A DNA stretch of 64,000 bases from Alphaproteobacteria bacterium (GTDB lineage: Bacteria > Pseudomonadota > Alphaproteobacteria > Rickettsiales > SXRF01), in contig JAGVLO010000003.1 in NCBI GenBank assembly GCA_020049775.1, positions 1-64,000 of the forward strand. Direction: 5' to 3'. Shown here in pieces: positions 1-64,000 of this stretch; position 1 is the stretch's first letter; every line of letters begins with the position of its first letter. The notes under the pieces were generated by a model. It saw nothing but the letters and a program-made list of their open reading frames with translations, was not told the origin of the DNA and made no database searches. Both the position numbers and the translations under genes were made by a program.

Positions 1-285
1 CTTGCAGGCTTTCAGGCCATCCCATGTCAGCGGCACTTTGATGGCGATGTTTTTTGCAACCTTGGCCAGCTTCTCGCCTTCTTTAATCATGCCATCGGCA
101 TCCGTGGCGGCGACTTCGGCGGATACGGGGCCAGGCACTACGGCGCAAATGTCCTTGAGTACTTCAAAGAAATCGCGGCCGCTTTTAGCCACCAAAGTCG
201 GGTTGGTGGTGACACCGTCGAGCATGCCGGTTTCAGCAAGCTCACGAATTTCCTTAATATCCGCAGTATCGACAAAAAATTTCAT
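1..285 (-). CDS. tal: Transaldolase / fructose-6-phosphate aldolase family (3' end cut by window edge)
   Basis: Reading the minus strand from the ATG at 285 gives 95 residues that open with [13 protein letters not shown] and continue through [14 protein letters not shown], the signature opening of the small transaldolase/F6P-aldolase family (about 215-220 residues complete). The expected Schiff-base lysine lies in NIAIKVPLT near residue 83. The enzyme moves a dihydroxyacetone unit between sugar phosphates in the non-oxidative pentose phosphate pathway, in the cytoplasm. The gene runs off the left edge, so its C-terminal half is not seen. It is divergent from priA, with only about 65 bases between the starts. 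Exact substrate class (transaldolase versus F6P aldolase) cannot be told from this part. Confidence 0.9.
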
Positions 286-350
286 GAGACACAATCCTAA
301 TGGTGTATGAATAATGGCAGACGATAGTGACCACAGGACCTTTTGGCAAT

Positions 351-2420
351 ATGAAAGCAAACGCACTTGGCAGACAAGTAGAGGTATTGCTGCCCACGGC
401 AGTGGCGCACGGCTTCGACTATAGCGTACCCGATGGCATGGAACTTTCGGCGGGTGATATTGTCACCGTGCCGTTTGGCCGTAGTGAATCGCTGGGGGTG
501 GTCTGGGGGGCGGGCAAGGCGCAGATTGCCGCCTCTAAAATGAAGCCGGTGGCAATTTGCCACGAACAGTTCGCCCCCTTGCCGGAAACCATGCGTGCCT
601 TTATTGACTGGGCGGCGTGGTATAACTGTGCGCCCAAGGGTTCTATGCTCAAAATGGTGTTGCCGGTGGCCGAGATTGCCAAGGAAGGGCGTATCCAGTT
701 TGAGCCGCCGCCTGATAATGCTATGCAGTTGGCGCCATTGTCGCCTGCGCAGCAGCAGGCGGCAGATACGCTGGCCGAAGGCTTAAGCAAAGGTTTCAGT
801 GTCACATTGCTTGACGGCGTGACCGGATCAGGCAAAACCGAAGTGTATTTTGACACGATTGCTCGCGCATTAGCGGCTGATCCGGCCAGTCAGGTGCTGG
901 TGATGCTTCCTGAAATTGCTCTTTCTGTGCAGTCGCTTGAGCGCTTCACCCGCCGCTTCGGTTATGCGCCTGTCATCTGGAATTCCGACATCACGCCCGC
1001 CCGCAAACGTGTGGGCTGGCAGGCCATTGCCAGCGGTCAGGCGCGTGTGGTGATTGGCGCCCGCTCGGCACTGTTCCTGCCCTATACCAAACTGTCCTTG
1101 CTGGTGGTGGATGAAGAACACGACACGTCCTACAAGCAGGAAGACGGGGTGATTTATCATGCGCGTGACATGGCGGTGGCCCGCGCAAGGTTCGAGAAAT
1201 TTCCGGTTGTGCTGGCTTCGGCCACGCCGTCGCTGGAGAGCTATTTCAATGCGCGCCAAGGCAGATATAAAGAAGTCACCCTGCCCGCTCGCCATGGCGA
1301 CGCCGTGCTGCCGGACATTGAATTGCTCGATATGCGCAAGCCGATTGTGGAAAAGAGCGCTTTCGTATCACAGCCGCTGCGCGCGGCACTTGCCGCGGCC
1401 ATTGCCAAAGGGCAGCAAGGCATGCTGTTCCTCAACCGCCGCGGCTATGCGCCGCTGATGCTGTGCCGCACCTGCGGCCACCGTTTCCAATGCCCTGATT
1501 GCAGCGCGTGGCTGGTGCTGCATAAGAGCAAAAACAAGCCAGCAGGCCTGCCAGCCCTGAGCGCGTCTCATGGCGAAGGTCAGGAGACCGTAGCCGGAGA
1601 CAATAATAAACATAGGCTTGAATGCCATCATTGCGGCCATAGAGAGCCAGTACCCAAGGCCTGCCCCGCTTGCGCAGCGGAAGATAGTTTGCATGCCTGC
1701 GGGCCGGGGGTGGAGCGGCTCTTGGAAGAGGTACATGAATTTCTGCCGCAGGCGCGTGTGGCGGTAATGGCTAGCGACAGCATGGACACCAGCAGCAATC
1801 TGTCGGAAACGATTGCCGATATGACCGAGGGAAAAATTGATTTGCTGATTGGCACGCAGATGATTGCCAAGGGTCACCATTTCGCAGGACTTACGGTAGT
1901 CGGTGTCGTGGATGCCGATCTCGGGCTGGCTGGCGGCGATTTGCGTGCGGCTGAACACACCTACCAGCTGCTGCACCAGATTTCCGGCCGTGCGGGCCGT
2001 GAACAGCTGCGTGGCAAAGTCTATTTGCAAAGTTTCCTGCCCGAGCATCCGGTGATGAAAGCACTGCTCTCGGGTGACCGTGATGCTTTCATGCAGGCCG
2101 AGATGGAGGCGCGGGAGCGCGCCGAGATGCCGCCCTTGGGCAGGCTTGCCGCTATTATTGTCGATGGCGCTAAGGAAGAACAAGTGTCGCAGGTGGCGCG
2201 CCAGCTGGCGGCAGCGGCCGCTTCCGAGCAGAAGCTGCATGTGCTTGGCCCTGCCCCTGCCCCGCTTTATATGCTGCGCGGCAAGTTCCGCCAGCGGCTG
2301 CTGGTGAAGGCAGGAAAGAGTATTAACCTACCGGATTATATGCGTTCCTGGGTGGGGTCGGTGGCCTGCCCGTCATCGGTGCGGGTGCGCATCGACATCG
2401 ACCCTCACAGTTTTCTGTAG
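351..2420 (+). CDS. priA: Primosomal protein N' (replication restart helicase PriA)
   Basis: PriA is the 3'-to-5' DNA helicase that reloads the replisome at collapsed forks. The N-terminal DNA-binding domain starts with [21 protein letters not shown]. The helicase core shows Walker A ([13 protein letters not shown]), the DEEH box ([12 protein letters not shown]), and paired zinc-binding cysteines (CRTCG, CPDC, CHHCG, CPAC). The ATG at 351 fits the family N-terminus; a GTG at 327 would add eight residues and neither has a strong ribosome site. From 351 the protein has 689 residues, slightly shorter than E. coli PriA. The loop between the CPDC and CHHC pairs is about 26 residues longer than I recall for E. 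coli PriA (see findings). It sits upstream of the atp genes, a common alphaproteobacterial order. Confidence 0.96.
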
Positions 2421-2443
2421 AAATCAGGTGATGGATTTGAATG

Positions 2444-2905
2444 CTATGACCTGACGGCTGCTGTACTTGCCAGGTTTTTTGGCACGTTGTTGGCCACAGT
2501 GCCTTCACCCATGGTGATACCCTGAGGTGCCGTCACTTTTGCCTGCGAAACAAGTTCCTGTAACTGATCTTTGGTTAATGTAACGGTTTCTTGCTGGTTT
2601 GGCGCAGGTGTTTGCTGTGCGGTTGCAGCGGCTGCAGCTGCATTTTCCTCATTCACATTCGCTATAGTTGTTCTGACGCCGCCTACAATTGCTCCGGCGG
2701 GCGCACCCACGGTCGCACCTACAGTTGCGCTTGTGCCAACAATTACAGGGATGGCAGCAAGTGATGCGCCACCTGTAAATGGTGCCGCCACTACAGCGCC
2801 AACAACACCAACAGCAGCGCCAGCGCCACCACCCAGTACTGCGCCCTTAACAGCGCCTACAACGGCGCCACCGACGTAATCGACCATATCTGAAAAAAAA
2901 CTCAT
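2444..2905 (-). CDS. Glycine-zipper membrane protein, function unknown
   Basis: This 153-residue protein is not assigned to a named family. Residues 10-80 are almost entirely Gly, Ala and Val with repeated GxxxG/AxxxG spacing (GGAVVGAVKGAVLGGGAGAA and GATVGAPAGAIVGG), typical of glycine-zipper segments that pack in membranes or oligomerise. The C-terminal half is polar and Gln/Thr-rich, with a short helix-like stretch (LTKDQLQELVSQAKV). No signal peptide or lipobox is visible. A good ribosome site (AAGGAG) precedes the ATG, supporting a real gene. It is convergent with priA and transcribed away from the atp operon. It could be a small envelope or bacteriocin-like membrane-active protein; that is inference only. 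Confidence 0.7.
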   Translation of the reverse strand: MSFFSDMVDYVGGAVVGAVKGAVLGGGAGAAVGVVGAVVAAPFTGGASLAAIPVIVGTSATVGATVGAPAGAIVGGVRTTIANVNEENAAAAAATAQQTPAPNQQETVTLTKDQLQELVSQAKVTAPQGITMGEGTVANNVPKNLASTAAVRS

Positions 2906-3322
2906 AAACTGTTACTCCTTGATTTTTATTGTATCAACGCAGCTTTCTGCGCTGGGTAAATACTACAGGCGTGGCATTACATTCTAGAGGCAAACAGATT
3001 AAGGATTCTTTACAATTAGATAAATTGCCGGCAAGGAATTGTGACAATTTTTATACCAATAAAAACAATGGGTTGAGCAGAATAATGTATTGATCTCGTA
3101 ATTATACGATAGCGGGTGCTGTGAAATCTTTGGCTAAGCGAGCCATTCCCAGCGGTGGTTAGGGTTTTCAGATTTGATAAGTCGGGCTTGCATACGCGCT
3201 CTCAGCATGTTACACGGCAGGGCGAATTTTGGCAAAATTTGTGGTTGCCTTTGGCGGAAATGTTGATAATTTCTGCGCGCCTTTAGGCCTAGACTACCCT
3301 AACTTTAAAGATACAGAAACCC
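2906..3322. other. 417-base intergenic region with several short dyads, ahead of atpH
   Basis: This is the only gene-free stretch over 300 bases. It is AT-rich and should hold the divergent promoters of the glycine-zipper gene (leftward) and the atp operon (rightward). Three perfect inverted repeats are visible: CGCAG-CTTT-CTGCG at 2938-2951, AATTGT-G-ACAATT at 3037-3049 and TCGTA-ATTA-TACGA at 3096-3109. A weak promoter-like pair for atpH is TTGCCT at 3245-3250 and TAATTT at 3267-3272, 16 apart. A short open frame from 3229 runs into atpH in another frame and looks like chance. I see no tRNA or conserved small RNA. Confidence 0.5.
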
Positions 3323-3874
3323 GTGAAAGTATCCGGCTCCAAACGTATTTCAGAACGCTATGTAAAAGCATTGTTCGATGTCGCGCGTTCGGCGTCTTCC
3401 CTCGATGTGGTTGAAAAGGACATGCGCACGCTGGCCAAGGCGCTGGAAACCACGCCCAGCTTCCAGCATTTCCTGCGCAATCCGCTTTTGTCCAAAGAAA
3501 ACCAGGCGCAGATGATGACCGCCATCCTCAATAATGTCGGTGCGCACCGCATCACCCAGCAGTTTGTAGCGCTGCTCGCCCGCCGCCGCCGCCTTGGCGC
3601 GCTTGCTGAAATCATGAATATGTTCTGTGACCGCGTCGCTTCGGAGCGCGGCGAAATGAAGGCCGAGCTGGTTGCTGCCAAGGCGCTTACCCCGCAGGAG
3701 ATTGCGCTGGTTAGCGAACGCCTCGGCAAGGCCTATGGCAAGAAAGTCATACTCGATGTGCGCCAAGAGCCGGAATTGCTCGGCGGCATCGTGGTCAATA
3801 TCGGCAGCCTGCGCCTCGACGGGTCGCTGGCTGGCAAGCTTAAACGCCTGCAAATTGGATTAAAGGCCGCATAA
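3323..3874 (+). CDS. atpH: F0F1 ATP synthase subunit delta
   Basis: The delta subunit (OSCP homologue) joins the F1 head to the peripheral stalk of ATP synthase. The 183-residue length and opening (SKRISERYVKALFDVARS) are typical, as is the C-terminal block with LLGGIVVNIGSLRLDGSLAGKL. The start is a GTG at 3323 with a weak ribosome site; no better start keeps the conserved N-terminus. It is first in the F1 cluster atpH-A-G-(inserts)-D-C, all on the plus strand. The F0 genes are not in the window, as is usual in alphaproteobacteria, where they form a separate cluster. Confidence 0.96.
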   Translation: MKVSGSKRISERYVKALFDVARSASSLDVVEKDMRTLAKALETTPSFQHFLRNPLLSKENQAQMMTAILNNVGAHRITQQFVALLARRRRLGALAEIMNMFCDRVASERGEMKAELVAAKALTPQEIALVSERLGKAYGKKVILDVRQEPELLGGIVVNIGSLRLDGSLAGKLKRLQIGLKAA

Positions 3875-3930
3875 ATTCTGCGGTTTGGATGAATTGAACG
3901 CATAAGTATAAATTTAAGGAGCTAATTACC

Positions 3931-5472
<1,542 letters not shown>

Positions 5473-5493
5473 TTCTTTTAAAGACCGTAGGAC

Positions 5494-6378
5494 ATGCCTA
5501 GCTTAAAAGACCTTAAAAACCGCATCAAAAGCGTTAAATCGACGCAGAAGATCACCAAGGCCATGAAGATGGTGGCTGCCTCCAAGTTGCGCCGCGCGCG
5601 TGAGCAGGCCGAGGCTGCGCGTCCCTATTCACTGGCCATGGAGCGTATGCTGGAATCGCTTGCCGCATCGATGGATGAAGGATCAGCGCCAAAGCTGATG
5701 GCGGGTACGGGAAGTACGGCCACCCAACTGATTATCGTCGCCACCGCCGACCGCGGCCTGTGCGGCGCATTCAACAGCTCGATTGTGCGCACGGTGCGAA
5801 AGCGTGTGCGTGACCTGCAGGCGCAGGGCATCACCATGAAAATGATCTGTGTCGGCCGCAAGGGCTACGAGCAGCTCTATCAGGAATTCGGCAAGAATAT
5901 CCTCAGCCGCAGCGAAGTGGCCAAAGGGCGCAGGCTTGCCTACACGGACGCCGAATCGGTGGCGCAAGACGTCATAACCCGTTTCAATCGCGGCGAGTTC
6001 GACACTTGCCATGTGGTCTATAACAGCTTCAAGTCGGTGATTTCGCAGGAAGTGACCTTCCAGCAGATTATCCCTTTCCATGTGCCGGAAAGCGTGGCGA
6101 AAGAAGCGGCAAGCAGTGTGCATGCTGTGTATGAATACGAGCCGGAAGAAGGCGATATCCTCGCTGACTTGCTTCCGCGTAACATCGGCGTGCAGATTTA
6201 CCATGCCATGCTGGAAAATTCTGCCAGCTTCTACGGCTCGCAGATGACGGCGATGGATAACGCCACGCGCAACGCCGGTGAAATGATCAAGAAGCTGACA
6301 CTGAAATACAACCGCACCCGTCAGGCGGCCATTACCAAGGAACTCATTGAAATTATTTCCGGTGCGGAGGCTGTATGA
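5494..6378 (+). CDS. atpG: F0F1 ATP synthase subunit gamma
   Basis: Gamma is the central rotor shaft that couples proton flow to catalysis in the alpha3beta3 head. The 294 residues include the N-terminal coiled-coil opening [33 protein letters not shown] (first part) and the matching C-terminal helix ending in [22 protein letters not shown]. The stop codon overlaps the ATG of the next, unrecognised gene (ATGA at 6375-6378). The last codons contain GGAGG (6366-6370), which serves as the ribosome site of that gene. This tail resembles the junction after the truncated atpD copy further on (see findings). Confidence 0.97.
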
Positions 6379-6812
6379 GCGTGATGTTGACGCCGCAAGA
6401 TGCCGTTTATTTGCTCGAAAACGGGGTGCGGATACACCAAAATTTCAGTACCCCGTTTGACGATGATAGTCACATCATCGGGGCGCCGGAGCTGTTAATA
6501 AACCCCCTCTTCCTCTCTAAGGATCTGATGGATAGAATTTCCAATACTCCGGATGTTCTCTTAGGCTTTACTTCAGCCCTTAGCGAACGGGGCAGTCTGG
6601 TCTACAAGCCTTCTTCTCTTGAGAAGCAACGGAAGCCTGACAGCACGATGCAGGAATTTGTCCTGCGTCTCGCCCCTCTGGAAAAACTGGCAAAAGACGC
6701 CGGGTTGGATTTCACGGTTGGCAAGCTTGTCCCGCCTTTAAAAAAATGGACGCCACAGGCAGAAGAGTCGGAGGCAGGGGAGCCGGGGACAAGCCCGTAC
6801 AAGGGACGATAA
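6375..6812 (+). CDS. Unrecognised gene hypA inserted after atpG
   Basis: This 145-residue soluble protein is not recognised. It begins at an ATG overlapping the atpG stop, with GGAGG four bases upstream, so it should be translated with the ATP synthase genes. It has no signal peptide and no membrane segment. Near the start is [15 protein letters not shown] and near the end [14 protein letters not shown]. The same two blocks, in changed form, occur in the next insert at 7005, so the two look like distant paralogues. The C-terminal tail is polar and Pro/Glu-rich. Standard alphaproteobacterial atp operons pass straight from atpG to atpD. An accessory role at ATP synthase is possible from context only; it does not resemble the known zeta inhibitor as I remember it. 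Confidence 0.75.
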
Positions 6813-6855
6813 ATCGGATTTTGAAATTGAGACACATGAACTAAAGGGTAAAATT

Positions 6856-7005
6856 ATGACTACTGCAACATCAGGCATCATCACACAGGTTATCGGTGCG
6901 GTAATCGACGTGAAATTTCCGTCTGGCCACCTGCCGGCGATTTTGAACGCGTTGCACACCAAGAAGGCCAGCTTTTGCGGATTCACTCAAGTGGAGGCTG
7001 TGTAA
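6856..7005 (+). pseudogene. Truncated duplicate of the 5' end of atpD (atpD')
   Basis: An ATG at 6856, preceded by AAAGGG, opens a 49-codon frame whose residues 8-36 match residues 7-35 of the real AtpD, with one amino-acid change (GHLPA for GNLPA). After ACCAAG the sequence departs and codes [13 protein letters not shown] before a TAA. The final VEAV and the GGAGGCTGT beneath it echo the end of atpG (AEAV). The stop overlaps the start of hypB (TAATG), so the short frame may still be translated and feed ribosomes to hypB. It lacks the nucleotide-binding domain and cannot act as a beta subunit. Confidence 0.9.
6877..6963 (+). repeat. Direct repeat copy 1 (atpD start)
   Basis: These 87 bases match 7544-7630 with two differences (one C/A and one T/C), counted by hand. 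The looser similarity continues upstream through the ribosome site. Copy 1 lies in the truncated atpD', copy 2 in intact atpD, and hypB sits between them. Confidence 0.95.
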
Positions 7006-7472
7006 TGGGTGGCGGTGGCAGCATGGTTGGTGCATGGGGTACTCAGGATGATGACGTAATCATCCTGACGGCTGAGCAGGCGCAGGCGATAATGAAAGCG
7101 GGCGATTTGCAGATGCATGAAGAACGCACGCGCCGCGTCAAGGGTCGCACGGATGAAATGGAAGTGACTGATCGCACGCTGGTGCTGACCTTGAAAGATG
7201 AGCGTCCGCATGGTGATGAGTTGGGTACGTTCCTTGCTGGCATTGGTGTTGATAAAGATGTGCTGAGGTCACTGGACGGCATGTATCTGGGAACAAAAGG
7301 CGAATCTACTGTGCCGCGCATATGCTGCAGCTATGGCAGCAGCACGCCGGGTACGATGGAAGTAAGTATGCCTTTAGCGCCACTGGAAAAAGTGGCGGGC
7401 ATGACATGGGAGCAGGCCAATCCGTTTTTTGCAGCGCTTGCAAAGCCCATGAAAGTGGCTGAACGCGAATAA
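7005..7472 (+). CDS. Unrecognised gene hypB inserted before atpD
   Basis: This 155-residue protein is not recognised. Its ATG at 7005 overlaps the TAA of the truncated atpD copy and has GGAGG at 6993-6997, seven bases before it; an in-frame ATG at 6975 lies inside atpD' and lacks such a site. The protein opens Gly-rich (MGGGGSMVGAWG). It then has VIILTAEQAQAIMKAG and, near the end, MPLAPLEKVAGMTW, which align with [15 protein letters not shown] and [14 protein letters not shown] of the 6375 gene. Two adjacent cysteines (ICCSYG) lie mid-protein. No membrane segment or signal is seen. Its position between atpG and atpD implies co-expression with ATP synthase. Function is unknown; accessory or regulatory roles are inference. 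Confidence 0.75.
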   Translation: MGGGGSMVGAWGTQDDDVIILTAEQAQAIMKAGDLQMHEERTRRVKGRTDEMEVTDRTLVLTLKDERPHGDELGTFLAGIGVDKDVLRSLDGMYLGTKGESTVPRICCSYGSSTPGTMEVSMPLAPLEKVAGMTWEQANPFFAALAKPMKVAERE

Positions 7473-7504
7473 ATGAACTATGCGCGTATTGCGCGCAAAT
7501 TTGA

Positions 7505-8953
<1,449 letters not shown>

Positions 8954-8970
8954 CCAAAGGATAGCACGCC

Positions 8971-9357
8971 ATGCAGGTTGAACTCATCACACCGGAAAAA
9001 GTCGTTTTCTCCGCCAAGGCCGACATGATTGTCGTACCCGGCACGCTGGGTGATTTCGGTGTGCTTCCCGGCCATGCGCCGTTTGTGTCCACTATCCGTC
9101 CGGGCGTCATTACCATTGATGTCGAAGGCGGCCAGCAGCACCGTGTGGTGGTGGTGGGCGGCCTTGCCGAAGTGGTGCCGGACCGCTGCACTGTTCTTGC
9201 CGAGCAGGCGATTGACTGTCAGGGCCTCACCCATGCCGATGTCACGGCGCGGCTGGAGCGTGCCAAGGAAGTGCTGGCGTTGGCGGAGTCACCGGCGGAA
9301 TATGCCATAGCAGAAAAAAACCTGCTGCTCGCCGAAACGCTCTATCAGGCTGTATAA
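8971..9357 (+). CDS. atpC: F0F1 ATP synthase subunit epsilon
   Basis: Epsilon is the small rotor subunit that can brake ATP hydrolysis. The 128-residue protein opens with MQVELITPEKVVFSAKADMIVVPGTLGDFGVLPGHAPF, the conserved N-terminal beta-sandwich (the first part of it quoted). A short C-terminal helical region follows (ARLERAKEVLALAESP). The gene lies 17 bases after atpD and ends the F1 operon. No clear terminator follows, so some read-through into the next gene is possible. Confidence 0.95.
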   Translation: MQVELITPEKVVFSAKADMIVVPGTLGDFGVLPGHAPFVSTIRPGVITIDVEGGQQHRVVVVGGLAEVVPDRCTVLAEQAIDCQGLTHADVTARLERAKEVLALAESPAEYAIAEKNLLLAETLYQAV

Positions 9358-9460
9358 CCATCTGTTAAATATTGCGCATTAATGTAATGCCTGTGGTCGC
9401 ATGACCATCGGCACGCTTCTTGCAATTACTCTTGCGCATGCAGTGCCAAGGAGCGTTTAT

Positions 9461-9901
9461 ATGTTAACACCAGCACAAAATATTCCCCCCGTCTTTCCGC
9501 AGACGCAAAATACTGTGGCCGAGAATAATTTCTGGGGTCCTGACGGATTTACGTTCAAGAGTGTGCTGGATGTCATAAATCCACTACAACAGATACCTAT
9601 TGTATCGGATATTTACCGTGCGCTCAGCGGCGACACGATTGCCACCGGCTCGCGTTTGGCGGGCGGTGCGCTACTCGGCGGGCCGATTGGTTTTGTGGCG
9701 GCGCTTCTCAACAGCATCGTTGAAGATGAATCAGGAAAAGATATCGGCGGCAATATACTGGCGGTGCTTGATGGCGAAGATGAAACGCAGTTGGCATCCA
9801 ACGAAAGTGCGCAGACTGATTACTCAAGCTATCCAGAATTTATCAGCGCCAGCAGGCGCGCGTCCTACAACGCCTATGTGCAGGCTAACCTGCTGGCTTA
9901 A
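9461..9901 (+). CDS. Conserved alphaproteobacterial hypothetical protein
   Basis: The ATG at 9461 has AAGGAG eight bases upstream; a longer frame from 9401 lacks this. The 146-residue protein contains FKSVLDVINPLQQIPIVSDIYR followed by a Gly/Ala-rich hydrophobic stretch (RLAGGALLGGPIGFVAALLNSIV). I recall this block from short uncharacterised proteins of Rhodospirillales-like bacteria, but no function is known to me. The rest is acidic and polar. It ends tail to tail with yggS; the two stop codons share the bases TTAA at 9898-9901. Confidence 0.75.
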   Translation: MLTPAQNIPPVFPQTQNTVAENNFWGPDGFTFKSVLDVINPLQQIPIVSDIYRALSGDTIATGSRLAGGALLGGPIGFVAALLNSIVEDESGKDIGGNILAVLDGEDETQLASNESAQTDYSSYPEFISASRRASYNAYVQANLLA

Positions 9902-10560
9902 GTACGCTCGCCAAACAATACCCTGCCCAGCCGGATGATGGTTGCGCCCATGCGTATGGCTGTTTCATAATCATTGCTCATGCCCATGCTCAGTTCTTTG
10001 ATGCCGTGCCTGTCGGCGATGGTTTTGAGCAAGGCAAAATGTGGCGCCGGCGGCTGGCCTTCCGGCGGGATACACATCAGCCCGCGCACTAAAAGCCCGC
10101 AATCTTTGATACAGTAATTAATAAACGCATCCGCCTCTTCGGGAGTTACTCCCGCCTTCTGGGGTTCGTTTCCTGTATTGACCTGAATAAAGCAGGGCAG
10201 CTTCTTTCCTGATTTGGCCATGGTTGCCGCCAGCGCGTCTGCCAGTTTGGGGCGGTCCAGTGTCTGTATGATGTCAAACAGCGCCACGGCGTCGGCTACC
10301 TTGTTGGTTTGCAGTGGCCCTATCAGGTGCAGGGTGACGTCCGGATGCCGGGATTTTATGGTTTCCCATTTGCCCTGCGCTTCCTGAACGCGGTTTTCTC
10401 CGAAATGGGTTATACCGGCGGCAATCGCTTCTTCAATAATGGCCTCCTCCTGCCCCTTGCTGGCGGCAAGCAGGCTTGGCCTATGCCCACCAGATAGCGG
10501 TTTTTCAGTATATTTTTCAATTGATTGATTTATTTTATGCAGACGTTCACGGAGTGTCAT
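9898..10560 (-). CDS. yggS: YggS-family pyridoxal phosphate homeostasis protein
   Basis: This is a single-domain alanine-racemase-fold PLP carrier that controls cytoplasmic PLP supply and amino-acid balance. From the ATG at 10560 it has 220 residues, near the family norm; an upstream GTG at 10599 gives 233 and is less likely, though neither has a clear ribosome site. Family landmarks are LLAASKG (PLP lysine), HFGENRVQEAQGKW, HLIGPLQTNK, FIQVNTGNEPQKAGV, RGLMCIPP, LSMGMSNDYETAIRMGATIIRLGRVLFGER. The lysine block reads AASKG rather than the more usual AVSKT. Confidence 0.95.
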   Translation of the reverse strand: MTLRERLHKINQSIEKYTEKPLSGGHRPSLLAASKGQEEAIIEEAIAAGITHFGENRVQEAQGKWETIKSRHPDVTLHLIGPLQTNKVADAVALFDIIQTLDRPKLADALAATMAKSGKKLPCFIQVNTGNEPQKAGVTPEEADAFINYCIKDCGLLVRGLMCIPPEGQPPAPHFALLKTIADRHGIKELSMGMSNDYETAIRMGATIIRLGRVLFGERT

Positions 10561-10812
10561 AAATTCACGGGGTCTTTTGCTTCTATTGTTAAAAAACACT
10601 TAAAAAAATAGCGGTTTAGCCTTCTAAATGTTGCCATATTGCCACAGACAGGGTTAAAAGCTCCCGTTTTTATCTGTCCTGTGCCGTTACGACTTGCAAG
10701 CCCAACTTCTTTGCACAATAAATGTCCGAGGTAAATGCATAGAGTGTTTTTGCTTTGTGTAGCCTAGAGTATCTTCTAGACAGATTTTTAAACTCTAAAG
10801 GGAATTGATAAT

Positions 10813-11991
10813 ATGAAAAAAATTCTTCTCGGTTCAACCACCCTCATCGGTGCTGCTGTCCTGTTCGCAGGCGCTGCTTCCGCTGATACCCCCAAGGTGA
10901 CCGTTGGCGGTTTCGCTGACTTCCAAATGGGCATCGTGAACGAAGACCTGGACAACACCAAGCGCGCCCAGGCTTTCCGTAGCGACACTGAAGTAACCTT
11001 CCGTATCGATGCTAAGACCGATGGTGGTCTTGGCTACGGCGGTGGCGTAGACGTTGAAACTGATGCATCTGCTGATGCTCGCGGTCAAGGTACCAACGCT
11101 AGCCGTACTTTCATCTACCTCGATGGCGACTGGGGCCGTGCTGAAGCCGGTTCTGAAGTTGGCGCTCAGGGCACCATGAAAGTGGGCGCTGAAAGCATCG
11201 CTCGCGCTACCGGTGGTATCGATGGCGACTGGTACTACTTCTTCTCCACTTCACCAGTTCCTGCAGCTGCTAACCAAGTGTTGGCTACTCCTGACCTGTA
11301 CCTCGCTTACGGCGGTGGTGCACCAGGCGCTCTTCAGTTCGGTGACCAAACCCAGGAAAACGTAAACAAGGTGACCTACTACACCCCACGTTTCTCCGGC
11401 TTCCAGCTTGGCGTAAGCTACGCTCCGGATAGCACGAGCCGTGGCCAGACCGTTAACCGTTTTGATAACGGCGTAACCGGTGTTGGCGGCGTTGTAAACG
11501 CAGCTGACAATATCTGGGCAGGTGCTTTGAACTATGACAACAAGTTTGGTGATGTCGGCTTTACCGCTGCTGGTACCATGGAGTGGGGCAATGCTACTCT
11601 TGCTGCCAACGAAGATCTCCGCGCTTGGAACTTCGGTGCAAAGCTCGCTTATATGGGCTTCAGCCTCGCTGGTTCTTACGGTGATCTCGGCGAAAGCCTC
11701 CGTACCAAGACCCTCAATGCAGACGATACCCATTACTGGACTCTCGGTGCTGCATATGAGTACGGTCCATTCGCTGGTAGCGTAACCTACCTCGATAGCG
11801 AATATGATCGTGGTAACGTACTCACCGGCCGCAACGAGTTTACAAACCTCGCTGTAGGCGTTGACTACAAGATGGCTCCTGGCTTTACCCCATACGCTGA
11901 AGTTAACTTCATCGAAATGGATATCGCTGGTGGTGTAGCTGATGATAACGATGGCACCGTGTTCATCGTTGGTTCGCAGCTGAACTTCTAA
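10813..11991 (+). CDS. Gram-negative porin, probably a major outer-membrane protein
   Basis: This is an outer-membrane diffusion channel of the 16-strand general porin type. The 392-residue precursor has a signal peptide (MKKILLGSTTLIGAAVLFAG, cut near ASA-DTPKV) and alternating beta-strand sequence with many aromatic girdle residues. It ends in a strand closing with phenylalanine (FIVGSQLNF), the usual BAM recognition signal. Codon use is strongly biased (GCT, GGT, CGT, AAC, TAC), unlike its neighbours, as expected for a very abundant protein. The gene stands alone, with a 252-base leader upstream and a strong terminator just downstream. Substrate preference cannot be read from sequence. Confidence 0.93.
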   Translation: MKKILLGSTTLIGAAVLFAGAASADTPKVTVGGFADFQMGIVNEDLDNTKRAQAFRSDTEVTFRIDAKTDGGLGYGGGVDVETDASADARGQGTNASRTFIYLDGDWGRAEAGSEVGAQGTMKVGAESIARATGGIDGDWYYFFSTSPVPAAANQVLATPDLYLAYGGGAPGALQFGDQTQENVNKVTYYTPRFSGFQLGVSYAPDSTSRGQTVNRFDNGVTGVGGVVNAADNIWAGALNYDNKFGDVGFTAAGTMEWGNATLAANEDLRAWNFGAKLAYMGFSLAGSYGDLGESLRTKTLNADDTHYWTLGAAYEYGPFAGSVTYLDSEYDRGNVLTGRNEFTNLAVGVDYKMAPGFTPYAEVNFIEMDIAGGVADDNDGTVFIVGSQLNF

Positions 11992-12020
11992 GCCTATCTA
12001 GTAAAAAACTTTGACTACCT

Positions 12021-12051
12021 GAGGGCGATGCTGTTGCATCGCCCTCTTTTA
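12021..12051 (+). terminator. Rho-independent terminator after the porin
   Basis: A perfect 11-bp stem (12021-12031 with 12036-12046, GAGGGCGATGC paired with its complement) closes a TGTT loop and is followed by TTTTATT. It begins 29 bases after the porin stop. It is the clearest intrinsic terminator in the window and isolates the highly expressed porin from the leuS operon. Confidence 0.93.
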
Positions 12052-12120
12052 TTGGGTAAATTCACCTCTCTAAAACATTAGGGCATTCGCTCTCCAGTCT
12101 GCCAATTTAAGGTGAATCAT

Positions 12121-12627
12121 ATGCGTCATATAGTATTAATAATCAGTTGCTTATTTATGGTTTCTGCTTGCTCTGACATAGAGTCTGAGCGTAACAAGCC
12201 GCAAACCCGCAAGGACCAGCGTAAAGACGAAATGGGCAAGGTTACTGGCGAGGAAGGGCTTTTCAGTCTTGGTGGCAGCAAAAGTGAAGAGGGTGGCGCT
12301 GGCGCTATTGCCGTCAACAGCTATCTGTGGCGCGCTACGCTCGACACACTTTCCTTTATGCCGCTTACCTCGGCTGATCCGTTTGGCGGCGTGGTGATTA
12401 CCGACTGGTATGAAGATCCCAAAACCCCAGGTGAACGTTTCAAGGTCAATGCCATTATTCTTGACCGTGCCTTACGTGCCGACGGCGTGAAGGTCACCTT
12501 GTTCAAGCAATCGCTGGAAAAGGGTAATTGGCGCGACCAGAAGGTAGATGAAAAGCTGGCCACCAGCTTAGAGGACACCATTCTTACGCGTGCGCGTCAG
12601 CTCAAAGTATCGTCAATCAGCAAATAA
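12121..12627 (+). CDS. DUF3576 family lipoprotein
   Basis: This is a predicted lipoprotein of 168 residues from the ATG at 12121, which has an AGGT-type ribosome site; a GTG at 12112 adds three residues. The signal MRHIVLIISCLFMVSACS carries a lipobox with VSAC. The mature part contains INSYLWRATLDTLSFMPL-like and DPFGGVVITDWYEDP motifs, which I recall as DUF3576, an alphaproteobacterial family often found directly ahead of leuS. It is 20 bases from leuS and probably co-transcribed with leuS-lptE-holA. An envelope-assembly role has been guessed from that neighbourhood but is not shown here. Confidence 0.85.
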   Translation: MRHIVLIISCLFMVSACSDIESERNKPQTRKDQRKDEMGKVTGEEGLFSLGGSKSEEGGAGAIAVNSYLWRATLDTLSFMPLTSADPFGGVVITDWYEDPKTPGERFKVNAIILDRALRADGVKVTLFKQSLEKGNWRDQKVDEKLATSLEDTILTRARQLKVSSISK

Positions 12628-12647
12628 CGCGTTGGTAATGGCGTTTT

Positions 12648-15275
12648 ATGAACGAACAACAGCCCTCACGTTATAATTTCCGCGAGTCGGAAGGCCGGTG
12701 GCAAAAACACTGGCATGAAGCGAACAGTTTTGCCGCCGAAGCCAGCAGCAAAAAGCCGAAATATTATGTGCTGGAAATGTTCCCCTACCCGTCCGGCAAT
12801 ATCCATATGGGCCATGTACGCAACTACACGCTGGGCGATGTGGTGGCGCGCGCCAAACGTATGCAGGGCTATAATGTGCTGCACCCGATGGGCTGGGACG
12901 CGTTTGGCCTGCCTGCCGAAAACGCCGCCATACAAAATAAATCACACCCTGCGGACTGGACGCTCGCCAATATCGCCACCATGCGCGAACAGCTGAAGCT
13001 CATCGGGCTTTCTTACAACTGGTCGCGCGAAGTGGCTACCTGCCTGCCGGAATATTATAAGCACGAGCAGTTATTCTTCCTGAAGTTTCTGGAAAACGGC
13101 ATTGCCTACCGTAAAGAAGCCGAGGTCAACTGGGACCCCGTGGACAACACGGTGCTGGCCAACGAACAGGTGATTGATGGCCGCGGCTGGCGCTCGGGTG
13201 CGCTGGTGGAGCGCCGCAAATTATCGCAGTGGTTTTTGCGTATCTCGGACTTCGCCGAAGATCTTTTGGAAAGTCTGCGGTCGCTAGACCGCTGGCCGGA
13301 AAAAGTACGCATCATGCAGGACCGCTGGATAGGCAAATCGCAGGGTGCGCTGGTGACGCTTAAAGTGTTGTGCCGCAAACCCGGCAAAGAATTGATTGAA
13401 AGCAGCCTCGAGGTTTACACCACCCGCCCCGATACGTTTTTTGGCATGAGCTTTGTCGCGATCGCCCCTGAGCATCCGCTGGCGCAGGACATCGCCGCGC
13501 ATAATCCCGAAGCCGCCGCCTTCATCAAGGAATGCAGCCAGCTCGGCACATCGGAAGAAGCGATCGAGAAAGCCGAGAAAAAAGGCTTCGACACTGGTCT
13601 TAAAGCCGTCAATCCTTTTACCGGCAGCGAGCATTCACTCTATATCGCGAATTTCGTGCTGATGGGCTACGGCACCGGCGCGATTTTTGGTTGCCCGGCG
13701 CATGACCAGCGGGATTTTGAATTTGCCAAGAAATATAAGCTACCTATTCTTCCTGTTGTATTGCCCCCTGAGTATGACTGGGAAGGAGATATTTCTGCTT
13801 GGCTGGATAATCTAGTAAATGGCAATGAGGCATATATCGGTGATGGTCATATCATCAATTCTGATTTCCTGAACGGCATGGACGTGAATGCGGCGAAACA
13901 AAAAGCCATAGCCGAGCTTGAAAAGCGCGGCGTCGGCGAGGGCAAAACCAATTTCAGGCTTCGCGACTGGGGCGTATCGCGCCAGCGCTACTGGGGCTGC
14001 CCGATTCCGATTATTTATTGTGACGCGTGCGGCGCTGTGCCCGTTCCAGAAAAAGATTTGCCCGTAGAACTGCCGCGTGATGTCAGCTTTGACAAGCCGG
14101 GCAACCCGCTTGACCACCACCCGACATGGAAGCATGTCGACTGCCCGAAATGTAAGAAAAAAGCCCTTCGCGAGACCGACACGTTCGACACGTTCTTCGA
14201 GTCGTCATGGTATTTCTCGCGCTTTGCCACCATGCCGTCTGCTGATCCGCTGGATAAAAAAACACTCGATTACTGGATGCCGGTGGATTGCTATATCGGC
14301 GGCATCGAGCACGCGGTGCTGCATTTGCTTTATTCCCGCTTCTTCTCCCGCTCGCTGAAAAAATGCGGCATGGTATCGTTCGACGAGCCGTTTGTTCGGC
14401 TGGAAACGCAGGGCATGATTTGCCATGAGACGTATAAAAGCGCTGAGGGCAAATGGCTCTCGCCTGAGGATATCACGCGCGATGACAAGGGGCAGATGGT
14501 GGAAATCGCCAACAAAAAACCTGTGACCGTTGGCCGCAGCGAGAAGATGAGTAAATCCAAGAAAAACACCGTTGACCCGCGCGCCATGATGGAAGCGTAT
14601 GGCGCGGATGCGGCGCGCCTGTTCATGCTTTCAGACAGCCCGCCCGAGCGCGATCTGGAATGGACGGATGCAGGCATTGAAGGCGCTTGGCGCTATATCA
14701 ACCGCCTGTGGAAGCTGGCTACGGAAAACAAGCAGGCACTTGCGGGCGTCAATGGTAAGGATGCGGCCGCTGTAACTGACGCTAAGTTGCTGGCCGTGCG
14801 CAAGGCCACGCACAAGACCATTGCCAGTGTGACTGACGATATTGAACGCTTCCATTTCAACAAGGCGGTGGCCCGTATCCGCGAGCTATCCAACCTGCTT
14901 GAGGGCATGGCCGTAAAAACGCCTCAGGAGGCCGCTGTGATGCGTGAGGCCCTCGAGGCGATCATACCCCTGCTCGCACCCTTTATGCCCCATCTGGGCG
15001 AAGAATTATGGCTGCAAATGGGCCATAAGGAAACGCTGGCTTCTATCAGCTGGCCGAAGGCCGATGCCGCCCTGCTGGTGGATGACAGCGTGACCGTGGC
15101 CGTGCAGGTCAACGGCAAGCTGCGCGCTACCATTGAATTGCCCAAGGATCTGGATAAAACGCTGGCCGAGCAGAAAGTGCTGGAGCTGGACGCCGTGCGT
15201 GACGCGCTCAGGGATAAGAAAATCAACAAAGTGATTGTAGTGCCGAACCGTATTGTCAATGTTGTGGCCAGCTGA
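12648..15275 (+). CDS. leuS: Leucine--tRNA ligase
   Basis: This cytoplasmic class I synthetase charges tRNA-Leu. The 875 residues carry the HIGH-type motif (PSGNIHMGH, about residues 48-56), the connective editing domain with TTRPDTFFGMSFVAIAPEHPLA, and KMSKS at residues 633-637 (SEKMSKSKKNTVDP). The anticodon-binding C-terminal domain follows. A short stretch at about 13735-13860, within the editing-domain insert, is noticeably more AT-rich than the rest. The stop codon overlaps the start of lptE. Confidence 0.98.
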   Translation: MNEQQPSRYNFRESEGRWQKHWHEANSFAAEASSKKPKYYVLEMFPYPSGNIHMGHVRNYTLGDVVARAKRMQGYNVLHPMGWDAFGLPAENAAIQNKSHPADWTLANIATMREQLKLIGLSYNWSREVATCLPEYYKHEQLFFLKFLENGIAYRKEAEVNWDPVDNTVLANEQVIDGRGWRSGALVERRKLSQWFLRISDFAEDLLESLRSLDRWPEKVRIMQDRWIGKSQGALVTLKVLCRKPGKELIESSLEVYTTRPDTFFGMSFVAIAPEHPLAQDIAAHNPEAAAFIKECSQLGTSEEAIEKAEKKGFDTGLKAVNPFTGSEHSLYIANFVLMGYGTGAIFGCPAHDQRDFEFAKKYKLPILPVVLPPEYDWEGDISAWLDNLVNGNEAYIGDGHIINSDFLNGMDVNAAKQKAIAELEKRGVGEGKTNFRLRDWGVSRQRYWGCPIPIIYCDACGAVPVPEKDLPVELPRDVSFDKPGNPLDHHPTWKHVDCPKCKKKALRETDTFDTFFESSWYFSRFATMPSADPLDKKTLDYWMPVDCYIGGIEHAVLHLLYSRFFSRSLKKCGMVSFDEPFVRLETQGMICHETYKSAEGKWLSPEDITRDDKGQMVEIANKKPVTVGRSEKMSKSKKNTVDPRAMMEAYGADAARLFMLSDSPPERDLEWTDAGIEGAWRYINRLWKLATENKQALAGVNGKDAAAVTDAKLLAVRKATHKTIASVTDDIERFHFNKAVARIRELSNLLEGMAVKTPQEAAVMREALEAIIPLLAPFMPHLGEELWLQMGHKETLASISWPKADAALLVDDSVTVAVQVNGKLRATIELPKDLDKTLAEQKVLELDAVRDALRDKKINKVIVVPNRIVNVVAS

Positions 15276-15910
15276 TGATGACAAAAAACATACATAGATT
15301 GCTTCTGTGCCTTGTTCCGCTGCTGCTTGCTTCTTGCGGGTTTGAGCCGGTTTATTCCAAAAAAGACGCTTCGCAGCTGCCTGCCAACGACGAATCCAAG
15401 GTATTTGCCGGTGTGGACGTGGCAAAAATTACCGGACGTGACGGCCACCAGCTGCAATCGGAACTGGAGGATTTGCTGAACCCGGGAGGCAAGATACCGC
15501 AGCGGCCTGTTTACCGTTTAATCGTAACGCTCGACCTTGTGGAAGCTCCGGTGGGCGTATCGCGCGATGCCACTGTTTCGCGCTATAATATCCATCTTGA
15601 CTCGCGCTATACCCTGTACCGGAATTCTGACGGCAAGCAAATTTCGCAAGGCGCGCTACGCCATGTCAGCAGCTATAGCAATGCCACCAACGCCTATTTC
15701 TCAACCTTTGTCTCGCGCGATGATGCCATCAAGGGCGGCATTACCGAACTGGCCGAGCTGTATAAGCTGCGCCTTTCGGCCTATATGCATGCCGGTGCGC
15801 CGGAGCAGGAAATAAAGCAGCCAAAGCAGGCGCCTGCGTATTTTACGCCGATAACTCCGGCCAATGACCCTACCATGATGCCGGTGAGGATGCCGGCCCC
15901 AGGTAAATAG
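15275..15910 (+). CDS. lptE: LPS-assembly lipoprotein LptE
   Basis: LptE is the outer-membrane lipoprotein that plugs the LptD barrel and helps insert LPS. The 211-residue precursor has a lipoprotein signal with lipobox LLASC (MMTKNIHRLLLCLVPLLLASC), then GFEPVYSKK, the usual opening of alphaproteobacterial LptE. The ATG at 15275 overlaps the leuS stop; a second ATG follows at once at 15278. The order leuS-lptE-holA is widely conserved. The C-terminus is Pro-rich and longer than the folded core requires. Its partner lptD lies at 43605. Confidence 0.9.
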   Translation: MMTKNIHRLLLCLVPLLLASCGFEPVYSKKDASQLPANDESKVFAGVDVAKITGRDGHQLQSELEDLLNPGGKIPQRPVYRLIVTLDLVEAPVGVSRDATVSRYNIHLDSRYTLYRNSDGKQISQGALRHVSSYSNATNAYFSTFVSRDDAIKGGITELAELYKLRLSAYMHAGAPEQEIKQPKQAPAYFTPITPANDPTMMPVRMPAPGK

Positions 15911-15928
15911 TATGGGGGGTAAATAGCC

Positions 15929-16942
15929 ATGAAAATAGTCCCTAAAGCGGTTGAAGCCTTCCTTGCTGTACCGGACAAGGAGTGTCATGCCGCACTGCTC
16001 TACGGGCCGGATTCGGGCCTTGCGCGCGAACGCGCCGAACGCATGGCGGCGGCAGTGCTTTCCGGCAATGACGATCCGCTCGCTTTGCTCGATATTACGG
16101 AGGCCACGCTGACCGAAGACCCTGCCCGCCTTGCTGACGAGCTTTCCGCTATCAGCATGCTGGGCGGCAAGCGCGTTATCGTGGTGCGTGATGCCGGTGA
16201 TAAAACTACTAAAATCGTTGAATCCGCGTCGGATTGCTTCAACAGTGACGTGTTCCTGATTGTATGTGCTGACGAGCTGAGCACCCGTTCGTCATTGCGC
16301 GGCTGGTTTGAAAAGGATGCTAAATGCGCTGCCATCGCCTGCTACAAGGACGAAATGCGCGACGTGCAGGACGCTATCCGCAAGGTGATTGGTGGTGCTG
16401 GCGTGACCATAGACCGCGAGGCCTCGGAATATCTCGCCCAGCAACTGGGCAATGACCGCTATGTGACCTATCAGGAACTGGAAAAACTGGTGACCTATGC
16501 CGGTGACAGCAAGCGCCTGAGTGTTGAGGATATCCGCTTGCTGGTGGATTATAACCGCGAAACCAACCTCGATGATCTGGTCAATGCCGTGGCCGACCGT
16601 AACCTTAAATCGCTGGAGGCTATGCTGGCGCACCTATTGCGCGAGGGAACGTCTCCCGTAGCCTACCTGCGTGCGCTGCAGCGTTATTTTAACCGGCTAT
16701 ACTATATCCGCTCGCAGATGGCATCAGGCAGCAGCGCCGAACAGGTGATACAGTCTTTGCGCCCGCCCGTGTTTTTCAAGCAGGTGCCGGTACTGGCACG
16801 GCATGTGCAGGGTTGGGGTATGGAGCAGATAGTCAAGGCTCTCAAATTGCTGGTATCGGCGGAATTGGCCTGTAAAACATCTGACCTGCCGCCCGTGGCT
16901 GCAAGCAGCCGCAAGCTGTTGCAGGTAACACAACTACGCTAG
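15929..16942 (+). CDS. holA: DNA polymerase III subunit delta
   Basis: Delta is the clamp-loader subunit that opens the beta sliding clamp. At 337 residues it has normal length. The opening MKIVPKAVEAFLAVPDKECHAALLYGPDSGLARERAERMA matches alphaproteobacterial HolA (first part quoted). Later blocks such as LTYQELEKLVTYAG-like and FFKQVPVLARHVQGWG (clamp-loader collar) also fit. A GGGGGG run just upstream may serve as ribosome site. It follows lptE by 18 bases and is convergent with the gene at 16963. Confidence 0.93.
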   Translation: MKIVPKAVEAFLAVPDKECHAALLYGPDSGLARERAERMAAAVLSGNDDPLALLDITEATLTEDPARLADELSAISMLGGKRVIVVRDAGDKTTKIVESASDCFNSDVFLIVCADELSTRSSLRGWFEKDAKCAAIACYKDEMRDVQDAIRKVIGGAGVTIDREASEYLAQQLGNDRYVTYQELEKLVTYAGDSKRLSVEDIRLLVDYNRETNLDDLVNAVADRNLKSLEAMLAHLLREGTSPVAYLRALQRYFNRLYYIRSQMASGSSAEQVIQSLRPPVFFKQVPVLARHVQGWGMEQIVKALKLLVSAELACKTSDLPPVAASSRKLLQVTQLR

Positions 16943-16962
16943 AATAATATGTAATCGGTTGA

Positions 16963-17859
16963 TTAGGCGCGGCCTGTGCCGCCACCCGGAAGACGCGGGA
17001 TGCTACTGAGCGCACCACCCTCACCCATCCCTACCTGGTTTAATACCTGATTTTTGACAGTATTGCCGAGGTTTTGTGTTTCGTTACGTATCACCTGCTG
17101 CGCATCAGCCAAGACTTTGTCCATTATGCCGGGAGCTTTGGGCTGAGGCGGTGCCGGGTCTGGCTCGTTGCCGGAGCGGAATGATGCCTTTTTAACATTT
17201 GGGTCTTTGCTTTCCTTTTGGAACTGCTCGAAGGCTTTCTTTTCCGCCTTGGCTAAATCTTTCTGTAAATCTTCGATTTTTTTGCTGCTATCGAGGGTCA
17301 TCAGAGGCTTGCCGTCTTCACCCAGTATGTCCACCTTGGTATCTTTGGGTATAATCATAATCGGCTGCCCGTCTTTTACGAGGGTGAGAATGCCGGTTTT
17401 TTCGTCTTTTTCAAAAGTGATGGCTGAGGATTTCATTGTACCCGGCGGCGTAGTGGGCTTGAATTCCAGGAGCTTGTCAGCATCGTCGATAACGGCTTTG
17501 CTGCCCGGGGTGATGCCAATCGGTGGCCTGCCGGTCCAGTCGTCTATTTTTACGGTGGTATCTTTATCGGTTTCCAGCGTCAGGCTCTGTACGCCGCTTT
17601 TTGCGGCTGCTTTCAGGTCGAGCTTGATTTCATCGCCGCCAACGAATTTAAGCTTGGGGTTGGGGTCTCTGCTGCCGACAGCGCTTTTGCCTACAAGATT
17701 ACCTTCCTTGTCCAGCAGGCCAAGGGTTACGCCTGACCCGGGCAGCAATAAAATCTCTTTGGACATTTTAGAGTTAATCGGCAGGAACGCCTGCACAGCT
17801 TCAATCCGCGCCTCATCTTCCTGTTGCTGCTGTTCGCCTGACCTGTTTTCGATACTCAT
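16963..17859 (-). CDS. Unrecognised hypothetical protein, lysine/aspartate-rich
   Basis: The 298 residues match no family I know. The N-terminus is Gln/Glu-rich (GEQQQQEDEARIEA). The middle, residues 30-180, alternates short beta-like segments with repeated KDG/KEG turns (LLDKEGNLVGKS, LVKDGQPIMIIPKDTKVDILGEDGKPLMTL). Next comes a charged coiled-coil-like stretch (KIEDLQKDLAKAEKKAFEQFQKE), then a Pro-rich linker and a Gly-rich tail. No signal peptide or membrane segment is visible. It is convergent with holA and stands apart from parB by 153 bases, so it appears to be a single-gene unit. Confidence 0.7.
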   Translation of the reverse strand: MSIENRSGEQQQQEDEARIEAVQAFLPINSKMSKEILLLPGSGVTLGLLDKEGNLVGKSAVGSRDPNPKLKFVGGDEIKLDLKAAAKSGVQSLTLETDKDTTVKIDDWTGRPPIGITPGSKAVIDDADKLLEFKPTTPPGTMKSSAITFEKDEKTGILTLVKDGQPIMIIPKDTKVDILGEDGKPLMTLDSSKKIEDLQKDLAKAEKKAFEQFQKESKDPNVKKASFRSGNEPDPAPPQPKAPGIMDKVLADAQQVIRNETQNLGNTVKNQVLNQVGMGEGGALSSIPRLPGGGTGRA

Positions 17860-18012
17860 ATTTTACCCCTGATGCGGATTTATTTATTCTCCCATTTTAA
17901 CAGCAATATAGTCGCCAGAGAATGACCAAGTTATTAAACTTCTATGACGGAGCGCATGAGAAATGTTACATATCTTACCAATTGAAACATAACATTAATT
18001 TACGATGGGTGG

Positions 18013-18945
18013 CTACAGCGAACCGCTTAGGCGGCGCAGTATTTCATCCAGCTGGGACAAGGAGTCATAGGCCAGCGTGATTTCCCCGCTTTGGCCACGG
18101 TCATAAATACTGACGCGAAGCCCCAGATTATCCGACAGGCTTTCTTCCAGCGCGAGTATATCAGGGTCTTTGCTGCCACCGGTAGCAGGGGCGCCAGAGC
18201 GCGCACGGGTTACGGTTTTCTTGGTGTGGCCCTGCACTTCGCGGCTGACCCTTTCCACTTGGCGCACATTAAGGCCCTTACGGACAATGTCATTAGCCAG
18301 TTCCACAGCGTTCGGCAGCCCCACCAGCGCACGCGCATGGCCCATGGTCAGGTCGCCTTTCTGCATCATGTCTTTCACTTCTTCCGGCAGTGACAGCAGG
18401 CGCAGCAGGTTGGCAATATGGCTGCGGCTTTTGCCGACTGATGTCGCCAGCTCTTCCTGCGTATATTCGAATTCCTCAATCAGGCGTTGATAGCCGTTGG
18501 CCTCGTCTAGCGGCGAGAGGTCCTGGCGTTGGATGTTTTCGATCAACGCCAGCTCAAGCGCCTGCTTGTCACTCAGTTCGCGGATGATGACAGGAAGCTC
18601 CTGAAGCGCGGCCAGCTGCGCGGCACGCCAACGGCGTTCACCGGCAATGATTTCATACATGTCGGCCTGGCGGCTGGACGGGCGTACCACGATGGGTTGC
18701 ATGATGCCGTTCTGACGGATAGATTCCGCCAGTTCACTGAGTTCGGCATCACTAAAACGTGTACGCGGCTGATATTTACCGGCATGCAGTTTGGTGTGGG
18801 CGAGCGTATATACACCGCTGGCGGCGGCGCTGTCGCCTTTTTGCGGTGCAGCTGCGGCAGCCGCTGCTGCTGCGGGCTGAACATAATTTTCAGAAATGAG
18901 GGCGGAAAGCCCTTTGCCAAGTCCACGTTGTGTAATGGTTGCCAT
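18013..18945 (-). CDS. parB: Chromosome partitioning protein ParB
   Basis: ParB is a CTP-dependent DNA clamp that loads at parS and spreads, organising the origin region. The 310 residues show the N-terminal ParA-interacting motif (RGLGKGLSALI), an alanine-rich linker, the CTP-binding GERRWRAAQ box with ENIQRQDLSPLDEA, and the helix-turn-helix region (EELATSVGKSRSHIANLLRLL). The C-terminal dimer domain follows. A strong AAGGAGG precedes the ATG. Four parS sites lie 1-3.4 kb away at 19965-22333. It is last in the minus-strand cluster mnmE-mnmG-rsmG-parA-parB. Confidence 0.97.
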   Translation of the reverse strand: MATITQRGLGKGLSALISENYVQPAAAAAAAAAPQKGDSAAASGVYTLAHTKLHAGKYQPRTRFSDAELSELAESIRQNGIMQPIVVRPSSRQADMYEIIAGERRWRAAQLAALQELPVIIRELSDKQALELALIENIQRQDLSPLDEANGYQRLIEEFEYTQEELATSVGKSRSHIANLLRLLSLPEEVKDMMQKGDLTMGHARALVGLPNAVELANDIVRKGLNVRQVERVSREVQGHTKKTVTRARSGAPATGGSKDPDILALEESLSDNLGLRVSIYDRGQSGEITLAYDSLSQLDEILRRLSGSL

Positions 18946-18963
18946 GGTTATGTCCTCCTTCGT

Positions 18964-19779
18964 TTAAGCTGCGCTGAGTTCTTTTTTAAGCAGGCGCTCG
19001 CGTTTGAGCAGCTCGCTTGCAAGCTGGATGTAGGCTTTCGCACCGGCACAGCGGATGTCGTATATCAACGCCGGTTTGCCGTGCGATGGCGCTTCTGACA
19101 TGCGCACGTTGCGTGGGATAACGGCGCTGTAAACCTTGTCGCCGAAATAGCCGCGCACGTCGTTTTCAATTTGTTCAGTGAACTTGTTGCGCTTGTCATA
19201 CATGGTTAGCACGATACCCTGAATGGAAAGCTCAGGGTTCAGGTTGGTGCGTACCATCTCGATGGTGCGTACCAAATGGCTTAAGCCCTCCAGCGCGTAG
19301 AATTCGCATTGCAGGGGGATGAGTACGGCGTTGGCGGCTGCTAGTGCGTTGATGGTAAGTAGGCCCAGTGACGGCGGACAATCAATCAACACATATTCAT
19401 ATGCCACGCTGCTTTTATCAATCATTTGCTTGAGGCGGTATTCGCGGCGCATCAGGCTGACCATTTCGATTTCTGCGCCAGAAAGATCAATGGTGGCTGG
19501 TACAATGAAAAGTCCGGGGACAGCTGTTTTCTGGGCCGCCTGCTCTATGGGCGTGTCGTTGAGGACCACATCATAAGACGTGATTTTGCGATTGGTGCCG
19601 TCGATGCCAAGACCGGTACTGGCATTGCCCTGCGGGTCAAAATCGATGACCAGCACCTTCTTGCCGACGGCGGCAAGAGCGGTTGCAAGATTGACGGTGG
19701 TGGTGGTTTTACCTACGCCGCCCTTCTGGTTGACGACGGCAAGTATGCGCGGAGTGTGTTTCGCTTCCATTGTTGTCAT
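18964..19779 (-). CDS. parA: Chromosome partitioning ATPase ParA
   Basis: ParA is the Walker-type ATPase that forms a nucleoid gradient followed by ParB-parS. The 271 residues carry the deviant Walker A motif (VNQKGGVGKTTTTVNLATALA in the N-terminal 40 residues; both KGGVGK lysines are present). Walker B is in YVLIDCPPSLGLLT, and FDPQGNASTGLG also fits. The start codon overlaps the rsmG stop (ATGA on the minus strand), so translation is coupled. It is 18 bases ahead of parB. Confidence 0.97.
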   Translation of the reverse strand: MTTMEAKHTPRILAVVNQKGGVGKTTTTVNLATALAAVGKKVLVIDFDPQGNASTGLGIDGTNRKITSYDVVLNDTPIEQAAQKTAVPGLFIVPATIDLSGAEIEMVSLMRREYRLKQMIDKSSVAYEYVLIDCPPSLGLLTINALAAANAVLIPLQCEFYALEGLSHLVRTIEMVRTNLNPELSIQGIVLTMYDKRNKFTEQIENDVRGYFGDKVYSAVIPRNVRMSEAPSHGKPALIYDIRCAGAKAYIQLASELLKRERLLKKELSAA

Positions 19780-20438
19780 AACCCTTCTCTCTTACTGACG
19801 CCGGTTTGTTTACTGACGTTGGTTAGTTTGAGTATAACGCCCTGTTGATTGACAGCATCGGGTGTATCGGTGACGCTTGGCAACACTATATATTGAAAAT
19901 TCCAGTGTGCTTTTGCCTCTTCTAATTCTTTAGAATAATTTTTGCCTTTATGGAAGAGGCAAATTGTTTCATGTGAAACATAATGTAATGAATGCGACAA
20001 AAGTTTGTCCAGCGGACTACATGCACGTGAGATAATGATGTCACCCGCAGGGGTCGCTTTATCTTCGATACGGGCATGATGAATGGCAACATCGGTTTTG
20101 GTGATTCGCGCCACTTCTTTCAGGAATTGGATTTTCTTTCCGTCGCTTTCAATCAGATGGACATTGCTGGCGCCGGCGATGGCGATTGCCATGCCCGGAA
20201 AGCCTGCCCCACTGCCGAGATCGATAATTTTTTTATCTGTATTTTCGATATGTTTTAGCAACTGGAGCGAGTCAAGAAAATGACGTTTCCACATCTCAGA
20301 AATTGTGTCGGCACTGATGAGGTTCACCCGTGTCTGCCATTTTAATAGCAGGTCATGATAGGCTTTAAGCCGATCGAAAGTTTCACGTGAAACGCTCAGG
20401 TGCTTATTGAGCAAATCAAATGCCAGTATATCAGGCAC
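19776..20438 (-). CDS. rsmG: 16S rRNA (guanine-N7) methyltransferase RsmG
   Basis: RsmG (GidB) methylates G527 of 16S rRNA using S-adenosylmethionine. The 220 residues include the SAM-binding block [19 protein letters not shown] and the family opening with [21 protein letters not shown]. Two parS-type sequences lie inside the gene and are read as VSRET and VSHET. It overlaps mnmG by 8 bases and parA by 4. This gene often neighbours parAB near the replication origin. Confidence 0.96.
19965..19980. other. parS-like site 1 (15 of 16 bases), inside rsmG
   Basis: TGTTTCATGTGAAACA differs from the canonical parS (TGTTTCACGTGAAACA) at one central base, breaking the palindrome. On the minus strand it reads as codons for V-S-H-E-T in RsmG. 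ParB binding here is likely but may be weaker. Confidence 0.75.
20379..20394. other. parS-like site 2 (14 of 16 bases), inside rsmG
   Basis: AGTTTCACGTGAAACG keeps the full 14-base palindromic core GTTTCACGTGAAAC and differs from consensus only at the outer base on each side. It codes V-S-R-E-T near the start of RsmG. Confidence 0.85.
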
Positions 20439-22302
20439 AGCTCCTCTCGGCCTTGTAAGACATTTTCCTGATATGAGCCATGAGGGTGACTACGGCAGCC
20501 GGTGTCATGCCCTGTATGCGGCCAGCTGCCCCGATGGTTTGCGGGCGTATGTGTTTTAGCTTGGCCTTTACTTCATTGGAGAGCGAGGCAAGTATATCAT
20601 AATTAATGTCCTCGGGAATCAGCATTGCCTCCTCTTTTTTGAAGGCGTTTATATCGTCATGCTGGCGCTCTAAATAGCCATGGTACATAGCATCTATTTC
20701 AATCTGCTCCAGTGCATCTGGCGCGATATCGGAAAGCTCCGGCCAGATGGCAACAAGCCTTTCAAAGCGGATAGTATTATGTGTCAAAAGATCAAAAGCC
20801 GAACGGCGCACCCCGTCCTGATTGATATGGACGCCGTGGGTCTTGAGCTGGTTAGGGGTGATATATAGATTGTCTAACGTTTCACGTGAAACACGTAATC
20901 TTTCTGCCTTATCCAGAAATAGTTTTTTGCGTTGTGATCCAACACATCCATATTTTATGCCCCTGCCCGTCAATCTTAAATCGGCGTTGTCGGCACGCAG
21001 GCTCAGCCGATATTCAGAGCGCGACGTAAACATACGGTAGGGTTCGCTAGTGCCATGGGTAATCAAATCATCTATCATTACCCCTATATAGGCATCACTA
21101 CGGTGAAGGATAAAGGGTTCTGAACCGGCAGCTGCAAGGGCAGCGTTGATACCGGCAATAAGTCCCTGCCCACCCGCCTCTTCATAGCCGGTGGTGCCGT
21201 TTATCTGTCCGGCAAAATAAAGGCCATTTACTTTCTTGGTTTCCAAGGTTTGCTTCAATTCGCGTGGATCAACATAGTCATACTCAATGGCATAACCCGG
21301 GCGGATGACACGCGCATTTTCGAGTCCGGGAATCGTTTTTAGCAAGGCCAGCTGCACTTCTTCAGGTAGCGAGGTGGATATACCGTTGGGATATACCGTG
21401 TCGTCATCGAGGCCTTCCGGTTCAAGGAATATCTGGTGATTTGTACGGGCAGCAAAACGCACCACCTTGTCTTCAATAGAGGGGCAATAGCGCGGGCCGG
21501 TCGATTCAATCTGGCCGGAATACATCGGCGCGCGGTGGAGATTGGCGCGGATGATGTCGTGTGTTTCCTGCTGGGTGTGGGTAATGTAACAGGATATCTG
21601 CGGCACGGTGATGCGCTCGGTCATGTAAGAAAATGGGCGCGGCGGATTATCGCCTGGTTGGGCATCCAGCCTGTGCCATTCAACCGTCTTTCCATCCAGC
21701 CTTGGCGGGGTTCCGGTCTTGAGGCGGCCAACCATAAATTCAAGTTTTTTAAGGGTATTGGACAGGCCAATCGAGGGCGCTTCCCCTACCCGTCCGGCGC
21801 GGATTTTGACCTCGCCGATATGCATCAGCCCGTTGAGGAAAGTTCCCGTGGTCAGCACCACCTTGCCGCAGGAAAGTGTTTTGCCTGATTCCAGCACTAC
21901 ACCGGTGACGGCCTTGTCATCACTGATAATAAGGTCTTCTACCGATCCTTCGACAACGGTCAGCGTGTCATATTCCTGAAGTATGGACTGCACCGCCTGC
22001 CGGTAAAGTTTACGGTCGGCCTGCGCTCGCGGGCCATGCACGGCTGGGCCTTTGCTGGCATTTAAGATACGGTAATGGATACCGGCGCGGTCAATGGCGC
22101 GGCCCATCACCCCGTCCAGCGCGTCGATTTCTTTTACAAGCGTACCTTTTGCAATACCACCGATGGCAGGGTTACAGGACATTTCGCCAACGGTAACGGC
22201 TTTCTGGGTGACGAGTGCGGTGCGCGCGCCAACGCGCGCCGAAGCCGCCGCCGCTTCCGCGCCGGCATGCCCACCACCAATAACGATAACGTCGTAATCC
22301 AT
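20431..22302 (-). CDS. mnmG: tRNA uridine-5-carboxymethylaminomethyl modification enzyme MnmG
   Basis: MnmG (GidA) is the FAD/NADH partner of MnmE; together they add carboxymethylaminomethyl to U34 of several tRNAs. The 623 residues open with [18 protein letters not shown] (FAD-binding Rossmann loop, residues 9-17). They contain the conserved [14 protein letters not shown] and [10 protein letters not shown] blocks and end in the helical tRNA/MnmE-binding domain. A parS-type sequence inside the gene codes VSRET at about 20878-20893. It follows mnmE by 33 bases, with a perfect parS in the gap. Confidence 0.97.
20878..20893. other. parS-like site 3 (15 of 16 bases), inside mnmG
   Basis: CGTTTCACGTGAAACA has the intact 14-base palindromic core and differs from consensus only at the first base. 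It is read as V-S-R-E-T in MnmG ([13 protein letters not shown]). Confidence 0.9.
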
Positions 22303-22317
22303 TGTTGCCCTATCCCC

Positions 22318-22333
22318 TGTTTCACGTGAAACA
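22318..22333. other. parS site 4, perfect consensus, between mnmE and mnmG
   Basis: TGTTTCACGTGAAACA is the exact canonical 16-base parS palindrome. Unlike the other three it is intergenic, just upstream of the mnmG start and 3 bases beyond the mnmE stop. It is the most probable primary ParB loading site and suggests that the replication origin is not far away. Confidence 0.97.
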
Positions 22334-22335
22334 GA

Positions 22336-23715
22336 CTATTTGCCTATGCAAAAACTTTTGAAGATGACGTCTAATACATCATCCACCTGAATTTTACCAG
22401 TAATTTTACCTACAGCCTGTGCCGCCTGCCGCAGCTCCTCGCATTTAAGCTCTAGTGGCAGGTCTTGCTTTGACTTTTCAAGATATTGGGATGCCTCGGT
22501 GAGCAACGCCCTGTGGCGGGCGCGGGTGATAAAACTGCCGCCAGAGAAGGAAAACCGCTCTACAATACGCTGCCTGATGGCGGCCAGTAATGTATCCACC
22601 CCTTCGCCCGTGCTGGTGGAAATAAATAACGGCTTCTTGTTAAGTGGGTTGGCAAGCGGGCCGGAAAATGGATTGCTTTCCCTGCCCTTGTCTTTCAGCA
22701 AGTCGCATTTATTGACTACGACAAACGATGCTTCGTCGACCAATGATGTGCTACCGCTTTCTGCTGACGGCCACTGGCCGCCATCGAACATCACCAGCTT
22801 GATGTCAGCGTTTGCGGCACGCTCCAGCGCACGGCGTATGCCCTCGGCTTCTATTTCATCGCGGCTCTCGCGTATGCCTGCCGTGTCCACCAGCACCACC
22901 GGATAGCCCGCAATATCCAGATGCACCTCGATGACGTCACGCGTGGTCCCTGCCCTGCTCGATACGATGGCGACGTCACGTTTGGCGATAACATTGAGCA
23001 AGCTGGATTTGCCGACATTGGGCGCACCCAGTATGGCGATGCTGATGCCGTCCCTTACCCGTTCGCCGCTGCGTTCATCCTGTAACGCTTCTTCGATACT
23101 GGACTGCAGATGGCTGATATCGGATGTCAGCTCAAACAAAACGGACTCGGGAATATCTTCGTCAGGAAAATCGATATAGGCCTCGAGATGCGCCAGCGCT
23201 TTGATGATGCGTGTGCGCAGCTGTTCGTAGAAATCGCTGAACTCGCCCTGCATCTGCCGCATGGCTTGTGATTTTTGCGCTTGCGTTTCAGCTTCGATTA
23301 AATCGGCCAGCCCTTCGGCCTCCATCAAATCCATTTTGTGGTTGAGGAATGCGCGACGTGTGAACTCGCCCGCGTCTGCTGCACGCAGGCCTTTCATACC
23401 AGAAAGCGCTGAAAGCAAGTCGCGCATCACGGCAAGGCCGCCATGCACCTGCAACTCGGCTACGTCCTCGCCGGTAAAGCTATGCGGCCCTTTGAAAAAA
23501 AGCGCGATGCCTTTATCTATCAATTCCCCTGTTGCAGGATGAAAAAAAGATGCATAATGCGCGCTCCGCGCAGTTACGGATTCCAGCCTGCATAATGTTT
23601 TCAGCGCCTGCAGCGCATGGGTTCCGGAAACGCGCAGCACGGCCACGCCGGATTTCCCCGGTGCGGTTGCCAAAGCAAAAATGGTATTTGCAAAGATTGT
23701 GTCGTTATTCGCCAT
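22336..23715 (-). CDS. mnmE: tRNA modification GTPase MnmE
   Basis: MnmE (TrmE) works with MnmG on wobble-uridine modification. The 459 residues comprise an N-terminal folate-binding domain (TIFALATAPGKSGVAVLRVSG in part), a helical domain interrupted by the G domain with G1 GAPNVGKSS near residue 228, DTAGIRE (G3) and NKCDLL (G4), and the terminal C-I-G-K motif carrying the conserved cysteine. It heads the minus-strand cluster leading to parB. Confidence 0.97.
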   Translation of the reverse strand: MANNDTIFANTIFALATAPGKSGVAVLRVSGTHALQALKTLCRLESVTARSAHYASFFHPATGELIDKGIALFFKGPHSFTGEDVAELQVHGGLAVMRDLLSALSGMKGLRAADAGEFTRRAFLNHKMDLMEAEGLADLIEAETQAQKSQAMRQMQGEFSDFYEQLRTRIIKALAHLEAYIDFPDEDIPESVLFELTSDISHLQSSIEEALQDERSGERVRDGISIAILGAPNVGKSSLLNVIAKRDVAIVSSRAGTTRDVIEVHLDIAGYPVVLVDTAGIRESRDEIEAEGIRRALERAANADIKLVMFDGGQWPSAESGSTSLVDEASFVVVNKCDLLKDKGRESNPFSGPLANPLNKKPLFISTSTGEGVDTLLAAIRQRIVERFSFSGGSFITRARHRALLTEASQYLEKSKQDLPLELKCEELRQAAQAVGKITGKIQVDDVLDVIFKSFCIGK

Positions 23716-23773
23716 GGTCTGGCTGTTAGCATAGTAAAGAGTCTGGGTAAATAGTTTGGGGGAAATAGGGTTG

Positions 23774-24751
23774 ATGTCAAAAGCGGTAAGAATCTATAAA
23801 ACGGGCGGACCAGACGTGCTCGCCTTTGAAGACGTGGAAATAGCAAGGCCAGGGCAGGGCGAGGTACTGGTGCGCCAGACGGCCGTGGGCATCAATTACA
23901 TCGACATCTATCACCGTAGCGGCCTGTACCCGTTTTCATCCTATCCTGCCGGAATCGGGCTTGAAGCGGCTGGAATTATTGAAGAAACAGGAGAAGGGGT
24001 GGCGCAGTTCAAAGCGGGCGACCGTGTAGCTTACTGTGGTGGCGCGACGGGCGCATATGCTGAGCGCCGCGTGATGCCGGCAAACCAGCTGGTGAAAGTA
24101 CCGGAGGCCGTGTCGGATGAAACGGCGGCAGCTGTGATGCTCAAGGGCCTGACAGCACATTACCTGCTGCGCAATACCTTTCGTGTGCAGAAGGGTGATA
24201 CTATCCTTATTCATGCGGCCGCAGGCGGCGTAGGGCTTCTGGTATGCCAGTGGGCGAAATATCTGGGCGCTACCGTTATCGGCACCGTCAGCACGCAGGA
24301 CAAGGCGGCGCTGGCCAAGCAGCATGGCTGCGACCATGCCATACTTTACACCCGCGATAGCGTGTCGGCGAAGATCAGGGAAATTACGAACGGGCGGGGG
24401 GTGGACGTGGTGTATGACTCGGTGGGAAAAACCACTTTCATGGACTCGCTCGATTGCCTTGTGAAATTCGGCATGATGGTGAGTTTCGGGCAATCCTCAG
24501 GCAAGATAGATCCGGTGGATCCGGCGCTATTTTCCCAAAAAGGTTCGATTTATTTTACGCGCCCGACACTGATGCACCATATCGCCGACCCCAAAATATA
24601 TGCAGAAAACGCTGCGGAATTATTTGCATTAGTGGAGCAAAATATCCTGAAGGTGTTTATCGGCGATACTTACCCGCTCAGCGAAGCACGGCAGGCGCAG
24701 GTGGATCTGGAATCGCGTAAGACTACCGGCGCGTTGGTTCTTTTGCCATAA
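23774..24751 (+). CDS. NADPH:quinone oxidoreductase, zinc-independent alcohol dehydrogenase family
   Basis: This is a cytoplasmic quinone reductase of the Qor type in the MDR superfamily. From the ATG at 23774 it has 325 residues, normal for the family; an earlier frame start at 23756 adds only six. It shows the GroES-like N-terminal half (GEVLVRQTAVGINYIDIYHRSGLYP), then the NADPH Rossmann loop HAAAGGVGLLVCQWAKYLG and the later block VDVVYDSVGKTTF. The catalytic zinc cysteines of true alcohol dehydrogenases are absent. It is divergent from mnmE. The natural substrate is not evident. Confidence 0.92.
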   Translation: MSKAVRIYKTGGPDVLAFEDVEIARPGQGEVLVRQTAVGINYIDIYHRSGLYPFSSYPAGIGLEAAGIIEETGEGVAQFKAGDRVAYCGGATGAYAERRVMPANQLVKVPEAVSDETAAAVMLKGLTAHYLLRNTFRVQKGDTILIHAAAGGVGLLVCQWAKYLGATVIGTVSTQDKAALAKQHGCDHAILYTRDSVSAKIREITNGRGVDVVYDSVGKTTFMDSLDCLVKFGMMVSFGQSSGKIDPVDPALFSQKGSIYFTRPTLMHHIADPKIYAENAAELFALVEQNILKVFIGDTYPLSEARQAQVDLESRKTTGALVLLP

Positions 24752-24802
24752 ATTCATATATCCTAGTTGGTTAATTGGTGTTTTCGCTCCGGCAGATTCT
24801 GC

Positions 24803-24831
24803 TTGGGCTGTGCAGCAAAAGCCTGTATAAG
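24803..24831 (+). promoter_or_regulatory. Putative promoter of the amine oxidase gene
   Basis: TTGGGC (24803-24808) and TATAAG (24826-24831) are 17 bases apart and lie 57 bases before the ATG at 24888. A short dyad TACCCC-AGC-GGGGTA follows at 24862-24876 in the leader. Both are read by eye only. Confidence 0.4.
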
Positions 24832-24887
24832 CATTAATCAATGTTAATATAAAATCTGGGCTACCCCAGCGGGGTACAGAGCTGGCG

Positions 24888-26279
24888 ATGACGGGACAAC
24901 ATCACATTTGCGACACACTAATTATTGGCGCGGGCCTTGCCGGAATCTCGGCGGCGCGCACGATAGAAGCGCATAACCGCTCGCAGGCGGGAGGCGCTGC
25001 CGTGACCTATACTGTGCTGGAAGCGGGGGATAAAATCGGCGGGCGTGTGCAAACGGAAAAACGGTCGGTGGCAGGCAACCCGCATGATGTTATCATCAAT
25101 CCGGGAGCGCAATGGCTGCATGCCGACGTGCGTGCGGATACGCCGGAAAATCCGCTGCTGAAGCATGTGCGTGATGAATATAAAATGCCGCTGGTGCATG
25201 ACGATATGCCACGCGTGTTTTATGACCGCGGCTTTCCCACGCGTTATAATCCCAGCATCCAGCGCATCAATACGGCGCGGCGCGTCATTGATAATTTTCA
25301 GGGGCCGGATACTGACCTTGCGACACTGTTCAACGAAACAAATCTTGGCACGCCTTCATCGCTGGCCACCACCTTTGGCGAGGTGGAAACCGGCGCGCCG
25401 CTGCATCAGGTAAGCGCCGTGGACGTGCGCGAGCTGGTGGCCTGTAACCGCGGCGAATTCACTAAAGAGGGGCTGGCCACATTTGTCGATAAATTTGCTG
25501 AAGACGTGAAGCCCAATATCAAGCTGAACAGTGCGGTAAAGAAGGTAAGCTGGCAACCAAATGGCCGCGAAGGGGTGGTGATTGAAACCGCTAACGGTGA
25601 TACCTACCACGCCAAACGCTGCGTTATGACCACATCGGTCGGGGTACTGAAATCCGGCGCTATTGCGTTTGATCCGCCGTTACCGCCCGCACATGCCGAG
25701 AGCCTGTCGCACATCAATATGGGCAACTTCAACAAAATATTCTTGTTCTTCGACAAGGAGTTTAAATTTCCGGTCAATCACAACACCCACATGGATGTGC
25801 GCACCAAGAGTGGTGACGATGTGTTTTACCTTGCGCGTGACAACGGCCAGCAGCTGGTCACCACGTTCCTTGGCGGCGAGCTGGGGCAACTCTGTGACCG
25901 CGATCCTGACGCAGCGCGCGAATTGGCTATTCAGGGGTTGGCGGAAATCTGGGGTGATCAGGTACGCGGCCATATTGTGGATACGCGCGTTACCCAGTGG
26001 GGCAACGATCCGCTGGTACGCGGCGGGTATTCACGCGTGGAGGTGGGCCACCACCATGTGCGCCAGCAGCTTGCCGAGCCAATAGGCGGTGTGCTTTATC
26101 TGGCGGGTGAGGCGATGGGTACTATCAACCGCGAATCCGGCCGTAACTGGGCTACCCATATGGCAGGAGCGGCACTTTCTGGCGAACGCGCGGCGCGTGA
26201 AGTATTGCAAAGCTTGGACCGTGGCACAGCAGTTGCGGCCGCGCGTGCAGACGCTTCCATGACACGTTTTGTAAGCTAG
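24888..26279 (+). CDS. Flavin monoamine oxidase family protein
   Basis: This is an FAD-dependent amine oxidase-like enzyme of 463 residues. It opens with the dinucleotide-binding motif DTLIIGAGLAGISAARTIE, then LEAGDKIGGRVQT (the GGR block contacting FAD). It ends with the C-terminal FAD block GGVLYLAGEAMGTINRESGRNW and GERAAREVL. The substrate could be a polyamine, an aromatic amine or another amine; nothing in the sequence decides it. No signal peptide is present. It ends 9 bases from the convergent yejF. Confidence 0.9.
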   Translation: MTGQHHICDTLIIGAGLAGISAARTIEAHNRSQAGGAAVTYTVLEAGDKIGGRVQTEKRSVAGNPHDVIINPGAQWLHADVRADTPENPLLKHVRDEYKMPLVHDDMPRVFYDRGFPTRYNPSIQRINTARRVIDNFQGPDTDLATLFNETNLGTPSSLATTFGEVETGAPLHQVSAVDVRELVACNRGEFTKEGLATFVDKFAEDVKPNIKLNSAVKKVSWQPNGREGVVIETANGDTYHAKRCVMTTSVGVLKSGAIAFDPPLPPAHAESLSHINMGNFNKIFLFFDKEFKFPVNHNTHMDVRTKSGDDVFYLARDNGQQLVTTFLGGELGQLCDRDPDAARELAIQGLAEIWGDQVRGHIVDTRVTQWGNDPLVRGGYSRVEVGHHHVRQQLAEPIGGVLYLAGEAMGTINRESGRNWATHMAGAALSGERAAREVLQSLDRGTAVAAARADASMTRFVS

Positions 26280-26287
26280 CTAATAAT

Positions 26288-27904
26288 TTATCCTTGGGGA
26301 ATTTTTACCATAAAGGCCGCCTCGATGAGCGAGCGCGTATATTCGTGCTGCGGCTTTTCGAAAATCGTCTGTGTGTCGCCTTGCTCCACAATCACGCCTT
26401 TATGCATTACAATCACGCGGTGGGCGATGGCTTTCACCACACGCAAATCATGGCTGATGAACATGGTGCTCAGCCCGTATTTTGTTTGTAATTTCTTTAG
26501 TAAATCAATAATTTGCGCCTGAATGGACAAGTCGAGTGCCGAGGTCGGTTCGTCGAGTACCACAAAATCGGGCTTGAGTACCATGGCGCGGGCAATGCTG
26601 ATACGCTGGCGCTGGCCGCCGCTGAATTCATGCGGGTAGCGGTCTTTCATATCCGGTGTGAGGCCTACCTCCAGTAATATCTCGTCCACGTCACGAAGGC
26701 GCTCAGCCTCGCCCTTGTGCGGGAAATGCACCCGCAACCCTTCTTCGATAATCTGGGACACATTCATGCGCGGGTTTAAGCTGCTATAGGGGTCTTGAAA
26801 CACAATCTGCATCTGGCGGCGCAGGCGTTGCAGCGGCTCGCTGCTTAAGCGGTGGATGTCACGGCCCAGAAAGGCGATGCGCCCCTCGCTTTTAATCAGG
26901 CGTAGCAGGGCAAAGGCCAGTGTACTCTTGCCTGATCCAGACTCACCGACTATGCCAAGCGTTGAGCCTTTCGGTATCGTAATAGAAATATGGTCCACGG
27001 CCTTCACATAGCCTGCCGTGCGCCGGAACAGGCCTTTCAGGATGGGGAAATGTACCTTGAGATGTTCGCAGGCAAGCACATTGACCGGCTTGGCGGGCAA
27101 TGCCACCGGCGGGCCTTTCGGCTCGGAGGAAAGCAGGTGCTGCGTGTAGCTGTGCTTGGGGTCGCTGAACACATCTTCTACATCGCCAATCTCTACTACT
27201 TCGCCTTGCGACATCACGGCCACGCGGTCGGCAAAGTGGCGTACGATGGTCAGGTCATGGGTGATGAACAATATGCCCATGTTGGTTTTTGCCTGTAATT
27301 GTTTCAGAAGTCTCAATATTTTTAACTGTATGGTTACATCCACAGCCGTGGTCGGCTCGTCGGCTATCAGCAGTTCGGGGTTGTTGGCCATGGCCATGGC
27401 AATCATTACCCTCTGGCGCTCGCCGCCGGAAAGCTGGTGGGGATAGGCGTCCAGCCGGTCTTTGAAATGCGTGAGGCCCACCGATGCCAGAAGCTCCTTC
27501 ACTCGCTCCAGTGCCTGCGCACGCGTCACTTGCTGGTGGATATCGAGCATCTCCTTGATCTGCTGGCCGATGCTGTGCAGCGGGTTGAGCGCCGTCATCG
27601 GTTCTTGGAATACCATACCGATATGCTTGCCGCGCACTTTTTGCAGATGTTCGTCGGTAGCGCCGATAAGCTCCTGCCCGTTGAAATGGATGCTGCCCTG
27701 TATCAGCGCATTGGATGGCTGAAGCCCCAGGCAGGATAGCGCTGTCAGCGATTTTCCCGAGCCGGACTCGCCGACCACCGCCAGTGTCTCACCCTTGTTT
27801 AAGGTCAGGGACACCTGCTTCAGCACTTCCTTGGGCGCAAACCCAACCTGCTTGGCAGGGAAGGCCAGTGACAGCTTATTGATGGACAATAACAGATCGC
27901 TCAT
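26288..27904 (-). CDS. yejF: Peptide ABC transporter, fused double ATPase YejF
   Basis: Two ABC ATPase domains are fused in one 538-residue chain, as in E. coli YejF. Each half has a Walker A (GESGSGKSLTALS near residue 45; GESGSGKSTLAFA near residue 320), an ABC signature (LSGGERQRVMIAMAMA; FSGGQRQRISIARAMV) and Walker B (LLIADEPTT; FVVLDEPTS). It energises the YejB/YejE permease on the inner membrane for oligopeptide import. Its start overlaps the yejE stop by 4 bases; it is last in the operon. Confidence 0.95.
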   Translation of the reverse strand: MSDLLLSINKLSLAFPAKQVGFAPKEVLKQVSLTLNKGETLAVVGESGSGKSLTALSCLGLQPSNALIQGSIHFNGQELIGATDEHLQKVRGKHIGMVFQEPMTALNPLHSIGQQIKEMLDIHQQVTRAQALERVKELLASVGLTHFKDRLDAYPHQLSGGERQRVMIAMAMANNPELLIADEPTTAVDVTIQLKILRLLKQLQAKTNMGILFITHDLTIVRHFADRVAVMSQGEVVEIGDVEDVFSDPKHSYTQHLLSSEPKGPPVALPAKPVNVLACEHLKVHFPILKGLFRRTAGYVKAVDHISITIPKGSTLGIVGESGSGKSTLAFALLRLIKSEGRIAFLGRDIHRLSSEPLQRLRRQMQIVFQDPYSSLNPRMNVSQIIEEGLRVHFPHKGEAERLRDVDEILLEVGLTPDMKDRYPHEFSGGQRQRISIARAMVLKPDFVVLDEPTSALDLSIQAQIIDLLKKLQTKYGLSTMFISHDLRVVKAIAHRVIVMHKGVIVEQGDTQTIFEKPQHEYTRSLIEAAFMVKIPQG

Positions 27905-28947
27905 GCGGCCGCTCCTTTTGGCAGGCCCTTGCGTGGGTCAAAGGCATCGCGTACGGCCTCGGAAATAAACACAATCAGCACCAAAAGCAGGCCGATGGTG
28001 ACAAAGCCGGTAAAGCCAAGCCACGGGGCTTGCAGGTTGCTTTTGCCCTGCAAGAGCAGCTCGCCCAGCGATGCCGAGCCTGGGGGCAGGCCAAAGCCGA
28101 GGAAATCAAGTGTGGTCAGCGCCGTGACGCCGCCGCTCATCAGGAATGGCACCATGGTCATGGCGGAGGTGAGCGCGTTAGGCAGCACATGGCGCAGCAT
28201 GATGCGCATTTCCGATACACCGAGCGCGCGTGCCGCCTTCACATAGTCGAAATTGCGCGTGCGCAGGAATTCGGCGCGCACCACATGCGTCAGGCTCATC
28301 CACGAAAACAGAAGCAATATGCCCAGCAGCCACCCGAAATTGGGAGTGACGATGCTGGCAAGAATAATCAGCAGAAAAAGCTCGGGCAGGCCCGACCAGA
28401 TTTCGATAAAGCGTTGGAACAGCAAATCCGTCCAGCCGCCGAAATAACCCTGCACAGCGCCTGCCATAACGCCTACGATAGAGCTGACAATGGTTAGTGT
28501 CAGGCCAAACAGCACCGAGATGCGGAACCCGTAAATCAGGCGCGCCAGCACGTCGCGCCCCTGATCGTCCGTGCCCAGCCAGTTATTGGCGGTAGGCGGC
28601 GAGGGGGCTGGCCTGCCAAGGTCATAATTGATGGTGGAATAGCTGTAGCGTATGGGCGGCCACACAATCCAGCCATTGGAATTGATGCGTTCCATGATGA
28701 ACGGGTCGCGGTACGAAGCCTCGGCGTCAAAATCGCCGCCGAAGGTTTTTTCGCTGTAGGTGGTAAAGACGGGAAAATAATAATTATCATTATATTTCAA
28801 TAAAATAGGCTTGTCGTTGGCAATCAGCTCGGCAAACAGGCTGATGCCAAACAATGCAAGGAAAATCCACAGGCTGATAAAGCCACGGCGGTTGGCGCGG
28901 AACATGCGCAGGCGGTGGCGGGTTAAGGGGGAGAGTTTGCGTGTCAT
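27901..28947 (-). CDS. yejE: Peptide ABC transporter permease YejE
   Basis: This is an inner-membrane permease of the OppC type, 348 residues. It has an N-terminal membrane helix after a basic segment (FRANRRGFISLWIFLALFGISLFAEL), a periplasmic insert with WLGTDDQGRDVLARLIYGFR, and the EAA-type cytoplasmic loop (KAARALGVSEMRIMLRHVLPNA). It pairs with YejB. It overlaps the hydrolase gene upstream and yejF downstream by 4 bases each, so the chain is translationally coupled. Confidence 0.95.
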   Translation of the reverse strand: MTRKLSPLTRHRLRMFRANRRGFISLWIFLALFGISLFAELIANDKPILLKYNDNYYFPVFTTYSEKTFGGDFDAEASYRDPFIMERINSNGWIVWPPIRYSYSTINYDLGRPAPSPPTANNWLGTDDQGRDVLARLIYGFRISVLFGLTLTIVSSIVGVMAGAVQGYFGGWTDLLFQRFIEIWSGLPELFLLIILASIVTPNFGWLLGILLLFSWMSLTHVVRAEFLRTRNFDYVKAARALGVSEMRIMLRHVLPNALTSAMTMVPFLMSGGVTALTTLDFLGFGLPPGSASLGELLLQGKSNLQAPWLGFTGFVTIGLLLVLIVFISEAVRDAFDPRKGLPKGAAA

Positions 28948-29834
28948 TTACGGAAACGCTCCATCCAGTCAAGCGTATGGTGGATAACCTTATCCCAGTT
29001 GCGTAGCAGCGCGTGGTTATCACCCGGCCAAACAAGCAGCTCATGGGTAATGCCGTGCTGCTTGAGGATGTCAGCAAGCTTCTGGCTCTGGTTGACATGC
29101 ACGCGGTTGTCGGCATCGCCGTGATGCAACTGGATGGGTACGGTAAGTTCGCCCGCCCAATAGACGACTGAACGGTTCTTGTATTCCTCCTCGCGCGATT
29201 TATCGTTTTTGACAATCAGGCGGTGGAATACATGTTCTTCAATGTCTGGACGTTCCTGTGCCGTCTGGAACAGATCGGCCATGCCGGCAAGTCCCACAGC
29301 AGCATTTACAGGCGCACCGCGGCGCAGCGCAAGATAGGTCATCATGGCGCCGCGTGAATGGCCGATCATATAAACATTGCGGCCATCAAAGCCCGGATGT
29401 TCGCTGGCGCGCTCAATCAGCCTGAGTACGTCATTCACATCATTGCCGCCAAATTCCTCTACGCCGTCGCCGCCGTCCGTGCCGCGGTAGTTGGATGCGG
29501 CAACGAGATAGCCTTTCTGGGCGTAAGGCACCATGGAGCGCATGGCCGAAAGCAGCGTCAGTTTGCCGAATTCACGGCTGCCGCCACGGTTGTAAATCAC
29601 CAGCGGGTGGGCGCCGCGCGACCAGTTTTCCGGTTCGGCGAGCAGGCCGGTGACGGTAAGATGATCGCTATCATAGGCGATGCGCCAAACCTTGACGTCA
29701 CCCAACGCCTGATAGCTTTCCAGCATCTTGGAATAGGCTTGCGGGGGCAGGGGGCTGGGGAAGGCGTGTACCTTGTTGAGGTGTTCCAGCGTGTGGGGGA
29801 CGAACGGTTCCTGTGTTATGAGATGTGGAATCAT
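28944..29834 (-). CDS. Alpha/beta hydrolase, prolyl-oligopeptidase-like, inside the yej operon
   Basis: This 296-residue serine hydrolase has the nucleophile elbow GHSRG (Ser160), an acid in HHGDADNRV (Asp242) and a histidine in PGDNHALL (His274), giving a complete catalytic triad in family S9/DUF-type order. No signal peptide is visible, so it should be cytoplasmic. It overlaps yejB and yejE by 4 bases on either side, so it is made together with the importer. The usual yejABEF operon lacks it as far as I know. A role in cleaving imported peptides is a reasonable inference, but esterase activity is equally possible. Confidence 0.88.
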
Positions 29835-30937
29835 ACGCCCCTGCGCTCAAAGTCGATGCGTGGGTCAACGGCGACATAAATCAGGTCACCGATGAGGCCG
29901 AAAATGAGGCCGATGAAGGTGAAAATATACAGCGTGCCGAACATCACCGGATAGTCGCGGTTGATAACCGCCTCGTAGCCGAGAAGGCCAAGGCCGTTGA
30001 GCGAGAAAATAATTTCAATCAGCAGAGCGCTGGTGAACAAGATGCGCAGCAAAGCATTAGGGAATCCGGCAATCACAATCAGCATGGCGTTGCGGAAAAT
30101 ATGGCCGTAAAGCACCTGACGGGTACTCAGGCCCTTGGCGCGGGCGGTGAGTACATATTGCTTGTTGATTTCATCCAGAAAGCAATTTTTAGTGAGCATG
30201 GTTAATGACGCAAAACCGCTGATAACCATGGCCAGCACCGGCAGGGCAATATGCCAGAAATAATCAACCACCTTGCCGGCGCCGCCCAGTTCGTTCCAAT
30301 TGTCGGACACCAGCCCTTTCATTGGAAACCATTGGAAATAATTGCCGCCGGCAAACAGGATAATAAGCAAAATGGCGAACAAAAAACTGGGGATGGCGTA
30401 GCCGATGATAATCGCCCAGCTCGTCCAGATATCAAACGGCGTGCCGTCGCGCACTGCCTTGCGTATGCCCAGCGGAATAGACACCAGATAGACAATCAGC
30501 GTGGTCCACAGGCCAAGGGAGATGGTGACGGGCAAGGTTTGCTTGATAAGGTCTATCACGCTCTGGTTGCGGAAAAAACTTTCGCCGAAATCAAAGCGCA
30601 GGTAGCTGCTCATCATCTGCGTGAAGCGCTCCAGCGGCGATTTATCGAAGCCGTACATTTTTTCGATACGCTTGATAATTTCCGGGTCCAGCCCGCCGCG
30701 TCCGCGGTAAAGTGCCTCGATATTGCTGCCCTGCGTAGCAGGTTTAGCGCCAAAATCAGTGCCGCTGCCGCTGATGCGCGCTGTTGCGGCGTCGGCGGAG
30801 GTGATGTTGGTCAACTGCGCTACCATGCGTTCCACAGGGCCGCCGGGCGCGGCCTGCACAATAATGAAATTGAGCACCATTATCCCGAACAGAGTAGGGA
30901 TCATCATCAGCAGACGTCGGATGATATAGGCGGTCAT
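29831..30937 (-). CDS. yejB: Peptide ABC transporter permease YejB
   Basis: This is an inner-membrane permease of the OppB type, 368 residues. The opening [38 protein letters not shown] (first helix, partly quoted) is characteristic. A long periplasmic loop (residues 40-100) precedes the remaining helices. The EAA loop is seen at [19 protein letters not shown]. It is separated from yejA by a 97-base gap and coupled to the hydrolase gene downstream. Confidence 0.95.
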
Positions 30938-31034
30938 GGAGGGGTGACAGATGGTTCGTGGTTGGTGACAGGAGTGATTTATAGCAGACTAAAATCCGCT
31001 CGTCACCCCTGTCTGTCCGCTAAAAACTATTTGC

Positions 31035-32840
31035 TTATTTTACCCACCATGTCTGGAAGCCGAGATTATATTTCGGCGAGATGTCGGGCATGCCGAACTT
31101 GTTCCAGTAAGCCACGCGGAATACGCCGGAATGCCAGTGCGGAATGACGTAATGCTCAGAAAGCAGCACACGGTCGAGCGCGCGTCCGGCAGCAACTAAG
31201 CTTTCTTTGTCCTGCGCGTTTGTCAGCGATTCCAGCATAGCATCGACTACCTTATTCTTCACGCCGCCGAGATTGTTGCTGCCCTTGACGTCGGCCTGCG
31301 AGGAGTGCCACAGCGCCATCTGTTCGTTGCCGGGGAAAAACAGGCCACGGTTAATCCAGATGGAGACGACGTCAAAATCGCTCTCGTCCGTGCGTTTCTG
31401 GTACTGCGAATCATCGACAATGCGGATAGCAGACGCAATGCCGAGGCGTTCAAGGTTTTTGCGCATGGGGCCGATAACGCGCTCCAGCGTCGGCTGGCGC
31501 AGCATGAATTCGACCGATAGCTGCTCGCCCTTGGCATCCACGCGCTTGCCGTCCTTAATCATATAGCCGGCATCTTCCAGCAGCTTCTGGGCAATCAGCA
31601 GGCTTTCGCGCGCATTGCCCTGCCCGTCAGTGACGGGGTTGGCGAATTCATGCTCCAGCGTGCCAGCGGGAAGGTCGGTGGCAAAGGGGCTGAGTAGCTC
31701 GAGTTCTTTGCCAGCGGGTGCGCCTTTGGACTGGAACTCGGTGTTTTCAAAGAAACTCTTGTTGCGGACATACGCGCCATAGAAAATGGTTTTGTTCTGC
31801 CATTCAAAATCCATGCTGCGGGAAATGGCTTCACGCACGCGGCGGTCGGCGAACTTGGCCTTGCGCGTGTTGAAAATGAAAGACTGCATGCCCTGCGGCG
31901 TGTAGTCGGGGATTTCGCGCTTGACGACGCGGCCGTCGCGCACGGCGGGGGTGTCGTAGGCGGTGGCCCAGTTGCGGGCGATATATTCGCGGCGGAAGTC
32001 ATACTCACCCGCCTTCAGCCCTTCGAGCGACACGTTTTCGTCGCGGTAGAGGTCGTAGCGTATGGTATCAAAGTTGTTCTGGCCCTTGTTGACGGCCAGA
32101 TCCTGCGCCCAATAATCCTTCACCCGCGCATACACAATGGCGCGGCCGGGATCGACGCTCTCGATTTTGTATGCGCCGCTGCCTAGAGGCGGCTCAAGCG
32201 TGGTTTTTTCAAAATCTTGCTTGCTGTAATAGGCCTTGGAAATGACAGGCATTGCGCCTGCCAGCATAGGCAATTCACGGTTTTTGGTGTCGTTGAAGGT
32301 GAATTTTACACTGCGCTCACCTGTTTTTTCGCAAGCAATTATCGGCGTGTACATGATTTTGTAAGTGGGATCGCCCTTGTCTTTTAATGTGTGGAAAGAA
32401 AACACCACATCATCGGCCGTAATCGGCGTACCATCATGCCAGCGCGCCTGCGGACGCAGGGTGAATTCGGCGTAGCTGTTATCCGGCGCGAGTGTCACGC
32501 TTTCGGCAATCAGCCCGTACATGGATTGCGGCTCGTCTTGCGACTGCACCATCAGGGAATCAAATACCGTAGCTAATCCGGGCGCTTTCACGCCCTTCAG
32601 GATGAAGGGGTTGACGCTGTCGAAGCTGCCGGTTTCCGCCAGCTTTACCGCGCCGCCCTTGGGCGCGTTCGGGTTTACATATTCAAAATGTGTGAAGCCT
32701 TGCGGGTATTTTAGATCGCCATAAAGCGCGATGGCGTAACGCGGGCCAAGGGTTTCAGTCAATACTGGGGCTTCGGCCAATACAGGGGTGACAAAGGCAA
32801 AAACAATGGCGCTGGCGGCGCCGAGCAGAACTGATTTCAT
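31035..32840 (-). CDS. yejA: Peptide ABC transporter periplasmic binding protein YejA
   Basis: This is an extracytoplasmic solute-binding protein of family 5, 601 residues including a signal peptide (MKSVLLGAASAIVFAFVTPVLA). It has the typical YejA opening YGDLKYPQGFTHFEYVNPNAPKGG and the family-5 motif with ARWHDGTPITADDVVFSF. Its E. coli homologue is linked to uptake of oligopeptides, including microcin C, from the periplasm. First gene of the yej operon; the SPFH gene lies 3 bases upstream on the same strand. Confidence 0.95.
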   Translation of the reverse strand: MKSVLLGAASAIVFAFVTPVLAEAPVLTETLGPRYAIALYGDLKYPQGFTHFEYVNPNAPKGGAVKLAETGSFDSVNPFILKGVKAPGLATVFDSLMVQSQDEPQSMYGLIAESVTLAPDNSYAEFTLRPQARWHDGTPITADDVVFSFHTLKDKGDPTYKIMYTPIIACEKTGERSVKFTFNDTKNRELPMLAGAMPVISKAYYSKQDFEKTTLEPPLGSGAYKIESVDPGRAIVYARVKDYWAQDLAVNKGQNNFDTIRYDLYRDENVSLEGLKAGEYDFRREYIARNWATAYDTPAVRDGRVVKREIPDYTPQGMQSFIFNTRKAKFADRRVREAISRSMDFEWQNKTIFYGAYVRNKSFFENTEFQSKGAPAGKELELLSPFATDLPAGTLEHEFANPVTDGQGNARESLLIAQKLLEDAGYMIKDGKRVDAKGEQLSVEFMLRQPTLERVIGPMRKNLERLGIASAIRIVDDSQYQKRTDESDFDVVSIWINRGLFFPGNEQMALWHSSQADVKGSNNLGGVKNKVVDAMLESLTNAQDKESLVAAGRALDRVLLSEHYVIPHWHSGVFRVAYWNKFGMPDISPKYNLGFQTWWVK

Positions 32841-32843
32841 TGT

Positions 32844-33815
32844 TTATGCGCTTCCCCATGGGCCTTTTTTGCCACCGCCGGACGGCTCAGATCCGCCGTC
32901 ATGCTGGCGGTTGCGGATGGTTTCAAACACGCCAAGTGCCTGCGCTACCATCGAGCCTGCGTCATTGGCGTTAGCGGGTAGTAGCATGGTGGTGCTTTTT
33001 TTGGCTAGTTCGCGGAAAGCGCTGACATATTGTTCGGCGATTTTCAATGACACGGCTTCACTGCCGCCCTGTTTATGGATGGCCAGCGCCACTACTTCGA
33101 TGCCCTTGGCGGTGGCTTCGGCAACGGCGAATATGGCTTCGGCTTCACCTTTGGCGCGGTTGATCTGGTCGGTCATAGCACCTTCAGACGCCAGCACCAC
33201 TTCCTGCTTGTCGGCCTGCGCTGTGTTTATCTGCGCTTGCTGCTTACCTTCGGATTCAAGGATGAGCGCGCGCTTCTGACGGTCGGCGGCTACTTGCAAT
33301 TCCATGGCTTTCAGTACGGAAGTAGGGGGCGTAATGTTCTTGATTTCATAACGCATGCACTGGATGCCCCATGTCTGCGCTGCCTGGTTGATGGAGCTGA
33401 CGATATTGGCGTTTAGGGTTTCGCGTTCTTCAAAGGTTTTATCGAGTGTCAGCTTGCCGATTTCCGAGCGCATGGTGGTTTGCGCCAGCAGCTGCACGGC
33501 GTAAATAGGGCTGCTGACACCGTAGGATGCAGCTATGGGATCGGTGATACGCACATAGAGAATGCCGTCCAGATTGAGCGTTACGTTGTCACGCGTGATG
33601 CCTGCCTGTTCCGGCACTTCCACTGCATGTTCCTTCAGCGAATGCTTGTAGGCAACGCGCTGGTAAAAGGGAATGATGATGTTAAGTCCGGGTTGCAGCG
33701 TGCGGTTGAATTTGCCGACGCTTTCAATCACCCATGCTTCCTGTTGCGGCACGGCCTTGATACCGGCCAGCACGATAATCATTACCAATGCGGCTAATGC
33801 TAATAACGGTTCCAT
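32844..33815 (-). CDS. qmcA: SPFH/band 7 membrane protein (QmcA/stomatin type)
   Basis: The 323 residues consist of an N-terminal membrane anchor (LLALAALVMIIVLAGIKAV), the band-7 domain (WVIESVGKFNRTLQPGLNIIIPF) and a long charged coiled coil (residues 180-260) that drives oligomerisation. The tail is Gly-rich. Such proteins form membrane scaffolds that often work with NfeD partners; an nfeD-like gene lies directly upstream, supporting this pairing. AAAGGAG precedes the ATG. Confidence 0.93.
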   Translation of the reverse strand: MEPLLALAALVMIIVLAGIKAVPQQEAWVIESVGKFNRTLQPGLNIIIPFYQRVAYKHSLKEHAVEVPEQAGITRDNVTLNLDGILYVRITDPIAASYGVSSPIYAVQLLAQTTMRSEIGKLTLDKTFEERETLNANIVSSINQAAQTWGIQCMRYEIKNITPPTSVLKAMELQVAADRQKRALILESEGKQQAQINTAQADKQEVVLASEGAMTDQINRAKGEAEAIFAVAEATAKGIEVVALAIHKQGGSEAVSLKIAEQYVSAFRELAKKSTTMLLPANANDAGSMVAQALGVFETIRNRQHDGGSEPSGGGKKGPWGSA

Positions 33816-33847
33816 CCTGTTGCTCCTTTAAAGCGAAATGGGTGATT

Positions 33848-34303
33848 CTAGTGTTTGGGCTTAATGATCAGCGTAGCGCCGACGACAGATACAATTTCGG
33901 CAATGCTGCCGCCCTCCAGATGATCGACTCCGGCATGTTCTGACAGCTTGGCTTTCATGATTGTACCCGACCATGTGACTTCACCGCTGTCGCGGTTGAC
34001 GCCCTGACTGCCGACATAGACGGTGTCGCCGACCATGTTCTTGTATCCGGTGCCGGGTTTGCCGTTACGCAGTTTTTGCAGTGGTTTCCATAGGATGGCG
34101 GCCCAGATGGCGCTGGCGATAAAGAAGAGTATGAACTGGTAGCCGGTGGCGTCGGCGGCCAGCATGTCGAGATAAAGCACTGTGCCGGTAGTGATGGCTC
34201 CCAGTCCGGCAAAGAGGAGACCGGCGCCAGGGAAGCCGAAAATTTCAATCGCAAGCAATATGACTCCGGCTATCAGCCATGCATAAGTTACGCTCATTTC
34301 CAT
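33848..34303 (-). CDS. NfeD-family membrane protein
   Basis: This is a short NfeD protein of 151 residues. Three membrane helices come first (YAWLIAGVILLAIEIFGFPG, then two more to about residue 72). A C-terminal OB-fold follows, with MVGDTVYVGSQGVNRDSGEVTWSGTIMKAKL and the closing VVGATLIIKP. This matches the short class without a protease domain, which partners with SPFH proteins such as the one 32 bases downstream. The likely role is membrane quality control or microdomain organisation. Confidence 0.9.
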   Translation of the reverse strand: MEMSVTYAWLIAGVILLAIEIFGFPGAGLLFAGLGAITTGTVLYLDMLAADATGYQFILFFIASAIWAAILWKPLQKLRNGKPGTGYKNMVGDTVYVGSQGVNRDSGEVTWSGTIMKAKLSEHAGVDHLEGGSIAEIVSVVGATLIIKPKH

Positions 34304-34373
34304 AAATGTCCCCTCAGTTTACCTAGATGTTGTCAGGTGTGAGCATCCAGACTTCCGGACGTTCCCGCAAGAT

Positions 34374-34943
34374 TTATTTAGGCAATGGCAACGGCGAATC
34401 ATTCAGTGTGTTCAGGTACGCAATCAGGTTGGCGCGGTCCTGCGGGTTGGAAATACCGGCAAAGGACATTTTGTTGCCTGGTACGGATTTCTTGGGATTA
34501 GCAAGGAATTCCGACAATTCCTGAAAGCCCCATTTTTTATCTTTCATGCCTGAAAGCGCAGCGGAATAGCTATAACCTGCTTTGCTGGCAAAGCTGCTGC
34601 CCACCAGATTCCACTGGTTGGGGCCGACGCCGTGTTTTCCACCTTTATCAAAGCTGTGGCAGGCGGTGCATTTTTTGGCCACGCCTTCACCGGCTTTTAC
34701 ATCAGCCTTTGCAAGGAGTTCAGCAATATTAACCGGTTTTTCTTCAGCAGCGGGTGTGGCTGTCTGCGTTCCTTCCGTTTCAGCACCTTCGATGGTGTAG
34801 CCGCGCTTGGCGTGCTTGTCGTCATGGGCGCTCATGCTGCCGTGATAGAGGCCCTCGCTCATCAGGCCCGTGACCATGGCGATAACACCTGCTAGAAGAA
34901 CCGCACCGGCAATTTTATTGATTTCAATTCCAGAACCAGACAT
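34374..34943 (-). CDS. cycM: Membrane-anchored cytochrome c (CycM type)
   Basis: This is a class I monohaem cytochrome c of 189 residues. An uncleaved N-terminal anchor (residues 10-30, IAGAVLLAGVIAMVTGL) and an Ala/Glu-rich linker lead to a haem site at Cys92-Cys95-His96 (CTACH). Met159 in VPGNKMSFAGI is the probable sixth ligand. It should carry electrons from the bc1 complex (petABC at 40.6 kb) to an aa3-type oxidase. It is divergent from kdsB, a common alphaproteobacterial arrangement. Confidence 0.94.
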   Translation of the reverse strand: MSGSGIEINKIAGAVLLAGVIAMVTGLMSEGLYHGSMSAHDDKHAKRGYTIEGAETEGTQTATPAAEEKPVNIAELLAKADVKAGEGVAKKCTACHSFDKGGKHGVGPNQWNLVGSSFASKAGYSYSAALSGMKDKKWGFQELSEFLANPKKSVPGNKMSFAGISNPQDRANLIAYLNTLNDSPLPLPK

Positions 34944-35070
34944 ATAAACCTTGTATTATGAAATAATTATACCAAAGACGGATGCCTTTATAATATGCTA
35001 TCCCCCCCGATTTCAATAAATAATTATTGGCAATAAAGAATATGGGCCTATTTCAAAATAGAGGAAAGTT

Positions 35071-35811
35071 GTGAATCCTATCGTTTTAATACCGGCGCGC
35101 ATGGCGTCCACACGCTTGCCAGACAAGCCCTTAGCCCTGATTGCGGGTAAACCCATGATTGTACATGTATGGCAGCGTGCGGTGGATGCAGGTGTGGGCG
35201 AGGTAGTGGTGGCCTGTGACGGCGAGGCGATTGCCGAGGCAATAACCAAGGCCGGAGGTAGGGCAGTGCTGACTGATCCCGACCTGCCGTCCGGCTCTGA
35301 CCGTATCTGGCAGGCACTGGGGAAAGTCGATGGCGGAAAAAAACACGACGTTATTATCAATGTGCAGGGTGACATGCCTACGCTAGATCCGGACGTGATT
35401 CGTCAGGTGCTTTCGCTGTTGTCTGACAAAGAGGTGGATATCGCTACGCTGGCCGCACCGATTAGCGACGAACATGAAAAAATTGATCCGGCGGTGGTCA
35501 AGCCCGTCATTGCTCTCTCGCCGGACGGCGTTCGTGGCCGCGCCCTCTATTTCTCAAGGCAACCCGTGCCTTACGGCGAGGGAACGCTTTACCACCATAT
35601 CGGATTATATGCCTATCGTAGGGCGGCGCTGGAGAAATTTGTGTCGCTGCCGCCGAGTTTGCTTGAAAAACGCGAAAAACTGGAGCAGCTTAGGGCGCTC
35701 GAAGCGGGAATGCGCATCGGTATCGCCGTGGTAGCTACGGTGCCGCCGGGCGTCGATACGCCGGAAACATTAAACAAAGCGAGGCAATGGCATGAACAAG
35801 CCGTCAACTAA
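35071..35811 (+). CDS. kdsB: 3-deoxy-manno-octulosonate cytidylyltransferase
   Basis: KdsB activates Kdo as CMP-Kdo for LPS inner-core synthesis in the cytoplasm. The 246 residues open with NPIVLIPARMASTRLPDKPLALIAGKPMI (nucleotide-binding loop, partly quoted) and contain VACDGEAIAEA and INVQGDMPTLDP, the metal-binding acidic block. The start is a GTG at 35071 with GAGGAAAG eight to ten bases upstream. It overlaps the next kinase gene by 20 bases. Confidence 0.96.
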   Translation: MNPIVLIPARMASTRLPDKPLALIAGKPMIVHVWQRAVDAGVGEVVVACDGEAIAEAITKAGGRAVLTDPDLPSGSDRIWQALGKVDGGKKHDVIINVQGDMPTLDPDVIRQVLSLLSDKEVDIATLAAPISDEHEKIDPAVVKPVIALSPDGVRGRALYFSRQPVPYGEGTLYHHIGLYAYRRAALEKFVSLPPSLLEKREKLEQLRALEAGMRIGIAVVATVPPGVDTPETLNKARQWHEQAVN

Positions 35812-36787
35812 CACTGCACGATATGACGTAACCGGCATTGGTAATGCCATAGTGGACGTGCTGGGGTTCGTCGATGACGAGTTCCTGACCAAGAACAACC
35901 TGAACAAGGGCAGCATGCTGTTGGTCGATGAAGCGCGCGCCGCGCAGCTTTACGCGCAGATGGGGCAGGCGACGGAATGCTCCGGTGGTTCGGTAGCTAA
36001 CAGCCTTGCCGGTCTTGCATCACTGGGTGCAAAAACCGCCTTTATCGGCAAAGTGAAAAACGACCAGCTCGGCTCCATCTTCACCCATGACCTGCACACG
36101 GTGGGTGTGAATTTCACCAGCAAACCAGCAGCTGACGGCCCTTCGACCGCCAGTTGCCTTGTCTGTGTAACGCCTGATGCGCAGCGCACCATGGCCACCT
36201 ATATCGGCGCCTGCAGCGATGTGTCGGAAGTTGATATCGACCAGCAACAGGTAAGCCAGGCGGCGGTGCTTTATATTGAGGGTTACCTGTGGGATACCGA
36301 ACATGCCAAGGCGGCTATCCGCCGTGCGATGAAAGTTGCGCGTGATGCGGGCCGCAAGGTGGCCTTCACCTTGTCTGACACGTTCTGCGTTGACCGCCAC
36401 CGCGCTGAATTCATCGAGCTTATCAAGAATGATATCGATATTTTGTTTGCCAACGAAGCCGAGGCGAAATCGCTCTACCAGTTGCAAAATGGCGATGAAG
36501 CCGTCAACAAGCTGCGCGGTATGTGCGAAATTATCGCTGTTACCCGCAGCGAAAAAGGCAGCGTGGTACTCACTGAAGGCGATGTGCATAGCGCACCGGC
36601 GCAAACTGTACACCGCGTGATTGACACTACCGGAGCCGGCGATCTCTATGCCAGCGGATTTTTATTCGGCCTTACGCGCGGTTGGGATATGGGTTCATGC
36701 GCCATGCTCGGCAATTGTTGCGCTGCCGAAATCATCCAGCAGGTCGGTGCGCGCAGCTTGCGTCCCCTGAAGGAACTGGTCGCTTGA
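35792..36787 (+). CDS. PfkB-family sugar/nucleoside kinase (adenosine kinase-like)
   Basis: This is a ribokinase-fold kinase of 331 residues. The opening DVTGIGNAIVDVLGFVDDEFL and the GGSVANSLAGLASLG block form the substrate lid and base. TTGAGDLYASGFL near the C-terminus carries the anion hole and catalytic aspartate (GAGD). Alphaproteobacterial relatives are annotated as adenosine kinase, but the substrate cannot be confirmed here. Its start lies inside the end of kdsB, and AmpG follows 10 bases on, so the three are probably one transcript. Confidence 0.88.
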   Translation: MNKPSTNTARYDVTGIGNAIVDVLGFVDDEFLTKNNLNKGSMLLVDEARAAQLYAQMGQATECSGGSVANSLAGLASLGAKTAFIGKVKNDQLGSIFTHDLHTVGVNFTSKPAADGPSTASCLVCVTPDAQRTMATYIGACSDVSEVDIDQQQVSQAAVLYIEGYLWDTEHAKAAIRRAMKVARDAGRKVAFTLSDTFCVDRHRAEFIELIKNDIDILFANEAEAKSLYQLQNGDEAVNKLRGMCEIIAVTRSEKGSVVLTEGDVHSAPAQTVHRVIDTTGAGDLYASGFLFGLTRGWDMGSCAMLGNCCAAEIIQQVGARSLRPLKELVA

Positions 36788-36797
36788 TACGGACGCA

Positions 36798-38069
36798 GTG
36801 ATTCCTCCCTCCGTAGCGATTTATTTTCACCCGCGCATCATCACCATTGCGCTGCTCGGTTTTTCCAGCGGCCTGCCTTTAGCGCTGACCAGCGCCACGC
36901 TCGGTTTCTGGCTGGCGGAGGCTGGCGTAAGCCTGAAGGAAATCGCTATCTTCGGGCTGGTAGCCACGCCCTACACGCTTAAGTTCCTGTGGGCGCCGCT
37001 GATGGACGCAGCGCCCATTCCCATACTCCATAAACTATTGGGGCGCAGGCGCAGCTGGCTGATTGTTAGCCAATGCGTGCTGATGGCCAGTATTATTTTT
37101 CTTGGCCTGTCCAATCCGGCGGAAGCGCCGTGGTGGATGGCACTGGCGGCGCTGATGGTGGCTTTTTCTTCGGCCAGTCAGGACATAGTGATTGATGCTT
37201 ACCGCGTAGAAATACTCAAGCCCGAGCAATATGGCGCAGGGGCGGCGGCGATTATTTTTGGCTACCGCATGGGTATGATAGCGGCAGGCGCGGGGGCGCT
37301 GTTTTTTTCTAAATATTATGGTTGGGAATTTACCTATTTTGTCATGGCAGCGCTGGTGCTGGTGGGTATGGCGACCGTGCTTATCAATAAAGAACCGGAA
37401 ATCGTGCATGAACAGACCAAGGCGCGGCAGCACGGTGTTGTGCCGTGGCTGTATCACGCAGTGGTCATGCCGTTTGGCGATTTCATGCGCCGCAAATACT
37501 GGCTGGGCATTTTGCTGTTCATCCTTCTTTATAAATTATCGGATGCCTTTATGGGCGTGATGGCCAGCCCCTTTTATGTCAAAATCGGCTTCGACAAGGC
37601 CGACATCGCTACCATTGTCAAAGTCTATGGTGTGATTGCCACCATCCTTGGCGGCTTCATCGGCGGCTCGATGGTGCTGCGTCTTGGCATGGTGCGCAGC
37701 TTGTGGATTTGCGGTCTGGCGCAGATGCTGACTAATTTGATGTTCACGGCGCAGGCGGCCATCGGCCCTGACACCGGATTCCTGACGCTGACCATTACCC
37801 TTGAAAATCTAAGCGGTGGCATGGGCGGTGCCGCATTCGTCGCTTTTATGAGCCGCCTGTGCAATGTGCAGTTCACGGCCACGCAATATGCGCTGCTGTC
37901 TTCTTTCGCATCCTTTGGCCGCACATGGCTATCCGCCCCTGCGGGCTGGTTTGCCGAGGTGATGGGCTGGCCGCTGTTCTTTGCCTTTTCCACCGTGCTG
38001 GGCGTCCCCGGCCTTATTTGCCTGTGGTGGTTGAGTAGGAAAATAGATATAGAAAATTCAGGCAGATAA
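36798..38069 (+). CDS. ampG: AmpG-like MFS transporter (muropeptide permease)
   Basis: This is an inner-membrane major-facilitator protein of 423 residues with about 12 hydrophobic helices. The opening HPRIITIALLGFSSGLPLALTSATLGFWLAEAG (partly quoted) and FLWAPLMD are characteristic of AmpG, which imports anhydro-muropeptides released during wall turnover for recycling. SSASQDIVIDAYRVE in helix 4/5 is also typical. The start is a GTG at 36798; no strong ribosome site is visible, but coupling to the upstream kinase is likely. Confidence 0.88.
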   Translation: MIPPSVAIYFHPRIITIALLGFSSGLPLALTSATLGFWLAEAGVSLKEIAIFGLVATPYTLKFLWAPLMDAAPIPILHKLLGRRRSWLIVSQCVLMASIIFLGLSNPAEAPWWMALAALMVAFSSASQDIVIDAYRVEILKPEQYGAGAAAIIFGYRMGMIAAGAGALFFSKYYGWEFTYFVMAALVLVGMATVLINKEPEIVHEQTKARQHGVVPWLYHAVVMPFGDFMRRKYWLGILLFILLYKLSDAFMGVMASPFYVKIGFDKADIATIVKVYGVIATILGGFIGGSMVLRLGMVRSLWICGLAQMLTNLMFTAQAAIGPDTGFLTLTITLENLSGGMGGAAFVAFMSRLCNVQFTATQYALLSSFASFGRTWLSAPAGWFAEVMGWPLFFAFSTVLGVPGLICLWWLSRKIDIENSGR

Positions 38070-38166
38070 AAGAAAACCTCAGGGTTAATATTTATTAATA
38101 ATTCTTGATGTATAATGGGCGCTGTGCTAATGAACTCGCCAAATTTATAGGTTATTGGATAATATT

Positions 38167-38733
38167 ATGCCTAACGAGATATCGGAAACCGACGAAGACG
38201 ATTTGCGCAAGCGGCCGGATAATGACGAAGACATGTATCTGAAAGGCGCACATGCACTGCGTCCGTCCCTGTTGGGTAAAATTGACCACAGGGAACTCGT
38301 AAATGGTCCTTACAAAGGGCCTGCTGAAATATCGGCCACCATGATTACGGCCGCTGAAAATTTTCTACAAATAGTATCTAATGATAAAAATCTTGGGATG
38401 TTGAAGGGGGCGCAACTGATTGGACTGAATGTACCTTCCCACCCTATTGCAGCAGAAGCGCATGCGCTGGGAGTCAGGCTTGTGCAGTCTGCCGATAGAA
38501 TAGTAAACGGCAAGTCAGTCGGTCAGACCAGGGTGAACTGGCTTTATAACATTCATAGACGTTTTGATAAACTTGACGAAAAGATTGAAGAAAGGCTGAT
38601 ATTCAGCGAACCAGTTGAGCGCGATATGCTCACCAACCTAAGGCGGTCCCTAAAACTTATGCAGGACCTAGTAAAAGAAAGCGGGCTGCAAGAAGCCATG
38701 CCTTCATCCAAACCGGAATTGCCAGGCCGCTAA
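38167..38733 (+). CDS. Unrecognised hypothetical protein, acidic N-terminus
   Basis: The ATG at 38167 gives 188 residues; a TTG four codons earlier is possible. The protein matches nothing I know. Residues 1-25 are strongly acidic (NEISETDEDDLRKRPDNDED); the remainder is predicted helical and soluble, with MITAAENFLQIVSNDKNLGML and RLVQSADRIVNGKSVG. DNA is more AT-rich than in neighbouring core genes. A TATAAT at 38111-38116 may be part of its promoter, though no good -35 is seen. It is convergent with hemF, one base apart. Confidence 0.7.
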   Translation: MPNEISETDEDDLRKRPDNDEDMYLKGAHALRPSLLGKIDHRELVNGPYKGPAEISATMITAAENFLQIVSNDKNLGMLKGAQLIGLNVPSHPIAAEAHALGVRLVQSADRIVNGKSVGQTRVNWLYNIHRRFDKLDEKIEERLIFSEPVERDMLTNLRRSLKLMQDLVKESGLQEAMPSSKPELPGR

Positions 38734-38734
38734 A

Positions 38735-39583
38735 TTAAGCCCACTTCACTTCCGGCGGCAGTGACATCAGGATAGCGTCGGTATTGCCCCCCGTCATCAG
38801 CCCGAAGCGCGTGCCGCGGTCATAGAGTAAATTGAATTCCACATAGCGCCCGCGTTTTGCCAGCTGCCACTCGCGCTGCTCTGGCGTCCATGATTCATGC
38901 ATATGTTTGCGCACGATGGCGGGGTAAATGTCGGCGAATGTTTTGCCTACATCCTGCGTGAAGGCGAAATCCTTCTGCCAGTTGCCGGTGTCTATATAGT
39001 CATAAAAGATGCCGCCGATGCCGCGTGGTTCGTTGCGGTGCTTGAGGAAGAAATATTCGTCACACCATTTTTTAAATTTTTCGTAGTAGGATGGGTCGGC
39101 GCGGTCGCACGCGGACTTGAAGGCGGCATGAAAATCATTTGTGTCCTGTTCGTTGGGATACATGGGCGTCAGGTCGCCGCCGCCGCCAAACCAGTGTTTA
39201 GTGTTATCGCCAATCACAATCATGCGCGTGTTCATGTGTACGGCAGGCACTAGCGGCGAACACATATGCGCCACCAGCGAAATGCCGCTGGCCCAGAATT
39301 TCGGGTTTTTGTCGGCGCCGGGGATTTCCTTGCGCATGATTTCCGAGAACTCGCCATGCACGGTGGAGATATTGACTCCGACTTTTTCGAACACGCGGCC
39401 CTTCATGACGGACATCTCACCGCCGCCGCCCTCGGCGCGTTGCCACGGCGTGCGCGCAAAATGGCCGGCTGGCTTGCTGCTTCCCGATAGCTCATCTTCG
39501 AGCGCTTCAAAGCGTTTACATATATCGTCACGCAGCTGACGGAACCACGCACTGGCCTTTGCTTTCTGTTCTTCGGTTACCAT
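38735..39583 (-). CDS. hemF: Oxygen-dependent coproporphyrinogen III oxidase
   Basis: HemF converts coproporphyrinogen III to protoporphyrinogen IX with O2, in haem synthesis. The 282 residues include [57 protein letters not shown] and [11 protein letters not shown] (motifs partly quoted), all diagnostic. It indicates an oxygen-using lifestyle, consistent with the bc1 and cytochrome c genes nearby. It lies 19 bases beyond trmL on the same strand. Confidence 0.97.
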
Positions 39584-39602
39584 ATTCTTCGTCTTTCTAT
39601 TT

Positions 39603-40079
39603 TTACGTCACCTGTGCGCACACAAAACTGCCCGTCTGGCGCAGTGCTTCTCCAAGCACCATGCTGGCCGCTTGCACGATGTTCAGCGAGCGCACACCCG
39701 ACTGTACCGGAATGCGTAAGCGCGCGTCGGCCGCATCACGCACATAATCCGGCACGCCTGCCGATTCGCGGCCCAGCAATAATATGTCGCCCGGCTGGTA
39801 CGAAAATTCCGTGTACATGCTGCTAGCATGGGTGGAAAGCAATAACAACCGCGAGGGTTTCTGTATTTGCTTATAATCAAGAAAATGCTGCCACGAGATA
39901 TGGCGTTGCAGGCGTACATGGTCGATGTAATCCATGGCCGCGCGGTGTAATAATTTGTTATTTAAAGGGAATCCGCAAGGTTCAATAATATGCAGCGGGG
40001 TGTCCATGCAGGCGCACAGCCGTATCATGCTGCCCGTATTCTGCGGGATATCGGGTTCAAACATGGCCAGAGACAACAT
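39603..40079 (-). CDS. trmL: tRNA (cytidine(34)-2'-O)-methyltransferase TrmL
   Basis: This is a SPOUT-class methyltransferase acting on the wobble base of tRNA-Leu isoacceptors. The 158 residues carry the trefoil-knot blocks: [18 protein letters not shown] at the start, [16 protein letters not shown], and [27 protein letters not shown] at the end (partly quoted). Length and motifs are normal for the family. It is divergent from the small membrane gene at 40232. Confidence 0.95.
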
Positions 40080-40231
40080 AGCAATAACGTGCTGTATTTT
40101 ATTTATATTACGACGTAAACCAAAACGTCATAAAAAAGCGGTTTATGAATACATAAAAATTTGGCAAAATTAGATAGATAAAAGGGTAGTTAGGGTATAA
40201 CCGACACCCATTCAAGAAAAAAGGTGAAATC

Positions 40232-40447
40232 ATGCCTGTAGGTGGCCCAGATCCTCGATTTAATGCCTTTTATATGCTGACCGGCGTTACTTTTGTAAGC
40301 TTTGCGTCCGGCTTTGGCGTGTGCCTGTTCAACCTCGACACCGTAGATGCCTGCGTTGCCGTGGCTAATGAATGGGTGGTTATCTTCCGCCAGATGGGCG
40401 ATCACCTGATTGCCTGGGGATTTGCGATTATGCGGGCGGTATTCTAA
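40232..40447 (+). CDS. Small hydrophobic protein upstream of petA
   Basis: A 71-residue protein starts at 40232 with AAAAAGGTG just upstream, a sound ribosome site. It has one clear hydrophobic segment (FYMLTGVTFVSFASGFGVCLF) and a second amphipathic one (WVVIFRQMGDHLIAWGFAIM). I do not recognise it. It lies 131 bases before petA on the same strand. A supernumerary bc1 subunit, comparable in kind to subunit IV of some alphaproteobacteria, is a possibility by context alone; an independent small membrane protein is equally likely. The leader region carries a dyad near 40108-40133. Confidence 0.6.
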   Translation: MPVGGPDPRFNAFYMLTGVTFVSFASGFGVCLFNLDTVDACVAVANEWVVIFRQMGDHLIAWGFAIMRAVF

Positions 40448-40578
40448 TACCGGTTGCATCCTAGTAGCGCGGTCGGATTTCCCCCGTATGATTTATGGGC
40501 GAAAATTCGTTTCTATAGTTGAAACTTCAGATACTTTTGTTTAGAAACGGCTCGACGATAATTTGTTGAGTATGTTTC

Positions 40579-41139
40579 ATGAGCAATCCATCCAAGCAAT
40601 CTTCTCCTGCAACCTCCACCGAATCCACGCGCCGTGACTTCATGGTGCTGACCGGATCCGCCATGGCTGGCCTCGGTGCCTGCTCTGTGGTGTGGCCGTT
40701 CATTCACAGTATGAACCCTGCCGCTGACGTGCTGGCGCTTGCCTCAGTCGAAGTTGACCTCGCGCCTATTCAGCCCGGCCAGACCATCAAGGTCAAATGG
40801 CGCGGCGTTCCTGTGTTTATCCGCCACCGCACTCCAGACGACATCAAGGAAGCGCGTGCTGTGAATGTAAGCGACCTGCCTGATCCGGAATCGGATGAAA
40901 TGCGCGTAAAGAAGGGCAGCGAGCAATGGCTCATCATGGTGGGTGTATGCACACATCTCGGCTGCATCCCCATGGGCGGCGCCGGTGAATATGGCGGCAC
41001 AAACAAGGGTGGCTGGTTCTGTCCCTGCCATGGTTCGCACTATGATACTTCCGGCCGCATCCGCAAAGGTCCTGCGCCCAAGAACCTTGCCGTGCCGCAA
41101 TATGAATTTCTCGCCAATAACCGCGTTAAGATCGGATAG
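40579..41139 (+). CDS. petA: Ubiquinol-cytochrome c reductase iron-sulfur subunit (Rieske)
   Basis: This is the Rieske protein of the bc1 complex, 186 residues. The N-terminus has a twin-arginine-type signal anchor ([18 protein letters not shown]). The 2Fe-2S ligands are Cys124 and His126 (CTHLGC) and Cys148 and His151 (CPCHGSH), with the disulfide cysteines Cys129 and Cys150. It takes electrons from ubiquinol and passes them to cytochrome c1 in the periplasm. The next gene starts 2 bases after the stop. Confidence 0.97.
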
Positions 41140-41141
41140 TT

Positions 41142-41513
41142 ATGGCCAATATTGATTTGAATACGCCTCCAGCAGAAATAACGCGGATTGATGGAACGCC
41201 TTTGTTCTCGGCTGAGCAGTTAAATACACTTAAAAGCAGTAATACCCACCATGCTGTCAGTCAGTTTTTATCTATGGTTGTAACGCCTACGGGTAATATC
41301 GCGATGCAGCGCGTTCTAGGGGTTTCCAGTGAGAAGCTGACCGAAATGGTAGCGCAAACAGCAGTTCAAAGCCTTGAGATTGAAAAGGCCATCGAAGATG
41401 CTGGATACCCTATGCGCGGGTTGAAGCTGGCCATTGAAAGACTGCGCGCTGAAAAAAGTCAGACCGCAGCATGGACGGAGCAGCCTAAGAAAGCTGGTGA
41501 AATATCTCGTTAG
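41142..41513 (+). CDS. Unrecognised gene between petA and petB
   Basis: This 123-residue soluble protein is not recognised. It begins 2 bases after petA and ends 31 bases before petB, so it is inside the bc1 operon. There is no signal peptide, membrane helix or metal motif. It looks helical, with SAEQLNTLKSSNTHHAVSQFL and GLKLAIERLRAEKS. Codon use is more AT-rich than in petA and petB; the AT-rich stretch continues into the first dozen codons of petB. Standard operons pass directly from petA to petB. It might be an assembly or accessory factor, but this is inference. Confidence 0.72.
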   Translation: MANIDLNTPPAEITRIDGTPLFSAEQLNTLKSSNTHHAVSQFLSMVVTPTGNIAMQRVLGVSSEKLTEMVAQTAVQSLEIEKAIEDAGYPMRGLKLAIERLRAEKSQTAAWTEQPKKAGEISR

Positions 41514-41544
41514 AATAACTTAAAATGATAAATCTAGTGGTTTT

Positions 41545-42780
41545 ATGACAAATATAAATTCTAAATCATCTGAAAAAAAATCCGTCATGGGCTGGATCGA
41601 GCACAGGCTGCCTGTTTTCTCGTTTCTCGACCACAGCCTCGGCAGCAAATATCCCGCGCCGCGCAATCTAAACTACTGGTGGAATTTCGGTTCCGTTGCC
41701 GGCATCTGTCTTGTCATACAGATTCTCACCGGCCTGTTCCTTGCCATGCATTACACGCCGCACGTCAACATGGCGTTCGACAGCGTTGAACATATCATGC
41801 GCAGCGTGAACTATGGCTGGCTGCTGCGTTATGTGCATGCGGTGGGCGCGTCGATGTTTTTTGTCGTGGTTTATATCCATATTTTCCGTGGCCTCTATTT
41901 CGGTTCTTACAAATCCCCGCGCGAAATCCTCTGGTGGTTAGGTATCATCATCTACCTGCTGATGATGGCCACCGCTTTCATGGGCTATGTATTGCCATGG
42001 GGTCAGATGAGTTTCTGGGGCGCAACCGTAATTACCAACCTGTTCTCCGCTATCCCTGGCATCGGCGAGCCGATTGTCAACTGGCTGTGGGGCGGCTTCT
42101 CTGTTGACAACCCTACGCTCAACCGCTTTTTTGCACTGCATTTCCTGCTGCCGTTCGTGATTGTTGGTGTGGTGGTGTTCCATATCTGGGCGCTGCACCA
42201 GCACGGCTCCAACAACCCGCTGGGCATCGATGTCAAAACCCCGCAGGATACCATTCCCTTCCATCCTTATTATACGGTGAAGGATGCGTTTGGTTTCGGC
42301 GTGTTCTTTATTATATTTGCGTGGTTCGTGTTTTTTGCGCCCAATTCACTGGGTCACCCTGACAACTACATTCCCGCCAACCCGATGGTTACGCCGGCGC
42401 ATATTGTACCCGAATGGTACTATTTGCCGTTCTACGCCATCCTGCGCGCTGTTCCTGACAAATTGTTTGGCGTCATTGCCATGTTTGCCGCGATACTGAT
42501 TTTTTTCGTGTTGCCGTGGATCGACCGTTCCAAAGTGCGCAGCGCTACGTTCCGCCCCACCTTCAAGATTATGTTCTGGGTGTTCGTGGCAGACTGCGTT
42601 TTGCTGGGCTATATAGGTGCGAAGCCGGCGGAAGGTGTGTATTTAATTATTGGCCGTGTCGCCACTGTCTATTACTTCGCGCATTTCGCCCTGCTGTATT
42701 ACATCAGCGGCCGTGAAAAAACACTGCCCCTGCCGGAAAGCATCAGCAAAGCGGTGCTAACCTCGCATTCGGCCCATTAA
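41545..42780 (+). CDS. petB: Cytochrome b of the bc1 complex
   Basis: This is the integral membrane core of ubiquinol-cytochrome c reductase, 411 residues and about eight helices, holding both b haems and the Qo and Qi sites. Visible marks are LNYWWNFGS, the haem-ligand helices ([19 protein letters not shown] and [11 protein letters not shown]), [19 protein letters not shown] and the Qo motif PEWY ([14 protein letters not shown]). The N-terminal 14 residues ([13 protein letters not shown]) are polar and AT-rich, unlike the rest. Confidence 0.98.
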
Positions 42781-42791
42781 ACATACAGGTA

Positions 42792-43565
42792 ATGCCCATG
42801 AAAAAACTGCATTTTATTGTTGCTGCAACGGTTGCCAGCCTCACGCTTGGCGGATACGCGCTCGCCGCAACTGGTGAAACCAAGCCGCCCCGCAAAATGG
42901 ACTGGGCGTTTGACGGGGTGTTCGGCAAGGTTGATAAACAGTCTGCCCAGCGCGGCTTTCAGGTCTATAAGGAAGTATGTTCGGCCTGCCACGGTTTGAC
43001 GCGCATTGCCTTCCGCAATCTGCAGGATATTGGCTTCAGCGAAGCAGAAGTAAAGGCGTTAGCAGCCAGCTACCAAATTAAAGACGGCCCCAATGACATG
43101 GGCGACATGTTTGAACGTGCTGGCCGCCCATCGGATTATTTTGTGCCTCCCTTTGCCAATGAAGCTGCGGGCCGTGCCGCCCATAACGGCGCCTATCCGA
43201 CGGATCTCAGCCTGATAATCAAGGCACGTTCTGATGGCGCCAACTATGTCTATTCGCTGCTGACCGGCTATAGTGCCGCGCCTGCTGACATGCATCTTGG
43301 TGACGGCCAGCATTACAACGCTTACTTCCCCGGCGGCGCACTGGCGATGCCGGCACCATTGTCGGAAGGGCAGGTCAGCTACAGCGATGGCACGCCTGCA
43401 ACCGTAGATCAGATGTCGCGTGACGTTGTGACGTTCCTGCAATGGGCTGCCGAGCCGGAAATGGAGTCGCGCAAGCAGATGGGCATCAAGGTGCTTATCT
43501 ATCTGGCCATCTTCACGGTATTCATGTATTTTGCCAAACGTAATATCTGGAAAAAAATACACTAA
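42792..43565 (+). CDS. petC: Cytochrome c1 of the bc1 complex
   Basis: This is the periplasmic haem subunit, 257 residues. A signal peptide (MKKLHFIVAATVASLTLGGYALA) is followed by the haem site Cys63-Cys66-His67 (CSACHGL). The Met ligand block is ALAMPAPLSEGQV, and a C-terminal membrane anchor (VLIYLAIFTVFMYFAKRNIW) completes the fold. It hands electrons to cytochrome c, probably CycM at 34.4 kb. A perfect hairpin sits in the gap to lptD. Confidence 0.97.
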   Translation: MPMKKLHFIVAATVASLTLGGYALAATGETKPPRKMDWAFDGVFGKVDKQSAQRGFQVYKEVCSACHGLTRIAFRNLQDIGFSEAEVKALAASYQIKDGPNDMGDMFERAGRPSDYFVPPFANEAAGRAAHNGAYPTDLSLIIKARSDGANYVYSLLTGYSAAPADMHLGDGQHYNAYFPGGALAMPAPLSEGQVSYSDGTPATVDQMSRDVVTFLQWAAEPEMESRKQMGIKVLIYLAIFTVFMYFAKRNIWKKIH

Positions 43566-43567
43566 GC

Positions 43568-43584
43568 TTTGGGCCTGGCCCAAA
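43568..43584 (+). other. Hairpin between petC and lptD
   Basis: TTTGGGC and GCCCAAA form a perfect 7-bp stem around CTG, three bases after petC's stop. No U-tract follows, so it is not a standard intrinsic terminator. It could protect the 3' end of the pet message or weakly attenuate read-through to lptD. Confidence 0.5.
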
Positions 43585-43604
43585 CACCTTAAGAAAGGAC
43601 GGCG

Positions 43605-45803
43605 ATGCGTTTTGCCTGCAGGGCGATAACGAGGGTTGTGCTTGCGCTTGCTTTGGCGGGGCCTGCCCATGCCGATCCCAGTGCCACGCAGCAGGACAAT
43701 AGCGAAGTTTTAAGGAAGCGCTTTGGTGAGAAGCCTATTGTTTCATCGAAAGAGCCGGTGTTGCTCAAGGCCGACCAGATGGACTACGACCAGAATAACG
43801 AAATCGTCGTGGCTTCGGGTAAGGTGGAGGTAGCGCAGGGCGACACTATATTGCTTGCCGACCAGCTGATTTATGACCACCAGCACAACCGTGTCGAGGC
43901 GCATGGCAACGTCAGTATGCTGCAACCTTCGGGTGATGTGTATTTTGCGCAGCAGGTGGAGTTGCAGGACAACCTGAAGGAGGGCGTCATCCGCCATTTC
44001 AAGGCGCGTCTGTCGGATAATTCCAAGTTTGTGGCTAACGGTGCCAAAAAGGTCGATGAGAATGTCGTGGAGCTGTACAAGGCCGTCTATACGCCCTGTA
44101 ACTGCGGCGAAAACGGCGACACCAGCCCGCCGCTGTGGCAGCTGAAAGCCGACCACGCTATTATCGATACGCAAGAACAAAAAGTGCGTTATGAAAATGC
44201 TTATCTGGACGTGTTTGGTAATTCGGTTTTCTATACGCCGTATTTTTCGCATGCCACGCCGGGTGCAGACAATCACAGCGGCCTGCTCATGCCCACTTTC
44301 ATGCAGTCGCAAAATCTCGGCACCATCTACCAGCAGCCTGTTTACTACGCCATTTCACCCGACAAGGACCTGACAGTGACGCCGGTCTATCAGAGTACCG
44401 CCGGCCCGATGATGATTGGCGAATACCGCCAGATGTATAACACCGGCCTGATGTCGCTGGAAGGAAGCCTGACCGATGCTGACAAACGCAATGCGCAGGG
44501 CAATCGCCTGAGCGGTCATGAGCTGCGCGGCCATTACGACGCCAAGGGCCAGTTCACGCTCGATGAGCATTATGGCTGGGGTTTCAACTTGCGCCGTGCC
44601 TCAGACGATACCTACCTGCGTCTGTATAATTTCAGCAACGATACACTGCTCACCTCGCGCGGTTACGCCGAGGGTGTTGATTTCATCGAGGGTTATGACC
44701 GCACCTACGCTTCGGTGGAAGCGCTGTCATTTCAGGGTTTGACGGGACAGGATAACTCGCGCGTTATCCCCACCATCCTGCCGCTGGTCAGTTTTTCGCA
44801 CCAGAGCAACCCGATGGCCTATAATTCGCGCGTTACCGTGGACGGCAACCTGATGTCGCTTTACCGGCAGGACGGCAGCGAAAGCCGCCGCGCATCCGGC
44901 ACGCTGGGCTGGAAACTGCCTTACATCACTGATGACGGGCAGATTATCGAGTTCAACACCCGGATGCGCACGGACGTGTATTATGTGCATGACGTGGCGC
45001 AGTCCAACGGCCAGTTGTATGACGGCGCCACGGGCCGTGCCATTCCACAGGCTTCGCTTAATTGGCGTTATCCGTTTATAAAACAGGCAGGGTGGGGCAG
45101 CCTGCTTCTCGAGCCTATCGGTGAAGTCAATATCAGCCCCGACGGCGGCAATCCGGAAAAGATACCCAACGAAGACAGCCTGTTCCCCGAATTCACCGAC
45201 ACCAACCTGTTTTCGGCTGACCGCAACCCGGGCTATGACCGCGTGGAAAGCGGCCTGCGCGCAAGCTACGGCATGCGGGCGCAGGCGCAGTTCATGCAGG
45301 ACAAATATATCGACCTGCTGTTTGGCCAGCATTGGCGATTGGATAATGACGCATCATTCCCCTATTCCAACGACCTGACCGACCATGGCTCCGACTATGT
45401 CGGCAAAATCGGTCTTTCCACGCAGCCGCTGAGCGTTGCCTACCGTTTCCGCATGGACAAGGAAACCCTCAAGCAGCACCGCAGCGAGGTCAATGCCAGT
45501 CTGGATGTCTATCCGGTTACGCTGTCGGGAACATATCTTTCCATCAAGCGCGATCCGGTGCTTGCCACCAAGGAAGTTATCGAGGGCAATAGCTCGGTTA
45601 ACCTGACGCGGCACTGGAGCTGGGTGACCAGTGGTACGCGTGACATATTGCTCGACCAGACAGATGCGATATATACAGGCGTATCGTATAAAGATGAATG
45701 CGCAAACCTGCTGGCTATGGTAGGCAAGGACTACACCAATATTCAGGATATCGAACCTTCGACGACCTTCTGGCTAAAAGTATCATTGAGGAATCTGGAA
45801 TAA
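43605..45803 (+). CDS. lptD: LPS-assembly protein LptD
   Basis: LptD is the outer-membrane barrel that places LPS on the cell surface with LptE. The 732-residue precursor has a signal peptide (RFACRAITRVVLALALAGPAHA), an OstA/jellyroll N-domain (VLLKADQMDYDQNNEIVVASGKVEVAQGDTI, partly quoted) and a long beta-barrel domain. Cysteines occur at CNCGENG after the jellyroll and in DECANL near the C-terminus, fitting the inter-domain disulfides. AAAGGA precedes the ATG. surA follows one base later, the classical pairing. Confidence 0.95.
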   Translation: MRFACRAITRVVLALALAGPAHADPSATQQDNSEVLRKRFGEKPIVSSKEPVLLKADQMDYDQNNEIVVASGKVEVAQGDTILLADQLIYDHQHNRVEAHGNVSMLQPSGDVYFAQQVELQDNLKEGVIRHFKARLSDNSKFVANGAKKVDENVVELYKAVYTPCNCGENGDTSPPLWQLKADHAIIDTQEQKVRYENAYLDVFGNSVFYTPYFSHATPGADNHSGLLMPTFMQSQNLGTIYQQPVYYAISPDKDLTVTPVYQSTAGPMMIGEYRQMYNTGLMSLEGSLTDADKRNAQGNRLSGHELRGHYDAKGQFTLDEHYGWGFNLRRASDDTYLRLYNFSNDTLLTSRGYAEGVDFIEGYDRTYASVEALSFQGLTGQDNSRVIPTILPLVSFSHQSNPMAYNSRVTVDGNLMSLYRQDGSESRRASGTLGWKLPYITDDGQIIEFNTRMRTDVYYVHDVAQSNGQLYDGATGRAIPQASLNWRYPFIKQAGWGSLLLEPIGEVNISPDGGNPEKIPNEDSLFPEFTDTNLFSADRNPGYDRVESGLRASYGMRAQAQFMQDKYIDLLFGQHWRLDNDASFPYSNDLTDHGSDYVGKIGLSTQPLSVAYRFRMDKETLKQHRSEVNASLDVYPVTLSGTYLSIKRDPVLATKEVIEGNSSVNLTRHWSWVTSGTRDILLDQTDAIYTGVSYKDECANLLAMVGKDYTNIQDIEPSTTFWLKVSLRNLE

Positions 45804-45804
45804 T

Positions 45805-47100
45805 ATGAAACCTGTCACAGCTTTTTTTCTAGCAGTTGCATTGCTTGCTACCGATGCTATGGCCAAAGAGCAGGCGGTACTGGCACAGTCAGGCGGCAAG
45901 GGCGGTGTTGGCATTTCTGCGGTGGTGGGTGGCGACGCCATTTCATCGTATGAGCTGGATAACCGTCTTCGCTTTATTGTTTCCACCGCTAAAATGTCCA
46001 ATTCACCGGAGGTGATCGAGCGTATCAAGCCGCAGGTACTGCGCACACTAATTGATGAAAAATTGCAGGTGCAGGAAGCGCAGAAGAACGGCATCAGCAT
46101 CAGCGATGACGACGTGAAGATTGCTATTGCTTCACTCGAGCAGCAGCGCGAGATGCAGCCGGGCGCTATCACGCGCATGCTTGAGGCAAATCGGATACCC
46201 AGAGAAACGTTCATCGACCAGATACGCGCGCAATTGGCATGGAACAAGCTGATGATAGCAAAAATCCGGCCGCAGGTGCGTATCAGCGACGAGGAAGTAG
46301 CGCTGGAGGGCAAAAAAGTTACGCTGCCTGCGCCCAAGAAATTCAAGGAACTGAAAATAGCGCTTATCCAGCTGCCAGTGGAAAAACCTGCGCGTGAGAC
46401 GGAAGTAAAAAGACTGGCCGACAAGCTGGCAGGCGAAATACGGCAGGGCGCAAGCTTCGAGGAAGTGTCGCGCCAGTTTTCCAGTAGTCCGGTAACCACC
46501 GTCGGCAAGGTGGAGGCCTTCTGGGTAAAGCCGCAGCAGCTCGATGCTGCCATTGCCCGCTCGCTTCAGAACGCCAGTGTGGGTATGATCACCTCGCCCG
46601 TGCGCACGCAGCAGGGCTATGTGATTGTTAAGGTGTTTGACGCCCGTGCCACCGAAGAGGAAAAAGAAGTGGATATGGCTGTTATCATCAAGGAAGTGCT
46701 GCTGAAGATAAAGCCGGATGCGTCGGATAGGGAAGCAGACATCGTATTGCAGGTCAGTGAGGAGGTGGCCAAGAATCCCGGCACCTGCCAGGAAAAAGGT
46801 ATTGCCAGCATACAAAATGTTGATGATTCCGATATCGAAGTGAATATCTTCAAAAGCCGCATGTCCGAGCTGCCGCCTGCGGTGAAGCTGATTGCCGAAG
46901 GCCTCAAGATTGGCGATATATCGCCGCCTTTTGCCAGCTCGGAAGGCATACGCCTGTATATGCTGTGCAACAAGAAAGACAGCGATGAAGTGCTGGACCG
47001 CGAACGCATTGTCGCTGTGCTGTACCAGCAGAAGATGGAGCTGGAAGCCCAGAAATATATGCGTGATTTGAGGCGGGAAGTGTTCACTGACGTAAGGTAG
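45805..47100 (+). CDS. surA: Periplasmic chaperone / peptidyl-prolyl isomerase SurA
   Basis: SurA escorts outer-membrane proteins, including LptD, through the periplasm. The 431 residues have a signal peptide (MKPVTAFFLAVALLATDAMA), the SurA N-terminal helical domain (VVGGDAISSYELDNRLRFIV, TLIDEKLQVQEAQKNGISIS), and parvulin-type sequence around residues 190-270 (ASFEEVSRQFSSSP, ITSPVRTQQGYVIVKV). A second, weaker domain follows. In many alphaproteobacteria pdxA and rsmA come next; here a different gene takes that place. Confidence 0.93.
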   Translation: MKPVTAFFLAVALLATDAMAKEQAVLAQSGGKGGVGISAVVGGDAISSYELDNRLRFIVSTAKMSNSPEVIERIKPQVLRTLIDEKLQVQEAQKNGISISDDDVKIAIASLEQQREMQPGAITRMLEANRIPRETFIDQIRAQLAWNKLMIAKIRPQVRISDEEVALEGKKVTLPAPKKFKELKIALIQLPVEKPARETEVKRLADKLAGEIRQGASFEEVSRQFSSSPVTTVGKVEAFWVKPQQLDAAIARSLQNASVGMITSPVRTQQGYVIVKVFDARATEEEKEVDMAVIIKEVLLKIKPDASDREADIVLQVSEEVAKNPGTCQEKGIASIQNVDDSDIEVNIFKSRMSELPPAVKLIAEGLKIGDISPPFASSEGIRLYMLCNKKDSDEVLDRERIVAVLYQQKMELEAQKYMRDLRREVFTDVR

Positions 47101-47103
47101 CCC

Positions 47104-48057
47104 ATGAAGTGCGCTAGGCTTGCATTACTAGTGATTATGCTGGCATCGGGTGCAGTGTTTTCTGCACAGGCTTCGGGCAAAACCAAAACCTTCACCATTT
47201 ACCAGCATCCCAACGCCACGGCAGCACCTACAAAAGATGTGGTGGCCAAGGATATTATGGATCCGGCGACAGCCGAGCTGGAAGCCATTATCAACAAGGC
47301 GCCGGATAACCCCAACGATTTGTATGGGCAGGCTTCGGCCGCTGATGATGCCGGAACTATCCCGCCGCTGCAACCGGCGGTGACTCTGCTGCCATTGCCG
47401 ACTTCCCAGGGGCAGGGCGTCGATACATGGGCGAGCCTGCTGGGTGGCGCCGACAGGTTGTTTAAGGCGGCGGGCATTACAGGCGCACTGCTGTTTATCG
47501 GAATGATAGGCGTCATAAGTTATGCGCAGTATAGTATGCTCAGGAAAGCCATTCAGGCGTCCGAGGCGGCATCACGTTCGGCGGCGCAGGCGGCGCTTGC
47601 CGTTCCCAGCGCGGAGCGCGCCTATATGTTCCTCGAACAGGATATCAGTGCTTCGGCTTTGCCGGTGACGGATTCTGCCGAGCCTGCACATTTCACCATC
47701 AAATTCAGTTTGCGGAATTACGGCAAAACACCTGCCGTGATTGATGAACTGCAGGCGAGCGGCACTTACCGCAATAGCGGCTATCCGGAAAACGCACAAG
47801 CGGCCAGTCATGCTGCCAGTCACGGTATGGTGGTGGGGTCGAATGAAAAAACGCCGCCTTTGACACTAGGATTCAATATTGCGCTTGCCGACCTCCAGCA
47901 GGCTTATGTCGGGCAGGGCCAGATACTGTTTTGGGGCAGGGTGATATATCGTGACGTGTTTGGCCAAAAGCATGAAACAGCCTTTTGCCGTGCCTATAAA
48001 TTTGAAGAAAAGACGTTTCATGTAGCGCAGGCTGATACGCTGAACTATCACACCTAG
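47104..48057 (+). CDS. Unrecognised envelope protein downstream of surA
   Basis: This 317-residue protein has no family I recognise. It has an N-terminal signal-like segment (LALLVIMLASGAVFSAQASG) and a polar Pro/Ala-rich region. A central membrane helix (ITGALLFIGMIGVISYAQYSML, about residues 122-145) follows. A beta-rich C-terminal domain comes last, with FTIKFSLRNYGKTPAVIDELQ and ILFWGRVIYRDVFG, recalling immunoglobulin-like folds. It starts 4 bases after surA, so it is likely co-expressed with lptD-surA. It is convergent with phaC, 3 bases apart. Confidence 0.72.
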   Translation: MKCARLALLVIMLASGAVFSAQASGKTKTFTIYQHPNATAAPTKDVVAKDIMDPATAELEAIINKAPDNPNDLYGQASAADDAGTIPPLQPAVTLLPLPTSQGQGVDTWASLLGGADRLFKAAGITGALLFIGMIGVISYAQYSMLRKAIQASEAASRSAAQAALAVPSAERAYMFLEQDISASALPVTDSAEPAHFTIKFSLRNYGKTPAVIDELQASGTYRNSGYPENAQAASHAASHGMVVGSNEKTPPLTLGFNIALADLQQAYVGQGQILFWGRVIYRDVFGQKHETAFCRAYKFEEKTFHVAQADTLNYHT

Positions 48058-48060
48058 GCG

Positions 48061-49872
48061 CTAGACAATCACCTTCACATAACTTCCGGGGGCATTTTCA
48101 ATCGGCTTGAGTTTGCCTTTGCCGGGAATGCGGGCGGGCACCTTCGGTCCGGCATAGGTTTTTTGCCAGTTATTGCAATCCGGCCACCACGAACCTGCCA
48201 CCTCTTTGGCATCCTTCAGCCATGCATCCGGCGATTTGGGCAGCGCGTTATTGGTCCAATAGCAGTATTTATTCTTGCTCGGTGGGTTGACCACACCTGC
48301 GATATGGCCGGACGCTGCCAGCACAAAACGCGTGCTGCCCTGATAAATCTGGGTGGAGGCATAGGTGGATTTCCACGGTGCGATATGGTCTTCGCGGGTG
48401 GACAGGATATAAGACGGCGTAGTGACGGTACGTAAATCGACAGGCACACCGGCGATTTTAAGCGCGCCGGGTTTTACCAGCATGTTCTTCTGGTACATGT
48501 TGCGCAGGTAGAAACTGTGCATGGTGGCGGGCATACGTGTGGAATCGGAATTCCAGTAGAGCAGGTCGAACGGGAAGGGGTCTTTACCCAGCAGATAGTT
48601 ATTTACTACGAATGACCAGATAAGGTCGTTGGCGCGCAGCATATTGAAGGTCATGGCCATTTGGCTGCCTTCTAAATATCCCTTCTGTGACATGCGTGTT
48701 TCCATCAGCTGGAGCTGTTCTTCGTCGATAAATACTGATAATTCGCCTGCTTCCGAGAAATCAATCATGGTGGTGAGGTACACGACCGATTTAACGCGGT
48801 CCTGCAGCTTTTTCGCGTGCAGCCATGCCAGCGTAATGGCGGTCAGTGTACCGCCAAGGCAGTAAGCCATGATGCTGATCGATTTTTCACCGGTGGCCTG
48901 CTCAATGGCGTCCATGGCGGCCAGCGGCCCTTCCATCATGTAATGGTCAAAACTTTTCTTGCCCAGCTTTTCGTCAGGGTTGACCCACGAGATGATGAAT
49001 ACGGTGTGACCCTGGTCAATCATCCAGCGTACGACCGAGTTTTCCGGCTGCAGGTCGAGAATATAATATTTATTTATCCATGCCGGAATCACCAGCACCG
49101 GAGTTTTGTTTACTTCCTTGGTGGTGGGTTCATACTGGATGAGCTGTATCAGGTCGTTTTGATAAATGACCTTACCCGGGGTGGTGGCAAGATTCTTGCC
49201 GATCTCAAAGGCGCTTTGGTCGGTCATGCTGATGCGCAGCTGGCCTTTTCCGCGTTCTAAATCCTCCAGCAGGTGCTGCAGGCCCTTGACCAGGTTCTCC
49301 CCTTTACTGTTGAGGGTAGCTTTTAGCACTTCCGGATTAGTCATCAGGAAGTTGCTGGGCGACATGGCGTCAACAAACTGGCGGGTATAAAAATCAATTT
49401 TGCGGGCGTTATGTTCGTCCAGTCCTTCGACATCAGTCACTGAACTCTGCATCCAGCGTGCGGTCAGCAGGTAGGATTGCTTGAGGAAATCAAACACGGT
49501 GCTTTCCTGCCATGCCTGATCCTTGAAGCGCTTATCGCGGCTGTCCGGCTCGATGACGGGTTTTTGGTCTTCGCCCAGCAGCTTTTGGGTGGTGGTCTGC
49601 AGCAGCGACATGTAATCCTGCCACAGGCTAATCTGCTTTTCCCACAGGCGCACGGGGTCGCTCATCATGTTGGTGAACAGCTCCATGAAGGCCTTGCCGA
49701 TATTAAGCGGGTCGAAGGGTATATTACCGATATCCTGACCATTACGGGACAGGAATTCCTGAAGTATCATGTGGCATTGCTCAGCGGCCTTGGCCATGTT
49801 CTTGGCCATCTCTGCGGCATCGGGTCCCGATGTCTGTGATGTTCCGTCTTTTTCTTTGCGCTGCGTTACCAT
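48061..49872 (-). CDS. phaC: Class I poly(3-hydroxyalkanoate) synthase
   Basis: PhaC polymerises hydroxyacyl-CoA into storage granules. The 603 residues include the PhaC N-terminal domain (DKRFKDQAWQESTVFDFLKQSYLLTARWM, partly quoted) and the lipase-like box AYCLGG with catalytic Cys338. The paired aspartate is in STREDHIAPW and the histidine in AASGHIAGVVNPP. Length matches class I enzymes that act without PhaE or PhaR. No phaA, phaB or phasin gene is in the window. The gene stands alone on the minus strand. Confidence 0.97.
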   Translation of the reverse strand: MVTQRKEKDGTSQTSGPDAAEMAKNMAKAAEQCHMILQEFLSRNGQDIGNIPFDPLNIGKAFMELFTNMMSDPVRLWEKQISLWQDYMSLLQTTTQKLLGEDQKPVIEPDSRDKRFKDQAWQESTVFDFLKQSYLLTARWMQSSVTDVEGLDEHNARKIDFYTRQFVDAMSPSNFLMTNPEVLKATLNSKGENLVKGLQHLLEDLERGKGQLRISMTDQSAFEIGKNLATTPGKVIYQNDLIQLIQYEPTTKEVNKTPVLVIPAWINKYYILDLQPENSVVRWMIDQGHTVFIISWVNPDEKLGKKSFDHYMMEGPLAAMDAIEQATGEKSISIMAYCLGGTLTAITLAWLHAKKLQDRVKSVVYLTTMIDFSEAGELSVFIDEEQLQLMETRMSQKGYLEGSQMAMTFNMLRANDLIWSFVVNNYLLGKDPFPFDLLYWNSDSTRMPATMHSFYLRNMYQKNMLVKPGALKIAGVPVDLRTVTTPSYILSTREDHIAPWKSTYASTQIYQGSTRFVLAASGHIAGVVNPPSKNKYCYWTNNALPKSPDAWLKDAKEVAGSWWPDCNNWQKTYAGPKVPARIPGKGKLKPIENAPGSYVKVIV

Positions 49873-50118
49873 TGATACTCGCTTTCCAAGATTTTCTATT
49901 CCAGACCGCTGGCCGCTTTGACAGATTTGTTCTGGTGCGGGGGTCAGTCAAAAACTGGGCTATATTTATAGTAAATAGGTAATTGCACAACGGCTTTTGC
50001 TGGGATATATGTGTTAACTGCATTGGCCGGAAAGGGGCGGTTTGTATTAACCGCATGAAATACCGGCTGTATTTATATAACGAAGAACGACCCCACAGGT
50101 CAGGCTAGGTTGATTGGT

Positions 50119-52446
50119 ATGAAGCAGACATCTACTGGGTTATATACGGGGTTAAAATTGCGCACGCTGCTGCTTACCAGCGTTTCCAGCGTCGTATTGC
50201 TCAGCGGCTGCGAAACTTACCAGAACATCAAATATAATTTTTTCAATATACGTCCGGCACAGCAGGTTGAGGGCGAGCGCCGCATGCCGATGCTTAACAC
50301 GCGCTACACAGGTTATGGTGTTCCCGACGCGCCCCAAGCTCAGGCTGCACCGCAGCAGGCCGCGCGCGCGCCTGCCGCTCAGACGGCTGCGCCGGCTTCA
50401 GCCCCAACGCCTTATGACCAGTTTGATGCACAGGGCAATGCCCAGGCTCCGCAAATGCAGCCGATGGTTGTTACTCCGCAACCTCAAGCGGCTGCCCAGC
50501 CAGCAACGCTGCCTGCCGCAAAACCTGCTCCGCAGGCATCCGAGGGAAATTTCTTTACCCGTATGTTTAATGATAACAGCTCAGGCAGCGAAAAGCCGGC
50601 AGCACGAAAACAATTCCCGGGCAACCCCATGCATTCCAAGCATACGGAATCGGCAGCTCCTGTCCCGCAGGGTCCGCTGACGCCGCCGGTGGAAGGCGCT
50701 ATTCCGCTTGGTGATGATACGGCTGACATGAAACTGATGCCAGAATCGCCGGAGCCAACCGCTCCGTTGCTGGACAAGCAGGTATCTGCTACGCCGCCTT
50801 CTGATGCGCCGTGGTGGCAACGGCCTGCCTCTTCAGAGCAGAAAACATCTGCCGTGATTGCGCCAAAAGAGCAGCCGAGCGCACCTTTGGTGGAGCAGGT
50901 TCAGGAAATGCCGAAGACCGCAGAAATCCCTGCTCCTGTTGCGGAAGCAAGGCCAGTGGTGGTGCTTGGGCCAGAAACAGACCAGTCGGCAGATAAGACG
51001 GAAACTCAGCAGGCCGACGCCATACCGTTTGACTACGAGCCGCAGGAGCCGGGTGAAGAAACCACCGTTTCCAGGCTTTCCGACAAGAAAAACAAGCCGC
51101 AGCCTAACTGGTTTGAGCGTAATTTTAGCCGCACCGGTAAGAAGAGCGAGCCGGTGAAGCAAAATAGTGACGTGGAATTTGTAAGAGTCGCGCCGGATGT
51201 GCAGGAAAGCAAGTCTGCTGTCATGGGCAATGAACTTGCCACCAAAGCCGATACCGTCAAGCCACAGGAGCAGGTGTATGCTGCCGCCGCGCCAGAGCAG
51301 ACACAAACGCAAACCACCTCCAAGCGCACATGGATCGAGCGTGTGCTGGGCTTCAAGGATGCCCCGACACCAGAACAGCAGGCGCCATATCCAAACGTGG
51401 CTTCCGTGCCACCGACGCCGGACACGTTTGATGCCATCAAGGGCGCTACGCCGCTGGCTATGGAAGAGATGGAAGCTGATCGTGATCAGGCCGTAGTCAG
51501 CAAAATGGAACTGAATAGCGAGCCGTCCGGACAGGCCGTCGCGCCGATGGCTGAAAGCCAGCCGGCAAATCCTGAACCCGCAACTCCAGTTGTTTCAAAT
51601 CCGATTACTCCGGCTGGTGGCGATGCGCAATTGCTGGGCCATGTATCCGACCCGCCAAAAATGGAAAAGCCGGAGGGCAAAGCCACAGACAGCAAACAGC
51701 TTAAAACCAAGCCTGCTGATGGTGTTGCGCCTGCACAAACAGAAGCAGACGGCGAGGAAAAAGACGATCAGGAATGGCCAAGCAAACCTTCTTCTTCGTT
51801 GACTGTGCCGCCTGTGGTTGCCGCGGAACCTGTAATTACCAAGCCGGAAACTGCGTCTTCACAATCAGCGGAAAAACCAAAGGAAGAAAAATCTTTCCTG
51901 AAGTCGGTTGCATGGCCGTGGCAGGATAAAAAATCTGCTAGCGAAAGCGCTGAAACAAAACCGGCCGAGCCAGGTGCCGAAGCCGTGAAGTTGCAAGCCG
52001 TGAACGCGCCGGAAGAGCCATCCATGCAGCAGGGTCTTACTGCCCTGTCATGGGACGACGAGCCGGCTGTCCCTGCCGCTGTGAATGATCCTGTTGCGCC
52101 GCTGGTACCCCAACCTGCTATACAAAAAGCGGCGGCGCCTGCCGAAATGGTTGTACCCGCGCAGACTCCGTCACCGGCATGGGTGGCCACATCCGCCGGC
52201 GGCACTCCGCCTGCTGCGGCCATAGCGCCGCCTGTGCCTGATTTTGCCACCAGCCAGCCGGAAAATTCACTGCCGCCACTGGCAGCGCAAGCACCCAAGC
52301 TGCAGACGAAAGAGGAAGAGCAGAAAGCGGCAAGCGCCGCTGTTGAATCTTCTGGCGGTACCGCGCTACCCTCGCCGCAGCTGCTGCAGAAGGTAAAGCC
52401 GCTGCCGCCGTCGCGCTATGAAACCCGCCGCAAGCAAGCCCAATAA
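50119..52446 (+). CDS. Large Pro/Ala-rich lipoprotein with spaced aromatic motifs
   Basis: From the ATG at 50119 (a TTG at 50110 is the alternative) there are 775 residues. A lipoprotein signal ends in LLSGC, with the lipidated residue at Cys31. After a short conserved-looking part (ETYQNIKYNFFNIRP) the chain is almost wholly low-complexity, rich in Pro, Ala, Glu, Lys and Gln, and probably disordered. Five short aromatic/basic motifs punctuate it: NFFTRMF (144), PWWQRP (231), NWFERNF (330), TWIERVLGF (404) and SFLKSVAWPW (592). I do not recognise the family. A periplasm-spanning tether is plausible but unproven. It stands alone, divergent from phaC. Confidence 0.8.
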   Translation: MKQTSTGLYTGLKLRTLLLTSVSSVVLLSGCETYQNIKYNFFNIRPAQQVEGERRMPMLNTRYTGYGVPDAPQAQAAPQQAARAPAAQTAAPASAPTPYDQFDAQGNAQAPQMQPMVVTPQPQAAAQPATLPAAKPAPQASEGNFFTRMFNDNSSGSEKPAARKQFPGNPMHSKHTESAAPVPQGPLTPPVEGAIPLGDDTADMKLMPESPEPTAPLLDKQVSATPPSDAPWWQRPASSEQKTSAVIAPKEQPSAPLVEQVQEMPKTAEIPAPVAEARPVVVLGPETDQSADKTETQQADAIPFDYEPQEPGEETTVSRLSDKKNKPQPNWFERNFSRTGKKSEPVKQNSDVEFVRVAPDVQESKSAVMGNELATKADTVKPQEQVYAAAAPEQTQTQTTSKRTWIERVLGFKDAPTPEQQAPYPNVASVPPTPDTFDAIKGATPLAMEEMEADRDQAVVSKMELNSEPSGQAVAPMAESQPANPEPATPVVSNPITPAGGDAQLLGHVSDPPKMEKPEGKATDSKQLKTKPADGVAPAQTEADGEEKDDQEWPSKPSSSLTVPPVVAAEPVITKPETASSQSAEKPKEEKSFLKSVAWPWQDKKSASESAETKPAEPGAEAVKLQAVNAPEEPSMQQGLTALSWDDEPAVPAAVNDPVAPLVPQPAIQKAAAPAEMVVPAQTPSPAWVATSAGGTPPAAAIAPPVPDFATSQPENSLPPLAAQAPKLQTKEEEQKAASAAVESSGGTALPSPQLLQKVKPLPPSRYETRRKQAQ

Positions 52447-52503
52447 GACTCAGGTGCAATAGTTTGGTGGTGTGAGATCAACTGATTATTTAAGAATATC
52501 CCT

Positions 52504-53715
52504 ATGAACGATGATTTTTACCGTATTAAGCGGCTTCCGCCATATGTGTTTGCCGAAGTAAACAAGATGAAGGCTGCAGCCCGCGCCAGCGGCTGCGACA
52601 TTATCGATTTTGGGATGGGCAACCCCGATTCCGCCCCGCCCGCGCATGTTATCGACAAGATGCGCGAAACCCTCAAGGATCCCAAGGTACACCGCTATTC
52701 GCTGTCACGCGGGATTCAGGGGTTGCGCCGCGCGCAGGCAGGCTATTACCAGAAACGTTTTGGTGTTGAGCTGGATCCGGAAGCGGAAGTGGTGGTCACT
52801 ATCGGTTCCAAGGAAGGCCTCGCTAACATGGCTCAGGCCATCAGCGGCCCGGGGGATTGTTTTATCGTACCCGACCCGTGCTACCCCATCCATATCTGGG
52901 GTTTTGTGATTGTCGGCTGCGAGGTTATCTCTATTCCCAACACGCCGGACGCATCTTTCTTCACTCACTTGAAACAGGCGCTCGATACCGCGCAACGCAA
53001 GCCGGTGGCGATGATCGTCAATTTCCCCTGCAACCCCACGTCAGCAGTGGTTGATTTATCCTTCTATGAGCAGTTGGTGGATATCTGCAAACATTACGGC
53101 ATCTATATCCTGTCCGACCTTGCCTACTGCGAGCTTTATTACGACGGCAAGCCGCCACCTTCCATCCTGCAGGTCAAGGGCGCTAAAGATATTGCTGTAG
53201 AATTCACTAGCATCAGCAAGACCTATTCTATGGCGGGCTGGCGCATCGGCTTCTGCGTGGGCAATAAAAAGCTGGTTGGAGCGCTAACCAAAATCAAATC
53301 CTACCTCGATTACGGCACGTTCCTGCCGGTGCAGGTGGCGGCGACCGCCGCCATTAACGGCCCGCAGGACTATGTCACCAATCTGCGCGCCATGTACAAG
53401 GAGCGCCGCGATATCCTTGCCGAAGGGTTGGAAGAGGCAAACTGGAATGTTCCGTTGCCGGATGCATCCATGTTTTTCTGGGCGCCGATACCTGAGGCCT
53501 ATAAGAAAATCGGCTGCCTTGAATTTTCCAAGCTGCTGCTCAAACACGCCGATGTGGCGGTGGCGCCGGGCGTCGGCTTTGGTCCGGGCGGCGAGGGGTA
53601 TGTGCGTATCGCGCTGGTGGAAAACAAGCACCGCATCCGTCAGGCTATGCGTAACGTGAAACAGTTCCTGCAGCTCGATCCGGAAAAGCAAATCCATGAA
53701 CTGGAGAAGGCATGA
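52504..53715 (+). CDS. alaC: Aminotransferase, AlaC type
   Basis: This is a class I/II PLP aminotransferase of 403 residues, closely like E. coli AlaC in motif order. Shared blocks are RIKRLPPYVFAEVNKMKAAAR, DIIDFGMGNPD, VVTIGSKEGLANMAQA and the PLP lysine Lys239 in SISKTYSMAGWRIGFCVGN. It probably makes alanine from pyruvate and glutamate, though related enzymes serve lysine or methionine pathways. Its stop overlaps the next gene; hom and glpX follow, an order common in alphaproteobacteria. Confidence 0.92.
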   Translation: MNDDFYRIKRLPPYVFAEVNKMKAAARASGCDIIDFGMGNPDSAPPAHVIDKMRETLKDPKVHRYSLSRGIQGLRRAQAGYYQKRFGVELDPEAEVVVTIGSKEGLANMAQAISGPGDCFIVPDPCYPIHIWGFVIVGCEVISIPNTPDASFFTHLKQALDTAQRKPVAMIVNFPCNPTSAVVDLSFYEQLVDICKHYGIYILSDLAYCELYYDGKPPPSILQVKGAKDIAVEFTSISKTYSMAGWRIGFCVGNKKLVGALTKIKSYLDYGTFLPVQVAATAAINGPQDYVTNLRAMYKERRDILAEGLEEANWNVPLPDASMFFWAPIPEAYKKIGCLEFSKLLLKHADVAVAPGVGFGPGGEGYVRIALVENKHRIRQAMRNVKQFLQLDPEKQIHELEKA

Positions 53716-54590
53716 TGAATCCGTCTGCATCTGATATAAGCCGTGCAGTAGAACTGGTGCGCACACCCGAAAGCCTTCGTGATGCTGACGAGCAGGCATT
53801 CCTGCTGCAATTCCAGCAAGAGCATTTGCAATTTGGCGATGCCGATCCGTCGAGCGTAGCGGCAAAACTTTCCACACAGCCGCTTGAGCTGTTTGAAATT
53901 TATCAGGCGTTGCGCACGGAAGAACTGCGCCGGAATCCGCCCGCAGAGCAGCCGGAAGTGTATGCATTTAGAGAAGAAGAAACAGCACCGGTCACACCGA
54001 TTAAAGAAAAAGAGCCAAAAAAGCACACGCCAAAACGGGTAAAGGCGGAAGTGGCGGAAGACGATGACATGGCCCTTCTGATTGATGCTGCCGAAAAAGA
54101 AATAAGCGATGATGAGGACGAAAAGAAAAAGCCCAAGGAAAAGAAATACGCCAGGGGCGACGCACCGTCCAGCGGTCCGCGCACGGCGCAGGGCAGCGTG
54201 ATGGCAACACTTGACCAGCACGGTATGCTCGATGATGATGCGGCACGGGATATGGTCAGTCGTGACAACGGCACTAAATGGAAAGACCGTGCCAATACGG
54301 CGGTCAAGGTAACGCTGGCGGGATTATTGGCTTTAGGCGGGTATTTTGGTGTCCGTGCCGCGCTGGCAACTAAAAAAGCCGCTGAAGATGTGGGCGGTAA
54401 GGTAGAACAGATACAGGATCGGGTCGGGCAATTTGCCGAAGATATCAGCGCCAATCCCCATTCGCCGCTGCCGGGTCAAGGCAAACATACTGCCGCCGAA
54501 CAGGAAAAACGTGCCGTGCAAAAGCAAGGTGAACAGGGCAAAAAAGACAATGACAAACAAGAAAATAATATAAAAGGCAAAGGCCGCTAA
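53712..54590 (+). CDS. Unrecognised charged membrane-anchored protein between alaC and hom
   Basis: This 292-residue protein is not recognised. Its ATG overlaps the alaC stop and its TAA directly abuts the hom start, so it is embedded in the operon. Residues 1-75 are helical and soluble. Residues 80-170 are highly charged (KEKEPKKHTPKRVKAEV, then an Asp/Glu/Lys-rich run). One membrane helix lies near 197-218 (VKVTLAGLLALGGYFGVRAALA). The tail is Lys/Gln-rich and disordered. No catalytic motif is visible, and nothing links it to homoserine synthesis except position. Confidence 0.72.
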   Translation: MMNPSASDISRAVELVRTPESLRDADEQAFLLQFQQEHLQFGDADPSSVAAKLSTQPLELFEIYQALRTEELRRNPPAEQPEVYAFREEETAPVTPIKEKEPKKHTPKRVKAEVAEDDDMALLIDAAEKEISDDEDEKKKPKEKKYARGDAPSSGPRTAQGSVMATLDQHGMLDDDAARDMVSRDNGTKWKDRANTAVKVTLAGLLALGGYFGVRAALATKKAAEDVGGKVEQIQDRVGQFAEDISANPHSPLPGQGKHTAAEQEKRAVQKQGEQGKKDNDKQENNIKGKGR

Positions 54591-55886
54591 ATGACGACCA
54601 CACCACTTCGTATCGGTATCGCAGGCCTTGGCACGGTGGGCGGCGGCACACTGAAAATTCTGCGTGAGAGTGCCGACATGCTGGAGTCGCGTACGGGCCG
54701 CGCGCTTAAGGTGGTGGCAATTTCTGCGCGTGACCGCAAGAAGGACCGTGGCGTGGATGTAAGCGGCATACGCTGGCTGGATGATCCGCTGGCCATGGCC
54801 AAAGACCCCGAGATTGACGTAGTAGTCGAGCTTATCGGCGGTGCTGACGGCACGGCGCGCACGCTGGTCGAGCAATCGCTCACGGCGGGCAAATCGGTCG
54901 TTACAGCCAATAAAGCACTTATTGCCCATCACGGCATCGCACTTGCAGCGCTCGCTGAAAAATCCGGCAGCCTGCTTGCGTTTGAGGCGGCGGTTGCAGG
55001 CGGCATACCTATCATCAAGGCGCTGCGTGACGGCTTGGCTGCTAATCATTTCAGGCGCGTTGCCGGAATCATGAACGGCACATGTAATTATATCCTGACG
55101 ACGATGTGGGAAAGCAAGCGCCAGTTCGACGACGTGCTGAAAGAAGCGCAGGCGCTGGGTTATGCCGAGGCCGAGCCGAGCTTTGATATTGACGGAATCG
55201 ACACGGCGCACAAACTCGCTATCCTCACCAGCCTTGCTTATGGCTGTGCGCCAGCCATCGACAATGTGTTCATCGAAGGCATACGCCGTGTACGTCTGCG
55301 CGATATGGAATGCGCCGCCGAGCTTGGCTACACCATTAAATTATTGGGTATCGCCACCCAGACCGAGCATGGCATCGAGCAGCGCGTGCATCCCTGCATG
55401 GTGGCGATGGATTCGCCGCTAGGTACGGTGCATGGTGTGTATAATGCCATAGTCGCCGAGGGTGATTCCGTGGGTACGATTTTCTTTGAAGGGCGCGGCG
55501 CAGGCGCAGGCCCGACAGCTTCTTCCGTGGTGGCCGACATCATGGATATTGCGCGCGGTGCGGTTTATAAGCCATTTACCCTGCCGGTTTCGTCGCTAAA
55601 ATCCATTCCTTTCTGCGGGGTGGAAAGCCTGCATTGCTCGTATTATCTGCGCCTGTCGGTGATTGATAAGCCGGGTGTGCTGGCGGAAGTGACCGGCATT
55701 TTCAAGAACGAAAATATTTCGCTGCGCTCATTCCTGCAGCATTCGCACAAGCCCGGTGAAACCGTGCAACTGGTGTTGACAACGCATGAAACCGAGGAGT
55801 TTTCCATGCGTAAGGCGGTGGATACTATCAGTAAATTAGGGACTGTTAAAGAACCGCCATACATGATACGAATCGAAAATATTTGA
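54591..55886 (+). CDS. hom: Homoserine dehydrogenase
   Basis: Hom reduces aspartate semialdehyde to homoserine for threonine and methionine. The 431 residues contain the NAD(P) loop GIAGLGTVGGGTLKIL, the block GKSVVTANKALIAHHG, GIMNGTCNYILTTM, the catalytic-site EPSFDIDGIDTAHKLAIL region, and a C-terminal ACT domain (YYLRLSVIDKPGVLAEVTGIF) for feedback control. It begins immediately after the preceding stop codon. Confidence 0.97.
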   Translation: MTTTPLRIGIAGLGTVGGGTLKILRESADMLESRTGRALKVVAISARDRKKDRGVDVSGIRWLDDPLAMAKDPEIDVVVELIGGADGTARTLVEQSLTAGKSVVTANKALIAHHGIALAALAEKSGSLLAFEAAVAGGIPIIKALRDGLAANHFRRVAGIMNGTCNYILTTMWESKRQFDDVLKEAQALGYAEAEPSFDIDGIDTAHKLAILTSLAYGCAPAIDNVFIEGIRRVRLRDMECAAELGYTIKLLGIATQTEHGIEQRVHPCMVAMDSPLGTVHGVYNAIVAEGDSVGTIFFEGRGAGAGPTASSVVADIMDIARGAVYKPFTLPVSSLKSIPFCGVESLHCSYYLRLSVIDKPGVLAEVTGIFKNENISLRSFLQHSHKPGETVQLVLTTHETEEFSMRKAVDTISKLGTVKEPPYMIRIENI

Positions 55887-55911
55887 TAAAAAACAAGTCA
55901 GGGAGGCCATT

Positions 55912-56928
55912 GTGACCGCCATTGCCAAAAATACACCGCAGAAACAATCCTTCTGGTCTGACCGCAATTTCGCGCTGGAAGCCGTGCGCGTGACCGAAGC
56001 GGCGGCGCTGGCTTGCGCGCGCTGGATGGGTCGCGGCAAGGAAAAAGAAGCCGACCGCGCGGCAGTAAACGCCATGCGCGAAGCGCTTAACGGCCTGTCG
56101 ATTGACGGCACGGTGGTGATTGGCGAAGGCGAACGCGACAAAGCGCCGATGCTCTACATAGGCGAAAAAGTTGGCAATGCACCGGGCGTCGGCCCGCAGA
56201 TTGACATTGCGCTCGACCCGCTGGAAGGCACGACTATCTGTGCCAAGGGCGGCGTTAATGCGCTGGCAGTAATTGCCATGGCAGAAAAAGGCGGTTTTCT
56301 GCATGCACCGGACGTGTATATGAGCAAGATTGCTGTTGGCGGCGGCCTGCCGGACGGTGTCGTTGACCTTGATAATTCGCCGGAGAAAAACCTGAAAAGC
56401 CTCGCCAAGGCCAAAAAATGTGAAGTATCTGACCTGGTGGTGGTGATTCTGGAGCGTGACCGCCATGAAGAACTGATCGCCAAAACCCGTGAAGCAGGTG
56501 CGCGTATCCAGTTGATTGCCGACGGTGATGTGGCAGGCGTGATTGCCACCTCGCGTCCGGAAACCGGCGTGGATATGTATGTCGGCATCGGCGGTGCGCC
56601 CGAAGGCGTGCTGGCGGCGGCAGCGCTGCGCTCCATTGGCGGGCAGATGCAGGGCAGGCTGCTCTTTTCCGAAGAAGAAGAAAAATCCCGCGCCAAACGC
56701 ATGGGCATTGAAGACTTAAACCGCAAATATTTCCTCGAAGACCTTGCCAAGGGTGACGTGATGTTTGCCGCTACGGGTGTAACTGACGGCTCGATGCTGC
56801 GTGGTGTGCGCCGGTTCCCCGGTGGGGCGGTGACGCAGTCCATCGTGATGCGCTCTAAAACAGGCACGGTGCGCGTCATTCAGGCCGACCATAACTTTAC
56901 CCGCAAAACCTGGGGCGATCCGGCTTAA
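55912..56928 (+). CDS. glpX: Class II fructose-1,6-bisphosphatase GlpX
   Basis: GlpX hydrolyses fructose-1,6-bisphosphate in gluconeogenesis. The 338 residues show VVIGEGERDKAPMLYIGEKVG and DIALDPLEGTTICAKG, the metal- and phosphate-binding blocks, and later VTDGSMLRGVRRF. The start is a GTG at 55912, 25 bases after hom, preceded by CAGGGAGG (a strong ribosome site). The recJ gene that often follows glpX in this class is absent here. Confidence 0.96.
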   Translation: MTAIAKNTPQKQSFWSDRNFALEAVRVTEAAALACARWMGRGKEKEADRAAVNAMREALNGLSIDGTVVIGEGERDKAPMLYIGEKVGNAPGVGPQIDIALDPLEGTTICAKGGVNALAVIAMAEKGGFLHAPDVYMSKIAVGGGLPDGVVDLDNSPEKNLKSLAKAKKCEVSDLVVVILERDRHEELIAKTREAGARIQLIADGDVAGVIATSRPETGVDMYVGIGGAPEGVLAAAALRSIGGQMQGRLLFSEEEEKSRAKRMGIEDLNRKYFLEDLAKGDVMFAATGVTDGSMLRGVRRFPGGAVTQSIVMRSKTGTVRVIQADHNFTRKTWGDPA

Positions 56929-56954
56929 ATTTTTAATGAAGGAACGGTAGAAGC

Positions 56955-57728
56955 ATGTGTTGGTCCGGTGAAGCGTCTGCTGTTCTTGCCACAATAGGTT
57001 TTGCAGGCACGGCGTATGCCGCCTACAAAAAAGAGCCGGTGGCTCTGTGGGTGTCGCTGGGCTATTTTTCGCTGATGGAGGCTTTGCAGGCCTTTACCTA
57101 CGGCGTTATCAACGAATGTGCGCTACCCTCCAACCAGATAGCAACGCTGCTTGGTTATCTGCATATCGCCTTCCAGCCGTTTTTTGTCAGCGCCGCATCG
57201 ATGTATTTCATACCCAAGGAAGTGCGTGAGCGCATACAGGTATGGGTGTATATACTTTGTTTCGTCGGCGCCATCATTACCATTATCCAGCTTTACCCGT
57301 TCGACTGGGCGGGAACATGCGACCCGCGGCGGCCATTATGCGCCGAGCGCCTTTGCTCGGTGTCGGGCAACTGGCATATCGCGTGGGAGGTGCCGACCAA
57401 CGGCATCGGAAATTATTTTGTCGAAAACGGCTGGCTTTTCCCACTGTTTATTGACGGCTACCTTGGCTATACGTTTGCCGTGTTCCTGCTGCCCGTATTG
57501 TATGGATCGTGGCGCTTTACCATCTACCATTTCTTGATGGGGCCGCTGCTTGCTAGTTCGCTGACCGATAATATCAATGAATGGCCGGCGGTGTGGTGTC
57601 TGCTTTCCATCGGCTTACTACTGATTGTAGTGAAAACGCCGATACGAAAGCTGATGTTTGTGAAAAGCTGGGTGCTATGGCCTAAATCATGGCTGGAGCC
57701 GCGCAAGCCGCACCACCACCATCATTGA
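56955..57728 (+). CDS. DUF5765-like multi-pass membrane protein
   Basis: The 257 residues begin MCWSGEASAVLATIGFAG, which I recall as the opening of the DUF5765 family. There are about seven hydrophobic helices. Conserved-looking polar spots include NECALPSNQIATLLGYLHIAFQPF (partly quoted) and a Cys-containing loop (GTCDPRRPLCAERLC). Its function is not known to me. The chain ends in a natural run of five histidines (KPHHHHH). It is 26 bases after glpX and overlaps the convergent DUF6624 gene by 7 bases. Confidence 0.82.
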   Translation: MCWSGEASAVLATIGFAGTAYAAYKKEPVALWVSLGYFSLMEALQAFTYGVINECALPSNQIATLLGYLHIAFQPFFVSAASMYFIPKEVRERIQVWVYILCFVGAIITIIQLYPFDWAGTCDPRRPLCAERLCSVSGNWHIAWEVPTNGIGNYFVENGWLFPLFIDGYLGYTFAVFLLPVLYGSWRFTIYHFLMGPLLASSLTDNINEWPAVWCLLSIGLLLIVVKTPIRKLMFVKSWVLWPKSWLEPRKPHHHHH

Positions 57729-58339
57729 GCGGAAGGCTGACCTTTATTAGGGAAGGGAATAACCTTATTCTGCTTGGCGGCTTCCAGCTGTTCGGCATAG
57801 CCGTTGAGCAGCGGGCGGTAGAGCAGTAAATCGCCATCATTAATGCGCTGCAGGTAGTCTGACAGCGTTTCCTTCAAACCCGCACGTTCGCGCATTTCAT
57901 CCACATGGTCGGGGTCTTCCATCGGCTTGGGTACAAAGCAGCCATTGCCGGCTTCGCGTATCTGTGTGCCGAAGCGTTGCAGCTTGCCTTCGTTGCACAA
58001 GATGCGGTCGGTCAGGAAGGCAAGGAATCCGATCTCGAGGGTTTCGCCGTTGGCGACACTTTCCATAAGCAGCATATGGCAGGCACGTTGGAAAATGGGG
58101 TCGTAATCGGCGTGCTGCACAATCATGAAGGCGGCGGCTTCGGCATTGGTGCTGACCTGCTCGGCCGACGGCCAGCCACCGTCATGGATGATAGCTTTCA
58201 GGGTTTCGCTGTTGCGGCGGTGTATTTGCTCCAGAAAATCCAGTGCGGATTGCGACGGGGCATTGGTGGCTTGTACGGTTTCTGCCTCTGCTTTCGGTGT
58301 CAGCGAAAACATGGACTCCAGATCTGTCGGTTCTAGCAT
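57722..58339 (-). CDS. DUF6624-like protein
   Basis: A 205-residue soluble protein. Residues 35-150 contain IHDGGWPSAEQVSTNAEAAAFMIVQHADYDPIFQRAC (partly quoted), then FLTDRILCNEGKLQRFGTQ and DPDHVDEMRERAGLKETLSDYL. This order (GWP, IVQHAD, DR, GTQ, D-VD--R---GL) matches what I recall of DUF6624, an uncharacterised family. No signal or membrane segment is present. The ATG at 58339 lies in a region with no strong ribosome site. It is a single-gene unit convergent with the DUF5765 gene. Confidence 0.75.
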   Translation of the reverse strand: MLEPTDLESMFSLTPKAEAETVQATNAPSQSALDFLEQIHRRNSETLKAIIHDGGWPSAEQVSTNAEAAAFMIVQHADYDPIFQRACHMLLMESVANGETLEIGFLAFLTDRILCNEGKLQRFGTQIREAGNGCFVPKPMEDPDHVDEMRERAGLKETLSDYLQRINDGDLLLYRPLLNGYAEQLEAAKQNKVIPFPNKGQPSAQ

Positions 58340-58424
58340 TGTTCCTTGCGTACTCTATCTGTTCCCACGCCCTTATTCTAGCGTAAATTGTGCGAAATTG
58401 CTTGAAAAATATACGGCAAAGTGG

Positions 58425-59321
58425 CTATCCGCCTTGTTTTTTGCGGGCTTTTGCCTCCCGCTGGGCGATGTAAACCGTGCTGGCCACAATAATTAATGAG
58501 CCCAGTAGCGTGGGGCCGTCGAGCGTTTCCCCGAACAGGAAATACGCAAAAATTGCTGTAAAAATCAAGCGGGTAAAGTCAAACGGCATAAGCATGACCA
58601 TATCGGCGCGCATGAAGGCGCGCGCAAGGAACAAATGCGCAATGGTGGAGAGTAACGCAATGATAAAAATGGTGGCAAACACTCCGGAACCAACGGGTTG
58701 CCATTGCCCGATGACCGGTAGTGCTGACCACGGTATCATGAACAGCGCCATATAGAACACGATGGTTTCCGGCGGCTCGGTGCGGGTGAGTGATTTGACG
58801 AGTGTGCCGGCAATCGCCATCATGGTGGAGGAAAAAATTACGAACAGTGCGCGCGGGTCCATATTTTCTGTACCTGGTCGCAATATAATCAGCATGCCGA
58901 TGAAGCCTGCCATGATAGCGCACCAGCGGCGTATGCCTGCGCGCTCGCCCAGAAAAGCAATGGCGATGATGCTGGCAAAAATAGGTGTGGTGAAACTCAG
59001 CGCCGTGGCGAGATTAACCGGCAGCAGTGTGAGCGAATAAAACCATGCTTCCATGGCGCAGATACCGGCGGTGGCGCGCCAGAAATGCCCGAACGGGCGC
59101 TGTGTTTTGAATCTGGGTAATTGCAGCGTAAGCATTACCTGCCACACCACCACAATAAACAGGCTGAAAACATTGCGCAGCAGCACGATCTGTGTGGAAG
59201 GCAGTTCGCCTGCCAGCGTGCGTATGGCGATATTCATAGCGGAGAAGCAAAGCATGCTCATCAGCATGAGCATGGTGGCCTGCATGGGGGCGCTTTGCGT
59301 GGAGTGCGTCGGGCTGGTCAT
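58425..59321 (-). CDS. EamA/DMT-family transporter
   Basis: This is an inner-membrane drug/metabolite transporter with two EamA repeats and about ten helices. From the ATG at 59321 it has 298 residues; a GTG at 59336 would add five. Marks include MLMLMSMLCFSAMNIAIRTLAGELPSTQIVLLRN at the start and FTTPIFASIIAIAFLGERAGIRRW and FAYFLFGETLDGPTLLGSLIIV at the two repeat ends (partly quoted). The substrate is unknown; relatives export amino acids or metabolites. Confidence 0.9.
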   Translation of the reverse strand: MTSPTHSTQSAPMQATMLMLMSMLCFSAMNIAIRTLAGELPSTQIVLLRNVFSLFIVVVWQVMLTLQLPRFKTQRPFGHFWRATAGICAMEAWFYSLTLLPVNLATALSFTTPIFASIIAIAFLGERAGIRRWCAIMAGFIGMLIILRPGTENMDPRALFVIFSSTMMAIAGTLVKSLTRTEPPETIVFYMALFMIPWSALPVIGQWQPVGSGVFATIFIIALLSTIAHLFLARAFMRADMVMLMPFDFTRLIFTAIFAYFLFGETLDGPTLLGSLIIVASTVYIAQREAKARKKQGG

Positions 59322-59381
59322 AACGGATGCGCACACTATCCGCGATTGCAGACATTATGGCAACAGCAAGTCTTGAGGTAA

Positions 59382-59672
59382 TTATACAGTGAAAGTGCGC
59401 GGCTTGTTGGAAAGATTATTACGCGGTGTATCCGGCGGGGTTAGCTGGTCCTGCAGATTTCCCGGCGGCAAGCGCGGGCCGTCAGGTAATTCGGGCAGGT
59501 CCTGCATGTCCGGAGTTTTAGGTTTGTTCATCAACTCACTTATTTTATCCGGTGGCAAGGTTAAGTTCCTAAAAATATAGGACGGCGGATAACCGGCCTC
59601 CTTGCCTTCGTCCCGCTTTTCCTTCATGCCGCCACCTGTTGTTGTGGGGGGTGTTTTTCTGTCGGAAACCAT
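59382..59672 (-). CDS. Small Pro-rich hypothetical protein
   Basis: A 96-residue frame, rich in Pro, Lys and Asp (DMQDLPELPDGPRLPPGNLQDQLTPP), with no recognised domain and no membrane segment. Two TATAAT-like boxes lie on the minus strand in the 60 bases upstream, but no clear ribosome site is seen, so it may be real or chance. It is 45 bases upstream of the DMT gene on the same strand. Confidence 0.5.
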   Translation of the reverse strand: MVSDRKTPPTTTGGGMKEKRDEGKEAGYPPSYIFRNLTLPPDKISELMNKPKTPDMQDLPELPDGPRLPPGNLQDQLTPPDTPRNNLSNKPRTFTV

Positions 59673-59849
59673 ATCAATAATTGCCTATTATATTGTTCTA
59701 CATGTCATTATAGCGTTTTTTAGGTTAAAAAGTGTGAACTTCACGTGACAGTTTTGGGTAGGGACGTGACCATACTTCAAGATAAAATGCTGATATATCG
59801 ATGAAATATCTTGTGGAATTCTTGTCCGCTCGGATTATCATGAACGGAT

Positions 59850-62564
59850 ATGCCTACCACAGTCACCATAGAAACCGTCGCCGCCAGCAACGCTATCAGC
59901 GAACAGCTGGCGGCCCTAAAGCCGTCCGGCAAAGGCAAGCCGTCAGAAAAGGAAAAGGCACAGTTGAAAAAACTGGCGGGTGAATGGCTATCGGCACGGC
60001 GTGAAGCGATCCGCCATACCTACATGGAAGATAACAATGCCGAGGCCATGCTTGAGGCCTACACGCAGGCGATGGATGAACTGCTCGTGGCCTTGTATGA
60101 TTTCGCCGCCACACAGAAGGCGGCGAAAGTGTCGGTGCTTGCTGTCGGCGGCTATGGGCGTGCCGAGCTGTTTCCTTATTCGGATATCGATCTTTTGATT
60201 CTTTATGATGGAAGCAGCCAGGAAGAAGCGGCGGCCATTGCCGAAAATATATTATATCCGTTGTGGGATATGGGCCTTAAAGTCGGTCAGGCGCACCGTA
60301 CGGTTGATGAATGCATGGCTATGGCCAGCGAGGATATTTCCGTGCGCACCACGCTGCTTGATGCGCGTTTTATCGCAGGAAACCGCAAGGTGTTTGAGCG
60401 TTTCCAGTCGCAGTTTGAAACTGAAATCATGTCGGTTACCGTGCCGGAATTCGTAGAGGCAAAGCTGACCGAACGTGACAATCGCCATGTGCGCTTCGGT
60501 GATTCGCGCTACATGCTGGAGCCGAACGTGAAGGAAGGCAAGGGGGGGCTGCGCGATCTGCATACGCTGTGGTGGCTGGTGCGCTATGTCTATCATGTGA
60601 AGGATTTGACAGAGCTGCTGCAAAGCAACCGCCTGACGCGTGAGGAATATGACGCATTCGTTCAGGCGCGCCAGTTCTTGTGGCGTGTGCGCATTCATCT
60701 GCATTACCTGACGGGACGTGCCGAAGACCGCCTGACCTTTGACCGCCAGCATGCGCTGGCCGTTGCCATGGGGTATGGCCACCCTTCGGCCAACCGCGCT
60801 ATTGAGCGCTTCATGCGCCGTTATTTCGTGGCGGTGCGCACGGTGGGTAACACTACGCGTATTTTCTGCGCACTGCTCGAAGAAGAAAAAATGCGTAAAC
60901 CTCAGAAGTCGTTGGCATGGCTGCGCAATATGCCGTGGAAACTGGGTAGTTTCCGGCTGGAAGGCGAGCGCCTGAATGTGAAAAACGAACATGCGTTTGA
61001 GCAGCACCCGATCCTGATGCTGGAAATATTCCGCATGGCGCAAATCAACGGGCTGGATATCCACCCGCATGCATTGCAGCTGATAGCGCGTAACCTGCAT
61101 CTGATTAACGACACGCTGCGGCAGGACAGAAAAGCCAACCAGCTGTTTATGGATATATTGCTTGCCGAGCAGGGTCCGGAAGCCACGCTGCGGCGCATGA
61201 GCGAAGCTGGCGTGCTGGGGCGATTCATCCATGATTTCGGTCGTATTGTCGGCCAGACGCAGTTCAACATGTACCATGTTTATACGGTGGATGAACATAC
61301 GCTGGTGGCGCTGGGCATATTACGCTCGGTAGAAAAAGGGTTATTGCGTGACGAACTGCCGCTGGCCAGCGAACTGGTACACCGCATTACCATGCGCCGT
61401 GTGCTTTATCTTGCGCTGTTCTGCCATGACATCGCCAAGGGGCGCGCTGGCGACCATTCGGAGTTGGGCGAAAAAGTGGTGGCTAAAATGGCGCAGCGTT
61501 TCCATTTTTCTGCTGAAGAAATGGCAACGGCGGCTTGGCTGGTGCGCGACCATTTGCTGTTTTCCAATTCGGCATTCCGCCGCGATATCGATGACCCGAA
61601 AACCATCAAGGATTTTGTGTCGCTGGTGAAAACGCCCGAGCGTCTCAAGCTGCTACTGGTGCTGACGGCGGCGGATATTCGTGCGGTGGGGCCGGCGGTG
61701 TGGAATGCATGGAAGGGATCGCTGCTGCGCGACTTGTATGCGCGTGCCGAGCAGTACATGGCTTCTGGACAGGTCATATCCAAGCAGGAAAAAACAGGCA
61801 ATTTCCGTGAAGATTTGCACAAGCTGCTGCCAGAGTGGGGAATGGCCGAGATTGACGAATATATGGAAAATGGCACCCCCGGTTTTATCACGGCATTTAA
61901 CCTCAAAAGTCACGCTGTGATTGCACGCATGATGCGCGAATCAAAAAATGCAGATATGCCGCTGCGGATGGATACGTGGCATGATTATCCGCGCTCTATT
62001 ACCGACATCATCGTATGCACCAGCGATCAGCCCAAGCTTTTTTCTAACGTGGCGGGCGCCATGTCGCTGGCGGGAGCCAACATCATTAACGCCAAGGTAT
62101 TCACTTTGAAAAACGGTATGGCAGTGGACGTGCTGCAGGTGCAGGACATGGCGGGCAACGTGTTTGACAGGCCGGACAAGCTGGCCAAGCTGTCGGTGTA
62201 TCTGGAACAGATGCTGGCCGGAGAACTGGATCCAACCGAGAAATTTGCCGACCGTTCGGCACGCTATGCTAGTGCCAGCCGTGCGGCGGTAGCTACTTCA
62301 GGCAAGGTGGAGATTGACAACAACGCCAGCAACATCTGCACGGTAATTGAAATCATGGCGCGTGACCGCAACGGTTTTCTTTATGACATTACGCGAGCTA
62401 TTGCCGACCTTGGCCTGTCCATTTCCACGGCGCATATTTCCACCTACGGTACGCAGATAGCCGACGTGTTTTACGTCAAAGATAATTTTGGCATGAAAGT
62501 GTCGCACGATGCCAAACTCAGGCATATCAGAGATACGCTGATGCAGGTGGTGTCGCAACCTTAA
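59850..62564 (+). CDS. glnD: Bifunctional PII uridylyltransferase / uridylyl-removing enzyme
   Basis: GlnD senses glutamine and modifies PII proteins, setting nitrogen control. The 904 residues include the nucleotidyltransferase motif GGYGRAELFPYSDIDLL (100-116, with the catalytic Asp pair), the PII-UTase linker (VKEGKGGLRDLHTLWWL), and the HD hydrolase domain (LFCHDIAKGRAGDHSELG, near 524). Two C-terminal ACT domains (SDQPKLFSNVAGAMSLAGANI and DRNGFLYDITRAIADLGL, partly quoted) follow. It ends tail to tail with the response-regulator gene, sharing the bases TTAA at 62561-62564. Confidence 0.97.
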   Translation: MPTTVTIETVAASNAISEQLAALKPSGKGKPSEKEKAQLKKLAGEWLSARREAIRHTYMEDNNAEAMLEAYTQAMDELLVALYDFAATQKAAKVSVLAVGGYGRAELFPYSDIDLLILYDGSSQEEAAAIAENILYPLWDMGLKVGQAHRTVDECMAMASEDISVRTTLLDARFIAGNRKVFERFQSQFETEIMSVTVPEFVEAKLTERDNRHVRFGDSRYMLEPNVKEGKGGLRDLHTLWWLVRYVYHVKDLTELLQSNRLTREEYDAFVQARQFLWRVRIHLHYLTGRAEDRLTFDRQHALAVAMGYGHPSANRAIERFMRRYFVAVRTVGNTTRIFCALLEEEKMRKPQKSLAWLRNMPWKLGSFRLEGERLNVKNEHAFEQHPILMLEIFRMAQINGLDIHPHALQLIARNLHLINDTLRQDRKANQLFMDILLAEQGPEATLRRMSEAGVLGRFIHDFGRIVGQTQFNMYHVYTVDEHTLVALGILRSVEKGLLRDELPLASELVHRITMRRVLYLALFCHDIAKGRAGDHSELGEKVVAKMAQRFHFSAEEMATAAWLVRDHLLFSNSAFRRDIDDPKTIKDFVSLVKTPERLKLLLVLTAADIRAVGPAVWNAWKGSLLRDLYARAEQYMASGQVISKQEKTGNFREDLHKLLPEWGMAEIDEYMENGTPGFITAFNLKSHAVIARMMRESKNADMPLRMDTWHDYPRSITDIIVCTSDQPKLFSNVAGAMSLAGANIINAKVFTLKNGMAVDVLQVQDMAGNVFDRPDKLAKLSVYLEQMLAGELDPTEKFADRSARYASASRAAVATSGKVEIDNNASNICTVIEIMARDRNGFLYDITRAIADLGLSISTAHISTYGTQIADVFYVKDNFGMKVSHDAKLRHIRDTLMQVVSQP

Positions 62565-63649
62565 GCGTTGTAGCTGGAGTATTTGTCTATCAGCTTGGCG
62601 AGGTCGCGTACCAGCATAGCGCCGATTTCGCCGCCATCGCCCTTGATGCGCCCGCTAAACACCACCGAAATCGCCTGAATATGTTTTTCCAGAACTATCA
62701 GATGGTACCTGTTTTCCTTATTATATACCTTGTGGCAGAAGCTATAAAGCATGCCCGCGATATCAGAGCCGCGTGTGTAGCCAAAGGTTCCGGCGCGTGA
62801 TTTTATGGACAGCGCCGCTTCCTTGATGAGTGATATGAATTGTGCGGCATAGTCCGGACTTTGTATAAGTATGCGGTAGGTTTCTTCCAGCGTGGCGACA
62901 TCTCTCATCATGCTGTCGATGAAAATTGTTTCCTCGTCGTGGATGATGTTTTCGGTTTGCTCCACGGTGGCAGCCGCAGTGATAATTTGCGGCGGCACTT
63001 CCAGACCGATTTTCTTTTTCAGCGTGTAGTCCGGTACAATCATGCGCGGCATGTCATCAAGAATGACTTGTTTCAGCTGGTCTTTGGGAACAACAACGGG
63101 CGGGCGGCGCACGATGACTTCGCGTGTTTCATTGGCGTCGCTAGGTAACGTCAGCGAGCTGACGCGGCGGCGGTCGGGTCCGATGAAATTTTTGCTGATG
63201 ATGAAGGCGCGCGGGTCTTCTACGATGTTGTAAATGCGCTCCAGCAGTGTTCTGGCTGAAAAGGGCTTGATGATATATTCAGTGATTCCTGCATCACGCG
63301 CTGCATGAATGTCATTACGTTCGTTGCGTGCAGTAAGCATGATGATCGGTATCATGCGGTTGGGCGAATCGAGTGACTGGCGCAGGTAAATGGAGAGGTC
63401 GATGCCACCCATCGCTTTCATCTGCCAGTCGGTGATGATGATGTCGATGGTTTCTTCCTTCATCAGCTCGACGACTTCCAACCCGTCACTGAGTACGAAT
63501 ACACGGTGACAGCCGATGGCGATCAGCAATTTCCGGATGAGGACAGCCATCTTCTGGTCTTTGTCGGCAACGGCGACGGACACTTTCTCAAACAGCTTAT
63601 TAGCTGTGAGGATAGAGGGCTTACCTAGCTCTGTAACTGAGGGTGGCAT
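62561..63649 (-). CDS. CheY-like response regulator with a possible degenerate HPt-like C-terminus
   Basis: The 362 residues begin with a receiver domain (about 22-140). It has acidic pocket residues Asp29/Asp31, phospho-acceptor Asp74 (IIITDWQM), Thr106 (LTARN) and Lys128 (IIKPFS), all in place. A linker contains FIGPDRRRVSS, a motif seen in other alphaproteobacterial receivers. The C-terminal helical part has AALSIKSRAGTFGYTRGSDIA, which lines up with the HPt motif (A-H-x-L-K-G-x-A-G-x-F-G), but with leucine where the phosphorylated histidine would be. No DNA-binding domain is visible. It may act by protein contact. Confidence 0.88.
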   Translation of the reverse strand: MPPSVTELGKPSILTANKLFEKVSVAVADKDQKMAVLIRKLLIAIGCHRVFVLSDGLEVVELMKEETIDIIITDWQMKAMGGIDLSIYLRQSLDSPNRMIPIIMLTARNERNDIHAARDAGITEYIIKPFSARTLLERIYNIVEDPRAFIISKNFIGPDRRRVSSLTLPSDANETREVIVRRPPVVVPKDQLKQVILDDMPRMIVPDYTLKKKIGLEVPPQIITAAATVEQTENIIHDEETIFIDSMMRDVATLEETYRILIQSPDYAAQFISLIKEAALSIKSRAGTFGYTRGSDIAGMLYSFCHKVYNKENRYHLIVLEKHIQAISVVFSGRIKGDGGEIGAMLVRDLAKLIDKYSSYNA

Positions 63650-63756
63650 GGACGCGGACTGCTTGAGAAACTATTGGTTTTCCAGCTTTTACTGTAGCGG
63701 AAAAAGAATTGATAATCCATTAATTACAATAGTTAACTATGCTTTCATCTTAGGCG

Positions 63757-64000
63757 CTATCCCGAGGGCAGCGATAGGAAATGCCTCACATAAGGGATGG
63801 TAAGGTTCTTGCGCTCGGCCAGTGAAGCACGGTCTAGCTTTTCAACCAACTCTCTGATTTTATAGAAAGATCTTCCCGTGCGCGGCAGCAGGTAGGCAAC
63901 GACTTCATCGGTCACTTTCATCTGGCGGTCGGCGAATTGTTTGCGCAAGGCGGCGGCCAGCGCCTCGTCATCGGCCTCGGCAATGGCGGCAGACGGCAAG
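63757..64000 (-). CDS. Hda-like DnaA-family protein, C-terminal part (gene cut by window edge)
   Basis: About 80 C-terminal residues are present; the gene continues beyond the right edge. The blocks DDEALAAALRKQFADRQMKV, EVVAYLLPRTGRSFYKIRELVEKLD and ERKNLTIPYVRHFL match the lid region of Hda/DnaA-like AAA+ proteins. There is no following DnaA DNA-binding domain, since the frame stops just after FLSLPSG. Hda-type proteins stimulate hydrolysis of ATP on DnaA to prevent re-initiation. The AAA+ core is outside the window, so the call rests on this tail. Confidence 0.82.
   Translation of the reverse strand, partial: LPSAAIAEADDEALAAALRKQFADRQMKVTDEVVAYLLPRTGRSFYKIRELVEKLDRASLAERKNLTIPYVRHFLSLPSG

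Follow-up and report, generated by a model that had tools for sequence, protein, structure and literature searches.

Syntenic alphaproteobacterial lipoproteins with no detected wall-binding domain in one order and a multiplied aromatic motif in one of its families

The window, a 64,000-nucleotide stretch of DNA from an uncultured alphaproteobacterial group, encodes a disordered lipoprotein that belongs to a set of syntenic lipoproteins. In one order these proteins carry no detected wall-binding domain, and in one family of that order a short aromatic sticker motif under selection has been multiplied. An earlier note had described the protein as a giant disordered lipoprotein with aromatic motifs about every 75-100 residues, resembling beads on a tether that might dock a repeated partner such as peptidoglycan enzymes or membranes. 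The observation was partly right, and the interpretation was reasonable but incomplete, with support for part of it.

The lipoprotein, its locus and its relatives

The gene lies between a divergent phaC and an aminotransferase gene, the arrangement that marks its family, and was read from the ATG at 50119; the upstream sequence also holds an in-frame TTG at 50110 as an alternative start. The product of the downstream gene we take to be of the aminotransferase class (AAT). The features of the locus and of the protein were as follows.

48061..49872, minus strand: phaC (PHA synthase), divergent, synteny marker (Pfam PhaC_N, 7e-81)
50119..52446, plus strand: disordered lipoprotein gene (775 residues)
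50197..50211, plus strand: lipobox LLSGC, residues 27-31 (Cys31 invariant in 12 aligned family proteins)
50272..50298, plus strand: GERRMPMLN, residues 52-60, the conserved GxRRxPxLN near the lipid anchor (G, P and N invariant in 12)
50410..50427, plus strand: PYDQFD element, residues 98-103 (consensus PYDxYD)
50605..50628, plus strand: RKQFPGNP, residues 163-170, RKPLxGNPY element after the aromatic motif (family alignment)
51382..51528, plus strand: SVPP element, APYPNVASVPPTP...EPS, residues 422-470, a Pro turn and a helix at 435-466 (best conserved part)
51631..51654, plus strand: LLGHVSDP, residues 505-512 (also in some relatives, e.g. LLGHVSAP in L028)
52366..52443, plus strand: C-terminal tail, LPSPQLLQKVKPLPPSRYETRRKQAQ, residues 750-775 (modelled helices 753-756 and 766-774)
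52504..53715, plus strand: aminotransferase gene, synteny marker (found in relatives by search)

The LLSGC lipobox gives the protein a bacterial lipoprotein signal, as judged from the sequence and not by a dedicated signal-peptide predictor. The mature chain is Pro/Ala-rich, as the earlier note had it, with alanine and proline making up about 30%. Its disorder was likewise borne out by an AlphaFold2 model based on a 12-row alignment, which had a mean pLDDT of 47.8 and values below 50 at 555 of the 775 residues. Helices were modelled at the signal peptide (7-37), at two aromatic motif copies (145-150 and 406-409), at the SVPP element (435-466) and in the tail (753-756 and 766-774).

The window protein matched no Pfam family at E<=1 and had no significant match in NCBIfam or PDB, so annotation pipelines built on these collections would leave it unnamed. 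The sole PDB profile match, cytochrome c1 (E 0.048), was taken as a low-complexity chance match, and the best NCBIfam matches of the members (E 0.006-0.23) were set aside, none being common to more than two of the 12. A limited literature search in one library found no description of this lipoprotein family and nothing relevant on Micavibrio lipoproteins.

A first scan of genome contigs with the window protein returned no relative. Direct protein search hit 6 of 55 near genomes, counting the window's own, and the matches were mostly fragments. The neighbouring aminotransferase gene was found in 14 of the 16 family genomes, again including the window's own, and we took the stretches upstream of it in the other 13 together with one contig of G012. 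Eleven relatives encoded a lipoprotein of 264 to 1141 residues alignable with the window protein. Wherever a relative's gene was whole (10/10), the aminotransferase gene stood downstream and a divergent phaC on the opposite flank; the G012 contig breaks off within the lipoprotein gene and includes phaC. Four genomes were left out of the protein alignments, namely G002, G001 and G014 (contig ends) and G008 (no AAT match). The G002 fragment (L037:1188-1838, minus strand) holds only the C-terminal part, an extreme poly-Pro/Asn-Pro sequence with no visible aromatic motif that ends in LPESRYVARSIAVAAHMTIE and still has LPESRYVAR near its end.

In the family alignment Cys31, GxRRxPxLN, RKPLxGNPY and above all the SVPP element are kept, the last with invariant S, V, P, P, A and E over 54 residues. 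At E<=0.1, an SVPP profile found matches in 24 of 131 order genomes. Among 14 distant order loci, phaC stood beside 10 and the aminotransferase gene beside 11; the weakest of the 14 are probably chance matches. A further 19 order loci were taken upstream of the aminotransferase gene. Eight lie in genomes that the SVPP profile had matched, and nearly all of the 19 encoded a Pro-rich lipoprotein or its C-terminal part. Order members also carry RxPxLN-like stretches and, by eye, R[RK]xPxxN, which is similar to the RKPLxGNPY element. The chain in the order ends in a short basic LPxSRYxxRR; an SRY/SKY tail was present in 26 of 31 order and family proteins, compared with 2.4% of shuffled tails. The five proteins without it include the family members G011, G007, G005 and G012.

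Several observations were made beside these. At L117, upstream of an aminotransferase gene, we found a 126-residue lipoprotein with a lipobox, an SVPP element and nothing else recognisable, possibly a minimal form of the family. In genus g4, L027 (residues 414-425), L026 and L038 have in common a second element, PRRGxDIMTQxxWExx, with a modelled helix in G009. Genome G125, from another family, holds on contig C21 (L049/L142) a family-like gene with repeated motif and an aminotransferase 77% identical to the window's. Since G125 has its own, more typical aminotransferase copy at C3, contig C21 is probably mis-binned from a family member, and it was excluded from the count of order members with repeats. 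Within the window, 47104-48057 (plus strand) follows a SurA-like gene and encodes 317 residues that include an internal hydrophobic segment and match no Pfam family at E<=1; 53712-54590 (plus strand) overlaps the end of the aminotransferase gene, and its charged 292-residue product has a single hydrophobic segment and matches nothing significantly in Pfam.

The aromatic motif and its conservation

Five strings had been proposed as motifs, and all five stand at the residues given for them. Scored with a matrix built only on other genera (28 instances picked by hand), those at 144, 330 and 404 stood as copies of the repeated motif, while those at 231 and 592 were rejected.

50548..50571, plus strand: motif copy 1, NFFTRMFN, residues 144-151 (found by held-out search; 25.6 bits; helix 145-150)
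50809..50826, plus strand: PWWQRP, residues 231-236, not the repeated motif (3.5 bits)
51106..51129, plus strand: motif copy 2, NWFERNFS, residues 330-337 (found by held-out search; 15.0 bits; no helix modelled)
51328..51354, plus strand: motif copy 3, TWIERVLGF, residues 404-412 (7.7 bits, weak; helix 406-409)
51892..51921, plus strand: SFLKSVAWPW, residues 592-601, unsupported as a motif copy (-0.9 bits)

Copy 3 directly precedes the SVPP element, and several relatives have a copy at the same place. PWWQRP resembles APWxxR of genus g4. The third-best window of the protein, GGDAQLLGH at residue 500 (10.7 bits), was read as the LLGHVSDP element and not as a motif copy.

The regular spacing of 75-100 residues was rejected. 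The intervals of 87, 99, 74 and 188 residues (CV 0.40) were matched in evenness by 10.5% of 20,000 random placements, and the corresponding values for five other family members with at least three motifs were 7-69%. Aromatics nevertheless cluster beyond composition in the window protein: three adjacent F/W pairs lie after residue 51 compared with 0.65 expected, a number reached in 233 of 10,000 shuffles.

Across the 12 mature family proteins the motif pattern gave 26 matches versus 2.0 expected, and none of 2000 shuffles reached 26. This pattern was written after inspection of the sequences, and an unsupervised leave-one-genus-out search served as the independent test. With the window's genus withheld, the search found PSFFDRLFG in the other eleven proteins. 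The two best windows of this model in the protein of G000, the window's genome, were GNFFTRMFN (26.3 bits) and PNWFERNFS (12.1 bits), and its count of windows of at least 8 bits was matched in 1 of 300 shuffles.

The eight-residue consensus over 31 instances was [SN]-[FW]-F-x-R-[LM]-[FL]-[GS], written in its simpler form with G at the last position, with arginine in 23 of 31 and serine or asparagine ahead of the aromatic pair in 23 of 31. These instances were hand-picked, weak ones included, and their register is off by one between analyses in G007 (185/186) and G005 (91/92). Not every family member has a clear motif: the pattern had no match in G007 and G005, and the held-out model found no window in G011 and one moderate window in G005. 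Copies per family protein ranged from 1 to 6 and rose with chain length (Spearman 0.72, p 0.008, n=12, uncorrected for kinship). By eye, repeated copies are absent from most of the order, and several of its members have a single aromatic motif ahead of the R[RK]xPxxN stretch. At the DNA level the motif codons were not enriched (24 matches in G000 versus 28 in the reversed control), as expected because the pattern is so short.

The earlier note also raised the question of whether motifs are conserved while linkers vary. Within the family this largely proved to be so, although the spacing is irregular and two of the five strings do not belong to the motif. In G004 and G009, a sister pair, motif copies are better kept than their flanks; between the two, 26 of 40 motif residues were identical versus 305 of 940 linker residues (Fisher p 5e-5). 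In G006 a 69-base repeat gave rise to two motif copies 51 residues apart; 6 of the 7 motif codons differ between them, with 6 synonymous and 0 non-synonymous changes, while 7 of 17 flanking codons differ non-synonymously. The motif is therefore under purifying selection while the linkers drift, and across the family the linkers barely align (mean column identity 20%). The other comparisons were weaker, with a slight excess of motif identity in the g6 pairs and none in pairs with G012, for both of which alignments of the disordered chains are unreliable.

The OmpA-domain form at the same locus

Relatives outside the order (Magnetovibrio, Rhodospirillaceae bacterium and others) have at the same place a lipoprotein with an OmpA domain. 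Pfam detected OmpA in 5 of the 7 same-place proteins scanned outside the order (E 1e-9 to 9e-14); of the remaining two, L076 is identical in sequence to L130, a locus of the order, and L086 carries the order's tail. Outside the family, 28 class loci upstream of AAT were searched: 12 had an OmpA match, 4 more had SVPP alone and 12 had neither. The OmpA model used for this count was home-made from the five Pfam-positive domains, none of whose loci is among the 28. Some of the searched loci also contributed rows to the SVPP model, and matches there are partly by construction, as are those at the five OmpA seed loci.

OmpA (PF00691) was detected in 0 of 10 order proteins by Pfam and in 0 of 19 order loci by the home-made model, and in the window protein Pfam found no C-terminal OmpA peptidoglycan-binding domain at E<=1. 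Each of the 16 family genomes has OmpA domains in other places, with 8 matches in the window's own, and thus only the gene at the phaC/aminotransferase locus is concerned.

The two forms have in common the SVPP helix pattern YPxLxxVPxxP. Their SVPP elements aligned by hhalign with a probability of 95.5 (E 1.4e-8), compared with at most 13.8 for 100 column-shuffled controls and 0.5 for the reversed control. On this profile comparison the two elements are judged homologous. The OmpA form may be the ancestral one. Because the lipoprotein takes the place that a lipoprotein with a wall-binding domain occupies in relatives, it looks like a re-anchored envelope tether.

Proposed docking, alternatives and known systems

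Our best explanation, held with middling confidence, is that the phaC/AAT-locus family is an OmpA tether whose form in the window's order exchanged OmpA for the tail and then, in the window's family, multiplied a docking motif. Elsewhere in the class the family would be an OmpA-type tether from the outer membrane to peptidoglycan, laid out as lipid anchor, SVPP helix element, Pro-rich linker and OmpA domain. The window's order would have lost this domain, its chain ending instead in the short, basic LPxSRYxxRR helix. Growth of the chain would have followed in the window's family, where an N-capped short-helix motif, [SN]-[FW]-F-x-R-[LM]-[FL]-G, would have been multiplied to as many as six copies. 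One end of the chain would be held by the lipid anchor and its conserved neighbouring residues, with the SVPP helix and basic tail as single docking points. The motif has an N-cap residue and a nearly fixed arginine and resembles a short helix whose folding would be induced by contact. AlphaFold2 modelled a helix at 2 of 3 copies in the window protein and at 1 of 6 in G009, where local confidence exceeded 50 at 4 of 6. Through folding on contact, each copy would bind one repeated partner weakly, and the copies together multivalently and with added avidity; the partner would most likely be a protein, e.g. a porin or cell-wall protein. The window protein would thus act as a tether or scaffold, probably at the outer membrane, on a chain that should be long enough to cross the periplasm.

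The aromatic motifs could instead be membrane-targeting amphipathic helices like the MinD tail, gripping the same or a facing membrane at many points as a molecular Velcro, a reading that we consider possible but rather unlikely. The motif is close to the E. coli MinD tail KGFLKRLFGG (from an excerpt of PMC5471200). Averaged over the instances, the hydrophobic moment has its maximum at 70-90 degrees, which is helix-like, and at 100 degrees reaches 0.42 compared with 0.23 in random windows of the same proteins, which is the pattern of an amphipathic short helix with a hydrophobic face. Motif windows are also less acidic than the chain (+0.23 versus -0.69, n=31). The MinD likeness and the hydrophobic moment thus speak for membrane docking, while the arginine, nearly fixed where a membrane helix would accept lysine, and the net acidic flanks in some species (-3 for the G006 copies) speak for docking on a protein. 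In addition, the MinD tail acts on the cytoplasmic side, and no MinD was found above the family cut-off in the 16 family genomes, which leaves no local sequence for comparison.

By analogy with PapS, the motif might bind one specific periplasmic or outer-membrane protein beside the fixed lipoprotein site, the copies serving avidity only and forming no scaffold; we think this improbable. The single motif that precedes R[RK]xPxxN in several order members, as seen by eye, suggests a bipartite protein-binding unit, and tryptophans W22 and W58 of PapS bind Por41 (in an excerpt of PMC11369160). That the protein is a decaying relic of an OmpA lipoprotein, its Pro/Ala-rich linker drifting in length and its aromatic clusters due to chance, is very improbable and was already disfavoured: lengths of 264 to 1141 residues, poorly alignable linkers and the Pro-rich G002 version would suit it, but the SVPP element, the N-terminal RRxPxLN and the SRY tail are strongly conserved, the duplicated G006 motif changed only synonymously and the gene is held in place through the order.

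Returning to the exchanged and multiplied tether, a bolder form of the idea is that an envelope tether gave up its folded domain for peptidoglycan binding and gained in exchange a disordered chain on which an array of stickers grows, so that bridging or clustering is set by motif number and length. We offer this as a speculation that is probably too strong; such a tether may connect both membranes directly, or make a partner condense beneath the outer membrane. Attachment of the outer membrane to the wall in Alphaproteobacteria is only partly known. One syntenic gene in three states (folded domain, none detectable, multiplying stickers) provides a natural series for multivalent periplasmic tethers, and the conserved motif peptides are a defined bait for finding the partner.

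Known systems resemble the window protein in different respects. EPYC1-type linker proteins have short helical stickers spaced along a disordered chain. The window's family likewise has a repeated, conserved sticker within a disordered chain and differs by irregular copies and spacing, the stickers being no more evenly placed than by chance. The tail of E. coli MinD is cytoplasmic and forms the C-terminus of an ATPase, unlike the motifs here. The likeness lies in the sequence KGFLKRLFGG, which resembles the motif consensus (excerpt of PMC5471200). DalA of Rhodobacter sphaeroides is, as the window protein would be, an alphaproteobacterial lipoprotein of the outer membrane and is a proposed wall-enzyme scaffold; compared by description only, it differs in being about 18 kDa and in itself binding peptidoglycan (excerpt of PMC10470522).

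PapS of Rhodospirillum rubrum, an OmpA-domain lipoprotein that binds porins via two tryptophans (excerpt of PMC11369160), may serve as a working analogue. The likeness would be that of an alphaproteobacterial outer-membrane lipoprotein that bridges the envelope and in which aromatics matter for partner binding. By description only, PapS differs in its structured N-terminal domain, short linker and OmpA domain (same excerpt), the last absent from the window protein by Pfam. Closest in position are the OmpA lipoproteins of the phaC/aminotransferase locus, e.g. that of Magnetovibrio blakemorei (L083). They differ in their C-terminal PF00691, not found in the window protein or its order, and no repeated aromatic motif was noted in them. 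They have in common with the window protein the same place, a lipobox and a disordered-looking Pro-rich middle, and several OmpA forms of the class, though not L083 itself, which gave no SVPP match, also carry the SVPP element.
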